Of a stretch of 64,000 nucleotides of DNA, positions 1-64,000 are shown piece by piece. The notes beneath the pieces are model-generated. The model made no database searches and was not told the origin of the DNA. It saw nothing but the letters and a program-made list of their open reading frames with translations. Within the stretch, counting starts at the first letter, position 1; every line of letters begins with the position of its first letter. The translations under genes and the position numbers were made by a program. The stretch spans positions 248,001 to 312,000 of the forward strand of contig JAIBCL010000002.1 of the NCBI GenBank assembly GCA_019694165.1, read 5' to 3'. Origin of the DNA: Verrucomicrobiaceae bacterium. GTDB taxonomy: Bacteria > Verrucomicrobiota > Verrucomicrobiia > Verrucomicrobiales > Verrucomicrobiaceae.

Positions 1-369
1 ACAAAACCGAAGGCGAAGGATGCCGCCGCGCAGACACTCATCGTCTCCAGCCGAAACAGCCTCAGCTTCGCGATGGTGAACGAGTTCTTCCTCAAGCAAG
101 GCGTGCGCCTCACGTCCTTCATCGAACTTGGCAGCACCGAGGCGATGAAAGAACTCGCCAAGCTCGGCATCGGGGTCGCCGTCGCCGCCGGCTGGACCGC
201 GCAGGCCGAGATCGCCGCAGGCCAGCTCGTGGCGATTCCATTGCCGCGCGCAAAGCTGCGCCGTCGCTGGGTGGCAAACACGCTCAAGGGCCGACCCCTG
301 AGTCTCGCCGAACGCACGTTTCTTGGCCTCTGCAAAGAAGCAGGACGGAGGGTGCAGGTGGTGGAGTGA
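1..369 (+). CDS. LysR-family transcriptional regulator, C-terminal part
   Basis: The frame is open from the first base, so the N-terminal helix-turn-helix part lies outside the window. The visible 122 residues look like the second lobe of a LysR substrate-binding domain: a strand opening with TLIVSSRNS, a segment on specificity (ELGSTEAMKELAKLGIGVAV) typical of the effector-sensing fold, and the closing basic stretch RRRWVANT found near the end of CysB/CbbR-like members. LysR proteins are DNA-binding regulators controlled by a small molecule; effector and targets cannot be read here. It converges on the SIS-domain gene with a 24 nt gap. The family call is from sequence feel, not from a visible HTH. 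Confidence 0.7.
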   Translation, partial: TKPKAKDAAAQTLIVSSRNSLSFAMVNEFFLKQGVRLTSFIELGSTEAMKELAKLGIGVAVAAGWTAQAEIAAGQLVAIPLPRAKLRRRWVANTLKGRPLSLAERTFLGLCKEAGRRVQVVE

Positions 370-393
370 TCGCATGCAACCACCCCAGCCCGC

Positions 394-1953
394 CTATGCG
401 TGCGCCACGGCGTGAAATTGCTCGAGCACTGCATCCATCGTTTTCAGCACGATGGGTTCGCCGATCTTCAGCTTGGCGCGCTCGGCGAAGAGAGCTCGCG
501 CGACATCGTCGTAGGCAGGCGTCTTTCCGGTGCGACGCTGGACGAGCATGGTCACGTAGCGGATGGAGCGGTCGATGAGCTTGTTGTTGCTGGGCTTCAC
601 CCAGGTCATGAGGTTGTCCAGATAGCGGCCCAGCCTGCCCATGACCAGCGTGGAATGAATGTTCAACGCCATTTTCAGGATGAGATGCCGGGAGAAGTCG
701 GGAACACCATGCAGGTGCAGGCCTTGCTGCATGCCGTCGAGATCAAAAACGAGCGTGCCATCCTTGTCGAGAACCCGGAAGACATGATGGCGCGCACCTC
801 GCGTACGCGCGGCCCGCTTTGCCAGGAGCTGGTCGGAAAAGTCGTAGCCACCGAGCAACTGCGCGCCGGCAAGACCGCGGACTTCGGGCCAGTCGAGCGT
901 GCGCGGCGCCCTGTGCAGCAGCGCGCGCCACGCGGCCGCCGCGTCCGGCTGGCCGCTCATGTGAAAGTAGCACCACGAGGCAGGCTGCGCGGGAACATCC
1001 AGGTTTTCAAATGGCGGCAGGCTGAACGTGGGCGCGCGCTCAGTCGTATCCGTGACGACCGTGACTCCGTAGCGCCCGCTCTCGTAGATCACAAACTCGC
1101 CGGCTTCGTAGGCGGCGGCTTCTTTTTCCACAAACGGCTGGAGGAACGCAAAGTCGAGGCTCTCGACAAGTTCACGCAGACGGGTGACCGCGCGCTGGGC
1201 CTGTTGTGGCTCGCGCCGATGCAGAAGGGCGAATCCGATGGCCGCCATGAGCACCGTGCTGGCCTGCATGCGCGTGCTGCCGGAGATGGCCATCGGACCG
1301 ACGGCAAGATTCATCTTCTCGATCCGCCTGTCCTCGATCACCCTGCGCGACCGGTCCACGATGCGGGTGAGCTTGTCGTCCGGATTGCAGTAGAGGAACC
1401 AAGGTGCATTTGACGACACCTCCGCCGCGCGCTCGGTGGCGCCGATGACGAACGGCGTCTCGCCTCCCTCGGTCGAGCTGATCAGCAGATCGCCCTCCGC
1501 AAAACCCAGCTCGTCGAGCTGCCGGCGGCCGAACTCGGGATGGTCCTCGAAGTTCTCGATGGCTTTGATCAAGGCGAGATCGCCACCCGCCATGAAGGCG
1601 ATCACGCTCTCCCGCTGCGCCGGGGGCAGCATCCCTTCGCGGCAAAAGACCTCAAGGCTCATCGACAACCGACCCGTGGCACCGCACCCGCAGAGAAAGA
1701 TGCGACGACCTGCCAGCAGGGTCTTCTCGATCGCAGCCGCCAGCGCGGGGATGCGCGCCGCCTTCTGCTCGAAACGACGCATCGCGAGGACATCGACGCG
1801 GTGCAGCTCGCGGACCGCCTCGCCGAGATCGTCCTTGGCGAGATGCGAAAGGGACACCGTAAAGGGATGCTGCGCCTCGGTGTCCAGCCCGCCAAGTTGG
1901 TAGAGGCCGGCCACCGCGAGGTACGCGTCGAGTTCTGACTTCATCGGCTTCAC
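394..1953 (-). CDS. Double-SIS sugar-phosphate protein, MurQ/glucokinase-regulator-like
   Basis: The 519-residue product is a cytosolic sugar isomerase (SIS) protein. A first SIS glycine loop, CGCGATGRLS, is at residues 88-97 and resembles the GTSGRL loop of N-acetylmuramate-6-phosphate etherase (MurQ). ISGSTRM at 223-229 matches the second MurQ signature, and the later stretch around NIHSTLVMGRLGRYLDNLM, followed by NKLIDRSIR, matches the MurQ C-terminal helices. At about 520 residues it is much longer than MurQ (about 300) and closer to the double-SIS layout of eukaryotic GCKR. The catalytic glutamate position of MurQ (DASE after the glycine loop) is not clearly kept, so a sugar-phosphate sensor is as likely as an etherase. 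A second in-frame ATG at 1944 is an alternative start. Confidence 0.75.
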   Translation of the reverse strand: MKPMKSELDAYLAVAGLYQLGGLDTEAQHPFTVSLSHLAKDDLGEAVRELHRVDVLAMRRFEQKAARIPALAAAIEKTLLAGRRIFLCGCGATGRLSMSLEVFCREGMLPPAQRESVIAFMAGGDLALIKAIENFEDHPEFGRRQLDELGFAEGDLLISSTEGGETPFVIGATERAAEVSSNAPWFLYCNPDDKLTRIVDRSRRVIEDRRIEKMNLAVGPMAISGSTRMQASTVLMAAIGFALLHRREPQQAQRAVTRLRELVESLDFAFLQPFVEKEAAAYEAGEFVIYESGRYGVTVVTDTTERAPTFSLPPFENLDVPAQPASWCYFHMSGQPDAAAAWRALLHRAPRTLDWPEVRGLAGAQLLGGYDFSDQLLAKRAARTRGARHHVFRVLDKDGTLVFDLDGMQQGLHLHGVPDFSRHLILKMALNIHSTLVMGRLGRYLDNLMTWVKPSNNKLIDRSIRYVTMLVQRRTGKTPAYDDVARALFAERAKLKIGEPIVLKTMDAVLEQFHAVAHA

Positions 1954-2043
1954 GATAGCATTCGACCGGGGAATGCGAGCGCTTGTTCAGGCCGCCGGCA
2001 TTAATGATTGAAGCGCACCCGGGACAAGGCATCATCGGCGGCG

Positions 2044-2829
2044 ATGAACGTGCCATCCCATTCCATCCTCGCCGCCATGTCCCTGCTGCCAGCGCTCGTT
2101 TCCTGCGAGTCGATGAACCGCATGGTCAAGCCGAAGGCCGCCGCCGCGACGCCCTTCCTCACTCATGCCGCCGAGATGAAGGCGCAGCCGGGCCGTTCTC
2201 CGTTCCTGCGGAACTGGATGAATCCTTCACCGCAGGCAAGGGCGGTGTTTGAAAAGAAGAATGAACTCCACATTGCGGTGGTCACGCTGGATCACCTGCG
2301 TCCGATGTCGAAAGTGCTCGCGAAGACCGAGTCCGGCCGCGAGTCCTGGCTCGAGGGCGCCCTCAAGCTGGGGGACTACGCGAAAGAAGAATTCTCCGCC
2401 GCTTTCCGAAACTCGAAGGACGCGCGATTCAAGATCGTGGACAAGCCCGGCCGCCACAGCCTCACGCTCGAGCTGGCGTTCGTGGAGCTGAACCCCAACA
2501 GCGTCAGCGGCGCGCTGATCAAGACGGCGGTAAATTCCGTGGCGCTGCCGTCCACTGACCTCATCCTCGCCGGCCCGTCCCGCCCCTTGAAGGGGAACAT
2601 CGCCATCGAAGGCCGCCTGCGTGACTCCCGCAGCAAGACGAGCATCTTCGAATTTGCCGACAACGAGGAGAGCAAGTCACCAGTGATCCTGAACATCCGT
2701 GACTTCAAACCGTATGGCCAGGCGCGTCTGGCGATACACGAGTGGGCCTTGCAGTTCGAGCAGCTCATGCGCACGCCCGATGATGCCAAGGTGAAGGACT
2801 CGTCATCGGTGACCTGGCGCCTGTGGTAA
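2044..2829 (+). CDS. Probable secreted lipoprotein, DUF3313-like
   Basis: The product is about 261 residues. The ATG at 2044 is chosen because it gives a short hydrophobic leader ending in a lipobox-like LVSC (residues 18-21), suggesting a lipid-anchored, exported protein; an upstream start at 2008 would only add a charged extension. The body has no recognised catalytic motif. Alternating strands such as LTLELAFVELNPNS and the stretch near SRPLKGNIAIEGRLRDS recall DUF3313-type lipoproteins of unknown function, but this match is weak. It sits alone between the divergent SIS gene and the Gfo/Idh gene. Function unknown. Confidence 0.65.
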   Translation: MNVPSHSILAAMSLLPALVSCESMNRMVKPKAAAATPFLTHAAEMKAQPGRSPFLRNWMNPSPQARAVFEKKNELHIAVVTLDHLRPMSKVLAKTESGRESWLEGALKLGDYAKEEFSAAFRNSKDARFKIVDKPGRHSLTLELAFVELNPNSVSGALIKTAVNSVALPSTDLILAGPSRPLKGNIAIEGRLRDSRSKTSIFEFADNEESKSPVILNIRDFKPYGQARLAIHEWALQFEQLMRTPDDAKVKDSSSVTWRLW

Positions 2830-2941
2830 GACCGTATCGGCCCTCGGTCGCCGCGTCACGATCTCCGGCCGCCGACCGCCTGCCGGAAGTGAAAGAAAAA
2901 GCACGCGGGAGAGTTTCAATGGCCCTCACAAATCGAACTCC

Positions 2942-4309
2942 ATGATCCCATCCAAAGCCAGAACCCGCCGTGATTTCCTCCGCCAGACCGCAGCAGCGAC
3001 CGGAGGCGTCTTCCTGCCGAACATCCTGATCGCCCAGGAGGGCGGCGCGAAAAAAGTCAACGTCGCCGGCATCGGCGGCGCGGGCGGCAAGGGCGAGAGC
3101 GACGTGGGCATCTCAGCCGAGGGGGCAAACATCGTGGCCATCTGCGACGTGGACCGCGACCGCCTCGCGAAGGCACAGGCGAAGTACCCGAACGCGAAGA
3201 TGTTCGAGAGCTTCCGCGAAATGTTCGACGCGATGGGCGACAAGATCGACATGGTCACCGTCTCCACACCCGACCATGCGCACTACCCGGCGGCGATGGA
3301 GGCCATCAAGCGCGGCAAGCACGTCTGCGTGCAGAAGCCGCTGGTGAACCGCATCTGGGAGGCCAACCAGCTTCACGAAGCCGCGAAGAAGAAAGGCGTG
3401 AAGACGAACATGGGCAACCAGGGCCATACGGGCAAGGGCATCCGCTTCCTGAAGCAATGGATCGGCGAAGGCATCGTTGGCAACGTGAAGGAGATTCATG
3501 TGTGGACGAACCGCCCCATCTGGCCGCAAGGCAACGAGGCCAAGGCCAAGTATGTCGGCGGCGCAGTGCCGCCGAATCTAAACTGGACGTCATGGCTCGC
3601 CGCCACACCGGAAGTCCCGTACATCAACGGGCTGCATCCCTTCGCCTGGCGCGGTCACATGGAATACGGCGCGGGCGCGATGGGCGACATGGGCTGCCAT
3701 CTGCTCGATGGTCCCTTCTGGGCCTGTGGTCTTGGCGAGCCTTACAAGCTCGAAGCCGAGTGCGATGAACTCACCGACGTGAGCTGGCCGAAGAGTTCTC
3801 ATGTAATCTGCCATTTCAAGACGCAGAAGTTCGGCGAGGTGAAGCTCCACTGGTACGAAGGCGGCCGCAAACCCGGGCGCCCGAAGGACCTGGAAGCCAC
3901 GCGTGACTGGGACAAGATCAAGGGCGGCTTCCTGATCATCGGCGACAGCGGCACGATCATGAACACGGATGACTACTGCGGCAGCCCGCGCCTCATCCCG
4001 GAGGAGTCGTTCAAGAAGTTCCTCGGCGGCAAGAGTCCCGAGCTGAAACTCGAGCTGAGCCTCGCCGAAGGGAAGCCGCAGCTCGAACTCATACGTGCCA
4101 TCGAGCAGGACAAGATCTGCGGCAGCAACTTCGACTACTCCGTGCCGCTCACGAAGCTCTGCCTGCTCGGCAATCTTGCCATCGCCAATCCCGGCAAGGT
4201 CATCGAGTGGGACAGTGCAAAGCAGGCCGGCAACGACCCGGGAGCCAACAAACTCATCTCACGCGCCGCCTATCGACAAGGATGGGAGTACAGCGCGGCC
4301 AACGTTTGA
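2942..4309 (+). CDS. Tat-exported Gfo/Idh/MocA family oxidoreductase
   Basis: This 455-residue protein starts with a twin-arginine export signal (TRRDFLRQ, residues 8-15, then a short hydrophobic run and LIAQ). A Rossmann NAD(P) domain follows with a GIGGAGGKG loop at about 43-51. The family lysine sits in QKP (K132) where most members have EKP. The C-terminal half is the alpha/beta substrate domain. Gfo/Idh/MocA enzymes oxidise or reduce sugar-like alcohols; exported forms are abundant in Planctomycetes and Verrucomicrobia, and their substrates are mostly unknown. The gene stands alone and ends in a strong terminator. No Shine-Dalgarno site is obvious before the ATG. Confidence 0.9.
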   Translation: MIPSKARTRRDFLRQTAAATGGVFLPNILIAQEGGAKKVNVAGIGGAGGKGESDVGISAEGANIVAICDVDRDRLAKAQAKYPNAKMFESFREMFDAMGDKIDMVTVSTPDHAHYPAAMEAIKRGKHVCVQKPLVNRIWEANQLHEAAKKKGVKTNMGNQGHTGKGIRFLKQWIGEGIVGNVKEIHVWTNRPIWPQGNEAKAKYVGGAVPPNLNWTSWLAATPEVPYINGLHPFAWRGHMEYGAGAMGDMGCHLLDGPFWACGLGEPYKLEAECDELTDVSWPKSSHVICHFKTQKFGEVKLHWYEGGRKPGRPKDLEATRDWDKIKGGFLIIGDSGTIMNTDDYCGSPRLIPEESFKKFLGGKSPELKLELSLAEGKPQLELIRAIEQDKICGSNFDYSVPLTKLCLLGNLAIANPGKVIEWDSAKQAGNDPGANKLISRAAYRQGWEYSAANV

Positions 4310-4342
4310 TCCGGCAGCGTCGGTCCGAACTGTGATTCCGAG

Positions 4343-4374
4343 GGGCGGATGAGAACCATCCGCCCTTCTTTTTT
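4343..4374 (+). terminator. Rho-independent terminator after the Gfo/Idh gene
   Basis: A perfect 9-bp stem (GGGCGGATG, 4343-4351, with CATCCGCCC, 4357-4365) around a 5-nt loop is followed directly by TTCTTTTTT (4366-4374). It lies 33 nt after the stop codon of the Gfo/Idh gene and is one of the clearest intrinsic terminators in the window. Confidence 0.92.
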
Positions 4375-4412
4375 GTCCACCACCGCCGCGGCCATCACAC
4401 AACACGCCGCGC

Positions 4413-5312
4413 TCACGGCAGCACCGCCTCGTAGCCCTCGCTTTTCAAGAATTCGAGCAATTCCCCGAGCACCTGCGGCGCGAGACGCTCACCCGACAGA
4501 TCGGCGCGGCCCTCGTGCATGAGGATGATGGCACCGGGGCGGATGCCCCTCTTCAGCCGTGTCACGATGCGCGACTTGTCCTGCACCACGCCGTCTCGAC
4601 CACGCACAGACCAGCCGACGAGCCGCAGGCCGGCCTCGTCCAGCACCGGATGCGCGTGGTGGTTTCTCATGCCGGCCGGTGCGCGGAACCACCGCAGCTT
4701 CAGCTCGGGCGCGATGCGCCGCAGGATGCCCGCGCCCTTGGTGATCTCGCGATACATGCCGCCGCGGCCCAGGAACCAAAACCAGTGCGCCGGATGATGG
4801 TACGTGTGATCTCCCACCTCGTGCCCGCCATCGAGGATGTCACGCACGAGCTGCGGATAGCGCTCCGCGCGCTCGCCGATGATGAAGAAAGCAGCTTTTG
4901 CGCGGTGAGCGGCCAGCAGGGCCAGCAGCGCCGGGGTATCTTGCGGATGCGGCCCGTCGTCGATGGTGATCCACACTTTTTTTTCCGTGGTGGGCAGCCG
5001 CAACATCACCGGCCCCCACCATGAACACGACGGCACCAGCGTGGCAAAGAGCCAGACCGAGTGGGCGGCCATCACACAGAGCACCGCCCACCACCAGGGC
5101 CTGCCTTGTTGGAGCAGAAGGATCGCCGCCACGGGAGCGATGACATTGAACCAGAGAATGAGGCGGCGGGCCATGAGCGTGAGAGCAGCGTCGTTGCGAA
5201 AAGCAGCCGCGATGGTGGCGGACAGGCCCCAAAATGGCAATTTCAAAACCGCAGGCTCCGCAGTCGGCACGGCGCGGCGTGGCTGGACTGGATCACGCAC
5301 ATACTTCGTCAT
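4413..5312 (-). CDS. Membrane-anchored polysaccharide deacetylase (NodB domain)
   Basis: The 299-residue product has two hydrophobic segments (about residues 51-68 and 73-95) and then a NodB domain: ITIDDGP with metal-binding Asp at 118-119, the HTYHH metal motif at 169-173, RAPAG, and a closing ILMHEGR. NodB enzymes remove N- or O-acetyl groups from peptidoglycan or polysaccharides; the membrane anchor suggests action outside the cytoplasm. The ATG at 5312 is only 5 nt after the tRNA-Asn gene, and its first 46 residues are not family-like. An ATG at 5174 (MARRLILW) gives a 253-residue protein starting at the first membrane segment and may be the true start. Confidence 0.88.
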   Translation of the reverse strand: MTKYVRDPVQPRRAVPTAEPAVLKLPFWGLSATIAAAFRNDAALTLMARRLILWFNVIAPVAAILLLQQGRPWWWAVLCVMAAHSVWLFATLVPSCSWWGPVMLRLPTTEKKVWITIDDGPHPQDTPALLALLAAHRAKAAFFIIGERAERYPQLVRDILDGGHEVGDHTYHHPAHWFWFLGRGGMYREITKGAGILRRIAPELKLRWFRAPAGMRNHHAHPVLDEAGLRLVGWSVRGRDGVVQDKSRIVTRLKRGIRPGAIILMHEGRADLSGERLAPQVLGELLEFLKSEGYEAVLP

Positions 5313-5317
5313 CGAAG

Positions 5318-5392
5318 TGGCTCCTGAGCCTGGGATCGAACCAGGGACCTAATGGTTAACAGCCATCCGCTCTACCGCTGAGCTACTCAGGA
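5318..5392 (-). tRNA. tRNA-Asn (anticodon GTT)
   Basis: Read on the minus strand, the 75-nt gene has a 7-bp acceptor stem (TCCTGAG with CTCAGGA), a D arm GCTC/GAGC, anticodon loop CTGTTAA on a GATGG/CCATT stem, a T arm CCTGG-TTCGATC-CCAGG, discriminator G and an encoded CCA. All four arms close. It directly precedes the deacetylase gene on the same strand. Confidence 0.97.
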
Positions 5393-5496
5393 ATCGCGTG
5401 TTCATTCGCGGGTTCCGCGAAAGCGAGGCGCTAATTACCTTCGTGCCGTTTGATGCGCAAGAATTTTTTCGGTGTTTGGAGCGAATACGCAGGGCG

Positions 5497-6282
5497 TCAT
5501 CTTGCCTTGCCTGCCCTGGCAGTCACCTTGTCCAAACGTACTTGCACCAGCAGATCGTTGAGCGCCTTTCGGGACGATTCTTCAAGGGCTTCACGCAGCG
5601 TCGAGCCATCGTGCGCCTGCTGGAGCATGGACCGCAAGCGCTGGTATTCCACGGAGTGAAAAGCGATGTCCGCATCGTCAAGCGTAGACTGCTCGGGTCC
5701 GGCGAGCTTCCGCTGCACGAGTTCGTGAATGAACGGCAGATGGAAGTGCTCGTTCAGCGTCAAGAGGTTTGCCTCGATCTCGCCGGTGCGCATGAGCCAG
5801 ATGCCCGTCAGCAGCACGCGATAAACGTACAGCAGAGGCTTCACGCGGCGCGGCGACTCTTTGAGAAAGAGGTTCCACTGCGTCTCGGAGAAACCGAAGT
5901 AATGGTGGGAATGGTGCCTCGTGATGCAGCCATGTGCAATGGCCTTCAATTCATCGTGCTGCACCGAGGATTGCACGACAAGCGGAGAGTAAAGCTGCTC
6001 CAGGACATAACCGTTCTTCTTCAGCAGGAGGCCGAAGAATTGCTTCGCATCGTGGGTGACGATGTCCATCTCCAGCCCGTCGATGATGCGTTCGTCCTGC
6101 ACCGTCTCGTCCCGCACGGCGAGCCCCACGATTTTCTCCAGCGGCAGCACATGCACCCCGCGAAGATCGAAATCCGAATCCGGCGATGGGAAACCATACA
6201 AATGAGCGCCGCTGATGGTGGCAAACAGCAGCGGATAAGGCTGGGCGGCGGTGATGCGGTGAAGGCGTGGGTCAATGGTCAT
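5497..6282 (-). CDS. RlaP-like predicted nucleotidyltransferase (Pol-beta fold), second copy
   Basis: The product is 261 residues. It carries the minimal nucleotidyltransferase motif GAHLYG (25-30) followed by SDFDLRG (36-42), where the two Asp bind metal, and a helical tail with repeated HxxxH/E pairs. This is the COG3541/RlaP branch of the DNA polymerase beta superfamily, of unknown substrate; relatives sit next to RNA ligases and other nucleic-acid repair genes in many bacteria. The ATG at 6282 is chosen because upstream residues are only readthrough of the HD gene. It is the last gene of the 9648-to-5497 operon and overlaps the HD gene by ATGA. It is related to, but clearly different from, the copy at 6896-7813. 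Confidence 0.85.
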   Translation of the reverse strand: MTIDPRLHRITAAQPYPLLFATISGAHLYGFPSPDSDFDLRGVHVLPLEKIVGLAVRDETVQDERIIDGLEMDIVTHDAKQFFGLLLKKNGYVLEQLYSPLVVQSSVQHDELKAIAHGCITRHHSHHYFGFSETQWNLFLKESPRRVKPLLYVYRVLLTGIWLMRTGEIEANLLTLNEHFHLPFIHELVQRKLAGPEQSTLDDADIAFHSVEYQRLRSMLQQAHDGSTLREALEESSRKALNDLLVQVRLDKVTARAGKAR

Positions 6283-6899
6283 TGGAGAGTCCCGATGAGC
6301 CGGGTGAGATTGGCGCGGGCGCGATCCTCGAAACGATCGCGAAAAGCGGATGTGACGTACAGATGACGGCGCGCGAGGAAGCCCTTCAAGATCGCCGTGC
6401 GTTTCGCACGATAAACGTCCTCCGCCACCCATGAGTACTCCCGGCGGATCTGCCGCTCATATTCCTCAAATCGTGATTCGTCCGCGCCGAGGATGGCGAG
6501 ATCAATGTCGATCAAGATCGCGTCATCGGCTCCTTCGCCAGGCTGATGGGTCTTGGTCAGCAAAATCAGACGCTGCGCTTCGGCTGCCGTCGGACCGGGC
6601 ACGCATCCATCTTTCAATGCTGCGGCGGCCAGAGCGGCGCTTCGCTCCTCGTTGTCGGATGACTTCGGATCGTAAACAGCGTCGTGAAACCAGAGTGCCA
6701 TCTCAACGAGTGCGCTGCGGGCGCACGGCGCACGATCCAAATGATCGAGGCACTCCTCGACATGCTGAAGCGTGTGGTAGAAGCGCTGCGGCTCCCGATA
6801 GGCGGTGACCAGCCGGCCATGCCACACGGCGGCACGGTCCGCATCGAAACCGATGCGGACGCAACAATCGAGCCAGGAGGCCATGTCTGTTCGGCTCAT
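6279..6899 (-). CDS. HD-superfamily phosphohydrolase (COG4339-like)
   Basis: The 206-residue protein shows an HD-domain metal centre: YHTLQH (41-46), WFHDAVYDP with the HD pair at 72-73, NEERSA (83-88), and a later acidic DIDLAILG. This pattern (NEE-SA after the HD) matches the predicted metal-dependent hydrolases of COG4339; HD enzymes usually cleave phosphoester bonds of nucleotides or nucleic acids. The start at 6899 overlaps the stop of the upstream nucleotidyltransferase by ATGA, and its own stop overlaps the next start the same way, so it is translationally linked to both nucleotidyltransferases. Substrate unknown. Confidence 0.88.
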   Translation of the reverse strand: MSRTDMASWLDCCVRIGFDADRAAVWHGRLVTAYREPQRFYHTLQHVEECLDHLDRAPCARSALVEMALWFHDAVYDPKSSDNEERSAALAAAALKDGCVPGPTAAEAQRLILLTKTHQPGEGADDAILIDIDLAILGADESRFEEYERQIRREYSWVAEDVYRAKRTAILKGFLARRHLYVTSAFRDRFEDRARANLTRLIGTLQ

Positions 6900-7813
6900 C
6901 TTCCCGCACTCAATCTGCGTGCCCGCACCAGGATATCGTTGGCCCGTTCGTAGTCCGGCCGCTCGGGCAACTTTGTTTCCGTGAGCGCGCGTTCGAATTC
7001 GCCGTGGAGCGCCAGCCGCCATGTGTTCACCTGGTCCCATGTGCGCTCCCCATGCTTCACGGCGAGGAGTTCGTCGCGGTGCTGCTCCACGCGCACAGGC
7101 ACATGGCGCTCCCGCAGGGTCGCAGCACCGGTAATGAGAAGGCGCAGCAGATGCATGGCATGCTTCCACTTCACCCGTCCGTGATTGCGCAGGTCCTGCT
7201 CGATCTTCTTGAACTGGCTGAGCGCGTAGCCGTTGAAGGTCTGGAAGATCATCTGCGACAGAAAATGCTCGCGCATCCCGAGCAGTTCCTCCGCGACGGG
7301 CGTCACCTTCTCCATGAGCGGCGAGTAGAGGCATTCGAGGATGTTGGGGTTCGCCCGCAGAGCCATGACGATGAACTTTTGCAACTCCCAGTAGCAGGAC
7401 TGCGTGGCATTGTCCTCAAACTGCTCGGGCGCGCCGAAGAGTGACCACTGCAAGTCCGGCGGCGCGAGGTAGATGCCGCGCAGGTCAGTGTCGGAGGCAT
7501 CGGTTTCCAAACCGTAAGCGCGTGAGCCGACGACGCAGCGATAAATGACAAACTCGTCGAGATCGAAGTCGGGCGTTGTCACTTCGCCGAGGCGTTCTTT
7601 GAAGTGTTTGAGCACTTCGATTTGATCAAACGTGAGCGATGCCTCGAAGCCATCCGGGAAACGCACAAGGTAGTGCTGCTCGTGACCGCATGGCGTGCGC
7701 GTAACGATGCCGACCACGCCGCGCGGATGCACGCACGCACCCTGCGAGCCGCGAATCTCGATCTTCGCGACGACCTGCGTGCCGGCATGGATGTTATGAC
7801 GTGGCATCGTCAT
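6896..7813 (-). CDS. RlaP-like predicted nucleotidyltransferase with N-terminal beta domain, first copy
   Basis: The product is 305 residues. Residues 8-70 look like a small SH3/KOW-like beta barrel (PRGVVGIVTRT, HYLVRFPDGFEASL). The nucleotidyltransferase domain follows with GSRAYG (96-101) and SDTDLRG (107-113), then a long helical part with PNILECLYSPL and KHAMHLLRLL, typical of COG3541/RlaP. The start MTMPRHN at 7813 is 5 nt after the stop of the phosphoesterase gene; a second ATG at 7807 is also possible. The gene ends in an ATGA overlap with the HD gene. The family transfers a nucleotide to an unknown acceptor, with a suspected role in RNA end modification or repair. Confidence 0.88.
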   Translation of the reverse strand: MTMPRHNIHAGTQVVAKIEIRGSQGACVHPRGVVGIVTRTPCGHEQHYLVRFPDGFEASLTFDQIEVLKHFKERLGEVTTPDFDLDEFVIYRCVVGSRAYGLETDASDTDLRGIYLAPPDLQWSLFGAPEQFEDNATQSCYWELQKFIVMALRANPNILECLYSPLMEKVTPVAEELLGMREHFLSQMIFQTFNGYALSQFKKIEQDLRNHGRVKWKHAMHLLRLLITGAATLRERHVPVRVEQHRDELLAVKHGERTWDQVNTWRLALHGEFERALTETKLPERPDYERANDILVRARRLSAGR

Positions 7814-7818
7814 GGCGT

Positions 7819-8565
7819 TCAAACTTCGATCACGAGCGAAGGATTGAAACCCTTCACGCCTTCGTTCGGATAGCCGCGGATGTTTGCGATGACGCGCGTG
7901 TCGCCGATGCGGTAATCGGAGCACTCGTGGATGTGGCCGTGAATCCAGAGCGCGGCACCGCTTTCGGCGACGAGCGTGTCGAGATGCGAGGCGAAGGCGG
8001 GATTCAGCGCGTGGCCGTGCCATTTCGGCGGGATGGACTTTGCCGAGGGTGCATGATGCGTGATGACGACGATGCGCCGGCCGCGCCGCGCCTCGATCTG
8101 CGCTCGCAGCCAGGCGACGGATTCGGCATGAACGCGCCGGACAAAATCCGGGTGCAAGCGGCCGTAGCCGGGCGTGACGCGGATGAGATGGAAGTCGGTC
8201 ATGCCGTCCTCGGCGGCGAGGCCCGCGATGACGGGATCGCCCAGCAGCGCCATGTCCGTCCGGAGCGATGCGCCGAGGAAGGTGACGCCGCAGATTTCGA
8301 CGGCGTCATTCTCCAGCACATGCACGTTCGTCCCGGCGGCCTCGGCTTTGAGCTTGCCGACCAGCTCGGGCATCGCGTGACGGTAGAACTCGTGATTGCC
8401 GAGCACATAGAGCACGGGCGCCGAAGGAAATACCTCGCGAATCCAGCGCAGGCCGGCGTGCCCGACATGCACGTCACCCGCAAGGATCACCGCATCCGCG
8501 TCCACCTTCGGCGGCGTGAAGGCGGCGAACTCGAGGTGGATGTCGCTGAGAATGTGGAGCTTCAT
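7819..8565 (-). CDS. Calcineurin-like metallophosphoesterase
   Basis: The 248-residue protein has the complete set of phosphoesterase metal motifs: SDIH (D8, H10), GD (D31), GNHE (56-59), a later His in TITHHAP-like VVITHHAPS, and GHIHE near the C-terminus. No signal peptide is present, so it acts in the cytoplasm. Relatives act on nucleotides, phosphoproteins or nucleic acids; substrate cannot be told. It lies 15 nt after the radical SAM gene and 5 nt before the first nucleotidyltransferase, inside the same minus-strand operon. Confidence 0.92.
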   Translation of the reverse strand: MKLHILSDIHLEFAAFTPPKVDADAVILAGDVHVGHAGLRWIREVFPSAPVLYVLGNHEFYRHAMPELVGKLKAEAAGTNVHVLENDAVEICGVTFLGASLRTDMALLGDPVIAGLAAEDGMTDFHLIRVTPGYGRLHPDFVRRVHAESVAWLRAQIEARRGRRIVVITHHAPSAKSIPPKWHGHALNPAFASHLDTLVAESGAALWIHGHIHECSDYRIGDTRVIANIRGYPNEGVKGFNPSLVIEV

Positions 8566-8580
8566 TGGCGGGGCGCGGGT

Positions 8581-9648
8581 TCAGGTGGCTGCGGTGTCGA
8601 AGTCGATGACACCCTGGTCGGTGAGGGGCCGGCGGAATGAGGTGGCGCTGAGTTCGGCGCGTTTTTGCGGGATGCCGGCCCGCTTCACGCTGACGCGGAA
8701 GAGCGCGGCGATCTGGTCTGCCCACACGCCTTCTCCGCGCAGGCGTTTGCCGAAGTCAGCGTGGGAGAGCGTGCGGCCCTGGGTGTCTTCGATGCGGCCG
8801 AGGATCTTGTCCCGGCTGCCCGGCATGTGCTCGTCGAGCCATGCTGCGAAGACCTCCTTCACGGAAAAAGGCAGCCGCGCGACGGTGTAGCCGGCGAATT
8901 GCGCGCCGGCCGCGGCGGCGGCATCGAGCAGCGCGGGTATCTCGCTGTCGTTCAGACCGGGGATGATGGGTGCGGTCATGATGCCGGCGGGGATGCCGGC
9001 GGCGGCGAGTTCGCGGATGGCCTCGATCCGCTGCCGCGGGGCGGAGGCACGCGGCTCGAGCCTGTGGGCGAGATCCGGATCGAGCGTGGTGACGGAGAGC
9101 ATGACCACCACGGCCTGATGCCGCGCGAGTTCGGCCAGGAGGTCGAGATCACGGAGCACGAGATGGTTCTTGGTGACGATGGAGACGGGATGGCGGCATT
9201 CGGCGAGGACTTCGATGCACTGGCGTGTGATGCGGAGCTTCTTCTCGGCGGGCTGGTAGCAGTCCGTCACACCGCTGAGGGCGATCTTCACCGGTTTGTA
9301 GCCGGGTCTGGCAAATTCCCGCCGCAGCAGTGCAGGCGCATCCTTCTTCACCATGATGCGCGACTCGAAATCCATGCCGGCGGACCAGCCGAGGTACTCA
9401 TGCGTGGGCCGCGCGTAGCAGTAGGCGCAGCCATGCTCGCAACCGCGATAGGGATTGAGGCTGGCCTCGAAGGGCAGGTCCGGACTGCTGTTGCGCGAGA
9501 TGACGCTCGAAGAGTGATCGAAATAGAACTTCGTGCGCACCCTGGCCGGGGCCTCGCCCTCGTCGTAGTCCATTTGGAATTCGGAGAACCGCTGCGCGGT
9601 GTTTCCAAACGCGCCGCGGCCGCGCGGATGAGACGGCTGCTTTGGCAT
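8581..9648 (-). CDS. PA0069-family radical SAM protein
   Basis: The product is 355 residues with a 4Fe-4S radical SAM motif C70-x3-C74-x2-C77 (CEHGCAYC), following the family opening NPYRGC and followed by YARPTHEYLGW. The N-terminal RGRGAFGN and the body around TDCYQPAEKKLRITR are typical of the PA0069 family, distantly related to spore photoproduct lyase (SplB), which repairs thymine dimers. The substrate of this family is not known to me. It appears to be the first gene of the operon down to 5497, although the terminator of the upstream gene ends just before its ATG. Confidence 0.92.
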   Translation of the reverse strand: MPKQPSHPRGRGAFGNTAQRFSEFQMDYDEGEAPARVRTKFYFDHSSSVISRNSSPDLPFEASLNPYRGCEHGCAYCYARPTHEYLGWSAGMDFESRIMVKKDAPALLRREFARPGYKPVKIALSGVTDCYQPAEKKLRITRQCIEVLAECRHPVSIVTKNHLVLRDLDLLAELARHQAVVVMLSVTTLDPDLAHRLEPRASAPRQRIEAIRELAAAGIPAGIMTAPIIPGLNDSEIPALLDAAAAAGAQFAGYTVARLPFSVKEVFAAWLDEHMPGSRDKILGRIEDTQGRTLSHADFGKRLRGEGVWADQIAALFRVSVKRAGIPQKRAELSATSFRRPLTDQGVIDFDTAAT

Positions 9649-9654
9649 GATGGC

Positions 9655-9690
9655 AAAAAGCCGCGCCTGATGCGGTGATCAAGCGCGGCC
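9655..9690 (-). terminator. Rho-independent terminator of the peptidoglycan-binding gene
   Basis: On the minus strand a 7-bp stem (GCCGCGC with GCGCGGC, plus-strand arms 9683-9689 and 9660-9666) encloses a 16-nt loop and is followed by five T residues (A tract 9655-9659). It closes the 9731-10090 gene and lies 7 nt before the radical SAM start codon. Confidence 0.8.
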
Positions 9691-9730
9691 TGTGAAGGAT
9701 GAAGTTTTTCACGCCCTGCGGCGAAGCGGA

Positions 9731-10090
9731 TCAGACGCCCAGCGAGCGAAGAAGCTGTCCGTCGATCTCGCCGGTCACTTCCATGCCGTGATCGGCCTGA
9801 TAGGCACGGATGGCCGCGCGGGAACCGGGACCGATGTCACCATCGATGGGGCCGCCGTAGTAGCCACGGGCGGACAGTGCGCGCTGGACGGCGACGGCGG
9901 TGCGGTAAGGCGAGGCTGCGGGCGGAGCCAACGGGCGCACGGGCACGGGCACGGGACGGACCGGCACGACGACACGCGGACCCACCACGCGCGGGCCGAC
10001 GTAACGCGGAGGGAGGGCAAACACCGGCGAACACACCGAAGCGAGCAGGACGGATGCGACGATTTTGACAGCAGATGAGTTTGTTTTCAT
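9731..10090 (-). CDS. Secreted peptidoglycan-binding domain protein
   Basis: The 119-residue protein has a signal peptide (MKTNSSAVKIVASVLLASVCSP, cut near FALP), a proline/arginine/valine linker with repeats of GPRVV and VPVRP (about 28-57), and a PG_binding_1 domain at 63-119 (AVQRALSARGYYGGPIDG, then GSRAAIRAYQ). Such domains hold proteins to the cell wall peptidoglycan. There is no catalytic domain. It is transcribed away from aroE and ends in its own terminator. Confidence 0.88.
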   Translation of the reverse strand: MKTNSSAVKIVASVLLASVCSPVFALPPRYVGPRVVGPRVVVPVRPVPVPVRPLAPPAASPYRTAVAVQRALSARGYYGGPIDGDIGPGSRAAIRAYQADHGMEVTGEIDGQLLRSLGV

Positions 10091-10273
10091 GGGATGGATT
10101 GAGGTTCGGGGACGCGCATAACTCGCTCACCAGCCGGCGCTCGGCAAGCTTTTCGACAGATGCAGTCGGCCACTGCGAGGGCGGAAGCCTCAGCCATGCC
10201 GCGCACCGGGGTACGCCCGTCCATCGCGCACTTCGTCTTGGACAGCCCACCTTCCCTGTCCATCGTCGCCGCC

Positions 10274-11191
10274 GTGCCCGACTTTTTCACGCTCGACGAT
10301 CTCGCCGCCTGGACGGCCCCTCTCAGCACGCTCTCGCCGCCGGCACGGCTGGCGGTGATCGGCGATCCCATCGGTCACTCAAAGTCTCCGCAAATGCACA
10401 ATCCCGCACTTCGCGCGTGCGGGATCGACGCGCAATACGTGCGCGTGCGGATTCCGGCCGGCAGCGTGGCACAGGCGTTCCGGCTGTTCGCCGGACGTGG
10501 ATTCACTGGAGTGAACGTCACCATCCCGCACAAGTTCGAGGCGCTCGAAGCCGTGGACGTCCTGGACCCACAGGCGCGCCGGCTCGGCGCGGTGAACACC
10601 GTGGCCGTCCGCGATGGCAGGCTGCACGGCTTCAACAGCGACGGCCCCGGCTTCCTGCGCTCGGTGAAAGAAGCCTTCGGCGTCGAGGTGCCCGATCTGC
10701 GCGTGCTGATCCTCGGCGCGGGCGGTGGCGCGGGCCGGGCCGTGGCGGTGCAGTGCGCGCTGGAGAAATGCCCCCGTCTGATCCTCGTGAATCGCACACC
10801 GGAGAAAGCCGAGTCGCTGGTCCACGAACTCAAAGCCAGCGGCTCGGTCACGCATGTGACTGCGGTGCCGTGGGATGATGAGAGCCTGCGCGGTGTGCTG
10901 CGCGATGCGGATCTCGTGGTGAACGGCACCTCGCTCGGCATGAAGCCGGCTGATCCGCCGCTGCTGCCGCCAGCCAGTCTCGAAGCGCGGCACCGCGTCT
11001 TCGACATGGTTTACCGTGCCGATGGGCAGATGACGCATCTGGGCGCCGCGGCACGCGAGGCCGGCGCGGCTTATATCGACGGAGCCACTCTCCTGCTTCA
11101 CCAGGGCGCCATCTCTTTCGAGCACTGGTTCCATATGCCGGCGCCGCTGGAAGCGATGCGTGCTGGACTCCGGGCCGCCTTGCTTTCATAG
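10274..11191 (+). CDS. aroE: Shikimate 5-dehydrogenase
   Basis: AroE reduces 3-dehydroshikimate to shikimate with NADPH in aromatic amino acid synthesis. The substrate domain shows GHSKSPQMHN, the catalytic Lys in NVTIPHK, GAVNTV and the NSDGPGF motif; the NADP domain shows GAGGGAGRA and NRTPEKA. The frame is open from an ATG at 10160, but that start would add about 38 low-conservation residues. The GTG at 10274 gives VPDFFTLDDL and a 305-residue protein, close to the family's usual size; this start is inferred. No other aromatic pathway gene is nearby. Confidence 0.9.
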   Translation: MPDFFTLDDLAAWTAPLSTLSPPARLAVIGDPIGHSKSPQMHNPALRACGIDAQYVRVRIPAGSVAQAFRLFAGRGFTGVNVTIPHKFEALEAVDVLDPQARRLGAVNTVAVRDGRLHGFNSDGPGFLRSVKEAFGVEVPDLRVLILGAGGGAGRAVAVQCALEKCPRLILVNRTPEKAESLVHELKASGSVTHVTAVPWDDESLRGVLRDADLVVNGTSLGMKPADPPLLPPASLEARHRVFDMVYRADGQMTHLGAAAREAGAAYIDGATLLLHQGAISFEHWFHMPAPLEAMRAGLRAALLS

Positions 11192-11213
11192 TCAGCCCGA
11201 CTTTTTTCGCCAG

Positions 11214-11495
11214 ATGAGTACATCGAGCTTTTTCCTTCTCAGCTTCGCCGGCCCGGTAGTGGCCGGAGGACTCGTCTCCTGGGTGTTGTGGTCCTCACGC
11301 GTCTGGCTGGCCGAGCACTGGATGCTTCCGATGCCCACCGTGTTTGTCGACTTCATCGTGACGTGGATCGGCGTGCGCTGGTTCATCCACAATTTCATCC
11401 CCGTGCACTGCCCGAAGTGCAACAAGCGCACCGCCTACGAGATGGAAGGCATCGCCTGCCGCTTCCGCTGCCGCGTGTGCTGGAAGGAGTTTTGA
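11214..11495 (+). CDS. Small membrane protein with zinc-ribbon tail
   Basis: The 93-residue product has two hydrophobic segments (about residues 5-26 and 38-60) and a C-terminal pair of cysteine motifs, CPKC (about 66-69) and CRFRCRVC (about 81-88), which could form a zinc ribbon on one side of the membrane. The ATG at 11214 follows the aroE stop by 22 nt, so the two may be cotranscribed. No family or function is recognised. Confidence 0.7.
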   Translation: MSTSSFFLLSFAGPVVAGGLVSWVLWSSRVWLAEHWMLPMPTVFVDFIVTWIGVRWFIHNFIPVHCPKCNKRTAYEMEGIACRFRCRVCWKEF

Positions 11496-11513
11496 GCGGG
11501 CATCCGCCCGGGG

Positions 11514-12317
11514 TCAGCCGCCCGCCGCTTTCGTGTGGCGCCACTCGTCGAAGTGATCCCGCGGCGTGTTGAAAATGGCGCCGCAGCGCGGGCAGGTCAC
11601 GGTGGCGAATCCGTCGGCGAACACTGCCTCCAGGTCGTCCTCCGAAAGCCGCGCAAGCAGAGGATAAAGGCGATCGATCGAACAACCGCACTCGAAGGCG
11701 TAGCCACGCGTCTCCAACGGCACGAGGTGCTCCGCCGTGTCGAGTCCGGCGATGTGTGCCACGCGCAAGCCGCGCAGCCAGTCCACATCACAGTCCGGCT
11801 CGGCGGTGAGCATGGCGAATTCCTCGTCCTCCAGCCGGAAGATGCGCGTGACGCGCTGCTCGCTCTGCTCGTAGAATTCCTCGGCCGCCCTCGCCACGTC
11901 CGTGCCGCGAAATGCGATCATGCTCTGGCGCGCCTGATGGTTCGGACGCGTGGTCTGGGAAATGAAGAGATTCTCCGCGCCTTGCTTCACGTCATCAGTG
12001 AAGATGCGGCCCGTCACGCGGCCCGGCCGGCTGCCGCCGGTGACGAAGACATTGAGCAATGGATCAGTGATGTTGATGGTCCAGGCGCACACCTCGTCCT
12101 GCGGACGGGAGCAGAGGTGGAGCGTCATCACAGCCAGCGCGTCCTTGAGCATGGCATCCATGGCGTCGTCATGACGGATGCCGTGCTGCATGAGGTGGAG
12201 GTAGTAGTCCATGTAGAGCGGACCGAACTTCGCACGCGCCAGCAGCACATTGCGCCCGCGCACGTAGGACGACTTCGCCTCCACCACGGACAAGTTGCTG
12301 TTCAGCATCTGGCTCAT
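11514..12317 (-). CDS. hslO: Hsp33-type redox-regulated chaperone
   Basis: Hsp33 is a cytosolic holdase switched on by oxidation of a C-terminal zinc centre. The 267-residue product keeps the four cysteines as CGC and CPRC with the usual spacing near the C-terminus, and the body shows TITD-like NITDPLLNV and the family's helical middle. The ATG at 12317 (MSQMLNSN) is chosen; the frame also opens upstream at a TTG (12398) but this extension is Arg/Gly-rich and runs through the hairpin behind the DUF1080 gene. Another ATG is at 12308. It follows the DUF1080 gene on the same strand. Confidence 0.88.
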   Translation of the reverse strand: MSQMLNSNLSVVEAKSSYVRGRNVLLARAKFGPLYMDYYLHLMQHGIRHDDAMDAMLKDALAVMTLHLCSRPQDEVCAWTINITDPLLNVFVTGGSRPGRVTGRIFTDDVKQGAENLFISQTTRPNHQARQSMIAFRGTDVARAAEEFYEQSEQRVTRIFRLEDEEFAMLTAEPDCDVDWLRGLRVAHIAGLDTAEHLVPLETRGYAFECGCSIDRLYPLLARLSEDDLEAVFADGFATVTCPRCGAIFNTPRDHFDEWRHTKAAGG

Positions 12318-12359
12318 CTCGCGTGCATCCGCTTGTATCCGACGCCACCACCACCCGCA

Positions 12360-12379
12360 GCGCCCGCGTGCGCGGGCGC
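12360..12379 (-). terminator. Perfect GC hairpin between DUF1080 gene and hslO
   Basis: A perfect 9-bp inverted repeat (GCGCCCGCG at 12360-12368, CGCGGGCGC at 12371-12379) with a 2-nt centre lies 15 nt after the DUF1080 stop codon. There is no T tract, so it may be a transcript-end or processing hairpin rather than a full intrinsic terminator. Confidence 0.5.
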
Positions 12380-12394
12380 CGCGCCGCTTTGCCG

Positions 12395-13096
12395 TCAAGG
12401 CAGCGGCTTGATGAAGAGGTCCTTGTAATAAGTGGTGCTCTTCGGGTCATGGCCCTGGATGGCCATCGTGCCCTCGCCCAGCTTGCGCCCCGGCATGTTC
12501 TTCAGAGCTTTCGCCGGATCCCAGCCTTCCGGCTCGGTCCACTCCACGGTCGTCCTGCCATTGACCTGCAGGGTTATGCGCCTGCCCTGCACGGTCACAT
12601 GGTAGTCGAACCACTCGCCGTCCTTGCTCGGTGCCTCCGGCACCTTGATGTGGGTGCCGCCCTCCGGTTCCTTCTGGCCCGGCAGGAGCGCGAGGATGTT
12701 CACCACGCCATAGAGGCTGCCAGTCTTCTTGGGATCCGTATGCGTGCTGTTCACCTGGCACTCGAAGCCCTTGTCCGGCCAGCCCTTCTCCTGGAATTCA
12801 GTGTGAAAATATACGCCACTGTTGCTTCCTGGCGTGGTCTTCACCTTCGCCTTGAACTCGAAGTTCTTGAACTTCGCCGCACCGTCCGGCCCCACGTAAA
12901 ACAGATGCGCACGCCCCCCGCTCACCTTCAGTTCGCCGTTCTCGACGGTGAACACCCCGGGCACTTCGTCATTCGATTTCCAACCGGCGAGGTCCTTCCC
13001 GTTGAACATCGTGATCCAGCCGTCTTCACCGGCCGCAGTGAGCGGGGAAACCGCGAGACCCGCCAGCGCCATCAATCCAAAGAGTGCTTTTTTCAT
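12395..13096 (-). CDS. Secreted DUF1080 (3-keto-disaccharide hydrolase-like) protein
   Basis: The 233-residue product starts at the ATG 13096, preceded by a good GAGGAG ribosome site; a signal peptide (MKKALFGLMALAGLAVSPLTA) follows. The single domain begins WITMFNGKDLAGWKS and has GSNSGVYFHTEF and the closing KDLFIKPLP, the hallmarks of the concanavalin-like DUF1080 fold. Members cleave 3-keto-glycosides or bind carbohydrate, and are very abundant in Planctomycetes and Verrucomicrobia. It is upstream of hslO on the same strand. Confidence 0.92.
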   Translation of the reverse strand: MKKALFGLMALAGLAVSPLTAAGEDGWITMFNGKDLAGWKSNDEVPGVFTVENGELKVSGGRAHLFYVGPDGAAKFKNFEFKAKVKTTPGSNSGVYFHTEFQEKGWPDKGFECQVNSTHTDPKKTGSLYGVVNILALLPGQKEPEGGTHIKVPEAPSKDGEWFDYHVTVQGRRITLQVNGRTTVEWTEPEGWDPAKALKNMPGRKLGEGTMAIQGHDPKSTTYYKDLFIKPLP

Positions 13097-13323
13097 GCGG
13101 CGCTCCTCTACATGCAGCATCTGGATTTGTCCAGCCGCGCCACGCCTGCGCGAGCACGTCCCGGCTCGCGGCGTATGCGACACCTTCGTGGTCATCGCGA
13201 CCCGGCACCCTCATCTCACTCCATCGGCAGCAACACGATGCACCGGCCGGGATCACGGACTCCCTTGCACGCAACGCCCGACCGGAGTGTTGCGAGCCAG
13301 GACGGATTCGCCTACGACTCGCC

Positions 13324-13608
13324 ATGCCTTCCCTTCCCGACCGCACGCAGCTCGTCGTCCGTGTCACACCGAATGCCCGCCGTTCGGAGTTTGGAGGCTG
13401 GAGCGCAGATGAGAAAGGCCGGCCGGTCTTGCTGGTCAAGCTCCAGGCTCCGCCGGCAGAGGGCAAAGCCAACGCCGAACTCATCCGCTTTTTGAGCAAA
13501 GCACTCGGCTGCGCGAAGCAGGAGATAGTGCTTCTGCGCGGCGACACCAGCCGGCGGAAAAGCCTCGAACTGCCTGCCTCGGCACTCGCGTCTCTGCCGG
13601 CAAAGTGA
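13324..13608 (+). CDS. DUF167/YggU family protein
   Basis: The 94-residue product shows the conserved core of the family: RVTPNARRSEF, VKLQAPPAEGKANAELIRFLSKAL and IVLLRGDTSRRKSLEL. This small alpha/beta fold is widespread and of unknown role. The ATG at 13324 gives the usual length; the longer open frame upstream runs through non-coding sequence. It stands between a divergent DUF1080 gene and the beta-helix gene. Confidence 0.92.
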   Translation: MPSLPDRTQLVVRVTPNARRSEFGGWSADEKGRPVLLVKLQAPPAEGKANAELIRFLSKALGCAKQEIVLLRGDTSRRKSLELPASALASLPAK

Positions 13609-13700
13609 ACGCGGCGGCTGCCAGTGCGCTCAAAAGGCAGGTTGCGCAAAATTCATCATGCCGCTGGCACTCGCACCGAGGGGATGGCATATTGATTAAG

Positions 13701-15581
13701 ATGTCCTTACGAATACTCAGACTTGCCCTGTTTGCCCTCGCCGCATCGCCGCCGATGCTGAAAGCGGTCGATCGTTATGTGAGCACCACCGGCAGCAATG
13801 CGAACGCCGGCACCATCGGTGCACCGTTGCTCACCATCAACGCCGCCATCACCGCCTCATCCGCTGGCGATACGATCTACGTGCGCGGCGGCACCTACAA
13901 CAGCGAGCGCGTCGTCTTCTCCGGCAAGCTCGGCACCGCCGGCGCGCCGATCACGCTGCGGAATTACCCGGGCGAGACCGCCGTCATCGACCGCACCGGA
14001 GTCGCACCGCCGAATGGTGACGCGGGCCTGCTCGAGATCGCGAACAGCAATTACATCACCGTGCAGGGCATGGAGATCCGGAACTTCACCACCACGAACT
14101 CCGCGAAGGCCCCGATCGGCATTTTCGTTTACGGCTCGGGCGCTGGCATCCGGCTGATCGGCAACAAGGTGCATGACATTTGGAACACCGACTCGGCCGG
14201 CGCGGGGAATGCTTTCGGCATCGCGGTCAAAGGCACGGCGGCCACGGCCATCGACGGCATCGTCATCGACGGCAACGAAGTGTACAGTCTCAAAACCGGC
14301 AACAGCGAGTCCGTGGCGCTCAACGGCAACGTGACGAATTTCACCGTCACCAACAACCTCGTGCACGACTGCAACAACATCGGCATCGACTTCATCGGCT
14401 ACGAAGGCACCAACTCAAACTCATCTCTGGACCGCGCGCGCATCGGCGTGTGCCGCGGAAACACGGTGTACAACATCGACTCGCAGTCGAACCTCGCCTA
14501 CGGCGGCGGCCGCGCCGCGCCCGGCATCTACGTGGACGGCGGCCAGTCCGTCACCGTCGAGCGCAATCTCGTGCACCATTGCAACTACGGCATCTCCGCC
14601 GGCAGTGAGCACCTGGGCAAGTTCTCCGACAGCGTGATCATCCGCAGCAACCTCATCCGCCAGTGCCATGTGGGCGGCATCGTGCTCGGCGGCGCGACGA
14701 GCGGCACCAACGGCGGCGCAACGAACATCACCATCAGCAACAACACGCTCTACCGCAACGACACCGATGGGGCCGGCGGCGGGTGCATCGAGATTCAGAA
14801 CAACGTCTCCACCACCACCATCAAGAACAACATCATCTACGCCACGGCTGACGGCACCGGCTGGGGCCAGTTCATCCTCAAGACCAACACCAACGGCTCA
14901 TTCGCGGCGAACTCCATCAATTGGAACCTCTACAGCGGCACCTCCGCCGCAAACAACCTCGAGTTCATCTGGAACAACACCGCGCGCAGCTCATTCGCCG
15001 CCTGGAAGACCGCTTCCGGCCAGGACGCAAATTCCACCTTCACCACCGCCAGCCTCGGCTTCACCAATGCTGCCGGCGATGACTTTGCCATCCTCTCCAC
15101 CTCGATCGCGCGAGACGCCGGTGACTCCGCCTTCGTTCCTGCCTCGGGCGAAAAAGACTTCGGCGGCCAGAGCCGTGTGGCAAACGCACGCGTGGACATC
15201 GGCATGGATGAGTACATGACCACCTGGCAGGCGTGGCGGGATCAATACTTCGCCCTGCCAGATGGCGGTGCCGGCGCGGGTGCCACCGATGACTACGACG
15301 GCGATGGTGCGAAGAACCTCATCGAGTACTCGCAGGGCGCGAATCCGACCCTCAGCGACATCACCGCCCTCCCCGCCGGCACGCGCACCGGCGGCGTGAT
15401 GCGCTTCACCTACCGCAAGAACGCCGCTGAGCTGTCCTACGCTGTGGACACCAGCGCGGATCTCACGTCATGGTCCGCCACCGCTGTGACCGAGCAGACC
15501 GACGGTGCCGGCCTTTTTTGGCGCGACTTCACCATCACCGGCACGCCCCTGTTCGTACGCCTGCGCGTCGTGCAGCCGTGA
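13701..15581 (+). CDS. Secreted right-handed beta-helix protein
   Basis: The 626-residue protein has a signal peptide (MSLRILRLALFALAASPP) and then DRYVSTTGSNANAGT and GDTIYVRGGTY, the typical opening of exported pectate-lyase-like beta-helix proteins. Many Asn-rich coils follow (NYITVQGMEIRN, GIVIDGNEVYS, NFTVTNNLVHDC, NITISNNTLYRND), giving the parallel beta-helix. After it comes a calcium-type DDYDGDGAKNLIEY segment (about 533-546) and a small beta domain. Likely a cell-surface or secreted polysaccharide-active or binding protein; no catalytic residues can be named. The ATG at 13701 fits the signal peptide. Confidence 0.88.
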   Translation: MSLRILRLALFALAASPPMLKAVDRYVSTTGSNANAGTIGAPLLTINAAITASSAGDTIYVRGGTYNSERVVFSGKLGTAGAPITLRNYPGETAVIDRTGVAPPNGDAGLLEIANSNYITVQGMEIRNFTTTNSAKAPIGIFVYGSGAGIRLIGNKVHDIWNTDSAGAGNAFGIAVKGTAATAIDGIVIDGNEVYSLKTGNSESVALNGNVTNFTVTNNLVHDCNNIGIDFIGYEGTNSNSSLDRARIGVCRGNTVYNIDSQSNLAYGGGRAAPGIYVDGGQSVTVERNLVHHCNYGISAGSEHLGKFSDSVIIRSNLIRQCHVGGIVLGGATSGTNGGATNITISNNTLYRNDTDGAGGGCIEIQNNVSTTTIKNNIIYATADGTGWGQFILKTNTNGSFAANSINWNLYSGTSAANNLEFIWNNTARSSFAAWKTASGQDANSTFTTASLGFTNAAGDDFAILSTSIARDAGDSAFVPASGEKDFGGQSRVANARVDIGMDEYMTTWQAWRDQYFALPDGGAGAGATDDYDGDGAKNLIEYSQGANPTLSDITALPAGTRTGGVMRFTYRKNAAELSYAVDTSADLTSWSATAVTEQTDGAGLFWRDFTITGTPLFVRLRVVQP

Positions 15582-15648
15582 TCCACCACCTGCCTGCGCA
15601 GCCCGCGGCCTTGCTGGCATTCAGGCATTCCGGGTTTCTCCCCCTGCC

Positions 15649-16716
15649 CTACTTCTTCTTCGCTGCACTCTTCGGGTGATTGCGCAGATCCTTCTCACAG
15701 CCGGGATCAGCCGGCACAGACTGGCCCGTTTGATCGACGGGGTGCGTGTAGAGGTAACGCCACACATCCTCGTGCACGAACTTGCCATCAGCATCCTTCA
15801 CCGCCGCACCGCCAGGCACCACGGAACTGTGGGCGCGTTTGTCATCGCCTTTCACATCGGCGTTTGAGATGAGCCGGCGCGTGTTGCCATACGGCGGCTT
15901 CGCCGCATCCACGTCCACAATGGGGCCGAATTGATGCAGGCCCAGCAGTTCCCATGAGCGGCAGTAATGATCGCCCGTCCAGCCGCCATCGAGCACATGA
16001 CTGAAGGCAAAGAAGCGGTTCGCCGGTGTGGCTGATGGCAACGCCTGCCAGGTCTCATATTGATCGCGCGGCCCGCAGAACATCACCACCCGGTCCACCT
16101 TCACTTGTTTGGCGAACCGCGCCGAAGTCGTCGATCCGTGCGAGGAGCCGGAGATGATCACCTTTTCCCACTCGAGACCTTCGCCGTCCGCCGCGATGAA
16201 CTGCTCCCACTTACCCTGCGGATTCTGCTTCGAAAGCCATTTCACGAATTGAAAAGCGCGCTCCATCATGCCGTCAGGCCTCGGAATGCTGACTGCATCG
16301 CTGAAGTCCTCGCCCGTCGCCGCCTCGAGCCGGATCTTGCCCAGAAACTTGTCGTCCGCCGGCGGCGGCTCCTTGCCGAACTTCCCAAACCAGCCGTTCG
16401 CGTAGCTCACCTGGATCGCATGAAGGCCGTAGCCGTTCACGCGCTCGAAGAGCGGCGCGCTGTAGCCCATGAGCCACACCACCAGCTTTCCCTGAGGAGC
16501 CACGCGCGTGTCCACGTTCGCGTGCTCGGTGTCCGACGGCTTGCCGTTCTTCGAGAAAACGAAATCGATCTCAGGGTGCTCCCTGGCCCGCGGGTCGATC
16601 TCGCTCGCGCGGGCGGTGAAATCGTAGCGCTGCGGACTTGGATCATCAAACACAGGAACGGCGCCAAGCCTGACGGACGCCAACGGGACAAGGGCGAGAG
16701 CGAGAATTGATTTCAT
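15649..16716 (-). CDS. Secreted alpha/beta-hydrolase-fold protein (BPSS1187-like)
   Basis: The 355-residue product begins with a signal peptide (MKSILALALVPLASVRLGA) and has a nucleophile elbow-like GSSHGS in VIISGSSHGSTTSARFA, preceded by LVVWLMGYSAP and followed by RVVMFCGPRDQYE, which fit an alpha/beta hydrolase. The C-terminal His candidates are in RAHSSVVPGG and YTHPVDQ. Substrate is unknown. An ATG nine bases upstream at 16725 is also possible. It follows the second DUF1080 gene on the same strand with about 200 nt between them, in which I see no gene. Confidence 0.75.
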   Translation of the reverse strand: MKSILALALVPLASVRLGAVPVFDDPSPQRYDFTARASEIDPRAREHPEIDFVFSKNGKPSDTEHANVDTRVAPQGKLVVWLMGYSAPLFERVNGYGLHAIQVSYANGWFGKFGKEPPPADDKFLGKIRLEAATGEDFSDAVSIPRPDGMMERAFQFVKWLSKQNPQGKWEQFIAADGEGLEWEKVIISGSSHGSTTSARFAKQVKVDRVVMFCGPRDQYETWQALPSATPANRFFAFSHVLDGGWTGDHYCRSWELLGLHQFGPIVDVDAAKPPYGNTRRLISNADVKGDDKRAHSSVVPGGAAVKDADGKFVHEDVWRYLYTHPVDQTGQSVPADPGCEKDLRNHPKSAAKKK

Positions 16717-16930
16717 CGGCAGCATGATGGCGTGTGAACGTCCCTCCGCCATCAAAGCCTTCATCGTCCTCCAACGCGTCACGGCCCGCTCCCGCAGGCC
16801 CCGTGTCCCCGACAGTTCCGGGGCTTCGACTTCGCGAGCACCGTCCGGATGTTCCCCGAAGCCTGGCGGCCGGTGACGGCACACCGGCCCACCGTCAGAT
16901 GACCCGCCCTCTGGCAGTACGCCACGCCCG

Positions 16931-18094
16931 TCACTTCTTCTTGTCCCACTCGCGGGCTTTCACGATCTGGAGCACTTCACCCGTCGCGGCGAAGTCGGCG
17001 ATCTTCCACTTCTCGAGGTATTGCAGCGCGTTGTTGAGCTGCGTCACGTCGCCTTTGCGGGATTCGATCTTGTCGGCGGGCGTGGCTTTGACATCGGCCA
17101 CGAACGCGTCGGCCATCGCCGTCGCTTCGTTTGTCGCGCCTGCGTCCTTCGCATACACGAGCGACTCGAGCAGATGCAGCAGCTTCTCCTTGCCTTCCAT
17201 CTTCGCCGCCTTGTCGCGGATGCTGGCGGCGATCTCGGCGCGCTTCGCGGCGGTTTGCTCAGCGCTCATGACGCTCGTGTCACCGCCGTCGATCGCGCGC
17301 TTCGGCAGCGGACGATACCAGATGTTCCGGTAGCGCACGGGATTGCCGTGATCCTGCAGCTTGAGCGGACCTTTGTCAGGGAATGGACGGTCCTTCGTGC
17401 GCGCCTTGTGGCCGCCGCCGCCTTGCAGTGGGGTGTGATCCTGCAGGAGCACGCCATTGCAGAAGACGGTGAGATAGCCCGCATCGACGAGCTGGCCGTC
17501 CTTGTAAATCGGACGGCGGAAGATGATGTCGTAGAACTGCCACTCGCCCGGCTTGCGCAGCGCGTTCGCCATGGGCGGATTCACGCCATAAACAGAGCCG
17601 GCGAAGCCGTCGGAGTACGTCGGATTGCCGTGGTTGTCGAGCACCTGCACTTCGACCTGGCCCATGAGAAACACTCCGCTGTTGCCGCGGCCCTGGCTGT
17701 CACCATGGACCTCGCTCGGCGCGGACCATTCGATGTGAAGCTGGCAGTCGGCCCATTCGTCCTTCGTGCGCACGTAGCCCGAGCCGGGCACGCATTGCAG
17801 CGTGGCATCTTTGACCACCCACTTCGTCGGCTCGCCGTTCTTGTCGGAGATCCAGTTGCCGAGCGTGGCATCGGTTCCGTCGAAAAGAATCACCGCATCC
17901 GATGGCGGCGTGCCGGGCTTCTCCTGCGAGCTGAACGTCGCCGGCTCCACGCGCGGCGGCTGCGGGCGGTTCATGTCGTGAATGGCCCAGGGATGCACGG
18001 CGTCCGGCGGATCGCCATAAAAGGCTCCGTCAGCGTGAAGAAGAGCGGCGGGAAAAGGCAGCGCGCAGATGGCGATGAGCAGGTTGGTTTTCAT
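16931..18094 (-). CDS. Secreted DUF1080 protein with C-terminal helical extension
   Basis: The 387-residue protein has a signal peptide (MKTNLLIAICALPFPAALLHA) and a DUF1080 domain starting at VILFDGTDATLGNWIS, with the core GRGNSGVFLMGQVEVQVLD, GSVYG, and the typical ending GNPVRYRNIWYRPLP. After it, about 90 residues form a charged helical tail (QTAAKRAEIAASIRDKAAKM onward) not found in the shorter DUF1080 protein at 12395-13096. It is probably an exported carbohydrate-active or binding protein. Confidence 0.92.
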   Translation of the reverse strand: MKTNLLIAICALPFPAALLHADGAFYGDPPDAVHPWAIHDMNRPQPPRVEPATFSSQEKPGTPPSDAVILFDGTDATLGNWISDKNGEPTKWVVKDATLQCVPGSGYVRTKDEWADCQLHIEWSAPSEVHGDSQGRGNSGVFLMGQVEVQVLDNHGNPTYSDGFAGSVYGVNPPMANALRKPGEWQFYDIIFRRPIYKDGQLVDAGYLTVFCNGVLLQDHTPLQGGGGHKARTKDRPFPDKGPLKLQDHGNPVRYRNIWYRPLPKRAIDGGDTSVMSAEQTAAKRAEIAASIRDKAAKMEGKEKLLHLLESLVYAKDAGATNEATAMADAFVADVKATPADKIESRKGDVTQLNNALQYLEKWKIADFAATGEVLQIVKAREWDKKK

Positions 18095-18260
18095 AGGCAG
18101 ACGCGATTCTGGAACGGGCACATGCATCGGGCAAGCGTGGACTCCGACCGGATCGGCACGGCTTCCGACCGCATCCGGCTCCATCGCTCAAACCAATCGC
18201 GCGGACGGGAATATCAATTCCCCTTTCCCACCTCGTTCTGATAGCATTGGCCATAAATAT

Positions 18261-21200
18261 ATGGGCGAATTCATCGGACTCCTCCTGTTCATCGGCCTCC
18301 TTGTGCTGGTGTTTGTCTTACCCATCCGCGCCGCAATCCGAGCGTCAGATGCGATCAGCCGCGCCGACGCCGCGCATGGCCGGATCAAAGAACTCACCGC
18401 GAAACTCCTCGAGCTTCAGGAGCGCATTCGCGAACTCGAGAAGCGTCCCGCCGCCGCACCGCCCGCTGCGGAAAAAATTCTCAGTGCCATCGCGCCCGAG
18501 CCACAGCCCCAGCCCGAGGCGAAGCCGGTCTTTGAAGCCCCCGCACCTCCCGAGCCGCAACATCAGCCACCGCCCTTACCGATCATCAAAGAAGAAGTCG
18601 CCGCTGCTCCCGCGTCGCCACCACCATCGGTCCCATCGGTCCCATCGGTCCCATCGGTCCCATCCGTCCCATCGGTCCCATCCGTCCCAACCCGCCCCGC
18701 GATCAATCTCGAGCAATTCATGGGAGCGAAGCTCTTTGCGTGGATCGGCGGACTCGCGCTTTTCCTCGGCGTCGTGTTCTTCGTAAAGCTCGCCATCGAG
18801 CGGAACATGATCTCGCCGGCAGCGCGCACGGCCATCGGATTTATCACCGGCGCGGGCTTGCTCGTCGGCGGCGTGCTCACGCATCGCAAGAAAGCACTCA
18901 CCACGCTCGCGCAGACGCTCTGCGCCACAGGCACGCTGATTCTCTACGGCGTCACCTTCGCGGCGCACACGCTGTACAAATTCCCGGCGTTCGGCTCAGG
19001 GCCGACGTTTCTGCTGATGTCGCTCATCACCATCACCGCCTTCCTGCTTGCGGTGCGGCTAGATGCGCTGGTCGTGGCGATTCTCGGCATGGCGGGCGGA
19101 TTTCTCACGCCGGTTCTCGTCTCCACGGGCCAGGACAATCCGCTCGGCCTTTTCAGCTACATCGCGCTGCTCGATGTGGGCCTCATCGGCATCGCCAAAC
19201 ATCGCCGCTGGCTGTTCCTCTCCGCGCTCGGTGCGGCGGGCACCGTCATCATGCAATTCGGCTGGTTCGGGAAATTCTTCCATCGCGGCAATTACTTCGA
19301 GGGCGGCGCGACGCTCGTGCCCATCGCCATTTTCCTCTTCTTCGCGGCGCTGTTCCTCGCCGGAAGCTGGTGGTCGCGCAAACGCGATGCCGCCGATCTC
19401 TTCCCCGCCGCATCCACGCTCGGCCTCTGCGCGAGCGCCATGTTCTTCGCCTTCGGGTTCCTGAGTTACGGCACGATCACGGAACGCCCCGCGCTGCTTT
19501 ATGCCTTTGTCTTCGCGATCAATGCCATCGTTCTCACGACCATCGGCATCCAACCGCGACTCGCGCTCGCGCAGATCATCACCGCAGGTGTCACCTTCAT
19601 CCATCTGGCCGTCTGGACCGACTCGCGGCTCACGAACGAGATGCTGCCGGCCGGTCTCGCTTGCTATCTGGTCTTCGGCATCATGCATTCCGCGTTTCCT
19701 GTCGTGTGGCGGAGGCTGCGTCCGGAAAACTCACCACGACTTCCGCTCGGCCCGTGGATTCCCGTCGCCGCACTCGTGCTGATGCTGATGCCGATCCTGA
19801 AACTCGAGGCGATTTCGTTCCTCATCTGGCCCGCGATTCTACTCGTCGATCTGCTGCTCATCCTGCTCGCCGTCATCACGACCGCGCTCGCCCCCGTGCT
19901 CGCGGCGATCGTGCTCACGCTCGTGGCCGCAGCGATCTGGCTCTTCAAACTGCCTGCGCACATCGCCAGCCTTTCACCGTTCCTGTTCGTGCTCGGCGCG
20001 TTCAGCGTCATCCTCGCCACCGCCGGCTGCTGGCTCGCGCGACGCCTGCTGCCGCGGCAAAGCGAAGGCGCGATCTCGCTTCGCAATCCGAACGACCAGC
20101 TCGCCGCCGCACTGCCGGTCGTCTCGTCCGCGTTGCCGTTTCTGCTGCTCATCATGGCCGTCGCGCGCCTGCCGGTGACCGTGCCCACTCCCGTCTTCGC
20201 GCTGGCTTTGCTGCTCGTGATCGTCCTTCTCGGCCTCGCAAAAATCGCGAAGCAGTCCATGCTCACCATCGCCGCGCTCGGCTGCGTGCTCGCGCTGCAG
20301 TTCGCGTGGCACTCGCATCGTTTCGACGCGGATCTTCCCGTCGTGCCGGTCGCGTGGTATTGCGGATTTGCCGCCATCTTCATGGCGTATCCCTTCGCGT
20401 TCCGCACCACGTTTCGCGACAGCGTGATTCCGTGGGCTGCCTCCGCCGTGTCGGGCGTCGGTCACTTCCTCTTGATCTACGACGTCGTGAAGCGCGCCTG
20501 GCCGAACAGCGCGATGGGACTGTTGCCCGCCGCGTTCGTTCTGCCGCCGCTCGCGGGTCTCGTGTCGATCTTGCGCACGGCAAAACCGGGCCATGTGCGC
20601 GACACGCAGCTCGCGTGGTTTGGTGGCGTGGCATTGTTCTTCATCACGCTCATCTTCCCGATTCAGTTCGACCGTCAGTGGCTCACGCTGGGCTGGGCGC
20701 TGGAAGGCGCGGCGCTGTGCTGGCTTTTCAATCGCATCCCGCACAACGGCCTGCGCTACGTGGGCGTCGCGCTGCTGGTCGCCGCATTCGCCCGTCTCGC
20801 GGTGAATCCCGCCGTGCTCACCTATCACGCACGCAGCGGCACGCCGATCTTCAACTGGCATCTCTACGCCTACAGCATCGCCGCTGCGGCGCAGTTCGCC
20901 GGCGCGTGGTGGCTGCGACCGCCGAACGACCGCATCCAGCAGTTCAACGCGCGGGCCGTGCTCGCATCGCTCGGTGGCGTGCTGCTTTTCCTCCTGCTGA
21001 ACATCGAGATCGCCGACTACTTCACGCCCGCCGGCGGCAGGTTCATCACCTTCGACTTCAGCGGCAATTTCGCGCGCGACATGTCCTACAGCATCGGCTG
21101 GGCCGTCTTCGCGCTGGCGCTGATCTCGCTTGGAATTTGGAAACGCATCAGCGGCGCGCGCTACGCGGGCATCGGCTTGCTGGCCGTCACGCTGGTGAAG

Positions 21201-21329
21201 CTGTTCTTCCACGATCTCGCCGCCATCGGCAGCGGCTACCGGATCGCGGCGCTCATCGTCGTAGCCATCATTGCGCTGGCAGCGTCGTTTCTTTATCAGC
21301 GGTTTTTTGATGAGGAGGGGAAGTCATGA
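18261..21329 (+). CDS. Large polytopic membrane protein, DUF2339
   Basis: The 1022-residue product has an N-terminal membrane helix (GLLLFIGLLVLVFVLPI), a coiled coil (RIKELTAKLLELQERIRELEKR, about 35-56), a long proline-rich linker, then GAKLFAWIGGLALFLGVVFFVK and more than 20 further membrane helices. This is the DUF2339/COG5373 layout. Function is unknown; the usual neighbour DUF3999 follows here with an ATGA overlap, so they likely form one complex. In the linker a 9-bp tandem repeat encodes repeated PSV. The ATG at 18261 is chosen over earlier frame. Confidence 0.9.
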   Translation: MGEFIGLLLFIGLLVLVFVLPIRAAIRASDAISRADAAHGRIKELTAKLLELQERIRELEKRPAAAPPAAEKILSAIAPEPQPQPEAKPVFEAPAPPEPQHQPPPLPIIKEEVAAAPASPPPSVPSVPSVPSVPSVPSVPSVPTRPAINLEQFMGAKLFAWIGGLALFLGVVFFVKLAIERNMISPAARTAIGFITGAGLLVGGVLTHRKKALTTLAQTLCATGTLILYGVTFAAHTLYKFPAFGSGPTFLLMSLITITAFLLAVRLDALVVAILGMAGGFLTPVLVSTGQDNPLGLFSYIALLDVGLIGIAKHRRWLFLSALGAAGTVIMQFGWFGKFFHRGNYFEGGATLVPIAIFLFFAALFLAGSWWSRKRDAADLFPAASTLGLCASAMFFAFGFLSYGTITERPALLYAFVFAINAIVLTTIGIQPRLALAQIITAGVTFIHLAVWTDSRLTNEMLPAGLACYLVFGIMHSAFPVVWRRLRPENSPRLPLGPWIPVAALVLMLMPILKLEAISFLIWPAILLVDLLLILLAVITTALAPVLAAIVLTLVAAAIWLFKLPAHIASLSPFLFVLGAFSVILATAGCWLARRLLPRQSEGAISLRNPNDQLAAALPVVSSALPFLLLIMAVARLPVTVPTPVFALALLLVIVLLGLAKIAKQSMLTIAALGCVLALQFAWHSHRFDADLPVVPVAWYCGFAAIFMAYPFAFRTTFRDSVIPWAASAVSGVGHFLLIYDVVKRAWPNSAMGLLPAAFVLPPLAGLVSILRTAKPGHVRDTQLAWFGGVALFFITLIFPIQFDRQWLTLGWALEGAALCWLFNRIPHNGLRYVGVALLVAAFARLAVNPAVLTYHARSGTPIFNWHLYAYSIAAAAQFAGAWWLRPPNDRIQQFNARAVLASLGGVLLFLLLNIEIADYFTPAGGRFITFDFSGNFARDMSYSIGWAVFALALISLGIWKRISGARYAGIGLLAVTLVKLFFHDLAAIGSGYRIAALIVVAIIALAASFLYQRFFDEEGKS
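18627..18689 (+). repeat. 9-bp tandem repeat inside the DUF2339 gene
   Basis: Seven consecutive copies of TCSGTCCCA (consensus TCGGTCCCA, two copies TCCGTCCCA) encode a repeated Pro-Ser-Val tripeptide in the linker between the coiled coil and the membrane domain. Being a multiple of three, copy changes keep the frame. Confidence 0.95.
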
Positions 21330-23359
21330 GACAGCGTGAAAAGACACAAGAGACTCAAGCGACGGAAAGGACTGGAGTGATGATGACGACAAAATGCATT
21401 CGGTGGCTGGTGACGGTGACATGCTTGATGGGCTGGCGTGTTTTGGCGGCAGACTTCTCCGCCTGGCAGTTCACTCAACCGCTTCCGGTCACGGCCACCG
21501 GACTCACCAGCGTCGAACTGCCGACGGCCACGCTCCATGCCGCACGCGCGCAGCTCGAAGACCTGCGCGTGATCTCGCCGTCAGGCGTGGAGACGCCGTT
21601 TGTCATTCAATGGCCGGAGATCCAGCCCGAGCGCTTGATCGATCCGAGCGACTTCAGCATGAAGCTCATCGACGGCGCGACCGAGCTTCGGATCACCACC
21701 GGCACCAACGAACCCATTCGTGCGATCCGCTTGCGCGCTGCCGAAACGAGATTCCTCAAGGCCGCACGGGTCGAGGCTTCGCCCGATGGCAGCAACTGGC
21801 AGACACTCGTCGCGAACACCGTCATCTTCCGCGAGCCAGGCGACATCGAGTCCGTCGTCATCAAACTCACGCCCACGCCGCAGAGCCACGCGCATCTGCG
21901 AGTGGTGCTCGACGATCAACTCTCGCGACCCGTCGCCTTCAGCGGCGCGCGGCTCGAAGTAGGCTCCTCGGTGCCAGAAGAGAAACCACTGCCCGTGAAG
22001 ATCGTGAAGCGAGAAGAACTCAAAGGACGCTCGCGCGTCACGCTCGATCTCGGAGGAAAAAATGCGTTCGTCGCTTCCGTGCGTGTTGCGGCCTCGGACG
22101 CCGTCTTCAGTCGTCGCGCAACAGTCTCGACTGCTGAGAACGGCGATCCGAACACTTCCAAGCAAGCCGTTGGTTCCGCCACCGTGTTCCGCGTGACGCT
22201 CGCAGACCGAAAGAACGAATCGCTCGACATTCCCGTCCGCCGTTCAGTCGCGAGCGACAAGCTCACGTTGGAAATTGAAAACGGCGACAGCCCGGCGTTG
22301 AAAATCGAGACTGTGGAAGTCACGCAGCATCCCGTACGCACATTGTTTCATGCCGACACCGCAGGCGAATGGCGGTTAATCTCGGGCAACGCACTCGTCG
22401 CGGTGCCGCGCTACGACATCGCCGAGCTGAAGCAGCAACTCGCCGGCTCGACAGCCAGCCAGGCCGCCGCCGGAGCGATCACGACCAACGCCAGCTACAC
22501 CAAACCAAACGCGCTCCCCGAAGTGGATGCGGCAAGCACCGATGTCGATCTCGCGCGCAGTCGTTTCCGCAAACCGGTGACGATCGCAGCACCGGGCGTC
22601 ATCGCGATCACGCTCGATCCCGAAGTGCTCGCACACTCGCAGTTGTCGCTTGGCGACCTTCGACTCGTGCAGGATGGCAGGCAGGTGCCGTATCTCGTTG
22701 AACGTACAGGCACCAGCGCTGAGCCTTTTGTCGAACCGGCCGTCTCGCTCAAGCCCGATCCGAAGCGACCGCACATCACACGCTGGACGTTCACCATGCC
22801 GGTCGATTCGTTTCCAGCCTCAAGACTCACATGCCAATCGAACACACCCTTGTTTGAGCGATCCATCACCGCCTCCGGAGCAATCAGGGATTCGTTCGGC
22901 AACGACACCAGGTTGCACCTCGGAAGCGCGCAATGGACCCACAAGCCCGGCGATGCCTCGAATGCATTCGAGCTTCGCTTCGGCCACGACCGCCTTCCGC
23001 AATCCTTCGCGCTGGAGACGGACAACGGCGACAATCCGCCCATCGAGATAACACAGGTGCGCGTGCATTACGCGACCGTGCGGCTCATCGCCAAAATCAC
23101 CACCACCTCGCCACTTCATCTCTACTACGGCAATGACCGCGCCAAACAGCCGCAGTATGATTTGCAGCTCGTGCGCGGCGACCTCATGGCCGCACCGAAG
23201 GAAAACGGCGCGATCGGTGCCGAGGAGAAGCTCACCACCAGTCGCGACCAGGATCGCACGTCCAGCACCGGCTCTCCGTGGCTGTGGGCCGCGCTCGCAG
23301 CTGTGATTGGCGTTCTGCTTTGGGTCGTGGCCAAGATGCTGCCCGCACCGGAGCGATAG
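21326..23359 (+). CDS. DUF3999 family exported protein
   Basis: The product is up to 677 residues. The start at 21326 overlaps the DUF2339 stop (ATGA); ATGs at 21380 and 21383 give a protein beginning with the signal peptide MMTTKCIRWLVTVTCLMGWRVLA and may be the real start. The body is mainly beta-rich with repeats resembling F5/8-type modules (RLRAAETRFLKAARVEAS, DGSNWQTL), and a C-terminal membrane helix (SPWLWAALAAVIGVLLWVVAKML). DUF3999 proteins occur next to DUF2339 proteins; the pair may be an envelope complex with most of this partner outside the membrane. Function unknown. Confidence 0.88.
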   Translation: MRQREKTQETQATERTGVMMTTKCIRWLVTVTCLMGWRVLAADFSAWQFTQPLPVTATGLTSVELPTATLHAARAQLEDLRVISPSGVETPFVIQWPEIQPERLIDPSDFSMKLIDGATELRITTGTNEPIRAIRLRAAETRFLKAARVEASPDGSNWQTLVANTVIFREPGDIESVVIKLTPTPQSHAHLRVVLDDQLSRPVAFSGARLEVGSSVPEEKPLPVKIVKREELKGRSRVTLDLGGKNAFVASVRVAASDAVFSRRATVSTAENGDPNTSKQAVGSATVFRVTLADRKNESLDIPVRRSVASDKLTLEIENGDSPALKIETVEVTQHPVRTLFHADTAGEWRLISGNALVAVPRYDIAELKQQLAGSTASQAAAGAITTNASYTKPNALPEVDAASTDVDLARSRFRKPVTIAAPGVIAITLDPEVLAHSQLSLGDLRLVQDGRQVPYLVERTGTSAEPFVEPAVSLKPDPKRPHITRWTFTMPVDSFPASRLTCQSNTPLFERSITASGAIRDSFGNDTRLHLGSAQWTHKPGDASNAFELRFGHDRLPQSFALETDNGDNPPIEITQVRVHYATVRLIAKITTTSPLHLYYGNDRAKQPQYDLQLVRGDLMAAPKENGAIGAEEKLTTSRDQDRTSSTGSPWLWAALAAVIGVLLWVVAKMLPAPER

Positions 23360-23672
23360 GCCGAAGCCGCATGTCGGGGTCTGAAACGCCCGACTTGGAG
23401 GCGAGGCGGCACGCCGTAATCAATCTCGCTCAGGTGAACCCGGGAACTCCAAGCGCGCGAGCCGCCTGAAGACGTCGGTCCAACGTGCGCATTGATCCGC
23501 CCGCCAGTTCGTTGCATCGTCGGCTTGAGGTCCCGCGCGAACGGTGTTTCGGCCGGCATGATCGACGAAGACCAGATGCCAGGAAGCCGGGACCAGAGCC
23601 GGAGAGAACCAGCGCGCGGCCCAATCTTGGCCCGCCGGCTCACACGCGCCCGGCGCGGTGGAGTACATTGCC
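23360..23672. other. Intergenic region without a recognised gene
   Basis: About 310 bp between the DUF3999 and Dop/PafA-like genes. Short open frames here have no family features. I looked specifically for a Pup- or UBact-like small protein ending in Gly-Gly-Glu/Gln or Gly-Gly and found none. A ribosome-binding site (GGTGGAG, 23657-23663) lies 9 nt before the next ATG. Confidence 0.7.
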
Positions 23673-25067
23673 ATGTTCAAACTCTCCGTACCCAGCCTTC
23701 CCGCCGCCTGCCTCGCAGGCATGGAAACCGAATACCCGATGGCCGTTTTCGACCACCGGCAGAAGCGCATCGAACCGCGCCTCGTCAGCGAGGCGGTGAT
23801 CCGGCTGGCGGGCCGCACCCGCTTCTCGCTGCCCAGCGGCCAGGACAAAGGCGTACATCTGGCGAATGGCGGCAAGATCTACCGCGAACCCGGGCGCGAT
23901 CAGGATTACGCCATCACCGAGTACGCCACGCCCGAAGCATCGAGTCCCTTTGAACTCGTGCGGCAGGTCGAGGCTGGAAACGTGTTGATGATCGATCTTT
24001 GCCGCCGGCTCCACGAGGAGCTGCCTGACGCCGCGCAGGCCGCAGTCTTCCGACACAATGTGTGCCCCGTTTCCGGCACGAGTTGGGCCACGCACGGGAA
24101 CGTACTCACCATCACTCCGGTGCGAACTCTCGCCGTCCATCTGACGCCGCATCTCGTCACGAAGGTCATTTATGCCGGCGGCGGCGGGCTCGCGAAGGAC
24201 GGGCCGCCCGCTTTCAGTCTCGCCCCGCGAATGGCCACGTTTACCTCGGTTGCAAACAGCCATACCACGTTCGAGCGCCCCCTGCTCAACACGCGCGACC
24301 TCTCCCACTGCACCATCTCCGCACGCCGCCAGCATTTGATCGGCTTCGAGATTCTGTGCTCCCACCGCGCGCGACTGCTCGACATCGGCGTCACCATGCT
24401 CGTCATGCGCATGATCGACGCCGGCCTGCGCCCCGGCGACGAGATGGGACTCGAAGACCCCATCGCTGCTCTTCACGGCTTCTGCGCGGATGTCTCCTGC
24501 AAGTCGGTGCGTGCACGCACGACCCGGGGCAGCATGGTCACGGCGCTCGACATCCAGCGCCATCATCTTGAAATGGCCCGGGCAAACCTCCACCGCGAAT
24601 TCATGCCCTCGTGGGCCGCCGGCTTGTGCGAGGAATGGGAGACGATGCTCAACCTGATAGGCGCGGGCGCGCCGGACTCGGTGGCGGACAAGGTGGACTG
24701 GGCCGCAAAACACACCGTCTTCACCCGGCACGTCGCTCAAAGCGGCCGCTCGTGGGAGGAGTGTCGCGACGAACTTTCCGAGATCGACATCCGCTTCGGC
24801 CAGCTCGACGACGGCATCTTCGAGCGGCTCGACGAAGATGGCCTGCTCGACCACCACATGCCCGGCATTGACCACATTTCCGATGCACTCACCACACCGC
24901 CACCCGACACGCGCGCCCTCCTGCGGGGCAATGCCGTGCTCGAACTCAACCGCGCAGGCCGCACCGGCACCGCCTTTTGGGACAAGGTCTGTGACAGCTC
25001 CGCGCGACGCATTCTCGACCTTGGAGATCCCTTCAAGCTCACCGCGGCGTGGGCGCCCGGAACTTGA
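23673..25067 (+). CDS. Pup ligase/deamidase-like (PafA/Dop family) protein
   Basis: The 464-residue product fits the carboxylate-amine ligase family of PafA and Dop, which join or process the prokaryotic ubiquitin-like protein Pup with ATP. The N-terminal GMETEY (16-21) corresponds to the G-x-E-x-E nucleotide/metal motif. The middle stretch HTTFERPLLNTRDLSH parallels the NTRDE-H motif of Dop, and LLDIGVTMLVMRM the following helix; however the usual G-D-A-N segment after RLH-I reads GFEILCS. The start is the ATG with a GGTGGAG site 9 nt upstream. No Pup, proteasome or Mpa gene is visible nearby. A ligase for another acceptor is possible. Confidence 0.8.
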   Translation: MFKLSVPSLPAACLAGMETEYPMAVFDHRQKRIEPRLVSEAVIRLAGRTRFSLPSGQDKGVHLANGGKIYREPGRDQDYAITEYATPEASSPFELVRQVEAGNVLMIDLCRRLHEELPDAAQAAVFRHNVCPVSGTSWATHGNVLTITPVRTLAVHLTPHLVTKVIYAGGGGLAKDGPPAFSLAPRMATFTSVANSHTTFERPLLNTRDLSHCTISARRQHLIGFEILCSHRARLLDIGVTMLVMRMIDAGLRPGDEMGLEDPIAALHGFCADVSCKSVRARTTRGSMVTALDIQRHHLEMARANLHREFMPSWAAGLCEEWETMLNLIGAGAPDSVADKVDWAAKHTVFTRHVAQSGRSWEECRDELSEIDIRFGQLDDGIFERLDEDGLLDHHMPGIDHISDALTTPPPDTRALLRGNAVLELNRAGRTGTAFWDKVCDSSARRILDLGDPFKLTAAWAPGT

Positions 25068-25195
25068 GCGGACCATTTGGACCGGCCTCAGCGCTGGCGA
25101 TTCGTCGCCGTGATTGCGAGCAGGTCGTCGTGAATGGTTCACGCTTGCAACTGCGTGACCGTCACGGCCGCGGTTCTCTTTTTCATCGCACACGG

Positions 25196-26557
25196 ATGAG
25201 AGGTGGGCAAAGTTGGCCGGCCATGCCGCCCGCCATCTCGCAGCCGCCAATTTCATCGCGCCCGGGGCTGGCCGTGCGTTTTGGCATTGCGTTTCTGGTC
25301 TTCGTCGTGGCGGGATCGCTGTTGCTGCTCGCGTGGCTGGGTGCTCAAGAGCGCGTGCAGTCGGCGCGTCTATTTGCGGCGCTGGCGAAGGCGGATGCGG
25401 ATTTCATCCGCGAATTGAAACTGCCGCGCAGTGAGAAGCTGGCGTCGGACCTTGGGCGGCTGCTGAAGATGGAGGTCTTCTTCCGCGACCGCAGCGGCCG
25501 TCTGATGCCGCCGGGCGGAATGATGCCGCCCGCGGTGAGCGCCCCGGCGCATGTCGAAAAGCTCGGTGACGGACGTGAGGCGCTGGCGCTGCGACTCGAT
25601 GATGAGCATGACGTGATCTTTGTGCGGGCCACCGTCGCAGGTGCATCGATCACGCAACCGGGCACGCTCGGCGCGCTGACCGCTTTCTGGGTGCTGTCAC
25701 TGGCGCTCGGCTGGTCGGTATCGCAGGGCGTCGTGCGGCCGCTGGCAAATCTGACGCGACGGCTGCCGCGCCTTTTTGGGGATGCGCCGCCGGACATTCC
25801 TGAAGCGACGCGCACCGATGAGATCGGCCAGCTCGCCGCCGCGCTGCTCGATGCGCGCACGCGGCTCGGCGAGGAGCGGCTGCTGCGCGAGCAGTCGGAG
25901 AAGCTCGCGCTGCTCGGCCGCATGGCGGCGGGGCTGGCGCACGAGATCAAGAACCCGCTCGCGGCCATCCAGCTTCACGCACAGCTCGCGGATTACGACT
26001 CGCTCGATCCCGAAGCAAAGAAATCGCTCGCCATGATCAAGGGCGAATCGCGCGTGATCGAGGGGCTGGTGAACCAGTGGCTTTACGTCGCCCGGCCTGC
26101 GCCTCCGGGCACGTCGCCGCTCGATGCGCGCGACGTGTTGCTGCAGACAATCGAAGCCGTGCACGCGCAGGCCGAACACGCGGGCGTGAAGATCGTGCAG
26201 CATTTGCCTGATGCGCTGCCCGTGCGCGGCGACCGGCACCGGCTGGCGCAGGCATTCCGCAACCTCGCCATCAATGCCATCCAGGCGATGCCCACCGGCG
26301 GCACGCTCACGATCGCCGGTTCAATCGACCACCGATCGTGCCGCGTCACTTTTGCCGACACCGGTCCTGGTTTCTCCGACCGCGCGCTCAAGAGCGCCGC
26401 GGATCTGTTTTTCTCCGAGCGCGAGGGCGGCCTCGGCATCGGACTGAATCTGGTGAAGGAAGTCGTCACCCACCACGGCGGCACGCTGTCCCTGGCCAAT
26501 GGCAAACCTGTCGGCGCGGTGGTCGCCATCTCGCTGCCCAAATCGGGAGGTTCCTGA
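25196..26557 (+). CDS. Sensor histidine kinase
   Basis: The 453-residue membrane protein has one helix near the N-terminus (VRFGIAFLVFVVAGSLLLLAWLG), a short outer sensor part with PPGGMMPP, a second helix (GTLGALTAFWVLSLALGWSVS), a HAMP-like linker, the H box LAHEIKNPLAA with the phospho-accepting His at about 249, and the ATPase boxes NLAINAIQAM (N), DTGPGFSD (G1) and GGLGIGLNLVKEVV (G2). It autophosphorylates and passes phosphate to a response regulator, which is not encoded next to it. An ATG at 25223 is an alternative start; the region upstream holds no gene. Confidence 0.9.
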   Translation: MRGGQSWPAMPPAISQPPISSRPGLAVRFGIAFLVFVVAGSLLLLAWLGAQERVQSARLFAALAKADADFIRELKLPRSEKLASDLGRLLKMEVFFRDRSGRLMPPGGMMPPAVSAPAHVEKLGDGREALALRLDDEHDVIFVRATVAGASITQPGTLGALTAFWVLSLALGWSVSQGVVRPLANLTRRLPRLFGDAPPDIPEATRTDEIGQLAAALLDARTRLGEERLLREQSEKLALLGRMAAGLAHEIKNPLAAIQLHAQLADYDSLDPEAKKSLAMIKGESRVIEGLVNQWLYVARPAPPGTSPLDARDVLLQTIEAVHAQAEHAGVKIVQHLPDALPVRGDRHRLAQAFRNLAINAIQAMPTGGTLTIAGSIDHRSCRVTFADTGPGFSDRALKSAADLFFSEREGGLGIGLNLVKEVVTHHGGTLSLANGKPVGAVVAISLPKSGGS

Positions 26558-26683
26558 AAAAAGCCGGGAACAAACCTTGCCGGCTGTCTCTCCCACCCCG
26601 TGCGCAAGGATGAGCGGCACCGTCCGTTCTTCTGCGCGGCCATTCCAAACTGACAACTCTGCAAACCCACACCGCCCATCACC

Positions 26684-27118
26684 ATGAATCGAATCCATCT
26701 CATCGTTGCCATCCTCGCACTCGCCGCCCCTGCCCTGTCTTCAGCCGGAGATTTTCCAAAAGGAAGCCCTGCCTTCGTCCATAGTTACAGCGACGCCGTA
26801 AGCGCCGCGAAATCCAGCGGCAAGCCCGCCATCATCGTCTTCTCCGCCGCCTGGTGCGGCCCATGCCAGGTGATGAAGAAGGAAGTTTACCCCAGCGCGT
26901 CGGTGAAGCCGTTCCACGACAAGTTCGTGTGGGCGTACCTGGACGTGGATGAAGCGTCGAACGAAAAAGCCGCCGCGAAATTCGGAGTGAACGGCATCCC
27001 GCACATCCAGTTCGTCAATGGCGAGGGCAAGGCGATCGACAAGCAGATCGGCGCGACCTCCCCCGATGCGTTTGCCAAGACGCTGGCCGCCGTATTGAAG
27101 AAGGCCGGGGCGAAGTGA
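26684..27118 (+). CDS. Secreted thioredoxin-fold protein
   Basis: The 144-residue product has a signal peptide (MNRIHLIVAILALAAPALSSAG) and a thioredoxin domain with the redox motif WCGPC at about 57-61 (AAWCGPCQVMKKEVY) and the cis-proline in NGIPHIQF. It should work outside the cytoplasm in thiol-disulfide exchange. The gene ends 120 nt before a pair of small genes on the same strand. Confidence 0.92.
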   Translation: MNRIHLIVAILALAAPALSSAGDFPKGSPAFVHSYSDAVSAAKSSGKPAIIVFSAAWCGPCQVMKKEVYPSASVKPFHDKFVWAYLDVDEASNEKAAAKFGVNGIPHIQFVNGEGKAIDKQIGATSPDAFAKTLAAVLKKAGAK

Positions 27119-27237
27119 CCCGCCCTGGTTTCTTTTCGCGGCGCAGCATTTTACCTTGCCTTGCGGCGTGGTTTCTGAGACGAAAGAGGGAGTATTTTGC
27201 GCGAGAAATTCACAGCCAAACTCCAGCCCTCCAGCCC

Positions 27238-27534
27238 ATGCCTGATCTCCAAGTCTTCACGATGAATGCCGGCCGCGTCGAAGGCGATGCCGGCCAAGCC
27301 GAGGTGGACCACTTCGCCGCCGATTTCCAGGGCCTGCGCCATTTCGGGGCCAAGATCGGTGCGACGCTCGAGCTGGGCGAGCCATGGTTCGGGGCCTATC
27401 GTGAAGCGGATGACACGCTCATGTTTGTCTATCCCTCCGCGGGCATGGGGCCGGACGATCCCGGCAAGGGCGGCATGATCAGCAAGCGCGTGCCCCTGTT
27501 TGAGATGATCGAAACCCTTTCCCAGGAGGCTTGA
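27238..27534 (+). CDS. Small acidic protein of unknown function
   Basis: The product is 98 residues from the ATG at 27238 (MPDLQVFTMNAGRVEGD). The frame is open further upstream but that part is arginine-rich and overlaps the thioredoxin stop, so it is not used. The protein is acidic, soluble and has no recognised motif; the middle (FGAKIGATLELGEPWFGAYREADDTLMFVYP) is strand-rich. Its stop is 5 nt before the start of the next gene, so the two are probably co-translated. Confidence 0.65.
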   Translation: MPDLQVFTMNAGRVEGDAGQAEVDHFAADFQGLRHFGAKIGATLELGEPWFGAYREADDTLMFVYPSAGMGPDDPGKGGMISKRVPLFEMIETLSQEA

Positions 27535-27539
27535 TTCCC

Positions 27540-28004
27540 ATGGCTGCCAAGATCGCCCCTTCCCTGCGCGCCTCAATCGAGCGGCTCAAACATGCCGGAG
27601 CCGTCAACGGTCTCTGCCTCGGTTGGCGGCGGCAGGTGCTGGTGAATCTGCTGCCCTTCGGCGAGTTCCGTGCCGAGCGCGTGCTGCAGATGCTCATCGA
27701 CACGCGCGAGCACTTCACCGGTGCCGGCCGCAATGTGGAGACGCTCTGGTTCGGCTACGAGGGCGTCCATGTGCTGGCTGTCTTCCAGGGCGACTGCACG
27801 CTCATCATCCTCCACAGCCGCGCGAGCGACGTGGACTTCCTCGCGCACGCCGGGCTCACCTTCCTCGCCGACGGCCATGTGCTCATCAATGCCGCGCTGA
27901 ACCCCTCTGATGCCGACGGCGATGACACGCAGCCAATCCTGATGCAGCCCGGCGGCGTGGCAGGGACGGAAGGCGGCCAGACGAATCTCATCCCGCGCTT
28001 CTGA
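27540..28004 (+). CDS. Possible Roadblock/LC7-fold protein
   Basis: The 154-residue product starts at an ATG preceded by AGGAGG (27523-27528). The alternation of helix and strand, with QVLVNLLPFG, a helix, NVETLWFGYEGVHVLAVFQGDCTLIILHS and then VDFLAHAGLTFLADGHVLIN, resembles the Roadblock/LC7 fold that regulates small GTPases in bacteria. This is an inference from pattern only, and no GTPase gene is adjacent. It is 5 nt after the small acidic protein. Confidence 0.6.
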   Translation: MAAKIAPSLRASIERLKHAGAVNGLCLGWRRQVLVNLLPFGEFRAERVLQMLIDTREHFTGAGRNVETLWFGYEGVHVLAVFQGDCTLIILHSRASDVDFLAHAGLTFLADGHVLINAALNPSDADGDDTQPILMQPGGVAGTEGGQTNLIPRF

Positions 28005-28145
28005 TCCCCGGCCGGCGTACGCGGCCCCTGGACCTGCCGCCTGTCCGGGCCGCTGCTCCGCTTCTCTTGCGGCGGCTTCGCTGAAATTTCGCGCCCGCTC
28101 GGAACGACTTTCTTTCCGTCCATTCCAAACACACACATCCCTGCC

Positions 28146-29552
28146 ATGTCCACCCCTCCAGCCGACTCCACCGTCTCGCGCCGCAGCTTCATCCGCACCA
28201 GCAGCGGCGCTGCCATCGCACCCGCCGTGATCACCGCCGCCACCACGCTCCGCGCGCAGCAGAAGGCGGACTCGAAGAATGAGACGCTCAAGATCGGCCT
28301 CATCGGCTGCGGCGGACGCGGCACCGGTGCGGCAGCCAATGCCCTGGGTGCGGACTACAACTCAAAGCTCGTCGCCGTCGCCGATGCATTCGAGACGCAG
28401 GCAGACGCGAGCATCGCCGGGCTCTCCGCGAAATTTGCGGACCGCGTGACCGTCGCACCCGAGAAGAAGTTCATCGGCCTCGATGCCTACCAGAAGCTGC
28501 TCGCATCCGACGTCGATGTCGTCATTCTCGCCACCCCGCCCGGTTTCCGGCCGCTGCATCTCACCGCCGCAGTGGAAGCCGGAAAGAACATTTTCTGCGA
28601 GAAGCCCATGGCCGTGGATGCCACCGGCTACCGCATGGCGATGGAGGCCGTGCGCAAGGCGAAAGAAAAGAAGCTCAACCTCGTGGCCGGTTTCTGCTGG
28701 CGCTACGCGACCTCACGCATCGAAGCATTCAAGCGCGTGCAGGACGGTGCCATCGGCCCCATTCTCGCCTCATTCTCCACTTACTACACCGGCCCGGTGA
28801 AACCCATGCAGCCCGCCAGCGGACGCCCCCCCGGCATGGGGGACGTGGAGTGGCAGATGAAGAATTGGTACAATTTCTCCTGGCTGTGCGGCGACAGCAT
28901 CGTCGAGCAGGCCGTGCACAGCATCGACAAGATAGTCTGGGCCATGGGCGACAAGGCGCCGCTCTCCTGCATCGCCACCGGCGGACGCCAGATCCCGAGC
29001 GAAGGCGGAAACATATTCGACCACTTCCATGCCGCCTATGAATGGGACGGCGGCATCATCGCCCATCTCGGCTGCCGCCAGATCACCGGCTGCCAGGGGG
29101 ACAATTCCGACTACTTCACCGGCACCAAAGGCCGTCTCATCATCAAATCGAACGGTCCCGTCATCGATGGCGAGCAGCGCTGGCGCTTCCGCGGCGAGGA
29201 AAAAAGCATGTATGACCTCGAGCACGACGCCTTTTTCTCCGCCATCCGCAAAGGCGAGGTCATCAACAATGGCGACCGCATGATGCTCTCCACCCTCGTC
29301 GCCATCATGGGCCGCGAAGCCGCCTACACAGGCCAGCGCGTCGTCTGGGAAGCAGCCCCTCCCGCCCAGGCCGTCGCCCCCGAAGCGCCCGCCCCCAAGA
29401 AGGGCGGCAAGCAAAAGGCAGATGGCGGCGGTGGCGCGGCTTCGCTCGCCATCACCACATCGAAGCAGGATCTAGCGCCTGACACGCTCAAATTCACCGA
29501 CAGCTTCGATGCCGGCCCGGTGCCACGACCCGGTGTGACGAAGTTCGTGTGA
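28146..29552 (+). CDS. Tat-exported Gfo/Idh/MocA family oxidoreductase (second copy)
   Basis: The 468-residue protein begins with a twin-arginine signal (VSRRSFIRTSS, 10-20) and a hydrophobic stretch ending in LRAQ. The NAD-binding loop is GLIGCGGRGTG (51-61) and the family motif EKP has its Lys at 153. C-terminal to the substrate domain there is a Pro/Lys/Gly-rich segment (PAPKKGGKQKADGGGG) before a short tail, which is unusual and looks like a flexible linker. It shares only family-level similarity with the copy at 2942-4309. Substrate unknown. Confidence 0.92.
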   Translation: MSTPPADSTVSRRSFIRTSSGAAIAPAVITAATTLRAQQKADSKNETLKIGLIGCGGRGTGAAANALGADYNSKLVAVADAFETQADASIAGLSAKFADRVTVAPEKKFIGLDAYQKLLASDVDVVILATPPGFRPLHLTAAVEAGKNIFCEKPMAVDATGYRMAMEAVRKAKEKKLNLVAGFCWRYATSRIEAFKRVQDGAIGPILASFSTYYTGPVKPMQPASGRPPGMGDVEWQMKNWYNFSWLCGDSIVEQAVHSIDKIVWAMGDKAPLSCIATGGRQIPSEGGNIFDHFHAAYEWDGGIIAHLGCRQITGCQGDNSDYFTGTKGRLIIKSNGPVIDGEQRWRFRGEEKSMYDLEHDAFFSAIRKGEVINNGDRMMLSTLVAIMGREAAYTGQRVVWEAAPPAQAVAPEAPAPKKGGKQKADGGGGAASLAITTSKQDLAPDTLKFTDSFDAGPVPRPGVTKFV

Positions 29553-29628
29553 GCCTTGCTCGCTGAGGTTCGCCGGGTGCCGCCGGCCTCCGCATTGTCA
29601 CGATTCAGAAGCCGGGGAGGATTCTGTT

Positions 29629-31422
29629 TTGCACGATTCGACTGGCACGGCACCGGACACTGCAACGGGTTCCGCGAGTGCCGCGGACCTCGCGGAGGCG
29701 GGACATCCCGACGCGCCGGCGGCACACGAAGCCGCGGAGGATGGGAAGCCGGGAAAGCCCGCCGGTGGACGTATCTCGCGTCTTCTCCGGCATATGGAAA
29801 CCGCGGGAGAGGACTACCGCCTCACGCGCTGGGTGCTCGTGCGCTTCATGGGCTTCGTCTATTTCGTCGCCTTCCTCGTCGCCGCGCATCAGATCGTACC
29901 GCTCGTCGGCAGTGACGGACTGCTGCCGGCGGACCTCTATCTGCCGCGCGTGGAGCGCTACCTGGAGCGGCGGCCCGTGCGCGACTGGACGATGGACGGC
30001 GCATGGATGCACGAGATCATGAAGTGGCCTCGAGCACTCGCCGATGGTGCGGGTGACCTAATCGACTCCGCGCTCGGCAGGCACTGGCGCATGCCGTCGA
30101 TCTTTTGGCACGATCACTCCGACGGCTTCATCCAGGCGATGATGTGGGCCGGCGTAGCCATCTCCTTCCTGGCCATGTGCGGCTGCGCAAACGTCGTCTC
30201 GATGCTCGCCCTGTTCATCCTCTACCTCTCGCTCGACCTCATCGGGCAGGACTGGTTCAGCTACGGCTGGGACTCGCAAATTCTCGAGACCGGCTTTCTC
30301 GTCGCCATGCTCTGCCCGCTGCTCGATCCGAGGCCCTTCCCCGCGCGCGCACCGCCCATGGCCTTCATCTGGCTGCTGCGCTGGCTCATCTTCAAAATCA
30401 TGATCGGCGCCGGCCTGATCAAGATCAATGGCGACGAAGTCTGGCGCGATCTCAGCGCGCTCTACTACCACTACGAGACACAGCCCGTGCCGAATCCTCT
30501 GAGCCGCCTGCTGCACTTCATGCCGAAGTGGTTTCACAAAGCCGGCGTGCTCTGGAATCACATCGTCGAGCTGATCGTGCCGTGGTTCGGCTTCGGCCCG
30601 CGCCTCGCGCGGCACATCGCCGGCATCCTGATGGCCGGCTTCATGGTCATCCTCATCTTCAGCGGGAATCTCTCCTTCCTGAACTGGCTCACCATCGTGC
30701 CGTGCCTCGCTTGTTTCGATGACAGTTTCTGGCGGCGCGTCCTGCCGCGCTTCATCACGCGGCACGCGGTACGCTGCGCTCAGCACGCCGCATCGGAGAA
30801 CATGCCGCGCCCGCGTCGCTGGCGCACGATTGTGCCGGGCGGTATCGCGGCGGCGCTCGCCCTCATGAACCTCATCGGCCCGCTGCCGAACTTTTTCGGC
30901 CGGCCGCAAATCATGAACACCTCCTACGACCGCTGGCATCTCGTCGGCAGCTACGGCGCCTTTGGCACCGTCGGCAAGGAACGCTACGAGATCGTGTTCG
31001 AAGGCACCAGCGACATCGTATCCGACGAACTCTCCGAGTGGAAGCCCTACGAGTTCAAAGTGAAGCCCGGCGATGTCATGCGCCGTCCACCCGTGATCAC
31101 ACCCTACCACTACCGGCTCGACTGGCAGATGTGGTTCGCCGCCATGGCCACGCCGAACGAGTATCCGTGGACGATCCACCTCGCGTGGAAGCTTCTGCAC
31201 AACGATCCCGGCGCCCTGAGCCTCATCGCCCGCAATCCCTTCCCCGACGATCCGCCGCGCTACATCCGCGCCGTCTATTACCGCTACCGCTACGCACCCC
31301 TCGGCGACAAAGAAGACCGCTGGTGGACCCGCGAGCGCGTCGGCCTCTGGTTCCGTCCGCTCTCGAAGGACGACAAGAACCTCCGCCTCATCCTCGAAAA
31401 CGCCGGCTGGCTGCGTGAGTGA
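29629..31422 (+). CDS. Lipase-maturation-factor-like membrane protein
   Basis: The 597-residue product has a cytosolic acidic N-terminus (about 55 residues) and at least seven membrane helices, with GQDWFSYGWDSQILETGFL and FKIMIGAGLIKINGDEVWRDLSALYYHYETQPVPNPLS, the hallmark block of lipase maturation factor (LMF1) proteins. The C-terminal soluble part contains YEIVFEGTSD and PPRYIRAVYYRYRYAPLGDK, also family-typical. The role in bacteria is unclear. The start is a TTG with a strong GGGGAGG site just upstream (29614-29620); an ATG at 29793 is an alternative. Confidence 0.87.
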   Translation: MHDSTGTAPDTATGSASAADLAEAGHPDAPAAHEAAEDGKPGKPAGGRISRLLRHMETAGEDYRLTRWVLVRFMGFVYFVAFLVAAHQIVPLVGSDGLLPADLYLPRVERYLERRPVRDWTMDGAWMHEIMKWPRALADGAGDLIDSALGRHWRMPSIFWHDHSDGFIQAMMWAGVAISFLAMCGCANVVSMLALFILYLSLDLIGQDWFSYGWDSQILETGFLVAMLCPLLDPRPFPARAPPMAFIWLLRWLIFKIMIGAGLIKINGDEVWRDLSALYYHYETQPVPNPLSRLLHFMPKWFHKAGVLWNHIVELIVPWFGFGPRLARHIAGILMAGFMVILIFSGNLSFLNWLTIVPCLACFDDSFWRRVLPRFITRHAVRCAQHAASENMPRPRRWRTIVPGGIAAALALMNLIGPLPNFFGRPQIMNTSYDRWHLVGSYGAFGTVGKERYEIVFEGTSDIVSDELSEWKPYEFKVKPGDVMRRPPVITPYHYRLDWQMWFAAMATPNEYPWTIHLAWKLLHNDPGALSLIARNPFPDDPPRYIRAVYYRYRYAPLGDKEDRWWTRERVGLWFRPLSKDDKNLRLILENAGWLRE

Positions 31423-31453
31423 GCCTTCGTCGGTAAAAGGCCGCTGCCCCGTT

Positions 31454-32806
31454 TCACTTCCCGATGCAAAACTGCGAGAAGATGACGTCGAGGATCTGCT
31501 CCACATCCACGCGGCCCGTCACCTCGCCGAGGGCTTCGAGCGCTTCGCGCAATTCGAAGGCGACAAACTCCGGGGCGATGTGCCCGAGCAACGCCGACCG
31601 CGCGGCCTCCAACTGCGCGGCGACACGCTCGAAGCAACTTTTGTGGCGGGCATTGATCGCCACGGGGTGCTCGCTGGCGAGCGGGCCGCCGTGCAGGACG
31701 AGATCACGGATCGCAGCACGCAGCTCGTCCAGGCCGGCGCCCGTGGCACACGAGACGGCGATGCCTTTTTCGTCATCCCACGAGGCGTCGCGGACGAGAT
31801 CGCTCTTGTTCAGCACCACGATGCGCCTGGCCGCCGACTCGCTGCCGATGGCGACGCGCCGGGCCAGATCACGCGGCACGCTTGCATCCACTACTTCCAG
31901 GATCAGGTCCGCACGCTCGACTTCGCGGCTCGTTCTCTCGATGCCCGATTGCTCGATGGCGTCCGCACTCTCGCGCAGCCCCGCCGTATCGACGAGCCGG
32001 AGCGGAATGCCATGCACCTGAATGAATTCCTCGATGGTATCGCGCGTGGTGCCGGCCACCGGGCTGACGATGGCGCGCTCGAAGCCCGCGAGCAGGTTCA
32101 GCAGGCTGGATTTGCCCACGTTCGGCTGCCCGCAAATCACCGTGCGTGCGCCGCTGCGCAGGATGCGCCCGTTCTCGGAGGTGGCCAGCAGCTTCGCTGC
32201 ACGTGCCCGCAGGTCGTCGATGCGCGCGATCATCGCCTCACCCGTGTCGGGCGTGATGTCCTCCTCGGGAAAATCGATGTACGCCTCGATGTGCGCGAGC
32301 ACCTGGATCAAGCCCTCGCGCATGGCCTCCGCCTCGCGGCCGATCACGCCTTCGAGCTGCTCGTGCGCCGCGCGCATCGCCAGCGTGCTGTGCGCGTGGA
32401 TGAGGTCCATCACGGCCTCGGCCTGCGTGAGGTCCATCTTGCCGTTCAAGAACGCCCGCTGCGTGAACTCTCCGGCATCCGCATGCCGCGCACCGTGATG
32501 CAGCAACGCTCCCAACATCTTCTGCGTGACGAGCACGCCGCCGTGGCAGTGCAACTCCACCAGGTCCTCGCCGGTGTAGCTGGCCGGGCCGCGGAAGATG
32601 ATGAGCAGCACATGATCGATCACGGCGCCGTCCGCATCGACGGCGGCACCGAGGTGCACCGCCCGCGCGCGAAGCTGCGCCACGTCCTTCCTGCCGCGAA
32701 AAACCTTCCCGGCGATCTCCAGCGCGCCCGGCCCTGACAAGCGCAGCACGCTGATGGCCGCCTCGCCGATGGCGGTGGAAATGGCGGCGATGGTGTCTCC
32801 GATCAT
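31454..32806 (-). CDS. mnmE: tRNA uridine-5-carboxymethylaminomethyl modification GTPase MnmE
   Basis: MnmE with MnmG modifies the wobble uridine of several tRNAs. The 450-residue product has the N-terminal tetrahydrofolate-binding region (DTIAAISTAIGEAAISVLRLSG), the helical domain, an inserted G domain with GQPNVGKSS (P loop), the TTRDT G2 motif and DTAGLRE (G3), NKSD (G4), and the C-terminal FCIGK with the catalytic cysteine. Full length and intact. mnmG is not adjacent. The SGNH gene ends 25 nt upstream on the same strand. Confidence 0.97.
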   Translation of the reverse strand: MIGDTIAAISTAIGEAAISVLRLSGPGALEIAGKVFRGRKDVAQLRARAVHLGAAVDADGAVIDHVLLIIFRGPASYTGEDLVELHCHGGVLVTQKMLGALLHHGARHADAGEFTQRAFLNGKMDLTQAEAVMDLIHAHSTLAMRAAHEQLEGVIGREAEAMREGLIQVLAHIEAYIDFPEEDITPDTGEAMIARIDDLRARAAKLLATSENGRILRSGARTVICGQPNVGKSSLLNLLAGFERAIVSPVAGTTRDTIEEFIQVHGIPLRLVDTAGLRESADAIEQSGIERTSREVERADLILEVVDASVPRDLARRVAIGSESAARRIVVLNKSDLVRDASWDDEKGIAVSCATGAGLDELRAAIRDLVLHGGPLASEHPVAINARHKSCFERVAAQLEAARSALLGHIAPEFVAFELREALEALGEVTGRVDVEQILDVIFSQFCIGK

Positions 32807-32831
32807 GGCGCAGTGCGGCCTGGGGTGCCGC

Positions 32832-34085
32832 TCACCTTAGAAAGGGTGCCACGACTTCCTTCCAAATCGCGTAGCCTTTCTCGTTCATGTGAAGCTGGTC
32901 GCTCACAAAGATGTCCGGCTTCGGCGTGCCGTCGGGTCCCATCATGTGAGGGAAGACATTGATGAAGTCCATCTTCGTCTGCGTCCTGGCCCACGTCTCC
33001 ACCATGCCGTTGAGCGCGCGCACCTGCTCCACCTGTGACCAGCGCTTCGGATTTCCCGCCACGGAGATGAAGCTGACGCGCACGTCGGGCAGCTTCGCGC
33101 GGACGCGCGCGACGAAGGCTTTGAAGTCGGTGAAGACACGCTCCGGCGTCTTGCCCGCGTTGATGTCATTGCCGCCGGCATAAAACACGATCTGCCGCGG
33201 GCGGTACGGAATCACTATGCGGTGCGCGTAGGTCACGGAATCGAAAACTTCCGAGCCGCCGAAGCCGCGGTTCATCACCGGCAGGCCGGGAAAGTCTTCG
33301 GCGAGAGTCTTCCACTTTACGATGCTGGAACTGCCGACGAAAACGATGGGACCGGCTGGTGGAGGAGCCGCCGCGTCGAGTTTCACCAGCGCATTGATCG
33401 CCCCCTGCCACTTGATCGCGGAAGTGACGATGTCATAGCCGGCTTCATTGAAGTGAAGCTGGTCCTCGACGTAGAGTCCGGGCCGCGGCTTGCCATCGTC
33501 ACCGAGCAGCAGGGAGAAGGTGTCGATGAAATCGATGTCGCCGTCTTTCGCACAGTAGGCGGCGAGCAGCGCATTGGCCTCCTTCACCCGCTCCACTTCG
33601 CTCCAGCGCGACGGAGAGGGCGGGATGGAGATGAGCGAGAGTTTCGCCTTCGGCAGCACAGGCTTCACCTTCTTCACGAAGGCATCGAAGGAGGCCAGCA
33701 CGTCCTGCGGCGACTTGCCGGCGTGCAGATCATTGCCGCCCGCGTTCACATAGACGGCCTTCGGCTTGTACGCGATCACCGTGCGCTCCGCGAAGAACGC
33801 CACATCACTCATGTGCGAGCCGCCGAAGCCGCGGTTGAGGACCTTCTGAGTCTTGAAGCGCGAGCCGAGTGACTCCCAGCGGCGGATGTTCGAGGCACCG
33901 GTGAATACCGTCCCACCTTCAGGCGGTGGCGAGGCTTTGTCAGCCTCTTCAAATGCAGCGATGGCTTTTTCGAAGCGCGCCGGATCAGCATCCTCAAGCG
34001 CGAACACACGCGGAACAGGGGCCGTGAGCACGAGCACCACCACCAGCGGCAGCGCGCGTCTTCTGGAAACGTTTACGGACAACAT
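32832..34085 (-). CDS. Secreted tandem SGNH/GDSL hydrolase
   Basis: The 417-residue protein has a signal peptide (RRRALPLVVVLVLTAPVPRVFA) and two similar SGNH domains. The first has GASNIRRW (block I Ser), NRGFGGS (Gly), GGNDLHAG (Asn) and DQLHFNEAGY (Asp/His). The second has GSSSIVKW, NRGFGGS, GGNDINAG and DQLHMNEKGY. All four catalytic blocks are intact in both copies, so both are likely active esterases on secreted or surface sugar esters. The duplication is internal. Confidence 0.9.
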   Translation of the reverse strand: MLSVNVSRRRALPLVVVLVLTAPVPRVFALEDADPARFEKAIAAFEEADKASPPPEGGTVFTGASNIRRWESLGSRFKTQKVLNRGFGGSHMSDVAFFAERTVIAYKPKAVYVNAGGNDLHAGKSPQDVLASFDAFVKKVKPVLPKAKLSLISIPPSPSRWSEVERVKEANALLAAYCAKDGDIDFIDTFSLLLGDDGKPRPGLYVEDQLHFNEAGYDIVTSAIKWQGAINALVKLDAAAPPPAGPIVFVGSSSIVKWKTLAEDFPGLPVMNRGFGGSEVFDSVTYAHRIVIPYRPRQIVFYAGGNDINAGKTPERVFTDFKAFVARVRAKLPDVRVSFISVAGNPKRWSQVEQVRALNGMVETWARTQTKMDFINVFPHMMGPDGTPKPDIFVSDQLHMNEKGYAIWKEVVAPFLR

Positions 34086-34185
34086 GGGGGCGAGGCTAGC
34101 GCGCTGCAGGCGCTTGGAAAGGACGGAATAGCACCGGCATTACAGCTTGTCACGCTGCCTGAGGATTGGTAGGAATTTGCCCGTC

Positions 34186-37100
34186 ATGCCCGAAGGCCCT
34201 CCACCAGGCTCCACACCCACAGGCTACCAGCGCACGCAGGGCGGCGGCGTGGCGTGGTCGCCGCCGAGCGCGGCGCATTTGGAGCAATTGCTCCCGCAGT
34301 ATCACGTCGAGTGCCTGCTCGGGCGCGGCGGCATGGGCGCGGTTTACAAGGGCTTGCAGAAGTCGCTGGAGCGGCCCGTGGCCATCAAGATTCTGCCGCC
34401 CGATCTCGACGACGCCGACGCGAGCTACACGCAGCGTTTCAAGAACGAGGCCAAGCTCATGGCAAAGATGAACCATCCGGCCATCGTGCATGTGTACGAC
34501 TACGGCGTGATCGATGGCAGGGCGCTCGCCGCAGGTAGGGCGCTTGCTCCTGCAAGCGCCGCCGGGACGCCCCCAGCCTGCGATGCCACGAGAGACGATG
34601 GGGACGGCTCCCGGCCTGCCGCGGCGGCTGGAGGACCAGCCGCCCCACCTTCCGGCCCGCCGCTGTTCTACTTCGTCATGGAGTTCGTCAACGGCACCGA
34701 CGTGCAGCAGATGATCCAGGCGCAGGGCCGCCTCCCGCCCGAGCACGCACTGGCCGTCACCGCGCACGTTTGTGATGCGCTGAAGTATGCGCACGAGCAC
34801 GGCGTCATCCACCGCGACATCAAGCCGGCCAACGTGCTCATCAACATGGAGGGCGCGGTGAAGGTGGCCGACTTCGGCTTGGCGAAGGCCAGCGACGGCG
34901 GCACCACCGGCATCACCAAGACCGGCATGGCGATGGGCACGCCCGATTACGTCGCGCCCGAGGCGCTGGTGATGGGCGTGGATGTGGATGCGCGTGCCGA
35001 CGTTTATGCCGTGGGCGTGATGCTCTACACGATGCTCACCGGCCATGTGCCACGCGGTGCGTTCAAGCCGCCGTCGGTCATGGTGCCTGGAGTGGACCGG
35101 CGCTTCGACGCCATCGTGGAGCGTGCGATGCAAATGAACCGCGACGAGCGCTACCCGGGCGCCGCGCACATCCGGCGTGATCTTGATGCCATCCTTACCG
35201 CACCGCAGGTGCAGGCCGGAGGGCAGAGCAGCGCCGCAGTGCCGCGGCAGGTCGTGGCGCAGAAGCCCGTGTCCAAAGGACCGCAGAAACCGATGGGCAA
35301 GAGCGCGAACGTGCCGGTGGACGGCAGGCGCGTTCGCCAGAACGCGGAGGAGGCTGCCGGCACCCCGGACCGCACTCTGGCGAGTGCGCCTACGGGCAAG
35401 AGCAAGACGCCTCTGCTCATCGGCATCGGAGCCGTCGCCGCCATCGCGGTGGGGGCGTTTGTGATGATGGGCGGCGAGGGCAGGCGCGTTCGCCAGAACG
35501 CGGAGAGCGCCGCCACCTCAAGCGGAATTCCCTCCGGGGCTGCGCAACTGGCGAGTTCCCCTACGAGCAGCGCCAAGCCCATCAAAGTGCGCGAGGAGCC
35601 GAAGCCAGCCGTCGCGCCCATCTCAAATTCCAAATCGCCGATCTCAAATCCCGCCCCGGCAAAACCCACGGACCAAACTCTGGCGAGTTCCCCTACGAGC
35701 GGCGCTGCCGCGAAGGACAAGTTCCCTCCCGGCCAGTGGGTGAAGGTGTTTACCAAGTTCGAGGACTTGCCTGCGGAATCTCGCCGTGACGGGAAACGCT
35801 GGATATTCGACAACGGTTGGCTGCAACACACACCAGGGGTTGAAACGGGGATCACCGCCTATCTGGAAGAACCCATGTTCAAGAACGTGGGCGTTCGTGC
35901 TCGCGTTCGAGCGCAAGGCCGCGCAATTGGCAGCGTGACCCTGCGCCGACCCGACAACAACGGCCCTTTATTCGGCAACCTGCGATTCAAGGTGACCCGC
36001 TTGGGAGACGGGCAAGGCAATTTCGTTGTGGACTACGTTGCATCTGAGAATTCGACATCGTTCACGGAACTTGTCTCACGTCCCTTTCAACGCAGCGCCA
36101 CCGATGAGGAAACCGTCGAATATTGGGCCTACGAATCGAAGCTGTTCTGGCGTTTGGCTGATCAACCGATCTCGACGGTGAAAATTCCCGCCGTGGTCAG
36201 TGGTCGGGTGGGTTTCTATGGTGATGCGGCCTTCCGCGACATCGAAGTCATCAACCTCGACGGCATCCCCGAAGCCGAGGCGATGAAGCTGATTGGCGTT
36301 GATGAGAAGGGCAATGATCTGCGCGGGGCGGGCCTGGCTGGTAGGGCGGCTGGTCCTCCAGCCGCCGCGAGCGGCCCCGCGATGACGAATGCTGGAAACG
36401 CACCCGCCCCGGCGAACGCGGCGCTTGGAGGACCAAGCGCCCTACCTTCCGCTGGCTCCGCCTCCTCTTCTCCCAGCCCCCCTGTCTCCAAGTCTTCAGC
36501 GGAGAAGTTCCCTGCCGGCAAGTGGGTGGATATCACCGAGCCGTACCTGCGCGACAACCCAACGCTCCAACGCGGCAGCGACGGCTGGATAAAGGTGGTC
36601 CCAGGAAACAACAAGAAGCCTGACGTGCGATGGACGAACGGCGGCGTGAGGCTGAGTCGCCGCTGGGAACTGTCGGCTGCCAGCAATCAAGCCCAAATCT
36701 CTCTCAATGGCCCAACTGGGCAGTTCAACCTTAGCCTCGACAACTCCCCCCGATACCGGCTTTGGAAACAAGCGGGCGCAAATACTGACCTTTTGCCCAC
36801 GCCCTCGCTTTCGAAAGAAGACTATCAAGGAATCATCACTCTGGAACTCGTTCGAATCGGCGACCATCTCGCGGCGAGAGTCAATCAACGCCTCCATTTC
36901 CTCGCACTCAAACCCGATCAATTGGAGGCAACCGTATCGCCCCACACTTATTTTGGCTCCTCGGGCTCGTCCATCCGCGACATCGAAGTCATCAACCTCG
37001 ACGGCATCCCCGAAGCGGAGGCGCTGCGCATCCTCGGCGTGGATGACAAAGGCAACGACACGCGGGCTGCTGCGCTGGCTGCGGAGAAGAAGGCGTTGGA

Positions 37101-39018
37101 ACAGCAGCGGATGGCGCAGACCATCAACAGCGTTTCGGAACTCGCCGATCTCCAGAAGCGCATGGACGCTCTCACGCAGGAGCGCGTGACCGGGCCGTTT
37201 GAGGCAGGCATAAAGCAGCTCGATGCAAGCTACTCCGCCGCGCTCGACCGCGAGATCGCCCCCCATCAGAAAGCTGGCGATCTCGATGCCGTGCTCGCCA
37301 TGCAAAACGAAAAGAAGCGTGTGGCCGCAGGCGAACCGCTGCTCGGCGATGACACCACCGATCCACCCGCGCTCAAGCCCCTGCGCAACACCTACCGCAC
37401 CGCCGTCGCCAACCTCGACGCCACGCGCGCTGACAGTCAGAAGACGCTCACCGAGCAATATGACGCTGCGCTCAAGAAACTCGAGACCGACCTCACCAAG
37501 CAGAACCGCATCCAGGACGCCGCAACTGTGCGCGCCGTGCGCGAGTCGCTCGGCAAGCCATCTTCCGCTGCCGAGGAAACGCCCAAAACCGCGCCGCCAA
37601 AAAGCGGTCTCCTCACGCAAACGAAACCCACCACGGCCAAGAAGGGTAAGTCCGCCAAATACAGCCCCAACCTCCCGCCGCCCGAACCCATTCCCGCCGC
37701 CCTGACCGAAAAACCGCCGCGCCCGCAATACACAAAGGAACTCGCCGCCTGGGCGCTGTCGCTGCCCGAAGGCAGCGTGCGGATACGCATCGGCAAACAA
37801 GCCAAAGGCCTCAGCAACAAGAACGGCGACAAACTGCCGGCGGAGAAATTTGAATTGCTCAATGTGGAGGTGGGCGCAGACCTGACCGACAAGCCAGACA
37901 TCAAATCCGAGTGGCTGCTGGGGCAGACCGATTTGGAGAACCTGAGGCTCGATGGCAGCACGTTTTCAGATTTCTCGGTTCTGCGAGGCATGAGCCACCT
38001 CTCCGTTCTTTCTCTCAGACCCGACGGCAAAGCCAAGTGTGGCGTCAACAGAACACCTGAAGCTTTCCGGCAGCTTCCGCTGCTCCCGGCAGTGAAGCGG
38101 CTTTTCATGCACGGCCCAATAGGAGACGAGGGAGTGCGTATTGTTTGCGAGCGGATGCCCTCGCTTGACGATTTGGGCTTTCAAGAAAGCGGTAAGATCA
38201 CCACCCTGGCGCCGCTCCAGCGTCTCGGATCACTCAAACGACTCGAGCTTCGCAACGAAGCCTCGTTTGCAAGATGTCTCAATGACCTCGCTCCCTTGCC
38301 GAATCTTGAAAAGCTGGAGCTGGCTGCGTGCATGGCCAAGAACGCGACGGATTGGGAATCGATCTCCACGCTCGCAAATCTTCGCGAACTCATTGTCGGC
38401 TTTGGCTCGCTGCCGTCGGCAGAGGCGTTGTCTGCCATGAAGCTGAGTCAGCTCCCGCATCTCGAAAAGCTGTCCATTGAATACAAGCCGGAGATGGGGG
38501 GTGATTCCAGCGGGCTCGGCACGATGCCTGGTCTGGTGCGCCTCGATTTGCATGGCACCAACAAGCCGAAATCCTTTTTCAGTTTCGTGATGAGCCTGCC
38601 GCCTCAGCCATCTCTGCAGGAAATGCGCGTCACGGATATTGCGGAATGGACGGACGATGACTTCGCTAAATTTGCCGAACGCTATGCCGGCCTCAAGACA
38701 CTGGACGTAATCGCTTCACGCAGCCTTACCGACAAAGCCGTGCAGTCCATTGCGGATAAGATGCCCGGCCTCACGAAGCTGGTGATGCACAAGACGCCAG
38801 TGACCGACGCGGTAGCCGTGCCGCTGCGCAGCCTGCGCAAGCTTGAAGAACTGGAGATCGGCGGCCCGAATCTCACTCCGCTGATCCTTGCCGAACTCAA
38901 GCACATGAAGAACCTCAAGAAGATGCGCATCGCCACCTACAACCTTCCGCAAAAGGCCGTCGACGATTTCAAGAAAGCCCGGCCCGACATCGATTTGAAC
39001 ATCGAGGTGATCAGGTAG
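34186..39018 (+). CDS. Large Ser/Thr protein kinase with duplicated beta domains, coiled coil and leucine-rich repeats
   Basis: The 1610-residue product starts at an ATG with TAGGAA upstream. A PknB-like kinase spans about residues 40-340: GRGGMGAVYKG (46-56), Lys68, HRD (209-211), DFG (229-231). A membrane helix (about 410-430) follows, then two similar beta domains (about 510-700 and 775-955), each ending RDIEVINLDGIPEAEA, a coiled coil (about 960-1130) and an LRR domain (about 1225-1610). The kinase faces the cytoplasm and the repeats the outside. Inside the gene there are several in-frame palindromic insertions, one within the kinase domain between beta4 and beta5 (about 117-155). The second beta domain resembles DUF1080-like folds. 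Confidence 0.9.
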   Translation: MPEGPPPGSTPTGYQRTQGGGVAWSPPSAAHLEQLLPQYHVECLLGRGGMGAVYKGLQKSLERPVAIKILPPDLDDADASYTQRFKNEAKLMAKMNHPAIVHVYDYGVIDGRALAAGRALAPASAAGTPPACDATRDDGDGSRPAAAAGGPAAPPSGPPLFYFVMEFVNGTDVQQMIQAQGRLPPEHALAVTAHVCDALKYAHEHGVIHRDIKPANVLINMEGAVKVADFGLAKASDGGTTGITKTGMAMGTPDYVAPEALVMGVDVDARADVYAVGVMLYTMLTGHVPRGAFKPPSVMVPGVDRRFDAIVERAMQMNRDERYPGAAHIRRDLDAILTAPQVQAGGQSSAAVPRQVVAQKPVSKGPQKPMGKSANVPVDGRRVRQNAEEAAGTPDRTLASAPTGKSKTPLLIGIGAVAAIAVGAFVMMGGEGRRVRQNAESAATSSGIPSGAAQLASSPTSSAKPIKVREEPKPAVAPISNSKSPISNPAPAKPTDQTLASSPTSGAAAKDKFPPGQWVKVFTKFEDLPAESRRDGKRWIFDNGWLQHTPGVETGITAYLEEPMFKNVGVRARVRAQGRAIGSVTLRRPDNNGPLFGNLRFKVTRLGDGQGNFVVDYVASENSTSFTELVSRPFQRSATDEETVEYWAYESKLFWRLADQPISTVKIPAVVSGRVGFYGDAAFRDIEVINLDGIPEAEAMKLIGVDEKGNDLRGAGLAGRAAGPPAAASGPAMTNAGNAPAPANAALGGPSALPSAGSASSSPSPPVSKSSAEKFPAGKWVDITEPYLRDNPTLQRGSDGWIKVVPGNNKKPDVRWTNGGVRLSRRWELSAASNQAQISLNGPTGQFNLSLDNSPRYRLWKQAGANTDLLPTPSLSKEDYQGIITLELVRIGDHLAARVNQRLHFLALKPDQLEATVSPHTYFGSSGSSIRDIEVINLDGIPEAEALRILGVDDKGNDTRAAALAAEKKALEQQRMAQTINSVSELADLQKRMDALTQERVTGPFEAGIKQLDASYSAALDREIAPHQKAGDLDAVLAMQNEKKRVAAGEPLLGDDTTDPPALKPLRNTYRTAVANLDATRADSQKTLTEQYDAALKKLETDLTKQNRIQDAATVRAVRESLGKPSSAAEETPKTAPPKSGLLTQTKPTTAKKGKSAKYSPNLPPPEPIPAALTEKPPRPQYTKELAAWALSLPEGSVRIRIGKQAKGLSNKNGDKLPAEKFELLNVEVGADLTDKPDIKSEWLLGQTDLENLRLDGSTFSDFSVLRGMSHLSVLSLRPDGKAKCGVNRTPEAFRQLPLLPAVKRLFMHGPIGDEGVRIVCERMPSLDDLGFQESGKITTLAPLQRLGSLKRLELRNEASFARCLNDLAPLPNLEKLELAACMAKNATDWESISTLANLRELIVGFGSLPSAEALSAMKLSQLPHLEKLSIEYKPEMGGDSSGLGTMPGLVRLDLHGTNKPKSFFSFVMSLPPQPSLQEMRVTDIAEWTDDDFAKFAERYAGLKTLDVIASRSLTDKAVQSIADKMPGLTKLVMHKTPVTDAVAVPLRSLRKLEELEIGGPNLTPLILAELKHMKNLKKMRIATYNLPQKAVDDFKKARPDIDLNIEVIR
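34534..34650. repeat. REP-like inverted pair inside the kinase domain
   Basis: A left unit has GTAG (34535-34538) followed by the stem GGCGCTTGC (34539-34547), loop TCCT, and GCAAGCGCC (34552-34560). A right unit in the opposite orientation has GGCGGCTGG (34623-34631), loop AGGA, CCAGCCGCC (34636-34644) and CCAC (34645-34648). Together they frame about 62 bp. The layout equals a BIME: two REP-type palindromes head to head. It codes an Ala/Gly/Pro-rich loop in the kinase between beta4 and beta5. Confidence 0.85.
35323..35394. repeat. Second-type REP-like inverted pair before the membrane helix
   Basis: The left unit has GCAG (35324-35327) and the stem CGCGTTC (35329-35335), loop GCCA, GAACGCG (35340-35346). 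The right unit is inverted: CGCACTC (35371-35377), loop TGGC, GAGTGCG (35382-35388) and CTAC (35390-35393). The gap is 24 bp. The loop sequence and stem differ from the TCCT-loop type, so this is a separate family. It is read in frame just N-terminal to the membrane helix. Confidence 0.85.
35480..35566. repeat. Second-type REP-like inverted pair after the membrane helix
   Basis: The left unit repeats that at 35323 almost exactly: GCAG (35480-35483), CGCGTTC (35485-35491), loop GCCA, GAACGCG (35496-35502). The right unit, inverted, is shortened (AACT-GGCG-AGTT, about 35546-35557) but keeps CTAC (35561-35564). It is in frame in the linker after the membrane helix. Confidence 0.75.
35671..35697. 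repeat. Single second-type REP-like unit
   Basis: An inverted-orientation unit with AACTC (35676-35680), loop TGGC (35681-35684), GAGTT (35685-35689) and CTAC (35693-35696). About 30 bp upstream, near 35620-35655, ATCTCAAAT occurs twice, which looks like another short AT-rich repeat type. No left partner is seen. Confidence 0.7.
36339..36449. repeat. REP-like inverted pair between the two beta domains
   Basis: The left unit is GTAG (36341-36344) with stem GGCGGCTGG (36345-36353), loop TCCT, CCAGCCGCC (36358-36366). The right unit, inverted, is GGCGCTTGG (36420-36428), loop AGGA, CCAAGCGCC (36433-36441), CTAC (36442-36445). The loops and the 9-bp stems match the pair at 34534, including the mix of GGC and GCT stem types. 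It codes a Pro/Ala linker (about residues 718-755). Confidence 0.88.
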
Positions 39019-39035
39019 GCGGATGCGTCCCGCCT
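39015..39035 (+). repeat. Single REP-like hairpin overlapping the kinase stop codon
   Basis: GTAG (39015-39018) supplies the TAG stop codon of the kinase gene and is followed by an imperfect hairpin GGCGGA-TGCG-TCCCGCC (39018-39034). It has the same GTAG-plus-stem layout as the other units and lies between the kinase gene and the convergent GyrA/ParC gene. Confidence 0.6.
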
Positions 39036-39053
39036 CGTGCCCTTTGGCCGCAA

Positions 39054-41111
39054 TCACGCCCGCACCACGCGGTCCACGGCCTGCTTGGTGATGATGTTCC
39101 CCATTGAATCGCGGCCCTTGATCGCCATCGAATTGAACGGGAAGGGCAGCGCCAGATTCCGCAGGTAGAGCGCGGGTTTGAGATGAACGGTGAGGTTCTG
39201 CGCATCGCTCTCCGCCTCGGTCTCGTGGCGGGCAAAGTAGTGCACGATGCTGCCGGGCGTGCCTTTGGTGAGGACGTATTGCTTGTCCCGCGTCACGCCA
39301 CCGGCGCGGAAGCGCTTCGCCAGCACCTTTCCCATCTTCCCGTCCCGATAGATCATGCTGTACACCGCCTGGTCATCCTTCTTGAAGATGCCAATGTAGG
39401 AGGGGTTCTTGCCGACGAAAAACTTGTCGGAGACCTTCGTGACTGTCATCACGCCGTCACGGGTGAAGAAGATGATGTCGTCGAGCGTGGAGCACTTGAA
39501 GAGCGGCTCGCCCTCGCGCTTGAGGCCGATGCCGGCGAAGCCGTCCTTAGCATTCAGGTAGAGCGTTTCGTTCGCCACGATGACCTCCGAGGCGGCCACG
39601 CGCTCGAAGCTTTCGATCTTCGTGCGTCGTTCGCGGCCCTTGCCGTAGTCTTCCCTGAGACGCTCAAAATGCTTGATGGTGAAGCGCGTGAGCTGCTTCA
39701 GATTCTTTTGCACCTCGGCGATGTCGTCCTCGAGTTGAGCGATCTTCTCGTCGGCCTCGAACGAATTGAACTTCGAGATGCGCTTGATTTTGATCTCGGT
39801 AAGGCGCGCCACGTCGTCGTCGGTGACTTCACGTTTGAGCTGGCCGAGGTATGGCTTGAGCCCCTTCCAAATCGCGGCCATCACGGCCTCCCACGTCGTG
39901 GCCTCTTCGATGGCGCGGTAGATGCGCTTCTCGATGAAGATCTTCTCCAGCGACGAGAAGTGCCAGCGCTCCTGCAGCTCGCCGAGCCAGATTTCCAGCT
40001 CCTGCTTGAGAATCTCGCGCGTGTGCTTCGCGTTGTGCTTCAGCAGCTCGTTCACCGTCATGAAATGCGGCTTGTCATCCTTGATGACGACGGTGTTCGG
40101 CGAAATGGACACCTCGCAGTCCGTGAAGGCGTAAAGCGCCTGCATCATCTGATCGGGATCGGTGCCCGACGGGAGATGCACGAGGATTTCCACGAACTCC
40201 GCCGTGTTGTCCTCGACCTTTTGTACCTTGATCTTGCCTTTTTCATTGGCGGCCACGATCGAGTCCATCAAGCCGCCGGTCGTCGTTCCGAAGGGAATCT
40301 CGGTGATGCGCAGGATGTTCTTCTTCGGCACCTGCTCCATCTTCGCGCGCACGCGAATGCGGCCGCCGCGCAGGCCGCCGTTGTATTCAGCCGCATCCAT
40401 GATGCCGCCCTGGATGAAGTCGGGCAGGATGTTCACCTCCTCGTCACGCAATGCGGCGATGGAGGCGTCGCACAGCTCGATGAAGTTGTGCGGCAAAATG
40501 CGGCACGAGAGACCGACCGCGATGCCCTCCACGCCTTGCGCGAGCAGTAGCGGAAACTTCGCCGGCAGCGTGACGGGCTCCTTGTTGCGGCCATCGTATG
40601 ATGCCGCCCACTCGGTGACTTTCGGGCTGAAGACCACGTCGATGGCGAACTTGGAGAGCCGGGCCTCGATGTAGCGAGGTGCGGCGGCATTGTCGCCTGT
40701 GAGCACATTGCCCCAATTCCCCTGCGGATCGATGAGCAGGTCCTTCTGGCCGATCTGCACGATGGCGTCGCCGATGGATGCATCGCCATGCGGATGGTAC
40801 TGCATGCAGTGGCCGACGATGTTCGCGACCTTGTTGTAGCGGCCGTCGTGCTTCTCCCAGAGCGAGTGCATGATACGGCGCTGCACGGGCTTGAAGCCGT
40901 CATTGATGTGCGGGACGGCGCGCTCGAGGATGACGTAGGAGGCGTAGTCGAGGAACCAGTCGCCATACAGATCGTCCACCGGCTTGATCTCGATGGGAGC
41001 GGTGGGAGGCAGGACGGGCGAGCTGGACTCGGGTTCGGGCTTGGATTTCGATTTGCGTGGCACGGTTTTGGGGAGCGTGAGAGATGGCAAGGCAGGCCGA
41101 AGCCGCAACAT
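39054..41111 (-). CDS. Type IIA topoisomerase subunit A (GyrA/ParC-like)
   Basis: The 685-residue protein is the DNA breakage-reunion subunit of a gyrase or topoisomerase IV. It shows the N-terminal DFLDYASYVILERAVPHINDG-like FLDYASYVILERAVPHI, the HPHGD motif, and the active-site Tyr in AAPRYIEARLS, then a coiled-coil tower and a C-terminal beta-pinwheel remnant (DDIIFFTRDGVMTVTKV). It is shorter than GyrA (about 850) and lacks a clear GyrA box (QRRGGKG), which favours a ParC-type or lineage-specific form. The partner B subunit is not in the window. The ATG at 41111 is used; upstream frame is low complexity. Confidence 0.92.
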   Translation of the reverse strand: MLRLRPALPSLTLPKTVPRKSKSKPEPESSSPVLPPTAPIEIKPVDDLYGDWFLDYASYVILERAVPHINDGFKPVQRRIMHSLWEKHDGRYNKVANIVGHCMQYHPHGDASIGDAIVQIGQKDLLIDPQGNWGNVLTGDNAAAPRYIEARLSKFAIDVVFSPKVTEWAASYDGRNKEPVTLPAKFPLLLAQGVEGIAVGLSCRILPHNFIELCDASIAALRDEEVNILPDFIQGGIMDAAEYNGGLRGGRIRVRAKMEQVPKKNILRITEIPFGTTTGGLMDSIVAANEKGKIKVQKVEDNTAEFVEILVHLPSGTDPDQMMQALYAFTDCEVSISPNTVVIKDDKPHFMTVNELLKHNAKHTREILKQELEIWLGELQERWHFSSLEKIFIEKRIYRAIEEATTWEAVMAAIWKGLKPYLGQLKREVTDDDVARLTEIKIKRISKFNSFEADEKIAQLEDDIAEVQKNLKQLTRFTIKHFERLREDYGKGRERRTKIESFERVAASEVIVANETLYLNAKDGFAGIGLKREGEPLFKCSTLDDIIFFTRDGVMTVTKVSDKFFVGKNPSYIGIFKKDDQAVYSMIYRDGKMGKVLAKRFRAGGVTRDKQYVLTKGTPGSIVHYFARHETEAESDAQNLTVHLKPALYLRNLALPFPFNSMAIKGRDSMGNIITKQAVDRVVRA

Positions 41112-41293
41112 CAAATTCGCAGTGAAATCCGTGCAGCCCGCGGCAGGCCGGGGAAGCGCAAGGAACGGCAGACTCGCCCGCGATGCACGGCTCGACAGGC
41201 CGTGGCAAGATCGGCTGGAATCTCCTGCCGATCCGCCATCCTCTACGACCCTGCGCTTGTCGCGCCGCCGCACCCGTCAAAGGCGGCGTGGAA

Positions 41294-42196
41294 TCATGAA
41301 AGCGCCACGAGGCAAAGATAAAACACCGGTGCCGTGAAGATCAGGCTGTCCGTGAGGTCGAGCACACCGCCGATGCCCGGCAGGGCGTGGCCGGAGTCCT
41401 TGATGATAAAGCAGCGCTTCAGCACCGACTCAGCCAGATCACCGACCACGCCCACGGAGCAAAGGGCCGGAGCAACGAGCAGTCCGCTCATCCAGCCGAG
41501 CGGATGGAGACGATCCGAGAAGCAAGCCAGCATCAGCGCCGCGGTGACGATGCCACCGACGAACGCACCCACGAGACCTTCCCACGACTTCGCCGGGCTG
41601 ATGTGGGGGATCATCTTGTGCCTGCCAAAAAGCACGCCGAATGCATAGGCACCAGCGTCACAGAACTTCGTCACCACCACGAGATACAGCATGAGGAAGA
41701 CTCCGCCGGGCGGTTGGTGGCCATGTTTGAAGTACATGATGCGCAGCGCGAAGCCGAACAGCACGGCCGTATAGACGACGCCGGTCACCGATCCGAAAAT
41801 ACGCTGCAGGCTCAGCGGCCCCTCGAGCGGTCGGCGCAAGGTGAGCAGGAAGGCACCCTGCACCACCACCGCGACGGCGGCCACGTCCATCCACATCGGC
41901 TGCGGCGCATGGCGGACAAGCACCCACCACGACGATGCCGCCCAGTAGGCGGCGCAGACGACGAGGCCCAGCGCACGAAACTCCCGCGCGCCGCCGTCGG
42001 CACGCATCAGCCGAAAATACTCGGCGCCTCCCGCGATGCCGAATCCAGCCGCCAGCGTGACGAACACCCAGTCCTGCCCGGCTACGAACGCCGCCGCCAT
42101 GAGCGACCAGAGCAGCACCGTGCTCACAAGACGCGTGAAAAAGACCCGCTTTTTGCTCGGTGAATCTGGAGTGTGTGCCGGAGCGGTGGAATCCAT
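41294..42196 (-). CDS. cdsA: Phosphatidate cytidylyltransferase
   Basis: CdsA makes CDP-diacylglycerol from phosphatidic acid and CTP in the inner membrane, the entry to phospholipid synthesis. The 300-residue product has about eight membrane helices and the C-terminal signature SPAKSWEGLVGAFVGG, GDLAESVLKR and KDSGHALPGIGGVLDLTDSL, which fits the family except that the usual PGHGG-x-x-D-R reads PGIGG-x-x-D-L. The ATG at 42196 is used. The topoisomerase gene follows on the same strand after 182 nt. Confidence 0.92.
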   Translation of the reverse strand: MDSTAPAHTPDSPSKKRVFFTRLVSTVLLWSLMAAAFVAGQDWVFVTLAAGFGIAGGAEYFRLMRADGGAREFRALGLVVCAAYWAASSWWVLVRHAPQPMWMDVAAVAVVVQGAFLLTLRRPLEGPLSLQRIFGSVTGVVYTAVLFGFALRIMYFKHGHQPPGGVFLMLYLVVVTKFCDAGAYAFGVLFGRHKMIPHISPAKSWEGLVGAFVGGIVTAALMLACFSDRLHPLGWMSGLLVAPALCSVGVVGDLAESVLKRCFIIKDSGHALPGIGGVLDLTDSLIFTAPVFYLCLVALS

Positions 42197-42349
42197 GCGG
42201 GCCGGCTGAATTAGGCGCGTGGTTGGCGAATAGGCAAGGACTGAGCGCCGGGCTGTCGCCGGACGGCACGGACAGTAACAATTATCGATGAGCAATCCGT
42301 CATTGGCAAAAGCTTGACCCGCGCGCGGAATGCGGGTTCACATGCTCCC

Positions 42350-42997
42350 ATGAAGAAAGAACACAATGGCCGCTGCCGCATCGTGCTCACCGGCGGCCCC
42401 GGCGGCGGCAAAACGACGGCGGCCGACTTGTTCCGCCGCGAAATCGGCGAGCGGGTCGTGATCGTGCCGGAAGCCGGAACGATGGTCTTTGCAGGCGGCT
42501 TCCCTCGAGCGCGTGACCGGCGCGACCGCCAGGCGATCGTGGCCGCGCAGAAGGCCATCTATCATGTGCAGCGGAATCTCGAAGACGTGCAGTCCGCGCT
42601 CTTCCCGAATCGCATTCTGCTGTGCGACCGCGGAACCGTCGATGGCGGCGCCTACTGGCCGGGCGATCCGCACGAGTTCTTCGAGACGGTCGGCACCACG
42701 CTCGAAGACGAACTGGACCGCTACGATGCCGTGATCTTTTTCGAGAGCGCTGCCGTCGGCGGCATGAGCATCGAGGGTGGGAATCCCATCCGCACCGAGA
42801 GCATGCACGAGGCGGTGGCGCTCGATGGCCGGCTTAAGAAGCTCTGGAGCAGGCACCCGCACTTCACGCTCATTCCGCACAATCCGTCGTTCTTCAAGAA
42901 GATCAGCTTCGCCCTCGCCGCCCTGGATGCCATCGTCAGTTCATGGAAGCCGGGCAGGCGCATCCATCACGGGGGCAAAAAGACCCGCAAGAAGTAA
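42350..42997 (+). CDS. P-loop NTPase (AAA_28-like)
   Basis: The 215-residue protein has a Walker A motif GGPGGGKTT (15-23) after IVLT, the switch EAGTMVF, and the Walker B-like LLCDRG, as in AAA_28/NadR-type kinases that act on small nucleotides or serve as ATPases in nucleotide metabolism. The specific role is unknown. The ATG at 42350 is preceded by a long spacer with an AT-rich AACAATTATCG (42277-42287), a possible divergent promoter region shared with cdsA. Confidence 0.85.
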   Translation: MKKEHNGRCRIVLTGGPGGGKTTAADLFRREIGERVVIVPEAGTMVFAGGFPRARDRRDRQAIVAAQKAIYHVQRNLEDVQSALFPNRILLCDRGTVDGGAYWPGDPHEFFETVGTTLEDELDRYDAVIFFESAAVGGMSIEGGNPIRTESMHEAVALDGRLKKLWSRHPHFTLIPHNPSFFKKISFALAALDAIVSSWKPGRRIHHGGKKTRKK

Positions 42998-43006
42998 GCG
43001 ACCACG

Positions 43007-43028
43007 CCGCCATGCCATGGCAAGGCGG
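43007..43028. terminator. Imperfect palindrome between convergent genes
   Basis: A 22-bp palindrome (CCGCC-ATGCCATGGCA-AGGCGG) lies between the stops of the P-loop gene and the convergent TPM gene. Without a T tract it may act as a bidirectional transcription-end hairpin; this is a suggestion only. Confidence 0.4.
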
Positions 43029-43035
43029 ACGTTCT

Positions 43036-43488
43036 TCATTCCCCGGCGCCATGCCGGTCACGCACCACTTCGTCGGACAGCTCGTTCTTGTTTTCCCCGC
43101 CGCCCGGAAAATGCCGGCTCAACTCAAGGCCGGAATCCTCGATCGCCCTCACCAGCGCCCCGGTGTATCCGCCGGCCTTGAATCCCTCTGCGAGTCGGGA
43201 GGCGAGAGTCCGCCAGAACGAGTCCTCGCAACAGCGGTGGATGCCTTCGTCGCCCACGACCGCGAATGATCTCGAGACCGGCGCAATGAGGATGAGCACG
43301 CCATTGCGCTTCTCAGTCCGGTCCATCTTCAAACGCGCGAATTGCTTCCACGCCTCGCGGACCGGGTCTTCCACTTTTCTGCCGGTCACCAGCACGCGGA
43401 TTTCACCGCTTGTGCGCGACTCGGCCTTCTGGATCGCACGGATCACCTCCTCGTCGTCGATGGCTGAGATGAATTCGTCCGCCTTCAT
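43036..43488 (-). CDS. TPM-domain protein (second of a pair)
   Basis: The 150-residue protein holds a TPM (TLP18.3/Psb32/MOLO-1) domain: AIQKAESRTSGEIRVLVT and the later NGVLILIAPVSRSFAVVGDEGI, with no signal peptide. It starts 1 nt after the stop of the longer TPM protein, so the two are cotranscribed. TPM proteins occur with LemA in many bacteria and are of unknown role. Confidence 0.85.
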   Translation of the reverse strand: MKADEFISAIDDEEVIRAIQKAESRTSGEIRVLVTGRKVEDPVREAWKQFARLKMDRTEKRNGVLILIAPVSRSFAVVGDEGIHRCCEDSFWRTLASRLAEGFKAGGYTGALVRAIEDSGLELSRHFPGGGENKNELSDEVVRDRHGAGE

Positions 43489-43489
43489 G

Positions 43490-44335
43490 TCACCAGCTTC
43501 CTCCGGCACCGCCGCCTCCCGTGCTCCCACCGCCACCGCTCCATGACGATCCACCGCCACCCCAGCCGCCCCCACTACTGCTCCACCCGCCGCCGCTGTT
43601 CCACCATGATGAATCACCCGGAAGTCTGTACCGGCCGCTGGATCGGTACATGTAGCCCCGCCGTATCCTGCGCAGCGTGCCGTAGATGTTCATCGCCACC
43701 ACGGCCACGAAATACGCCACCACCAGCCAGAAGATGAGTTTGTCGTGCTTGCCCTGCCGGGTTTCGCTCAGAGTTCTGCCGGTGCCTTGGTATTCTCCCT
43801 TTGTCGCTTCGATCATCGCAGACACGGCGTGCGACAGGCCGCCCGCGTAGTCGGCGCTCCGAAAAAACGGCTTCATCTCCTCGACGATCCGCCGGCATTC
43901 GGCGTCCGTAAGACTTGCCTCGAGTCCATACCCCGTCGTGATCCACATCTTGCGGTCCTGCACGAAGACAAAGAGCACCGCGCCGTTGTCCCTCTCCTTC
44001 GTGCCCACGCCCCACGACTGGTAGATGCGCGGCGCAAAATCCTCGATGCTCGAGTCCGTCCGCATCTTCGGGTAGATCGCCACCAGAAGCTGGTTCGAGC
44101 TTTCGCGCTCGTACTGTGCGAGCTGCTCGTTGAGCTGCGCGGCCACCGCCGATGCCACGACGGCCGCCGAATCGTTGAAGAACTTTGACGGCTTCGGCGG
44201 CAACACTTCCGCCGCAGGAACCTCCGGAGCGAACACCGCCAGGCAGACAAACAGGAGCCAGCACAGACGCGCAGGACTCGAGCGCCCGCCACGCTTCCTT
44301 GCGCCCGCACTCGCGATGGTTGGCAGTGTGCTCAC
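43490..44335 (-). CDS. Exported TPM-domain protein with membrane helix and Gly-Ser tail (YgcG-like)
   Basis: The 281-residue protein has a signal peptide (LCWLLFVCLAVFAPEVPA), a TPM domain (FFNDSAAVVASAVAAQLNEQL ... LFVFVQDRKMWITTGYGLE), a membrane helix (FWLVVAYFVAVVAMNIY) and a Gly/Ser/Trp-rich tail (GGGWSSSGGGWGGGGSSW and onward), the usual YgcG layout. It is 12 nt after LemA and 1 nt before a second TPM gene. Confidence 0.92.
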   Translation of the reverse strand: MSTLPTIASAGARKRGGRSSPARLCWLLFVCLAVFAPEVPAAEVLPPKPSKFFNDSAAVVASAVAAQLNEQLAQYERESSNQLLVAIYPKMRTDSSIEDFAPRIYQSWGVGTKERDNGAVLFVFVQDRKMWITTGYGLEASLTDAECRRIVEEMKPFFRSADYAGGLSHAVSAMIEATKGEYQGTGRTLSETRQGKHDKLIFWLVVAYFVAVVAMNIYGTLRRIRRGYMYRSSGRYRLPGDSSWWNSGGGWSSSGGGWGGGGSSWSGGGGSTGGGGAGGSW

Positions 44336-44347
44336 GAGCCGCGCCGG

Positions 44348-44947
44348 TTACGACTTCTTCCCGCCGAAATTGAACTCGACCTTCGGCGGTTCCTCCGCGC
44401 CGGCCTTCGCCTGAAAATAGGGACGCTCCTTGAAACCCAGAAACGCGGCGTAGAAAACCGCGGGGATGCTCTTGATCTTCGTGTTGTAACCCTGCACGAC
44501 TTCATTGAAGCGTCCGCGCTCCACCGTGATGCGATTCTCGGTGCCCTCAAGCTGCGACTGGAGCGACTGGAATCCGGCATTGGCCTTCAGGTCAGGGTAT
44601 CTCTCCACGACCACCATCAGGCGGCCCAGCGCTCCGCCGAGCGCGCCCTGCGCCTTCTCAAACTGCTCGAGCTGCGCGGGGTCGGACGGCGCATTCGCAA
44701 ACTGCACCTTGCCGACGGAGGCACGCGCCTCGGTGATGTCGGTGAGCGTGCCCTTTTCAAAGTTCGCAGCACCCTCGACGGTCTTCACCAGGTTCGGGAT
44801 CAGGTCGGCCCGGCGCTGATAAACATTCTGCACCTGCGCCCACTGCGCCTCGACCGACTGATTCGATGAAACGAGACGATTGTAACCTGATGCAATGACG
44901 AGTCCGAAGACAACGACGACGCCCAGCAAGACAAGAAGAGTTTTCAT
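44348..44947 (-). CDS. lemA: LemA family membrane protein
   Basis: The 199-residue protein has an N-terminal membrane helix (LLVLLGVVVVFGLVIASGY), then the LemA core: VEAQWAQVQNVYQRRADLIPNLVKTVEGAANFE and a long helical bundle ending VQGYNTKIKSIPAVFYAAFLGFKERPYFQ. LemA proteins occur with TPM proteins as here (lemA-TPM-TPM). The role is unknown. The start at 44947 matches the helix. The 240 bp upstream hold no gene. Confidence 0.95.
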   Translation of the reverse strand: MKTLLVLLGVVVVFGLVIASGYNRLVSSNQSVEAQWAQVQNVYQRRADLIPNLVKTVEGAANFEKGTLTDITEARASVGKVQFANAPSDPAQLEQFEKAQGALGGALGRLMVVVERYPDLKANAGFQSLQSQLEGTENRITVERGRFNEVVQGYNTKIKSIPAVFYAAFLGFKERPYFQAKAGAEEPPKVEFNFGGKKS

Positions 44948-45187
44948 GGAGCGCGAGTATAGGAACCGGCCGCCGTATGGCGACTGAAAAATGCCCGGGC
45001 ATTTCCACGTCATGCCGGACATCACCGGCCAATTCGAGATCTCCGGCCGCCACAGCCATTGTGATGGAGCGGCGGCCCACGCAGATCTATTGCGGAACCG
45101 AAATGAAAGCGATTCGCTCGATGACGTTGAAACCTGCCTGGCCAGGTCTTCGGATAAACTACCAGGTTACGACCGGGACGGGTCGTT

Positions 45188-46729
45188 TTACGGATTGTCG
45201 AAGCGCTTCGCGGGCACGGATTTGCCGTCTTCGATGAGCCACAGGTCCTGCGCGTCGATGAAGTGCCAGTCGCCGTAGATGGCAAACAGATTCGCCTGGC
45301 GAAACTCGATCTCCAGACGCACGACCTTGCCGACGAGGGCGTCGAGAGTCGTGCTCTTCCAAGCGATAACGTGATGCATCGCGTTGCTGTTTCGCAGCGG
45401 CACGCAGTCCTCAAAGCTCAGTCCGTCAATGGGCTTGCTTTTGACATCGGTGATCTGCCAGCGCACCTCTCCGAAGTCGGCAGCGACGTTGAGCGCGAGC
45501 GCGGCGGACTTGAGCAGCATGGGCTTTGTTTGAATGCGAGCAAAGTCACCGCGCGAACGAAGGTGCATGAAACCATCGCGTCGCACGCGATGCAGCAGCA
45601 CCGCGCTCGTGGGTTCCTTCGTTGCCTTTTGCGCGGAGCGCTCGCGGCCGTGCGCGCCTTTGTGCGACTCGGAGTAGATGCGCACTTCACCGCCGGTGGT
45701 GACAAGGGTGCTGGGCCGAATCTGCGCGCAGCCGTGCTGCGGGATCGCATTGAGCGCGATGAAGGGCTTCCTTTGTCCGCGTGTGAAGATGTGACCATCG
45801 TAGCTAAAGGCGAGCTGTGAATCGAAGTCGCCGAAGAACTGGTTGTAGCTGTTGACCGGCACGCTGCTGGAATTGCGGAAAGTCCACAGCACGCCGACGT
45901 AACCGGGGCCGCTGCGCAGGACGTTCATGCCGTAGAAGCCGACTGGGCCGTCCACGTCGAGCGTGTCGGGTTGGAGATGAAGCTGAGGCTCGCTCCACGT
46001 CGTGAAGTCGCGAGTCTCGCGCAGCACGAGGCGACGGTCGCCCCAGCCGGGTCGCGCAGTGAGCACATGGGTGTGATCGCTCTCGCGATGAAAGCAAAAC
46101 ACGGGTGGCTCCGGCGACCAGTCATCGGTGGCCCAATTGCCGTCCTTCTTGAGCCGCCAGTGCAGGCCGTCCTTCGAGACGAGCGTGGCGGCCGTGCTCA
46201 TGTAGCGCTTCTTGCCTTCGCGCTGCGCGATGTCGTGCCACGGGTGCTTCGGATCAGCGAGCGCCTGCTCATACACGGCATCGGGGTCCTGGCGTCCGAA
46301 CATCTTGAAGGGAAATCCATCGCTCGCGACGGGATCGCGATAGACTCCGCTGCCCTGTCCATGTGCAAACGTGAAGATGTGATGCGGCGCGAGCTTCCCA
46401 CCCTCCGGCTGTGCATCCGGCACCGGCAACGGCTTCCACACGATGCCATCCTCGCTCTGCGCGGCCATGATGGTGAAGGGGCTCCATTTGATCGAGTAAA
46501 TCATGCGCCATTGGCCGCTCGCGCCATCACGCCACACGGAGGGAAAGACCATCGATGCCTCCGGGAACTGCGGATCGGTGTAGGTGCCTGCGTTCACCTG
46601 CTCGGGAGTGGTTTGCACGAGTTCGATGTTGTTCCAGGCATCGAGCCGCGCGAGATCCCAGAAGGGCAGTGTCTTCTCAGCGGCGAAGACGCCCGTGGCG
46701 AGCGAAAGGAAAGCGAGGATGCGGTGCAT
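45188..46729 (-). CDS. Secreted five-bladed beta-propeller glycosidase-like protein
   Basis: The 513-residue product has a signal peptide (MHRILAFLSLATGVFA). The body shows repeats typical of GH43/GH32-like propellers: FPSVWRDGASGQWRMIYSIK, AQSEDGIVWKPL, FTFAHGQGSG, STAATLVSKDGLHWRLKKDG, LVLRETRDFTTWSEPQLHL. A beta-sandwich region follows the propeller (about 380-513), as in carbohydrate-binding parts of related enzymes. The acid residues of the active site cannot be assigned with confidence. It is divergent from the Tat propeller gene over 91 bp. Probably acts on extracellular glycans. Confidence 0.75.
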   Translation of the reverse strand: MHRILAFLSLATGVFAAEKTLPFWDLARLDAWNNIELVQTTPEQVNAGTYTDPQFPEASMVFPSVWRDGASGQWRMIYSIKWSPFTIMAAQSEDGIVWKPLPVPDAQPEGGKLAPHHIFTFAHGQGSGVYRDPVASDGFPFKMFGRQDPDAVYEQALADPKHPWHDIAQREGKKRYMSTAATLVSKDGLHWRLKKDGNWATDDWSPEPPVFCFHRESDHTHVLTARPGWGDRRLVLRETRDFTTWSEPQLHLQPDTLDVDGPVGFYGMNVLRSGPGYVGVLWTFRNSSSVPVNSYNQFFGDFDSQLAFSYDGHIFTRGQRKPFIALNAIPQHGCAQIRPSTLVTTGGEVRIYSESHKGAHGRERSAQKATKEPTSAVLLHRVRRDGFMHLRSRGDFARIQTKPMLLKSAALALNVAADFGEVRWQITDVKSKPIDGLSFEDCVPLRNSNAMHHVIAWKSTTLDALVGKVVRLEIEFRQANLFAIYGDWHFIDAQDLWLIEDGKSVPAKRFDNP

Positions 46730-46820
46730 GGCTGTGATACGAGGGAACAGACTCTCCTTTGCGAAGCCATTGAACACTCGTCGTCGTTCACCGCGTAGTG
46801 GAGTCACCACTCTTCCAGCC

Positions 46821-48083
46821 ATGCCCACTCGTCGCCACTTCTTTACCACCGCCGCGTGCAGCCTCGCGCTGCCGGGCGTTCGTTCCTTCGCAGCCGCCCC
46901 CGAACCCGAACAACCGCTGCCGCTCTCGGGCGAGAACGAGCACTTCATCTGGCGCATTCAATCGCCGGACGAGCCTTACATCGACACGCAGCGCGACAAC
47001 AAGTGCTTCGCATTTCAGGGCACGAAGATCATGCTCTCGGAGGACAATGGGAAGACCTGGCCGCACACAGCGGAGTTCGCGGACGCGCAGAACATCACGC
47101 TGAGCGTCCTCATGAAGAACGGGAACATCCTGTTCGCCACGCGCGAGCGGTTGTTCCTCAGCACGGACAATTTGAAAACGCATCGCGAGATCATCGTGAA
47201 GCGTCCCGATGGCACCGACTACCTGCCGCACAAGCCGGTGAAGCCCGATCAGCCCGGTTGGTATTTCCACGCGCTCGATGGCGAGCATTGCTTCGACGTG
47301 AACGGCAAGGAGATGATCGTGTGGGGCAACTACTGCAACGTGCTCGGCGGTGCCGTGCCGGTAAACATCTACTATTCCACCGACAACGGTGAGACGGTGA
47401 AGCTTGCGTATGCCTTCGGCGTGAATCCGAAGATGCAGCAAAAAGGCGCGACGCCTGAGACGCCGCCACTCGGTGATCCATCGAACCCGCTCTTCGCTCG
47501 CCACGTTCACAACGTCACCTACCATGCCGCCGAGAACGCCTTCTACGCCTGCACAGGCGACATTGATCGCGGCGATGGCAAGGAGGTTCACTGGCTGCGC
47601 GGCACCTACGACGCGAAGGCCGACAAGTGGGACTGGAAGCATCTCATCTCCGTGGACTCGAACTCGCGCTTCAAAGCCGGCGGCATGAACTTCATCGACG
47701 GCAAGATGTATTGGATCGCCGACGCGAACGGCCCCGCGCTCGCGAACCGCCATGATCGCGGCATCTTCACCTGCGATCCGAAGGACTTCACCGATCCCAC
47801 GAAGCACACGATGCTCTTCAACCCCGAGTATGAGTCCGCGATCATGCTGCATCAGGACGGCATCTTCATCGCTGCGCACTGCGCGCCCGCGTCGCCGTAT
47901 CAGAACGGCATCATCTGGTCGTCCGATAAAGGCAAGACCTGGGCGCAATACGATCTCAAATCTCCCGGCCCCCGCAGCGGCTGCCGCATCAATCGCAAGA
48001 ACACCGACGGCTGGTTCCGCATGGACCTGCGCAAAGGCTGGATCGAACGCGCGAATGTGCTGTTCTTGAAGCCGAAGGTGTAG
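46821..48083 (+). CDS. Tat-exported BNR/sialidase-like propeller protein
   Basis: The 420-residue protein starts with a Tat-like signal (PTRRHFFTTAACSLALPG). BNR/Asp-box repeats are visible: MLSEDNGKTWPHT, LSTDNLKTHRE, YYSTDNGETVKL, WSSDKGKTWAQY. This is the sialidase-like propeller of exo-glycosidases or binding proteins. The catalytic residues of true sialidases cannot be confirmed. It is divergent from the GH43-like gene and probably shares its intergenic control region. Confidence 0.82.
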   Translation: MPTRRHFFTTAACSLALPGVRSFAAAPEPEQPLPLSGENEHFIWRIQSPDEPYIDTQRDNKCFAFQGTKIMLSEDNGKTWPHTAEFADAQNITLSVLMKNGNILFATRERLFLSTDNLKTHREIIVKRPDGTDYLPHKPVKPDQPGWYFHALDGEHCFDVNGKEMIVWGNYCNVLGGAVPVNIYYSTDNGETVKLAYAFGVNPKMQQKGATPETPPLGDPSNPLFARHVHNVTYHAAENAFYACTGDIDRGDGKEVHWLRGTYDAKADKWDWKHLISVDSNSRFKAGGMNFIDGKMYWIADANGPALANRHDRGIFTCDPKDFTDPTKHTMLFNPEYESAIMLHQDGIFIAAHCAPASPYQNGIIWSSDKGKTWAQYDLKSPGPRSGCRINRKNTDGWFRMDLRKGWIERANVLFLKPKV

Positions 48084-48093
48084 GCTGCGCTGC

Positions 48094-48174
48094 GGGTCAA
48101 GAGGGTCAAAGAGTCAAGCATCTGGTCAAGGTGATGACGCATGGCCCTCTTGACCTGATTGACCCAACTTGACC
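48094..48174. repeat. Inverted GTCAA repeat cluster in an intergenic region
   Basis: GTCAA occurs four times on one side (48096-48100, 48105-48109, 48113-48117, 48125-48129) and its complement TTGAC three times on the other (48150-48154, 48159-48163, 48169-48173). The arms can form a long imperfect hairpin. It lies between the propeller gene and the nitrilase gene and might end the first transcript or be a small repeat element. Confidence 0.65.
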
Positions 48175-48250
48175 GGCCTTTACCCACTCATCCCATCCTG
48201 TCTCCATGTTTCCGCGCGCAACATCACCGACCTCCTCGCGTAATGGTGGC

Positions 48251-49582
48251 ATGAAACGCATGCTTCTTTTTGTCCTGGTGTCATCAATAGCTCATGCGGC
48301 GGCGCCGGCACCCGATGGATGGACCGTGTGGTCGCCGCGCGCCGAGGCAAAACCCGCGGCGACATTCAATCCCAATGCCGGGCGCGACGGCAAAGGCGGA
48401 CTCGTCATGGAATCCGGCGCGGGCGAGCAGTGGATCGGCTGTTGGCAGAAGACCGTCCCGGTGGAAGGCGGGCAGCATTACAAGTTCACCGCGTGGCGCA
48501 AATTCCGTGACGTGCAGGTGCCCCGGCGCAGCGTGTATGCGCGCGTGATCTGGCAGGATCAGAAGGGTGAATGGGTGACGTGGGACGAGGCGGCCCGCGC
48601 CGGCTACAACAAAGGCGCCGTCCCGCGCGCCGAGCCGGAGTATCCGCGCGATCTCGGCTCAGCGCCGGGTGAGTGGGGCCGCTTTGAAGAAGTATTGCGT
48701 GCGCCTGCGAAGGCTCGGCAGGCGAAGATCGAGCTGTTCTTCCAGTGGGCGCCGGATGCGCGCGTCGAGTGGTGCGACGTATCCCTTGCAAAAACGGATG
48801 CCCCCCCCGCGCGCAAGGTTCGACTCGCCACCGTCCACTTCCTGCCGAAGGAAGGCAAGGAGCCGCAAGACAAGCCGCGGCTCTTTGCCCCGTTCATCGC
48901 CGAAGCCGCCATGCAGAAAGCCGACCTCGTGGTGCTGCCGGAGACGCTCACCTATTACGGTGTGAAGAAGGAGATGGCCGACTGCGCCGAGCCGGTGCCG
49001 GGTCCCTCGACGGAGTATTTCGGCACGCTCGCGCGGCAGCACAATCTCTACATCGTGGCCGGACTCGTCGAGCGCGAGGGCAGCACAATCTACAATACCG
49101 CCGCCCTCATCGGTCCCGATGGAAAACTCACGGGCAAGTACCGCAAGGTCACGCTGCCGCGCAGCGAGATCACCTCCGGCATTACGCCCGGTCACGAGTA
49201 TCCCGTGTTCGAAACGCGCTTCGGCAAGGTGGGCATGATGATCTGCTATGACGGCTTCTTTCCCGAAGTGGCGCGTCAGCTCACCATCCATGGCGCCGAG
49301 GTCATCGCCTGGCCCGTGTGGGGCTGCAATCCCATGCTCGCCCGCGCCCGTTCGTGCGAAAACCACGTCTATGTCGTGAGCAGCACCTACACGGACTGGC
49401 GCAAAACCGACTGGATGATCTCAGGCATCTTCGACCATTACGGCGACGTCCTCGCGAAGGCCGACGATTTCGGCACCGTGGCCATCGCAGAGGTTGATCT
49501 CAACGAGCACGCCCATTGGAACAGCCTCGGAGACTTCAAGGCCCAGATCGAAAGCCATCGGCCTGTTTTCAAAGGAAACTGA
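48251..49582 (+). CDS. Secreted nitrilase-superfamily hydrolase with N-terminal beta domain
   Basis: The 443-residue protein has a signal peptide ([17 protein letters not shown]), a carbohydrate-binding-like beta domain (about 20-185, with the pattern [22 protein letters not shown]-like [20 protein letters not shown]) and a C-N hydrolase domain (about 188-443). The catalytic triad is Glu231 (LPETLTY), Lys299 (KYRKVTLP) and Cys332 ([11 protein letters not shown]). It should hydrolyse an amide or nitrile outside the cytoplasm; the beta domain may bind a sugar carrying it. Substrate unknown. Confidence 0.9.
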
Positions 49583-49604
49583 CCACCTGACGATGCGCCG
49601 GGTC

Positions 49605-51422
49605 TCAGGGGCTCTCCAGCCCATGCCGGCGCAGCCAGTGGCCGAGCACCAGGAGGCTCATTCGCTGCTGCCAGTGATCCACACGCACAGGCGCGCTGCG
49701 TGCGTGTGGGCTGAAGTAGTCCGCCAGGCCGCCGTGCATCCAGCGCAGGAACGGGAGGTGAAACCCGCTCTTCGGGCGGCTGCGCACCCACTCGGGAATC
49801 TCGGGCACGGCTTCCAGGAGAAGGCGCTTGCCAGGACGCAGCCGGACCTCCGCCGGCATGGGCGCGACTTTCTCAAATAGGACCCGGTCAATGAATGGCA
49901 CTCGCAGCTCGAGACCTCGCGCCATGGTCATCACATCGTTGTCCTTGAGAAGCTGGTTGCGCAGGTAATGGCGCAGTTCGAGGGAACTGATCTCGTCGGC
50001 CTGCGTGGGTCCCTCGCCGACGGGATCGGAGGACATTGCCAAGCCGGATTCGGCGCACCCGGCATAATGCGCGGCCAGCCGGCGTGCATCACGCTGGGTG
50101 AAGACGCCGCGGAAAGCGCGGTAGGCACTGCCGAGAGTGAGCGGACCGTGGAGATACTCCCCGAGCCGGCGCAGTCCTCCGTGCGTGCCCAGCAGCCACA
50201 ACCCATGGCCCGCCAGGTGACGCAGCGGTCCGCACACACGCGCGGCAGCGGACAGCGCCAGCAGGCGCGGCAGGCGCGTGAAGCTGGCGTAGCCGGCGAA
50301 CATCTCGTCACCGCCGAGGCCGGAGAGCACCACCTTCATGCCGTGCTCTCCGGCGAGTGTGGAGACGACGAAGGTGTTGAAGCCGTCAATGGTAGGCTGG
50401 TCCGTCGCATTCAGAAACTCCGCGAACAGCGTCCGTGCGCGCGCGTCGTCGAGCTGCATCTCGTGGTGATCGGTGCCGAAGTGCGCGGCCGTCCGGCCCG
50501 CGATCGCGCTCTCGTCGATGTGCGCATCGGCCAGGCCCACGGAGAACGTCTTGAAGTGCTCGAAGCCGGCGAGCCGCGAGAGCGCGACGAGCGCTGTGGA
50601 GTCCATGCCGCCGCTCAGGAACACGCCCACGGGCACGTCACTCACATGATGATGGCGCACGGAGTCGATCAATGCATCGCGCAAATCCGCGGCGTCATTT
50701 CTTCCCGTCGCCGGCGATCGCGCCGCCTCCACGGGGAAACGCGGCCGCCACCAGCAGCGCTTCGTGAGGACACCGTCTTTCCAGGCGAGCCAGTGGCCCG
50801 CTTCGAGGCATGATACACCGTCCACCAGCGTGTCCGGCTCCGGCACCGCCCCGCACTCCAGATAACCGGCCAGCGCGCGCGCATTGAGTCTGCCACCGGC
50901 CAGGCCCGCCTCTTGCAACGCCTTCACCTCGGAGGCGAAGACGAACACGCCGCCGCTGACGGAGTAGTAGAGAGGCTTGATGCCGAAAGCGTCGCGCGCC
51001 AGGAAGCACTCGCGCCGCGCCTCATCCCAGATGCCCAGGGCAAACATGCCGCGCAACATCCCGAGCATGTCCGCCCCATGCCGCGCATAGAGCTGCAGCA
51101 GCACCTCTGTGTCCGTCTGCGTCTGGAAGACGCCGCCATCGCTCTCGAGCGCAGTGCGCAGCTCGCGGAAGTTGTAGATCTCGCCGTTGAAGGTGATGAC
51201 GTGCCGCCCGTCCGCACTCCGCATGGGCTGATGCCCCGCCGGCCGCGGATCGAGAATCGAAAGCCGCGTATGCACGAGAGCTGCCATGCCATCGTCACCG
51301 GCCCACCAACCCTCGTCATCCGGGCCACGATGCCGTAGCGCGGCCAGCAGGCTGACGAGCGCCCGCGCCGGAGCGGAGCTTCGCGTCGAAGCAGCGTCAA
51401 TGATTCCGGCAATGCCGCACAT
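49605..51422 (-). CDS. asnB: Glutamine-hydrolysing asparagine synthetase
   Basis: The 605-residue protein has an N-terminal Cys2 glutaminase (MCGIAGIIDA, RHRGPDDEG, RLSILD, NGEIYNF) and a C-terminal synthetase domain with the PP-loop SGGMDSTALVALS. It makes asparagine from aspartate, glutamine and ATP. Some long AsnB proteins instead work in polysaccharide synthesis; a nearby glycan cluster is not obvious here. Full length. The 189 bp upstream contain no gene. Confidence 0.93.
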   Translation of the reverse strand: MCGIAGIIDAASTRSSAPARALVSLLAALRHRGPDDEGWWAGDDGMAALVHTRLSILDPRPAGHQPMRSADGRHVITFNGEIYNFRELRTALESDGGVFQTQTDTEVLLQLYARHGADMLGMLRGMFALGIWDEARRECFLARDAFGIKPLYYSVSGGVFVFASEVKALQEAGLAGGRLNARALAGYLECGAVPEPDTLVDGVSCLEAGHWLAWKDGVLTKRCWWRPRFPVEAARSPATGRNDAADLRDALIDSVRHHHVSDVPVGVFLSGGMDSTALVALSRLAGFEHFKTFSVGLADAHIDESAIAGRTAAHFGTDHHEMQLDDARARTLFAEFLNATDQPTIDGFNTFVVSTLAGEHGMKVVLSGLGGDEMFAGYASFTRLPRLLALSAAARVCGPLRHLAGHGLWLLGTHGGLRRLGEYLHGPLTLGSAYRAFRGVFTQRDARRLAAHYAGCAESGLAMSSDPVGEGPTQADEISSLELRHYLRNQLLKDNDVMTMARGLELRVPFIDRVLFEKVAPMPAEVRLRPGKRLLLEAVPEIPEWVRSRPKSGFHLPFLRWMHGGLADYFSPHARSAPVRVDHWQQRMSLLVLGHWLRRHGLESP

Positions 51423-51611
51423 GAGGTGAGGATGGGAGGATTCGGTTTTTCAAAGTCAGGGCACGGAGGATGACATTTTTCGTCCGAGATACGACAAAAT
51501 AATACGCGGAAAAGTATTTGAGCCCACACGGTCCGTGCCGGCAAACCACGGTACCCGGGCGGGCACGGAATGTCTCCGTGCAGGTTCTCTTTGAAGCACC
51601 CCTTTTCCGAA

Positions 51612-52781
51612 TCAGCGGGTCTCGCTCTGCCCCGCCGGTTTGGTGCCGGACAGAGGCAGCACTTCGAAGGCCAGGCCCGAAAACTCCTTCACGAAAACCG
51701 GCAGCGGCATCTCAAAGATGCCGTCGGTCATGGGGTAGCCTTTGGCGGGGCCGGGTTCGCCTTTGAAGCTGGTGGTGGTGCCATGCGGGTTCCAGCAGCG
51801 GATCGTGTCACATGAGGGATCGTAGCCGAGGACGGCGTAGGCATGATTGGGCGTGACGCCGGGGATGTTTGTCGTGGTAGTTCCGCAGGTCATCAGGCGC
51901 TTCTCCTTCACCGCACCGATGAGGGCGGTCCGCAGTTCCGCCAGCTTTTGCTCGAAGATCTCAGGCGTGGTCTTCGGGTCCCGCGCGAATTTGCACGAGA
52001 AGCGCACCATCTCATGGCCGGTGATGAAGGCCAGCATGGTCCCGGCACTGCCGCCACGACTCAGGGCATCGAGTCCCGTGGCCGCGCGCTCATTCTCGGG
52101 CTTCAAGTCATTGCGTGCCTCGCCGGCAGCCTTCTCATACACATTCACCCAGAAGCCGTCGGACTCGTTCGTTGCCGTCATCGCCAGTTCGGCGTCGGTC
52201 GGCGCGGATACGCACACAGTCTGTTTGCCGAGGGTGACGTCAAACCTGCCGTCCGGTCTCTCACGGATCATTTCCTTCACGATGAAGTCCGGCCGGTGGA
52301 AGGCCAAGGCACCCAGCGGCGCAAGGCTGAAGCAATTGCCCATGCGCCCCTGATGCACGGTCTCCAGCCGCGGCCTGCCCGAGGCAAAGAGGACGCGCCG
52401 CGCGTTCTCAATGCGTGACAGGCCGCCGCTGAACATCTCAGGCAGCCCCGGCCATTCTTTCGTGGCTGTTCTTCCGGCGAGTTCGACAAGATGCTCTTTG
52501 GTGAAGTCGGGGAGTGCCAGCTTCTTCATCCGCGATGCCCGCTTCAGAGCGGCGGCCGCCGAGGCTGCCTCGGCCTTGACGTTTCCATCCGCCACCCGCG
52601 CATCAATTTCCCGGACTGACAACACACCGTCCGCGTCCGCATCCCACTCGAGGAATTGTGAGTCGAGCACGCTGAGAAACCGCGCCTTTGCATCCGGCCG
52701 CGCCGCCTCGCGTTCTTGCGCCTCAAGCGGTACGCTGGCGGACAACACAGAGATCAGACAGATGCAGACGCGGGCTTTCAT
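51612..52781 (-). CDS. Secreted EF-hand plus calpain-like cysteine protease
   Basis: The 389-residue protein has a signal peptide (MKARVCICLISVLSASVPLEA), an EF-hand-type loop DADADGVLSVREID (47-60), and a calpain-like (C2) protease domain with Gln144/Cys150 in QGRMGNCFSL, His313 in PNHAYAVLGYD and Asn331 in CWNPHG. The Cys-His-Asn triad is complete. Calpain-like proteases in bacteria may be calcium-dependent; the EF-hand is consistent with that. It sits after the DUF1501 gene on the same strand. The ATG at 52781 fits the signal peptide. Confidence 0.85.
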   Translation of the reverse strand: MKARVCICLISVLSASVPLEAQEREAARPDAKARFLSVLDSQFLEWDADADGVLSVREIDARVADGNVKAEAASAAAALKRASRMKKLALPDFTKEHLVELAGRTATKEWPGLPEMFSGGLSRIENARRVLFASGRPRLETVHQGRMGNCFSLAPLGALAFHRPDFIVKEMIRERPDGRFDVTLGKQTVCVSAPTDAELAMTATNESDGFWVNVYEKAAGEARNDLKPENERAATGLDALSRGGSAGTMLAFITGHEMVRFSCKFARDPKTTPEIFEQKLAELRTALIGAVKEKRLMTCGTTTTNIPGVTPNHAYAVLGYDPSCDTIRCWNPHGTTTSFKGEPGPAKGYPMTDGIFEMPLPVFVKEFSGLAFEVLPLSGTKPAGQSETR

Positions 52782-52811
52782 CACACGCACGAACAAGGGC
52801 CGGAAGTCCGC

Positions 52812-54248
52812 TCACGCCAGGAGCTTCCAGAGAATCTCGCCTTCGATGTCGGTGAGGCGGTAGTCGCGGCCTTGAAAGCGGAAGGTAAGCTTCTTGTGCT
52901 CGATGCCGAGCAGATGGAGGATGGTGGCGTGGATATCGTGGACGTGTGCGCGGTCTTCGACGACGCCGAAGCCGAGTTCGTCAGTCTTGCCGAGCGTGAC
53001 TCCGGCCTTCACGCCGCCGCCGGCGAACCACATTGTGAAGGCGTCGATGTGATGGTTGCGCCCCGTCTTGTCGCGGTTCTCACCCATCGGCGTGCGGCCG
53101 AACTCGCCACCCCATACGACGAGCGTTTCGTCGAGCAGTCCGCGCGATTTGAGATCACGGACGAGCGCGGCGCAGGCCTGATCGACTTCACGGACGGTCT
53201 TGGGGAAGTCGTCTTCGAGCGTCTCGCCCTTGCCGCCGTGATTGTCCCAACTGGTGTGATAAAGTTGCACGAAGCGGGTGCCGCGCTCGACAAGACGGCG
53301 GGCGAGCAGGCAGTTCCGCGCGAAGGAGGGCTGCTTCGGATCGACGCCATAGAGATCGAGCGTGGCCTTCGACTCTCCACTGATGTCGATGAGGTCCGGC
53401 GCACTGGACTGCATGCGGTAGGCCATCTCGTAGGCATTGATGCGCGTCTGAATCTCGTCGTCCCCGGTGGCCATGAGTCGCTTCAGATTGAGATCACGCA
53501 CGGCGTCGATCGCCATGCGCTGACCGCCAGCATCGACACCGGGAGGGCTGGTTAGATTGAGAATCGGCTCGCCCTGCCCGCGCAATGGCACGCCTTGGTA
53601 CGTGGTGGGCAGGAAGCCGCTGCCCCAGTTCACAGCACCGCCACGCGGGCCGCGCGGGCCGCTTTGCAGGACGACGAAGCCCGGCAGGTCGCTGCTCTCG
53701 CTGCCGATGCCGTAAGTCACCCACGCGCCCATGGAGGGCCTGCCAAACTGGCCGCTGCCAGTGTTCATGAAGAGCTTGGCAGGTGCGTGATTGAAAAGGT
53801 TCGTCTGGCAGGTGGTGACGATGGTGATGTCATCAACGATGCCAGCGGTGTAGGGCAGCATGTCGCTCACCCAGGCACCGCTGCCGCCATGCCGGCCGAA
53901 TTTCTTTCGCGTGCCGAGCAGCTTCACGCCGTGGCTGCTGTTCATGAATGCGAAGCGTTTGCCTTCGATGTAGCTCTGAGGAATGGGCTGGCCGTTGAGT
54001 TCGATGAGCCGCGGCTTGTAGTCGAACAACTCCAACTGCGAGGGACCGCCGGCCATGAAGAGATAGATCACATTCTTCGCACGCGGCCTGAGATGCAGCC
54101 CTTGTACAGACGCACCGGCGCGCGGCTCCATCAGCGATGCCAGCGCGACGGAGCCGAGGCCGACTCCGCACTGGTTGAAGAAATGCCGGCGGGTGACATC
54201 GCGCAGGATGCGGTCTTCGGATGCGGGCGACGGTGAAGGCTTGTTCAT
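52812..54248 (-). CDS. Tat-exported DUF1501 protein
   Basis: The 478-residue protein has a Tat-like signal (VTRRHFFNQCGVGLGSVALASL) and the DUF1501 body: KNVIYLFMAGGPSQLELFDYKP, SFARNCLLARRLVERGTRFVQLYH, WDNHGG, LVVWGGEFGRTPMGEN and GRNHHIDAFTMWFAGGG. DUF1501 proteins are alkaline-phosphatase/sulfatase-like exported enzymes, usually found with a DUF1553 cytochrome partner, which is absent here. Divergent from the RRM gene. A second ATG (54251) sits directly before the chosen start. Confidence 0.92.
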   Translation of the reverse strand: MNKPSPSPASEDRILRDVTRRHFFNQCGVGLGSVALASLMEPRAGASVQGLHLRPRAKNVIYLFMAGGPSQLELFDYKPRLIELNGQPIPQSYIEGKRFAFMNSSHGVKLLGTRKKFGRHGGSGAWVSDMLPYTAGIVDDITIVTTCQTNLFNHAPAKLFMNTGSGQFGRPSMGAWVTYGIGSESSDLPGFVVLQSGPRGPRGGAVNWGSGFLPTTYQGVPLRGQGEPILNLTSPPGVDAGGQRMAIDAVRDLNLKRLMATGDDEIQTRINAYEMAYRMQSSAPDLIDISGESKATLDLYGVDPKQPSFARNCLLARRLVERGTRFVQLYHTSWDNHGGKGETLEDDFPKTVREVDQACAALVRDLKSRGLLDETLVVWGGEFGRTPMGENRDKTGRNHHIDAFTMWFAGGGVKAGVTLGKTDELGFGVVEDRAHVHDIHATILHLLGIEHKKLTFRFQGRDYRLTDIEGEILWKLLA

Positions 54249-54329
54249 CATGATGAGGCGGCGGCAGAGAAACGCGCCGCGGACGGGAGGTTCTTTCGAG
54301 ACCCGCGCTGCCCCCGGCTCCACAACCTC

Positions 54330-54350
54330 CATCCCACGCCTTTTGGGATG
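54330..54350 (+). promoter_or_regulatory. Inverted repeat just upstream of the RRM gene promoter
   Basis: CATCCCA (54330-54336) and TGGGATG (54344-54350) form a perfect 7-bp inverted repeat with a 7-nt spacer, ending one base before the predicted -35 box at 54352. Its place fits an operator, but it may also be a structural hairpin. Confidence 0.45.
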
Positions 54351-54351
54351 G

Positions 54352-54380
54352 TTGACAGTTTTGACCGTCTGGCCTAGTCT
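54352..54380 (+). promoter_or_regulatory. Predicted sigma70-type promoter of the RRM gene
   Basis: A perfect -35 TTGACA (54352-54357) and a weak -10 TAGTCT (54375-54380) with a 17-nt spacer. The RRM start codon is 107 nt downstream of the -10 box, leaving a 5' leader of about 100 nt, as is common in cold-shock-type RNA-binding genes. Confidence 0.55.
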
Positions 54381-54486
54381 CGCGGCCGATGCGTTGGAAG
54401 ATGCCTCCCGGAAATCTGGTTTCTCGCCATGGAGCCGAGTCCCGCCCATTCAGTGCCATGGCGAAGAATACCGTCCACGAAACCAG

Positions 54487-54834
54487 ATGAACCTCTACGT
54501 CAGCAACCTCTCCTATCAAATGTCCGACGCGGAACTGCGTGCTGCATTTGAAATCCACGGCACGGTGACCAGTGCGCGGGTGATCACCGACCGCGACACG
54601 GGCAGGTCGCGTGGTTTCGGCTTTGTCGAGATGCCGGTGGAGACCGAGGCGCTCTCGGCGATCAATGCGCTGAACAATCAGGCGATCAACGGCCGCCCCG
54701 TGAAAGTGGTGGAAGCGCGTCCGAAGGAAGAACGCCCGCGTCGTGACTTCAGTGGCGGCGGCGGTGGCGGTGGTGGCGGCGGACGCAAGTGGGACCGTGG
54801 TGACCGCGGTGAGCGGGAAGAATACCGCAAGTAA
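54487..54834 (+). CDS. RNA-binding protein with one RRM and Gly-rich tail
   Basis: The 115-residue protein has one RRM with RNP2 LYVSNL (3-8) and RNP1 RGFGFVEM (43-50), followed by a basic, Gly-rich tail (FSGGGG... GGGRKWDRGDRGEREEYRK). Such short proteins in bacteria bind single-stranded RNA and are often cold induced. Convergent with the TPR operon. Confidence 0.93.
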   Translation: MNLYVSNLSYQMSDAELRAAFEIHGTVTSARVITDRDTGRSRGFGFVEMPVETEALSAINALNNQAINGRPVKVVEARPKEERPRRDFSGGGGGGGGGGRKWDRGDRGEREEYRK

Positions 54835-54905
54835 CGCCGCGAGGGAGTGACGAACTCTCCGTCTGAATAACTCAACAGACGCACGGGCCGGCCCGTCTGC
54901 GGGAC

Positions 54906-57431
54906 TCAATATCCCGGCGGGACATACGAAGGATAGTGCGCCTTGAGCTGCTTGAGCAGCTTCTCCGCTTGCGCCGTGTCACCGGCGCGATCAAGAGCAC
55001 GCGCCGCCTTGAAGAGCGCCTCGGGAGTGAGTTCGGGATCGACTATCATCTGGCTCGGCATCACAAACTTGCCCGCGGCTTCCTTCCACTTTTGCATGGC
55101 GGCGTTTCGGTCGCCGGCCTTTTCACGTGCGGCGCCCTCGGCATCGAAAATGTCGCCCTCGAGGATCATGAGCTGCGCCTGCAACTTGCCGTCCTTCACA
55201 ATCTGGAGCGCCTCTTGGGCGACCGCGTGGCCTTCGCCGAAATTCGCGAGGCCGAGCAGGGCGCGCCCCTTGGTGAGCAGCGCGCGGGCCTTCGCGCCTG
55301 GGTCGGGCGGATTCTGCAGGAGCTTGTCGATGGCAGACTTTGACTCGTTGTACTTTTTCAGTTCCAGCCAGGCGCGGGCCAGGTAATCCCAAACCGCGGG
55401 GGTAGGCACGCCGGCATCATCCATCGTGGCGTAAGTGAGGAAGCGCGCGCTGCGGGCGAAGTCGGACTTGTTGAAGAACGCGAAACCGAGCCAAGTGAGA
55501 ACATTCGGCGGAATGCTGGCATTCGCGTTCGCATCCCGGTAGTCGTCGATCGCCTTGGCCAGACCGTCGGCATCCTGTTTGTAATACCACGCCATCACGA
55601 TGCGGGGGCTGGCCTTGTCGAGAAAGTTCTTCTTGTCCAGCGCCACGCTCTTTCGCAGCGCCTCGACAGCCTTGTCGAACTCCTTCTGGTCATACCGTCC
55701 GCTGCCGATGCCATACCATGCCTGCGCAGCCGCGGGGCTGGAGGGAAACTTTTCCACCAGCGACTCAAAGGCGGCGATCATCTCCTTGGTCTCGTGCTTC
55801 TCCGTGTGAATGAGGCCGATCTGCAGCCACGAAAGCTCGGCGGCATCACTCTTGGGAAACTCCTTCACCACGCGGGTGAAGTCCTCCTTCGCCTTCGCGA
55901 GGTCACGCACCTCACGGTTGGAGAGACCACGCCGCGCCAGCGCGCGAGAGATAAACTCGTGCTTGGGATACTCGGTGATGAAGCGGGTGAACGAGCCGAT
56001 GGCATCCTGATGCCTGCCTGCCTCGGCCTCGGCCCAGCCCTTGTTGAACATCGCTTCGGGGCGCAACCTCTCAGGCAGGCTGTTGGTCCGCACATCGACG
56101 AAGGCGACCGCTGCCTCCTTGAACTCCTGTTTGTTGAAGTAGGCATCGGCGAGAATGAGTTGCGCCAGGGAGATGAATTCATGATCGCCCCGCTCCTTGC
56201 GGTAACGAGAGACAAAGTTCCGCGCGAACTCGGGCAGATCCTTGTCGCCGATGAGGTAGAAGCAATAGAGCTTCCAGTATCCTGCCTCGAATGCCTGCTC
56301 GGAGTCCTTGTAGTCCTTCTCGATCATGAGGTAAACCTCGACCGCGCGGGAGTACATCTTTTTCATGCGGAAGGCGTTGCCCACCAGCAGCAGCATCTTC
56401 GGGCGCAGGTCGCCGGGTGGAAGGACGGCTGCATTGCGATTGTAAACGTCGATGACGCCGTCGTGATCACCCTTTGCGTAGAGCGCCTGCACGGTGCCGA
56501 CGAATGCCAGGCCACGGTTCGCGACCGAGGTTTCCGTCAACTTGAGCGCTTCCTCAAAATGCTTGAGAGCGTCGTCGGGTTTGCCGTTCTCCGCCTCGAT
56601 GACGCCGGCCTTCACCAGTGCATCGGAGACGATAAGCTTGTCCTTGCTGGCCTCGATGAGATCGCGGAACATGCCCAACGCCTCCTTCTTCTTGTCCTCG
56701 CCGAGCAATGCAGTGGCTAGGCTGAGCAGCGCGGACTCGAGATATGGATTGTCCTGTTTGACGGCCGCCACCGACTGAAGCGCGGCCATCATCTTCTTCC
56801 GGTCGCCCAGCATCTGGTAGGCGCGGCTCTTGTTGTAGGCGGCGGCGAGCTTGATCTGGGGAAAGGGCGTTTTTGCCTCGCAAAAGGCGAAGTACCGGGC
56901 TGACTCGTCGAAGTTCTTGCCGTTGAAACGGATCGCACCAAGACGGTAGGCGGCCGATGGCGCGCCTTCGCTGGCCGGGTAACGGTTCACCACTTCGAGG
57001 AAATACTTCTCGGCATCGCCCACCTGGTTCTCGTTCACGTAGCACTCGCCCAAACGGAAAAGTGACATGGGCACACGCGAGCCGGACGGATAGCGCTGCA
57101 GATACTGGCCGAACGATTCCGCCGCGAGTCCATACTCCTTTCGTTCGTACAGCATTGACGCGTAATCGTAGAGATCATCATCCGGGCCCTTTGGCTTCCC
57201 GCTGTCGGCTGGCTTCTTTGCGCCGCCCGGCTCGCCGACGATGGCGGCCTTCGGCGGCGTGCCGGGGGAGAACGGGGTGGCCTTCGGCACCGGCGGGCTG
57301 TCGTCCTCCACGGGCAGTGCACGCTTGGCCGGTTGCGCGCGGGCAACGCCCGCTCCCGTCACGCAGAACGTGGCGGCAGCGCCGAGAAGCACCAGCTTGG
57401 AAAGCCGTGGAAGAATGCGGAAGGTCGTCAT
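54906..57431 (-). CDS. Exported TPR-repeat protein of the ExbBD operon
   Basis: The 841-residue protein has a signal peptide (MTTFRILPRLSKLVLLGAAATFCVTGAGVARA), a Pro-rich linker, and many TPR units (LYDYASMLYERKEYGLAAESFGQYLQRYP, SMLFRLGECYVNENQVGDAEKYFLEVVNRYP and later copies). It starts with an ATGA overlap on exbD, so the three products should form one complex; the TPR protein is probably the periplasmic partner driven by the ExbB/ExbD motor. Common in Planctomycetes and Verrucomicrobia; substrate unknown. Confidence 0.9.
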   Translation of the reverse strand: MTTFRILPRLSKLVLLGAAATFCVTGAGVARAQPAKRALPVEDDSPPVPKATPFSPGTPPKAAIVGEPGGAKKPADSGKPKGPDDDLYDYASMLYERKEYGLAAESFGQYLQRYPSGSRVPMSLFRLGECYVNENQVGDAEKYFLEVVNRYPASEGAPSAAYRLGAIRFNGKNFDESARYFAFCEAKTPFPQIKLAAAYNKSRAYQMLGDRKKMMAALQSVAAVKQDNPYLESALLSLATALLGEDKKKEALGMFRDLIEASKDKLIVSDALVKAGVIEAENGKPDDALKHFEEALKLTETSVANRGLAFVGTVQALYAKGDHDGVIDVYNRNAAVLPPGDLRPKMLLLVGNAFRMKKMYSRAVEVYLMIEKDYKDSEQAFEAGYWKLYCFYLIGDKDLPEFARNFVSRYRKERGDHEFISLAQLILADAYFNKQEFKEAAVAFVDVRTNSLPERLRPEAMFNKGWAEAEAGRHQDAIGSFTRFITEYPKHEFISRALARRGLSNREVRDLAKAKEDFTRVVKEFPKSDAAELSWLQIGLIHTEKHETKEMIAAFESLVEKFPSSPAAAQAWYGIGSGRYDQKEFDKAVEALRKSVALDKKNFLDKASPRIVMAWYYKQDADGLAKAIDDYRDANANASIPPNVLTWLGFAFFNKSDFARSARFLTYATMDDAGVPTPAVWDYLARAWLELKKYNESKSAIDKLLQNPPDPGAKARALLTKGRALLGLANFGEGHAVAQEALQIVKDGKLQAQLMILEGDIFDAEGAAREKAGDRNAAMQKWKEAAGKFVMPSQMIVDPELTPEALFKAARALDRAGDTAQAEKLLKQLKAHYPSYVPPGY

Positions 57432-57865
57432 GGCTGCTTCGGCGCGGCCTCCTCGGGACGTTTGGTGGCGAATGCCACGTTCCAGATGCCGGCCTTCTGG
57501 CATGTGTCCAGCACCGTCACGATGTGCTCGTAGGCTGTCTTGATGTCCCCGCGGATAATCACCGCCTGATCCTTGTAAACGGAGGCGATGTTCTTGAGTT
57601 TCGCCAGCAGTTCATCGTGCGAGTTTTCCTGGCCGTTGATGACCATCACGCCGTCGGACTTCACATTGATCACGATCTCACCGACGGACGACTTTGCGCG
57701 CTCCTTGCCCTCGTCGGCGGCCGGTACGCTGATGTCCATGAGCTGCTCGTCCTGGCCGAACTTGTAGGACACGGCAAAAAAGATGACCAGCAGAAGCAGC
57801 ACGTCCACGAGGGGCGCCAATTGCATGGGCACGGGGTCGATGGTGTGCTGTTTGCGGAAATTCAT
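57428..57865 (-). CDS. exbD: Biopolymer transport protein ExbD/TolR family
   Basis: The 145-residue protein has one membrane helix with the proton-path Asp21 in LVDVLLLLVIFF, and a periplasmic domain (DISVPAADEGKERA, VGEIVINVKSDGVMVING). A GTG at 57889 would add 8 residues; the ATG at 57865 matches the usual length. It ends in an ATGA overlap with the TPR gene and follows exbB by 44 nt. Confidence 0.92.
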   Translation of the reverse strand: MNFRKQHTIDPVPMQLAPLVDVLLLLVIFFAVSYKFGQDEQLMDISVPAADEGKERAKSSVGEIVINVKSDGVMVINGQENSHDELLAKLKNIASVYKDQAVIIRGDIKTAYEHIVTVLDTCQKAGIWNVAFATKRPEEAAPKQP

Positions 57866-57909
57866 GTCTCGCTGCTCCGTATCGGTCACTCCCCAGGCTC
57901 ACGAGCCGC

Positions 57910-58788
57910 TCATGCCTCAGCCACACCCTGCGGCTGACGTCCGACAGCGGCCCGGGCCGCGCGCTTGTACTGCACTGCGAGAAGCGCCATGAGATGCGTG
58001 GTCGCCGCCTCCATCTCCGAGATCAGACGATTCACCTTGCCGCGGAAGATCGAGTAAAAGATCAGGGCCGGCACGCCGATGATCAGTCCCGATGCCGTGC
58101 ACAGCAGGGCCTCGGACACACCCTGCGCCAGCCCGAGCTGGTTCGAGCCGCCGTAGGCCTTGCCGCCTACTTCATGGAACGTGGTGATCATGCCGAACAC
58201 CGTGCCGAGCAGTCCCAGCATCGGCGCCACCGTGCCCACGTCACCGAGGTATGCGATGCGCGAGAGCAGCAGGCTCGACTGCCGGTTCCCCTCCGCCTCC
58301 GTCACCTCCTTCACCTCATCGAAGCTCGCCGTCGGATTGCGCGTGGCGAAGTCCAGCGTCTTCGCGGTGATGCGTGCGATGCATTCGTTGCGCCGGTTGC
58401 ACACGGCCAGCAGTCCCAGGTAATCCTGCTTGCGGATCAGTGCGTCGGCCGAGTTCATGAACGCATCGCTCACCACCGTGCCCTGCCGGATGGTAAAGGT
58501 GTAGAGCAAGATCAAAAAGAACGCCACCATCGACAGCGCGATGAGCGGGTAGGCCATGACGCCGGCACGCCGGAGGAAATTCTCAAACGTCACCGCCTCG
58601 CCAAACCCGCCCTGCTGCGCCGGGCTGAGCGTCGTGGCCGGCGGGTAGGTCACCCGCTGCGTGGCCGGGCCACTTGCAACTGGCGCTGAAGTCGGAGCCG
58701 TCCCGCTCTGCTGTCCCTCCAGACGAGTCACCATGAATGAAAAAGCAATGGCCAGCAGGGCCGCGAATAAGGAAATCTGTCGAGACAT
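57910..58788 (-). CDS. exbB: MotA/TolQ/ExbB proton channel protein
   Basis: The 292-residue protein has a signal-type N-terminal helix (LFAALLAIAFSFMVTRLEG), three membrane helices and the family hairpin TVAPMLGLLGTVFGMITTF then GVSEALLCTASGLIIGVPALIFYSIFRGKVNRL. With ExbD it forms a proton-driven motor. First gene of the exbB-exbD-TPR set. The 385 bp upstream carry a promoter and a short open frame. Confidence 0.92.
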   Translation of the reverse strand: MSRQISLFAALLAIAFSFMVTRLEGQQSGTAPTSAPVASGPATQRVTYPPATTLSPAQQGGFGEAVTFENFLRRAGVMAYPLIALSMVAFFLILLYTFTIRQGTVVSDAFMNSADALIRKQDYLGLLAVCNRRNECIARITAKTLDFATRNPTASFDEVKEVTEAEGNRQSSLLLSRIAYLGDVGTVAPMLGLLGTVFGMITTFHEVGGKAYGGSNQLGLAQGVSEALLCTASGLIIGVPALIFYSIFRGKVNRLISEMEAATTHLMALLAVQYKRAARAAVGRQPQGVAEA

Positions 58789-58886
58789 CGGCGCTCAAAG
58801 TAGGCACCATCGGCAGCGTTGCAATGGCTAACAGGTCTTTATGTTTCTCCTGCTGGCACGACCACCGGCCGGTGCGTCTGCCACCA

Positions 58887-59072
58887 TCACCGGACGGATC
58901 GGCGGCCAGCCGACGGCTTCACCCCCAGGTCAAACTCCATCTGCTCATGGCGCATGGTCGAGGCCCGCTCGGCCGGCTGCATCGGCCGCATGGGCTGCGG
59001 CGGAGCCGCCACCAGGAGCGTCTTGATTCTGCTGAAAAACTTTTCCAACCGCGGCCGCTGCTTGTTCGACAT
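58887..59072 (-). CDS. Possible 61-residue protein ahead of exbB
   Basis: An ATG-started frame of 61 residues lies in the otherwise empty 385 bp before exbB, on the same strand. The product begins MSNKQRPRLEKFFSRIK and ends in FDLGVKPSAGRRSVR; no family is recognised. A strong promoter lies directly upstream, with the predicted transcript start almost at the ATG, so translation would be leaderless. It may be a real small gene or only leader RNA of exbB. Confidence 0.42.
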   Translation of the reverse strand: MSNKQRPRLEKFFSRIKTLLVAAPPQPMRPMQPAERASTMRHEQMEFDLGVKPSAGRRSVR

Positions 59073-59080
59073 GGCCGACG

Positions 59081-59108
59081 ATTATGTTCATGCGAACACT
59101 TTTGTCAA
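59081..59108 (-). promoter_or_regulatory. Strong sigma70-type promoter for the exbB operon
   Basis: On the minus strand a perfect -35 TTGACA (59103-59108) and -10 CATAAT (59081-59086, five of six consensus bases) are separated by 16 nt. The predicted start is near 59074, giving either a leaderless small gene or a leader of about 290 nt before exbB. Confidence 0.75.
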
Positions 59109-59173
59109 TCACACACCACAAAGCCGCTTCAACAAAGTTGACGCCCGCGCCCCGCTTCGTTTCACTGTCGCTC

Positions 59174-59659
59174 ATGACAGAAACCGACGCCCGGCCCACG
59201 CGCCTCACCATACCACAGTATGCGATGGCCCTCGCCCACGTCGCCAGCCTGCGGTCCGAGGATCCTTTCCGCAAAGTCGGCGCGGTGGCTTTTGACTTCG
59301 ACAACCGGGTGATCGGCACCGCTTACAACGGCCTCGCACCGGGCTTCAACGCCGCCACCGAATTCTGGGACGACCGGGACGACCGCCGGAAATTCATGAT
59401 CCATGCCGAGGTAAACCTTTGCAGCCTCTTCACGCGCGGCAATGTGAAACTCGTCGCCTGCACGACCAAACCCTGCACCAGTTGCATGCAGATGCTCTGC
59501 GCCTACGGCGTGAAGGAAATCTACTACCGCGACGAATACGCCGAGTCCGAAGCCGACGCCATCGCCGGCCTTTACTCCATCCCTCTCATCCAGCTCCGCG
59601 ACTACCCGCTGATCGTCTCGCCATTCGACGTGCCGGACGAGGGCCAGTCCCCGCCGTGA
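59174..59659 (+). CDS. dCMP/cytidine deaminase-family protein
   Basis: The 161-residue protein shows the zinc deaminase site HAE (77-79) and PCTSC (100-104). The substrate loop with YNG (51-53) and the region after the HAE follow dCMP deaminase-type enzymes. The probable role is deamination of a pyrimidine nucleotide (dCMP to dUMP). The frame opens earlier but the ATG at 59174 is the natural start. No thymidylate gene nearby. Confidence 0.88.
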   Translation: MTETDARPTRLTIPQYAMALAHVASLRSEDPFRKVGAVAFDFDNRVIGTAYNGLAPGFNAATEFWDDRDDRRKFMIHAEVNLCSLFTRGNVKLVACTTKPCTSCMQMLCAYGVKEIYYRDEYAESEADAIAGLYSIPLIQLRDYPLIVSPFDVPDEGQSPP

Positions 59660-59665
59660 GGTGCG

Positions 59666-59710
59666 TCCGGGCAGTTCGCCCGGATTCGCTTCGCCGGTTG
59701 CAAGCCGGCG
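59666..59710 (+). terminator. Two adjacent hairpins after the deaminase gene
   Basis: A perfect 7-bp stem (TCCGGGC 59666-59672, GCCCGGA 59678-59684) with loop AGTTC lies 6 nt after the stop codon. A second stem CGCCGG/CCGGCG (59692-59697, 59705-59710) follows. There is no T tract. Read on the minus strand, the second stem is preceded by GGAG, so this could also be a palindromic repeat unit. Confidence 0.5.
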
Positions 59711-59732
59711 CTCCGCCGTTCTTAATGCCGGC

Positions 59733-60989
59733 ATGGACATCTACCGGCATCCCACATTCGACATGGCGTGTGAACAGTTCGATCTCGTCGCCGAGCGGCT
59801 GCAGATCGGGCAGGTGGAGCGCGAGCGGGTGAAGTTTCCGAAGCGCTCGTTCGTCGTGGCCGTGCCGGTGCGCATGGACGACGGACGCGTGCAGGTTTTC
59901 CCGGGCTACCGCGTGCAACATCACCTCTCGCTCGGCCCCACGAAAGGCGGGCTGCGATTTCACCCCGATGTGACGCTCGGCGAAGTGGCCGCACTCGCGA
60001 TGTGGATGAGCTGGAAATGCGCTCTGACGAACCTGCCCTACGGGGGAGCGAAGGGCGGCGTCGCGTGCGATCCGCGCAAGCTCTCCGCCGGCGAGATGGA
60101 GCGTCTCACGCGGCGCTTCACGCAGGAGTTGATCCCGTTCATAGGCCCGCAAATCGACATCCCGGCACCCGACGTGGGCACCAACGAGCAGACGATGGCC
60201 TGGATCATGGACACGTACTCGAATCATCACGGCCACAGCGTGCCCGGCGTCGTCACGGGCAAGCCGGTGAACCTCGGCGGCTCGCTCGGCCGGCGCGAGG
60301 CCACGGGGCGCGGCGTCGGCTACCTCGTCGGCCGGGCGATGGACGTTCTCGGCATGGACACCAAGGGAGCCACCATCGCCGTGCAGGGCTACGGCAACGT
60401 CGGCTCCGTCGCCGCCGGATCGCTCGCCAAGCACGGGGCGCGGATCATCGCCGTGAGCGACCAGTTCGGCGGCATCCACAATGCGAAGGGTCTCGATCTG
60501 AATTTGCTCGAGGCCCATCTGTCGAAGACGCGCACCGTCACCGGCTTCAGCGAAGCGGACGCCATCACTAACGCCGAGTTGCTGGAGCTGCCGTGTGACG
60601 TGCTCGTGCCCGCTGCGCTCGAGCGCCAGATCACGGCGGCCAACGCCCCGCGCATCAAGTGCCGCATCCTGGCCGAAGGCGCCAACGGCCCGACCACGCC
60701 CGATGCCGACGTGATCCTCGACCAGCGACCCGACATCTTCATCATCCCCGACATCCTCGCCAACGCCGGCGGCGTGGTGGTCAGCTACTTCGAGTGGGTG
60801 CAGGATCTCCAGAGCTTCTTCTGGACCGAAGCCGAAGTGGTGGACAAGCTCTTCCGCATCCTCGAGACCGCGTTCACGCAAACGCTGAACTACGCGAAGC
60901 AGGAGAAAGTTTCCATGCGCATGGCCGCGCTCAGCCTCGGCATCAGGCGCGTGTGGGAGGCCAAGAAGCAACGCGGGCTCTTCCCCTAG
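59733..60989 (+). CDS. gdhA: Glutamate dehydrogenase (Glu/Leu/Phe/Val dehydrogenase family)
   Basis: The 418-residue enzyme converts glutamate to 2-oxoglutarate and ammonia with NAD(P). It shows GPTKGGLRFHP with the substrate lysine, PYGGAKGG with the catalytic lysine, PAPDVGT, GGSLGRREATGRG, and the Rossmann motif VQGYGNVGSVAA, followed by ILAEGANGPTTPDAD and ANAGGVVVSYFEW. The start at 59733 (MDIYRHPTF) gives the normal length. It lies alone between the hairpin pair and the tRNA. Confidence 0.95.
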   Translation: MDIYRHPTFDMACEQFDLVAERLQIGQVERERVKFPKRSFVVAVPVRMDDGRVQVFPGYRVQHHLSLGPTKGGLRFHPDVTLGEVAALAMWMSWKCALTNLPYGGAKGGVACDPRKLSAGEMERLTRRFTQELIPFIGPQIDIPAPDVGTNEQTMAWIMDTYSNHHGHSVPGVVTGKPVNLGGSLGRREATGRGVGYLVGRAMDVLGMDTKGATIAVQGYGNVGSVAAGSLAKHGARIIAVSDQFGGIHNAKGLDLNLLEAHLSKTRTVTGFSEADAITNAELLELPCDVLVPAALERQITAANAPRIKCRILAEGANGPTTPDADVILDQRPDIFIIPDILANAGGVVVSYFEWVQDLQSFFWTEAEVVDKLFRILETAFTQTLNYAKQEKVSMRMAALSLGIRRVWEAKKQRGLFP

Positions 60990-61062
60990 GCACCGCCCGG
61001 CAGCTTCTTTTGCATAGACCCTTTCTGTGACTGCGGCCTCCGGTTCCGGCACCGCGCCCTGC

Positions 61063-61137
61063 TGGTGGCAGAGGGGAGATTTGAACTCCCGACCAAGGGC
61101 TTATGAGTCCCCTGCTCTACCCCTGAGCTACTCTGCC
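61063..61137 (-). tRNA. tRNA with CAT anticodon (Met, or Ile-CAT after modification)
   Basis: On the minus strand the 75-nt gene has acceptor stem GGCAGAG/CTCTGCC, discriminator A and an encoded CCA, D arm GCTC/GAGC, anticodon loop CTCATAA and T arm GGGAG-TTCAAAT-CTCCC. The pair closing the anticodon stem (A31 with G39) is a mismatch. CAT fits elongator Met or the lysidine-modified Ile tRNA; the sequence alone does not decide. Confidence 0.93.
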
Positions 61138-61295
61138 GAATGTTTGCCCGCTACGCTCCCTCGGAGCACGGGGCGCGCATGGTACTCCCCGCGATGTGAC
61201 TGTCAAGCGAACGAATGGCCGGCGCATGAACATGGAGTGCGACGAATCGCAGCCGGAGCGGTTGAAGGGCACCTCAGATTTACAGCAATACGACA

Positions 61296-64000
61296 ATGGC
61301 ATTCTCAAATGCGCGCCCGCCAGCCTCTCCGATGGTCTTCGAGTCGCGTTCCCATGCGCGCCGAGGTATACTGCGTGCGGCGGCTTGGATGGTGGCGCTC
61401 GCTGCGGCGTTGATGCTGGCCGGGCTGCTGGCGGGCTGGCTGGTGACACCGTCGTCGAGAGCCGCAAAAGAGCGCGTGCTCGCCCGGTGTCTTGCCAGCG
61501 CGAACCACGATGCAGTGGACTTTGCCCATCCTCAGGAGGCGGCGATCCCTCGGGCGGCTCAAACGTCGGAACGCGAACGCATGGAGAACCGCGCGGCCTT
61601 TGCAGTGAAGAAGCAGATTCGCACGGCCTTCGTCGTCGCGGAGGATGAGAAGAGCGTGCTGGATTATCGCCGCCATCGCGGGGTGCTGGATGCGGCTTTT
61701 GTGACCTGGTTTTCCGTCACGACCAAGGACGGCATGCCGGTGCGTCTTCCCTCGACGGAGCCTGCGGAGTCGTTCTTCGGCACGGATGCCGTCGCGCTGC
61801 CAGTGGTCACAAATGCCGACTCCGGCGGCGGGTGGCGGCCGCAAGAACTGGCGGAACTCCTCGGTGACGAGACGGCCTCAGCCCGTCTCATTGAGAATCT
61901 GAAGCAGCAGGTGCTGGCGCTGCGGGCCGACGGCATCAATGTGGACTTCGAGCAGTTCACCAAGAACGAGCGTGATGATTTTTCGTTCTTCATCCGCCGG
62001 CTCGCGGAGGCGTTCCACCACGAGCATCTGCTCGTGACGGTGGACGTGCCGCTCTACGACGAGGCCTATGACTACGAGTACCTCGGCGACGTGGCCGATG
62101 CGCTGGTGCTCATGGCCTACGACGAGCATTACCCCGGCTCCGCGCCCGGCAGCATCGCGGGAGAAGACTGGTTCACCAATGCCCTCGATGAAATGGCCGC
62201 GCGCATTCCTCCGCAGAAACTCATCGTCGTGCTCGGCGCCTACGGCTACGACTGGAACCTCGCCTCGACCCCCGGCAAACCGGCGGCCAGCGTTCCTTTT
62301 GCGGACGCCATGCGCCTGGCGGAAGAAGCCGACGGTGGCGTAACTGCCGACGGCGATGCGATGAACACGCATTTTCGCTATCGCGACGAGCACGGCGATA
62401 CGCACGAGGTCTGGCTCCTCGATGCTGTGAGCGCGTGGAACCAGATGAACATCGCCGCAGGCTTCCGCCTCCACGGCACTTCGATGTGGCGCCTGGGCCT
62501 TGAGGACGAAGGTGTGTGGGATTTCATGGGGCTTCAGGATCCTGCCAGTTTTCAGCCGGCGCGGCTCCGCACTGTCCGCCCCGGGGCGCTCGTCACCTTC
62601 CGGGGTGATGGCGAGCTGCTGCACGTCGCGACCTCCGCCGCGGAAGGCACGAGGCAGATCGATCTGCACGGGCGGCTCGTCGATTACGCCGAGTATCTCT
62701 CGATGCCGCGGTCATCCGAAGTCGTGCGCTTCGGTCACGACCCGCGCAAACGCATCGCGCTGACCTTCGACGACGGCCCCGATCCGGAGTGGACGCCGCC
62801 CATCCTCGACGTGCTGCGTGAGGAAAACGTCTCCGCCACTTTCTTTGTCATCGGTGATGAAGTGCAGCGCTTCCCTGCTCTCACGCGCCGAATTTCAGCG
62901 GACGGCCATGCGCTGGGGAATCACAGCTTCATGCATCCGCGCCTGGAGGATGTCTCCGCCACGCGGTTGCGCATCGAATTGAACGCCACCGCGCGCGCCA
63001 TCCAGGCTGCCACCGGGCGCGGCACCGTGCTCTTCCGCGCGCCATTCGACACTGACACGAGGCCCGCACGCGCCTCCGAGCTGCGCGTCATCGCGGCCGC
63101 GGGCCAGCTCGGCTGCATCTGCGTGGGTGCGGACATCGACGCTTGCGACTACGAGAAGCCGGGAACGAATGCCATCGTAAAGCATGTGCTCGACGGTCTC
63201 GCGCCCGGCGGCCCGAACATCGTGGTCATGCACGATGGCGGTGGCGATCGCAGTCAGACTGTGGCCGCACTGCGCCGTCTCGTGCCGCTGCTCAAGACGC
63301 AGGGCTATGAATTCGTCACCGTGCCCGCACTGATGCACGTCTCCCCGGACGAGGTGATGCCGCCGCTCACGCGCGAGGACCAGTGGGTCGTGCTCGGCCA
63401 GAAGACGCTCACGAGCCTTCGCAACGGAGGCTGGCGCATTCTTTACTGGGTCTTCATCGCCACCACGGTCATCTCGGTGCTGCGCATCGCCTTCGTCGGC
63501 CTGCTCGTCTGGCGGCATCACGGCAAAAAGACGGCGCAGTCCCCCTTCACGCCGCCTGTGACGGTGCTGGTTCCCGCGTTCAATGAAGCCGGCGTGATCA
63601 TCCCCACACTCGAGGCTGTTTTGAGGAGCGACTACCCGGATTTCACCGTGCTCGTCATCGACGACGGCAGCACTGACGCCACTGCGACACTCGTCGGCGA
63701 ATTCGCGGCCCGCCACCCGCGGGTGCGCCTGCTCACAAAGGCAAACGCCGGCAAATGGGCCGCGCTCAACGACGGCTTCCGGGCCACGGACACCGAATAC
63801 GTCGTCACCATCGATGCCGACACCCTCATCGGCCACCACACGCTGCGCGAGCTGATGCGCCCCTTCGCCGAAGAGCGTGTGGATGCCGTGTGCGGCAATG
63901 TACAGGTCGGGAACGTGCGCAACTTGCTCACCGCCTTTCAGGACGTGGAATACGTCACCACGCAGAACTACGACCGCCGCGCCTTCTCCGTGCTGAACTG
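61296..64000 (+). CDS. GH18-NodB-GT2 fusion protein, cut by the window end
   Basis: The frame is open from ATG 61296 (alternative ATG 61332) to the end of the window, at least 901 codons; the C-terminus is missing. After a basic start and a signal-anchor helix (about 32-53) comes a GH18-like domain with GINVDFEQF (Glu219) and ALVLMAYDEHYPG, then a NodB deacetylase domain (DDGPDP, D492-D493, NHSFMHPR, RAPFDTDTR), two membrane helices near 712-745, and a GT2 glycosyltransferase (IDDGST at 789-792, DADT at 840-843). The set combines polymer making, deacetylation and cleavage, similar to functions split over PgaB and PgaC in poly-N-acetylglucosamine export. Confidence 0.9.
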   Translation, partial: MAFSNARPPASPMVFESRSHARRGILRAAAWMVALAAALMLAGLLAGWLVTPSSRAAKERVLARCLASANHDAVDFAHPQEAAIPRAAQTSERERMENRAAFAVKKQIRTAFVVAEDEKSVLDYRRHRGVLDAAFVTWFSVTTKDGMPVRLPSTEPAESFFGTDAVALPVVTNADSGGGWRPQELAELLGDETASARLIENLKQQVLALRADGINVDFEQFTKNERDDFSFFIRRLAEAFHHEHLLVTVDVPLYDEAYDYEYLGDVADALVLMAYDEHYPGSAPGSIAGEDWFTNALDEMAARIPPQKLIVVLGAYGYDWNLASTPGKPAASVPFADAMRLAEEADGGVTADGDAMNTHFRYRDEHGDTHEVWLLDAVSAWNQMNIAAGFRLHGTSMWRLGLEDEGVWDFMGLQDPASFQPARLRTVRPGALVTFRGDGELLHVATSAAEGTRQIDLHGRLVDYAEYLSMPRSSEVVRFGHDPRKRIALTFDDGPDPEWTPPILDVLREENVSATFFVIGDEVQRFPALTRRISADGHALGNHSFMHPRLEDVSATRLRIELNATARAIQAATGRGTVLFRAPFDTDTRPARASELRVIAAAGQLGCICVGADIDACDYEKPGTNAIVKHVLDGLAPGGPNIVVMHDGGGDRSQTVAALRRLVPLLKTQGYEFVTVPALMHVSPDEVMPPLTREDQWVVLGQKTLTSLRNGGWRILYWVFIATTVISVLRIAFVGLLVWRHHGKKTAQSPFTPPVTVLVPAFNEAGVIIPTLEAVLRSDYPDFTVLVIDDGSTDATATLVGEFAARHPRVRLLTKANAGKWAALNDGFRATDTEYVVTIDADTLIGHHTLRELMRPFAEERVDAVCGNVQVGNVRNLLTAFQDVEYVTTQNYDRRAFSVLN

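Follow-up and report, generated by a model that had tools for sequence, protein, structure and literature searches.

The gene at positions 23673 to 25067 of the window, the 64,000-nucleotide stretch of Verrucomicrobiaceae DNA analyzed here, encodes an enzyme of the PafA/Dop fold that is neither a canonical PafA nor a canonical Dop. Its genome carries two more PF03136 genes, which lie next to each other on contig C34 in a hybrid operon for ubiquitin-like (Ubl) and Pup-like tagging. We consider the chances about even that the window gene codes for a second, trans-acting ligase of the operon's Pup-like tag, with an altered choice of targets. An earlier sequence-only reading had described the gene as isolated, which holds for the window and fails for the genome.

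The Gene and Its Neighborhood

The open reading frame begins with an ATG at 23673, stops at 25067 and encodes 464 amino acids. It is intact and contains a single PF03136 domain, without a TPR part. The GC content is 0.65 (0.80 at third codon positions), and the composition of the gene is that of its neighbors. Two features were assigned:

23657–23663, plus strand: probable ribosome-binding site GGTGGAG, 9 nt 5′ of the ATG (read from the sequence)
23673–25067, plus strand: PafA-like ligase paralogue (open reading frame, PF03136, PDB matches, predicted fold, start context)

The sequence-only reading had reported no Pup or proteasome gene nearby, and none is present within the 64-kb window. When the ten C34 operon proteins were run against the window by tblastn, only the two PF03136 queries matched, exclusively at 23673–25067; the remaining matches had E > 0.05, and no other operon homologue was found in the window. 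One frame there ends with G[GAS][EQ]; it has 158 codons, lies on the minus strand and overlaps a protein-coding gene. Genes for a histidine kinase and a thioredoxin are near the PafA-like gene, and no neighbor that would tie it to tagging was found within the window. A conserved neighborhood was considered and rejected. The histidine kinase, used as a query, had matches in 57 of 57 family genomes, and in the 11 relative loci checked, with ~1.5-kb flanks, the other window neighbors were absent beside it. PADLOC gave no match to the window protein. As a separate observation, a 9-bp tandem repeat (CCATCGGTC; 7.3 copies, 94% matches) at positions 18624–18689 of the window codes for a V-P-S repeat in a large membrane protein (18069–21329).

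Family and Fold

The Pup_ligase profile PF03136 covers residues 15–439 of the window protein (E 2.1e-65; 221.8 bits, cut-off 25). A comparison with PDB chains gave Dop and PafA matches with E values from 3e-36 to 2e-29. The protein scores 186 bits with TIGR03686, the PafA equivalog profile (cut-off 551), and 172 bits with TIGR03688, the Dop equivalog profile (cut-off 492), far too low in both cases. With 375 bits, a Poribacteria protein from the canonical PafA clade also stays under the TIGR03686 cut-off, so a missed cut-off says little alone.

The AlphaFold2 model, built from an input alignment of 50 sequences, has a pLDDT of 90.6 and a pTM of 0.91. Foldseek with this model placed Dop and PafA entries on top. 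In the VIA list, which serves as a second look only, the Z values are 46–42 against Dop and 41 and 37 against PafA; against the gamma-glutamyl ligases YbdK and GshA and the glutamine synthetases, which have the superfamily fold in common, they are at most 23. The sequence-only reading had proposed the PafA/Dop fold from GMETEY and NTRDLSH; both motifs are present, and the profile, the PDB chains and the predicted fold agree with it. A stretch of Dop-loop length before strand 2 is absent, as judged by the alignment and the GhExE-to-YxD distance, so in that respect the protein is PafA-type. Only two alignment columns discriminate PafA from Dop, and the window protein scores one each, which does not decide between the two.

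Departure from tagging altogether, with the enzyme making a gamma-glutamyl compound like the glutamate-cysteine ligases of the same superfamily, is in our view unlikely. Such a small-molecule amidoligase would suit a gene located outside the operon, with genes for a histidine kinase and a thioredoxin close by, and it would suit the superfamily fold common to YbdK and GshA. However, the protein resembles Dop and PafA far more than these enzymes in both fold and sequence, and the closest relatives adjoin a Pup-like gene in every operon found.

Active Site

The window protein retains all six Mg ligands (E18, E20, Y70, E83, H141 and H221), the counterparts of Glu8, Glu10, Tyr92, Glu99, His155 and His241 given for A. 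cellulolyticus Dop in PMC8599861. Three active-site arginines (R186, R202 and R208, equivalent to Dop Arg205, Arg221 and Arg227) and both alpha-loop threonines (T198 and T199) are kept as well. The following features were assigned from the alignment, the first also from PMC8599861:

23718–23732, plus strand: GhExE motif GMETE, residues 16–20; E18 and E20 align with Dop E8 and E10
23880–23888, plus strand: Y70-R71-E72; Mg ligand Tyr92 kept, base Asp94 (PafA Asp64) replaced by Glu72
23889–23912, plus strand: loop with extra residues (73–80) after the catalytic-base position
23919–23921, plus strand: Mg ligand E83, equivalent to Dop Glu99
24093–24095, plus strand: Mg ligand H141, equivalent to Dop His155
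24228–24230, plus strand: R186, equivalent to Dop Arg205
24264–24299, plus strand: T198–D209, TTFERPLLNTRD, with the two alpha-loop threonines, R202 (Arg221) and R208 of NTRD (Arg227)
24333–24362, plus strand: H221 (Mg ligand, His241) to S230; H-L-I-G-F-E226-I-L228 is the changed G-D-A-N

An aspartate has been proposed as the catalytic base of PafA and Dop (review PMC3511204; D94 in PMC8599861). The window protein has Glu72 at this position, and Asp is found in all 66 other aligned proteins (59 canonical and 7 hybrid-type). In the AlphaFold2 model, Glu72 is at the end of a predicted strand (68–72), before the loop with extra residues. The extra stretch occurs in all five PafA-like proteins of the clade and is absent from the canonical rows shown. 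The sequence-only reading missed the replacement of this Asp, which is more unusual than the change that it did describe in the G-D-A-N segment. The latter is present as claimed: the segment reads GFEILCS, with a mild change of Asp to Glu226. It is not special to the window copy, and GFEILCS was dropped as a distinguishing feature because the segment is also altered in the C34 PafA-like protein and partly in that of G049, another genome with the hybrid operon.

The NTRD motif is present in the window protein and lost in the other four PafA-like members of its clade. The C34 copy has the reverse pattern, with the Asp base kept and NTRD changed to GGDK, so the changes in the two copies are complementary in position. 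We considered the window copy as the better conserved paralogue and dropped this idea: it keeps NTRD, but where the canonical set is at least 95% identical (45 columns), it agrees in 27, the fewest of all, and the other seven hybrid-type proteins agree in 28–36.

The change of Asp to Glu72 could have crippled the ligase, and it leaves a real chance of regulation or other chemistry. An altered enzyme that binds Pup and ATP, perhaps forms Pup-phosphate and ligates it to lysine inefficiently has, in our estimate, a modest probability; its role could be that of a regulator that sequesters Pup, of a deamidase acting on Pup, or of a subunit that partners the operon ligase. It would agree with a replacement seen in one of 67 aligned proteins, with the reversed pattern in complementary places of the C34 copy and with the loss of the TPR part. 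Against it, Asp to Glu is conservative, every Mg ligand is kept, and the reading frame is intact with gene-typical composition.

The Hybrid Operon on Contig C34

The C34 locus (L004) is an operon of ten genes on one strand. In order, these encode a RING-like zinc protein (weak PF14446 match), a ThiF/E1 protein (E 1e-19), an E2-like protein with HPN and then Cys, an accessory protein, a YukD-type Ubl (E 6e-4, under the cut-off), a JAB peptidase, a proteasomal-type AAA+ ATPase, a Dop-like enzyme, a Pup-like protein and a PafA-like ligase with a TPR match in its long C-terminal part. PF14446 is said to come from the 2011 and 2015 papers of Burroughs on prokaryotic RING and Ubl systems. The E2-like proteins of the hybrid operons have no Pfam match and are named after the E2 signature of HPN and a following Cys. 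PADLOC returned only generic E1, JAB and AAA matches on C34, and no role in defence is claimed for the operon.

The presence of a Pup-like protein, Dop-like and PafA-like enzymes and a proteasomal-type ATPase together on C34 contradicts the description of the window enzyme as one without Pup. The other half of that description, without a proteasome, was borne out: the PF00227 profile search found no 20S proteasome gene in the genome, which is 96% complete. The C34 ATPase has both proteasomal-ATPase OB domains, with a TIGR03689 score of 225 bits (under the cut-off of 505). A GQYL-like C-terminus is the proteasome-docking end of such ATPases. The ATPases of the three hybrid operons found (see below) end in DTTAES, DPESQP and RRHRQPR, none of which is GQYL-like. 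The docking end is described as lost in organisms without proteasome genes (review PMC3511204).

In the Dop-like enzymes of all three hybrid operons, GhExE has Asp for its first Glu. This residue corresponds to a Mg ligand, and 59 of 59 aligned canonical rows have Glu there. The motifs, read from the alignment, are:

L004, 9238–10830: Dop-like enzyme, GGDYE
L010, 12652–14328: Dop-like enzyme, GGDVE
L133, 12811–14307: Dop-like enzyme, GFDTE

The Pup-Like Tag

The C34 Pup-like protein consists of 67 amino acids and ends in QRGGQ. It has no NCBIfam match, and a search of the genome with the Pup profile PF05639, of the kind that the sequence-only reading had recommended, misses its gene and would give a false negative. 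The absence of Pup from the genome, as suggested by this null result, was dropped since C34 carries the Pup-like gene. Because PF05639 can miss Pup-like tags outside Actinobacteria, calls of "no Pup" from HMM searches can be false.

In three of three hybrid operons, the Pup-like gene is directly 5′ of the ligase gene. The encoded proteins end in QRGGQ, QRGGQ and QKSAQ, and the C34 protein is homologous to the other two copies (E 2e-5 and 4e-5). The QKSAQ end, found in the G049 protein (L010, 14234–14476), lacks the double glycine that the other two share. Among 17,016 frames of at least 50 codons in the loci examined, 80 end with Q[RK][GTS][GA][EQ]: 65 have the UBact-type end RQR[TS]G[EQ], 14, which come from overlapping loci, are Pup-like genes of hybrid operons, and one is other. 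The position before the ligase, the homology across operons and this count of C-terminal ends make it most likely that the 67-amino-acid protein is a Pup.

Tags between Dop and PafA in canonical loci were also compared. The RQR[TS]G[EQ] end was present in 13 of 13 looked at, plus the G505 locus, and the exception is five Chloroflexota loci with tags ending in PQPGGE. A listing of tags by the GG[EQ] end missed the RQR[TS]G[EQ] tags and gave the five Chloroflexota tags and one probable chance frame.

Distribution and Phylogeny

The hybrid operon was found in three genomes of one order: our own (G000), G049 and G589. PF03136 was searched in four overlapping genome sets. It has matches in 11 of the 387 phylum genomes and 6 of the 386 order genomes; in the family the count is 2 of 68, and in the family of G589 it is 1 of 260. 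The window protein as a query matched 2 of 96 genomes, its own included. We also scanned one genome for each of 84,980 species with two short patterns, which may miss the own or very near genomes. Verrucomicrobiaceae bacterium UBA2429 (corresponding to G049) was the sole close relative among the matches listed (80 of 211). The other 79 have 24–30% identity, and those placed in the 64-protein tree fell in canonical clades.

In the 64-protein tree, the window, C34 and G049 PafA-like proteins form a clade with 100/100 support, outside the canonical Dop (26) and PafA (33) clades. The sequence-only reading had named, as the observation that would count against it, a complete Pup/UBact-proteasome locus elsewhere in the genome together with a place of this protein inside true Dop or PafA. 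A Pup-type locus does exist, without a proteasome, and the window protein lies outside both canonical clades. In the 38-row tree, which includes G589, the support is 99/97 for the three PafA-like proteins and 96/95 for all five. The window protein pairs with the C34 PafA-like protein (89/64 in the 64-row tree and 94/86 in the 38-row tree; 39–41% identity), and this copy is its probable closest paralogue; the pairing is probable, not more, as its branch lacks a star and both trees join long branches. As a side observation, the contig of L078 bears the label Methanoregulaceae archaeon, and its PafA-like protein falls among Armatimonadetes sequences, pointing to a binning error or a transfer.

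An extra PafA-like copy away from the operon is present in two of the three hybrid-operon genomes, our own and G589:

L134, 3031–5628: G589 stand-alone PafA-like gene, adjoining a STAND-type gene

No conserved tag gene was seen beside this G589 copy, which pairs with the G589 operon copy (100/100 in the 38-row tree). Since each extra copy pairs with its own operon copy, the two look like separate duplications, and the keeping of an extra ligase outside the operon probably has two or more origins. The gene that adjoins the G589 copy, on the other strand, codes for a large STAND-type NTPase as read from its translation (L134, 1–2679, G589:C144). Upstream of the G589 hybrid operon, also on the other strand, there is a STAND NTPase with WD repeats (L133, 1–4750, G589:C195), and the same segment encodes a protein resembling a type VI sheath subunit, again read from translation.

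The other four PafA-like members of the clade have 775–865 amino acids and a long C-terminal extension. The window protein stops at the catalytic domain, and no homology to the extension was found in the window. We regard it as quite unlikely that the gene is a non-functional relic of duplication heading for loss. The window gene itself was seen in a single genome, PF03136 had no match in the genome of the same genus or in 66 of 68 searched from the family, and the catalytic Asp and the TPR part are gone, all of which a relic would explain. It would not be expected to keep 464 codons free of stops after divergence to ~40% identity, nor the Mg ligands, NTRD and a third-position GC of 0.80.

Proposed Role

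In the preferred reading, the window gene would have arisen by duplication of the PafA-like ligase gene of a proteasome-less Ubl and Pup operon and would now stand alone. The Dop-like enzyme of the operon would deamidate the C-terminal Gln of the QRGGQ protein. The window enzyme, with its intact Mg-ligand set, would bind ATP and Mg2+, phosphorylate the resulting C-terminal Glu and couple it to an amine on its target, in trans beside the TPR-bearing ligase of the operon. Its use of the C34 Pup and its action as a ligase, not a hydrolase, are inferred, as are its targets and the fate of tagged proteins. Freed from the operon and the TPR part, it could have other targets; the TPR loss and the loop insert with Glu72 would change its targets or its kinetics. 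The signal of the tag would go to the AAA+ ATPase, not to a 20S proteasome. The sequence-only reading had suggested that this copy may act on a different acceptor, and the clade-specific loop insert, the TPR loss and the change of Asp to Glu fit that possibility. We think it very unlikely that the two PafA-like paralogues split the chemistry so that the window enzyme attaches the Pup-like tag to some new acceptor, such as the operon Ubl or a Ubl-modified protein; the resulting mixed Ubl-Pup conjugates would be recognized by the AAA+ ATPase with no proteasome involved.

Most studies treat Pup tags and ubiquitin-like tags separately. With both taggings in one operon, no 20S proteasome found and an extra ligase with an altered catalytic base, a genome like this would test the role of Pup without degradation, and also whether the two tag chemistries cooperate.

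Comparison with Known Systems

The hybrid operon is of a known kind, since earlier Pup loci, Ubl and Pup coupling and Verrucomicrobia homologues are in print. In Plesiocystis and Rhodopirellula, Iyer et al. 2008 (PMC2588565) described Pup loci that lack proteasome genes, and one of the organisms in their alignment figure is Chthoniobacter flavus. According to PMC7947786, PafA/Dop homologues occur sporadically in Verrucomicrobia, and some Planctomycetes have a single homologue. Conjugation of Ubl coupled with that of Pup, the same association of genes as here, is described for Thermofonsia and Planctomycetes by Kaur et al. 2020 (PMC7159879), and the related FtsH systems in that paper have JAB, E1, a RING-type E3 and a Ubl-E2 fusion. 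Their passage on Ubl and Pup coupling names no Verrucomicrobia. In contrast, our data cover three genomes of one Verrucomicrobia-type order, with the full gene order and with separate Ubl and E2-like genes. Two of these three genomes have the extra PafA-like ligase away from the operon, and the same passage includes none. Among open-licence papers, we found no mention of a dispersed extra ligase.

The Pup ligase PafA of C. glutamicum (4BJR, 4B0T) has the fold, Mg ligands and active-site arginines in common with the window protein and is likewise without the Dop-loop. Identity between the two is 24–27%, and the window protein differs by Glu for the catalytic Asp, the inserted loop and a place outside the PafA clade. 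The depupylase/deamidase Dop of A. cellulolyticus (4B0R, 5LRT) is the best match in sequence and fold, and TT..R..NTRD is common to both; unlike this Dop, the window protein has no Dop-loop, lies outside the Dop clade and has Glu for Asp94.

The proteasome-less pupylation of Corynebacterium, as described in PMC3511204, is similar in having Pup beside PafA, a proteasomal-type ATPase and no 20S genes, and it differs in that the system found here is joined to a Ubl pathway and has a dispersed extra ligase. The UBact-type Pup-proteasome loci (G505, locus L135, Poribacteria and others) have, as here, Dop, a small Q-R-x-G-[EQ] tag and PafA. Unlike here, their tags end with RQR[TS]G[EQ], their PafA and Dop fall in the canonical clades, and the G505 locus has two frames resembling proteasome subunits between tag and PafA. 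The G505 locus (L135, 7890–12636, G505:C447), with a tag ending in RQRTGE, is a canonical UBact-type locus from the same order as the hybrid operons, so both types of system exist within this order.

Follow-up and report, generated by a model that had tools for sequence, protein, structure and literature searches.

Palindromic units within a kinase gene

A bacterium related to Prosthecobacter carries, in the 64,000-nt stretch of its DNA analysed here (the window), a Ser/Thr protein kinase gene containing short GTAG-tagged palindromes, which raises the question of whether these are REP elements and how they came to be translated. The gene (34147–39018, forward strand) encodes 1623 residues comprising a kinase domain, a TM helix, repeated DIEVINLDG domains and an LRR region; among solved structures, M. 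tuberculosis PknB is nearest in sequence (6b2p, E 1.6e-55). An earlier note had claimed at least eight such units of two types, all translated. Sequence reading and an independent stem search recovered four intact type-A units (9-bp stem, loop TCCT), three intact type-B units (7-bp stem, loop GCCA) and a further two of type B that have decayed, every one of them read within the open reading frame; the end tags are GTAG, GTGG or GCAG.

The type-A units form two head-to-head pairs. The first begins with a GTAG-tagged unit (34535–34560, +; peptide GRALAPASAA) that opens an insert in the β4–β5 loop of the kinase domain (34517–34675, +; 53 residues, as measured in the paralogue L037, 99.9% identical across that stretch), and its GTGG-tagged partner (34623–34648, −; AAAGGPAAPP) completes a pair of 114 nt. 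The second, 105 nt long, lies in the linker behind the first C-terminal domain (36341–36366, +, GRAAGPPAAA; 36420–36445, −, AALGGPSALP). Type-B units surround the TM helix: one with a GCAG tag and loop GCCA in the linker ahead of it (35324–35346, +), its GTAG-tagged partner directly ahead of it (35371–35393, −) and another GCAG-tagged unit directly behind it (35480–35502, +). These data bear out the previously claimed pairs 34535/34623, 35324/35371 and 36341/36420, while the partner claimed for the unit at 35480 is recognisable by its sequence (35543–35566, −; direct-repeat family D4) and has lost its stem. The claimed single unit near 35671 is real, albeit with a stem reduced to 5 bp (decayed type B, 35672–35698, −).

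Matches to the type-A pattern number 3 in the window, with 0.00 expected from 100 shuffles, and the stem search found neither type outside the kinase reading frame, in agreement with the claim that other genes of the window lack copies. A region around the stop codon (about 39014–39037; GTAGGCGG...) looks like a degenerate unit and received no support from the scans.

An AlphaFold model of the kinase domain, built on an alignment of four homologues from loci found by DNA search, has core blocks mostly at pLDDT 75–95 and residues 82–126 at about 25–40, the latter placed between β4 (73–79) and β5 (130–136). According to this model, the loop insert is most likely disordered and loops out from an intact kinase core.

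Genome-wide copies and REP identity

Other genomic copies of both types, the search for which had been proposed as a check, proved to be many, intergenic as well as coding. Pattern matching with up to 3 mismatches returned 30 type-A and 14 type-B matches (none with reversed-pattern controls), and covariance models built from the units detected at least 95 type-A and at least 33 type-B units, these numbers being minimum values since each scan scored no more than 150 candidates. Neighbouring type-A units are head-to-head in 35 of 46 cases, with pair lengths mostly of 105–117 nt and a short class of 58–68 nt.

We identify the palindromes as REP elements organised as REPINs/BIMEs: they combine a GTAG-like 5′ tag, high copy number and inverted pairs with conserved spacing and, in type A, a cognate RAYT, which makes this type a full REP/BIME system with RAYT. 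REP copy numbers in E. coli or Pseudomonas exceed those found here. REPs are usually regarded as extragenic, being excluded from genes by selection, whereas about half of the present units are coding. Extragenic location is a descriptive trait of REPs; intragenic copies have already been counted as REPs (PMC3733652).

The cognate transposase

The type-A RAYT (G000:C19:130315–130773, G000 being the source genome) is embedded in a type-A array (130027–131389) and shares 72% identity with the RAYT of P. debontii. It was identified via MAGs in which a RAYT sits between type-A pairs, and five named MAGs have this RAYT among such pairs. Close homologues occur in three further genomes (G001, G011 and G023), each likewise carrying type-A REPs; five weak type-A matches and no close RAYT were seen in G016, and the remaining 33 genomes searched have neither a type-A match nor a close RAYT homologue. 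The RAYT search suggested in the earlier note was thus successful for type A, whereas no cognate RAYT for type B was found among the Pfam Y1_Tnp candidates of the genome. The type-A RAYT is not among these candidates either, and those with recognisable palindromes represent other types.

As part of the explanation that we regard as very probable (see below), type-A REPs belong to this RAYT, a Y1/HUH transposase of the same genome, which would mobilise them.

Two further RAYTs, L021 (C57:131362) and L025 (C47:206967), are flanked by GTAG-tagged palindromes of their own (GTAGAACGA... and GTAGGCCGGG...), so the genome contains REP types beyond A and B.

Coding copies and their host genes

Each unit was called coding from an open frame and a codon-usage score on both sides, using a purpose-built codon-usage model; four calls (L108, L116, L122 and L129) were dropped as doubtful. 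This leaves about 65 of the 128 units found as coding and in frame, 44 of them spread over about 15 Ser/Thr-kinase paralogues and 21 residing in other genes. A procedure of the same kind called 3 of 20 units coding in the same-genus genome G001, all within one kinase gene, so it does not label everything coding. Of 144 type-A units in named Verrucomicrobiaceae MAGs, 18 are coding, and most of these lie in linkers of kinases.

Loops and linkers of a single large kinase family are the commonest location of coding copies; the source genome has about 64 kinase-domain matches for this family. The proposal that this family hosts coding REPs widening its linkers holds for the main host but not for a sole one, as pyrF, hrpA, hsdM and other genes carry them too. 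The HrpA-like helicase has a REP pair between its HA2 and OB domains, an alpha-2-macroglobulin carries its insert between TED and MG10, and in two DUF7133 proteins the inserts are at domain edges; the remaining hosts include PyrF, HsdM, a squalene-hopene cyclase family protein, TIR/NACHT-like proteins and WD40 proteins. HsdM carries in-frame type-A REPs at a matching place in two genera (L114, G000:C22:377409–377499; L203, G011:C13:841–898).

Empty sites and the origins of the inserts

Comparison with relatives and paralogues, another proposed check, revealed empty sites with clean borders in pyrF and in the kinase β4–β5 loop. In PyrF, the REP pair together with about 12 more residues makes up an extra stretch of about 50 residues that 29 aligned relatives lack. 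The kinase loop nearly always has 5–7 residues when it lacks REPs (11 in one case) and 27–66 residues in REP carriers; in the paralogue L089, its excess over the empty loop is 63 nt, the exact length of the REP pair. We observed neither protein-level conservation across distant relatives nor a lack of copies elsewhere in the genome, the two outcomes named beforehand as speaking against inserted REPs.

The loop inserts fall into at least three classes that differ in length (63, 68 and 114 nt) and reading frame. Their eight carriers are distributed over separate clades in a tree of kinase cores from which the loop was left out, requiring six changes, at least five of them forced by well-supported branches, and a single carrier clade, as expected from one ancestral insertion, is rejected by the AU test (p = 2.9e-5). 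REP inserts in the β4–β5 loop have more than one origin. For the long-insert group alone, comprising the window gene, L037, L042, L051 and L052, a single clade is not rejected (AU p = 0.053); as these inserts also have reading frame and spacer in common, gene conversion may account for part of the loop inserts. A kinase of another genome (G022:C301) that appeared to be split at the loop had been cut by a contig end. In L042 (6001–8565), GRALGE occurs three times ahead of GRALAPASAA, representing tandem partial REP copies that widen the loop.

The window gene also provides a trace of exchange between paralogues. Positions 34185–35778 are 99.9% identical over 1594 bp, five REPs included, to L037, located 39 kb away; the shared 5′ module covers the kinase, the TM helix and linkers, and the C-terminal halves are unrelated. 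This near-identity followed by complete divergence points to a recent module exchange, a process that also spreads REPs. The earlier reading of the kinase copies as insertions is supported, with the correction that part of their spread among kinases came from whole modules being duplicated or converted.

Proposed explanation and its alternatives

We consider it very probable that RAYT-linked REPINs insert in and between genes, are kept in loops and linkers, and have accumulated most in the kinases. REPs would insert between genes and within genes alike, and the survivors in genes would be those that are in frame, stop-free and located in loops or interdomain linkers; such inserts are presumably near-neutral and tolerated by the proteins. 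The kinase REPs would have arisen by repeated insertion combined with duplication or gene conversion, and the family would hold most coding copies because it is large, offers numerous loops and long linkers, and has paralogues that exchange modules.

Another account, in which one or a few insertions were followed by spread among the kinases solely through duplication and gene conversion, with no repeated transposition, agrees with the module shared by the window gene and L037 and with a 105-nt pair, read as GRAAGPPAAA...AALAGASALP, that recurs in linkers of many paralogues. We find it rather unlikely, as three insert classes unlike in length and frame occupy one loop, and the non-kinase hosts pyrF, hrpA and hsdM require insertions of their own. 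Ala/Pro/Gly-rich peptides such as those encoded by the REPs could also be ordinary low-complexity linkers whose palindromic look arose by chance; the same DNA, however, is found outside genes too, in either orientation and in several frames, reversed patterns have no matches, and the intergenic copies and RAYT arrays refute this idea almost completely.

Selection might instead have domesticated REPs as flexible Ala/Pro/Gly linkers, enriching the linker-like frame. Same-strand type-A units in genes occupy phases 1:0:2 in the ratio 22:5:0, phase 1 yielding GRAAGPPAAA-like peptides, all 18 coding units in named MAGs are in phase 1/2, and REPs lie on either side of the TM helix and between domains. 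The absence of phase 2 is expected, since it would read TAG as a stop, and the bias is only suggestive because paralogous units are not independent; besides, other phases are used in enzyme loops. Between the orthologues L040 and G001:C77 the hairpins remain paired, while the spacer is shorter and peptide residues are altered, so that the palindrome is retained as the peptide changes. We therefore doubt that such domestication explains the data. The intact stems themselves (9/9 pairs in 44 of 52 coding and 37 of 40 non-coding copies) could hint that translated hairpins are retained for a role in mRNA or ssDNA, for example mRNA stability or pausing, but recent insertion explains them equally well, and we regard this role as highly improbable. 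Insertion by RAYT-linked REPINs, supplemented by exchange among the kinases, remains our preferred explanation.

Relation to known systems

In-frame REPs as such are already known: intragenic GTAG REPs were reported in 2013 (Di Nocera et al., PMC3733652), being richest in Opitutus terrae, likewise a member of the Verrucomicrobia. Like the present units, they are GTAG palindromes that occur singly or as dimers in frame within genes, and their dimers or groups often encode 20–30 residues. That study stresses DNA repair genes, whereas here one kinase family and repeatedly one of its loops are involved, with about half of the found copies coding. The inverted doublets, conserved spacing and cognate RAYT correspond to REPINs/BIMEs (Bertels and Rainey 2011, PMC3116915); in P. 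fluorescens SBW25, however, 14 of 1067 such 16-mers overlap genes, compared with about 65 of 128 units here. Rickettsia palindromic elements are similarly found in frame in many unrelated genes, but those of R. conorii end with CGTC, in contrast to the GTAG, GTGG or GCAG of our units, and no dedicated transposase for CGTC repeats was found (PMC3733652). REPs of tnpA-REP subclass 2.4 are inserted frame-intact, as here, although their hosts are the transposase genes themselves (PMC6006769). In the literature searched, three features look new: the concentration on kinases, the recurrent occupation of one loop and a coding share of about 50%.

Such a genome amounts to a natural insertion-scanning experiment that marks loops and linkers tolerant of extra residues, and it shows a route by which proteins gain sequence from a mobile element. 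With the RAYT present and relatives retaining empty sites, REP movement becomes a testable question.

Transposase domains inside housekeeping proteins

Leucyl-tRNA synthetase (LeuRS) of the source genome (1135 aa; L139:4003–7407, G000:C22:232003–235407) contains a complete RAYT/Y1 transposase in mid-protein, in frame and with inverted palindromic ends. G006 also has a RAYT domain at this position of its LeuRS, and that domain has clearly diverged further than the LeuRS sequence around it. Other relatives with a match have an empty site: their matches are split into two flanks or lack the region. MetH carries in-frame Y1_Tnp domains at differing sites in two genomes (G022 and G031; L336:3–3506 and L337:3819–8426), and such domains are also present in HsdR (G006; L339:3504–7382) and an Eco57I-type methylase (G026; L341:2953–7818). 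Assemblies were taken as deposited; that the frames are open in several genomes speaks against an assembly artefact.

We tentatively speculate that REP/RAYT elements of Verrucomicrobiales may have an in-frame, intein-like lifestyle without splicing, in which housekeeping proteins such as LeuRS, MetH, RecG and HsdR would harbour, as lasting translated insertions, REPINs and also complete RAYT units bounded by palindromic ends. The host gene would shield the transposase, because any mutation that broke the frame would damage the host. In-frame RAYTs in LeuRS, RecG and MetH would extend the picture of translated insertions to the transposase itself.

In RecG helicase, a RAYT-like domain that gave no Pfam Y1_Tnp detection at 1e-5 is found in frame, at the same site and with inverted-repeat ends, in three genera (G015, L343:2758–5508; G012, L344:3129–5951; G009, L345:2914–5580).
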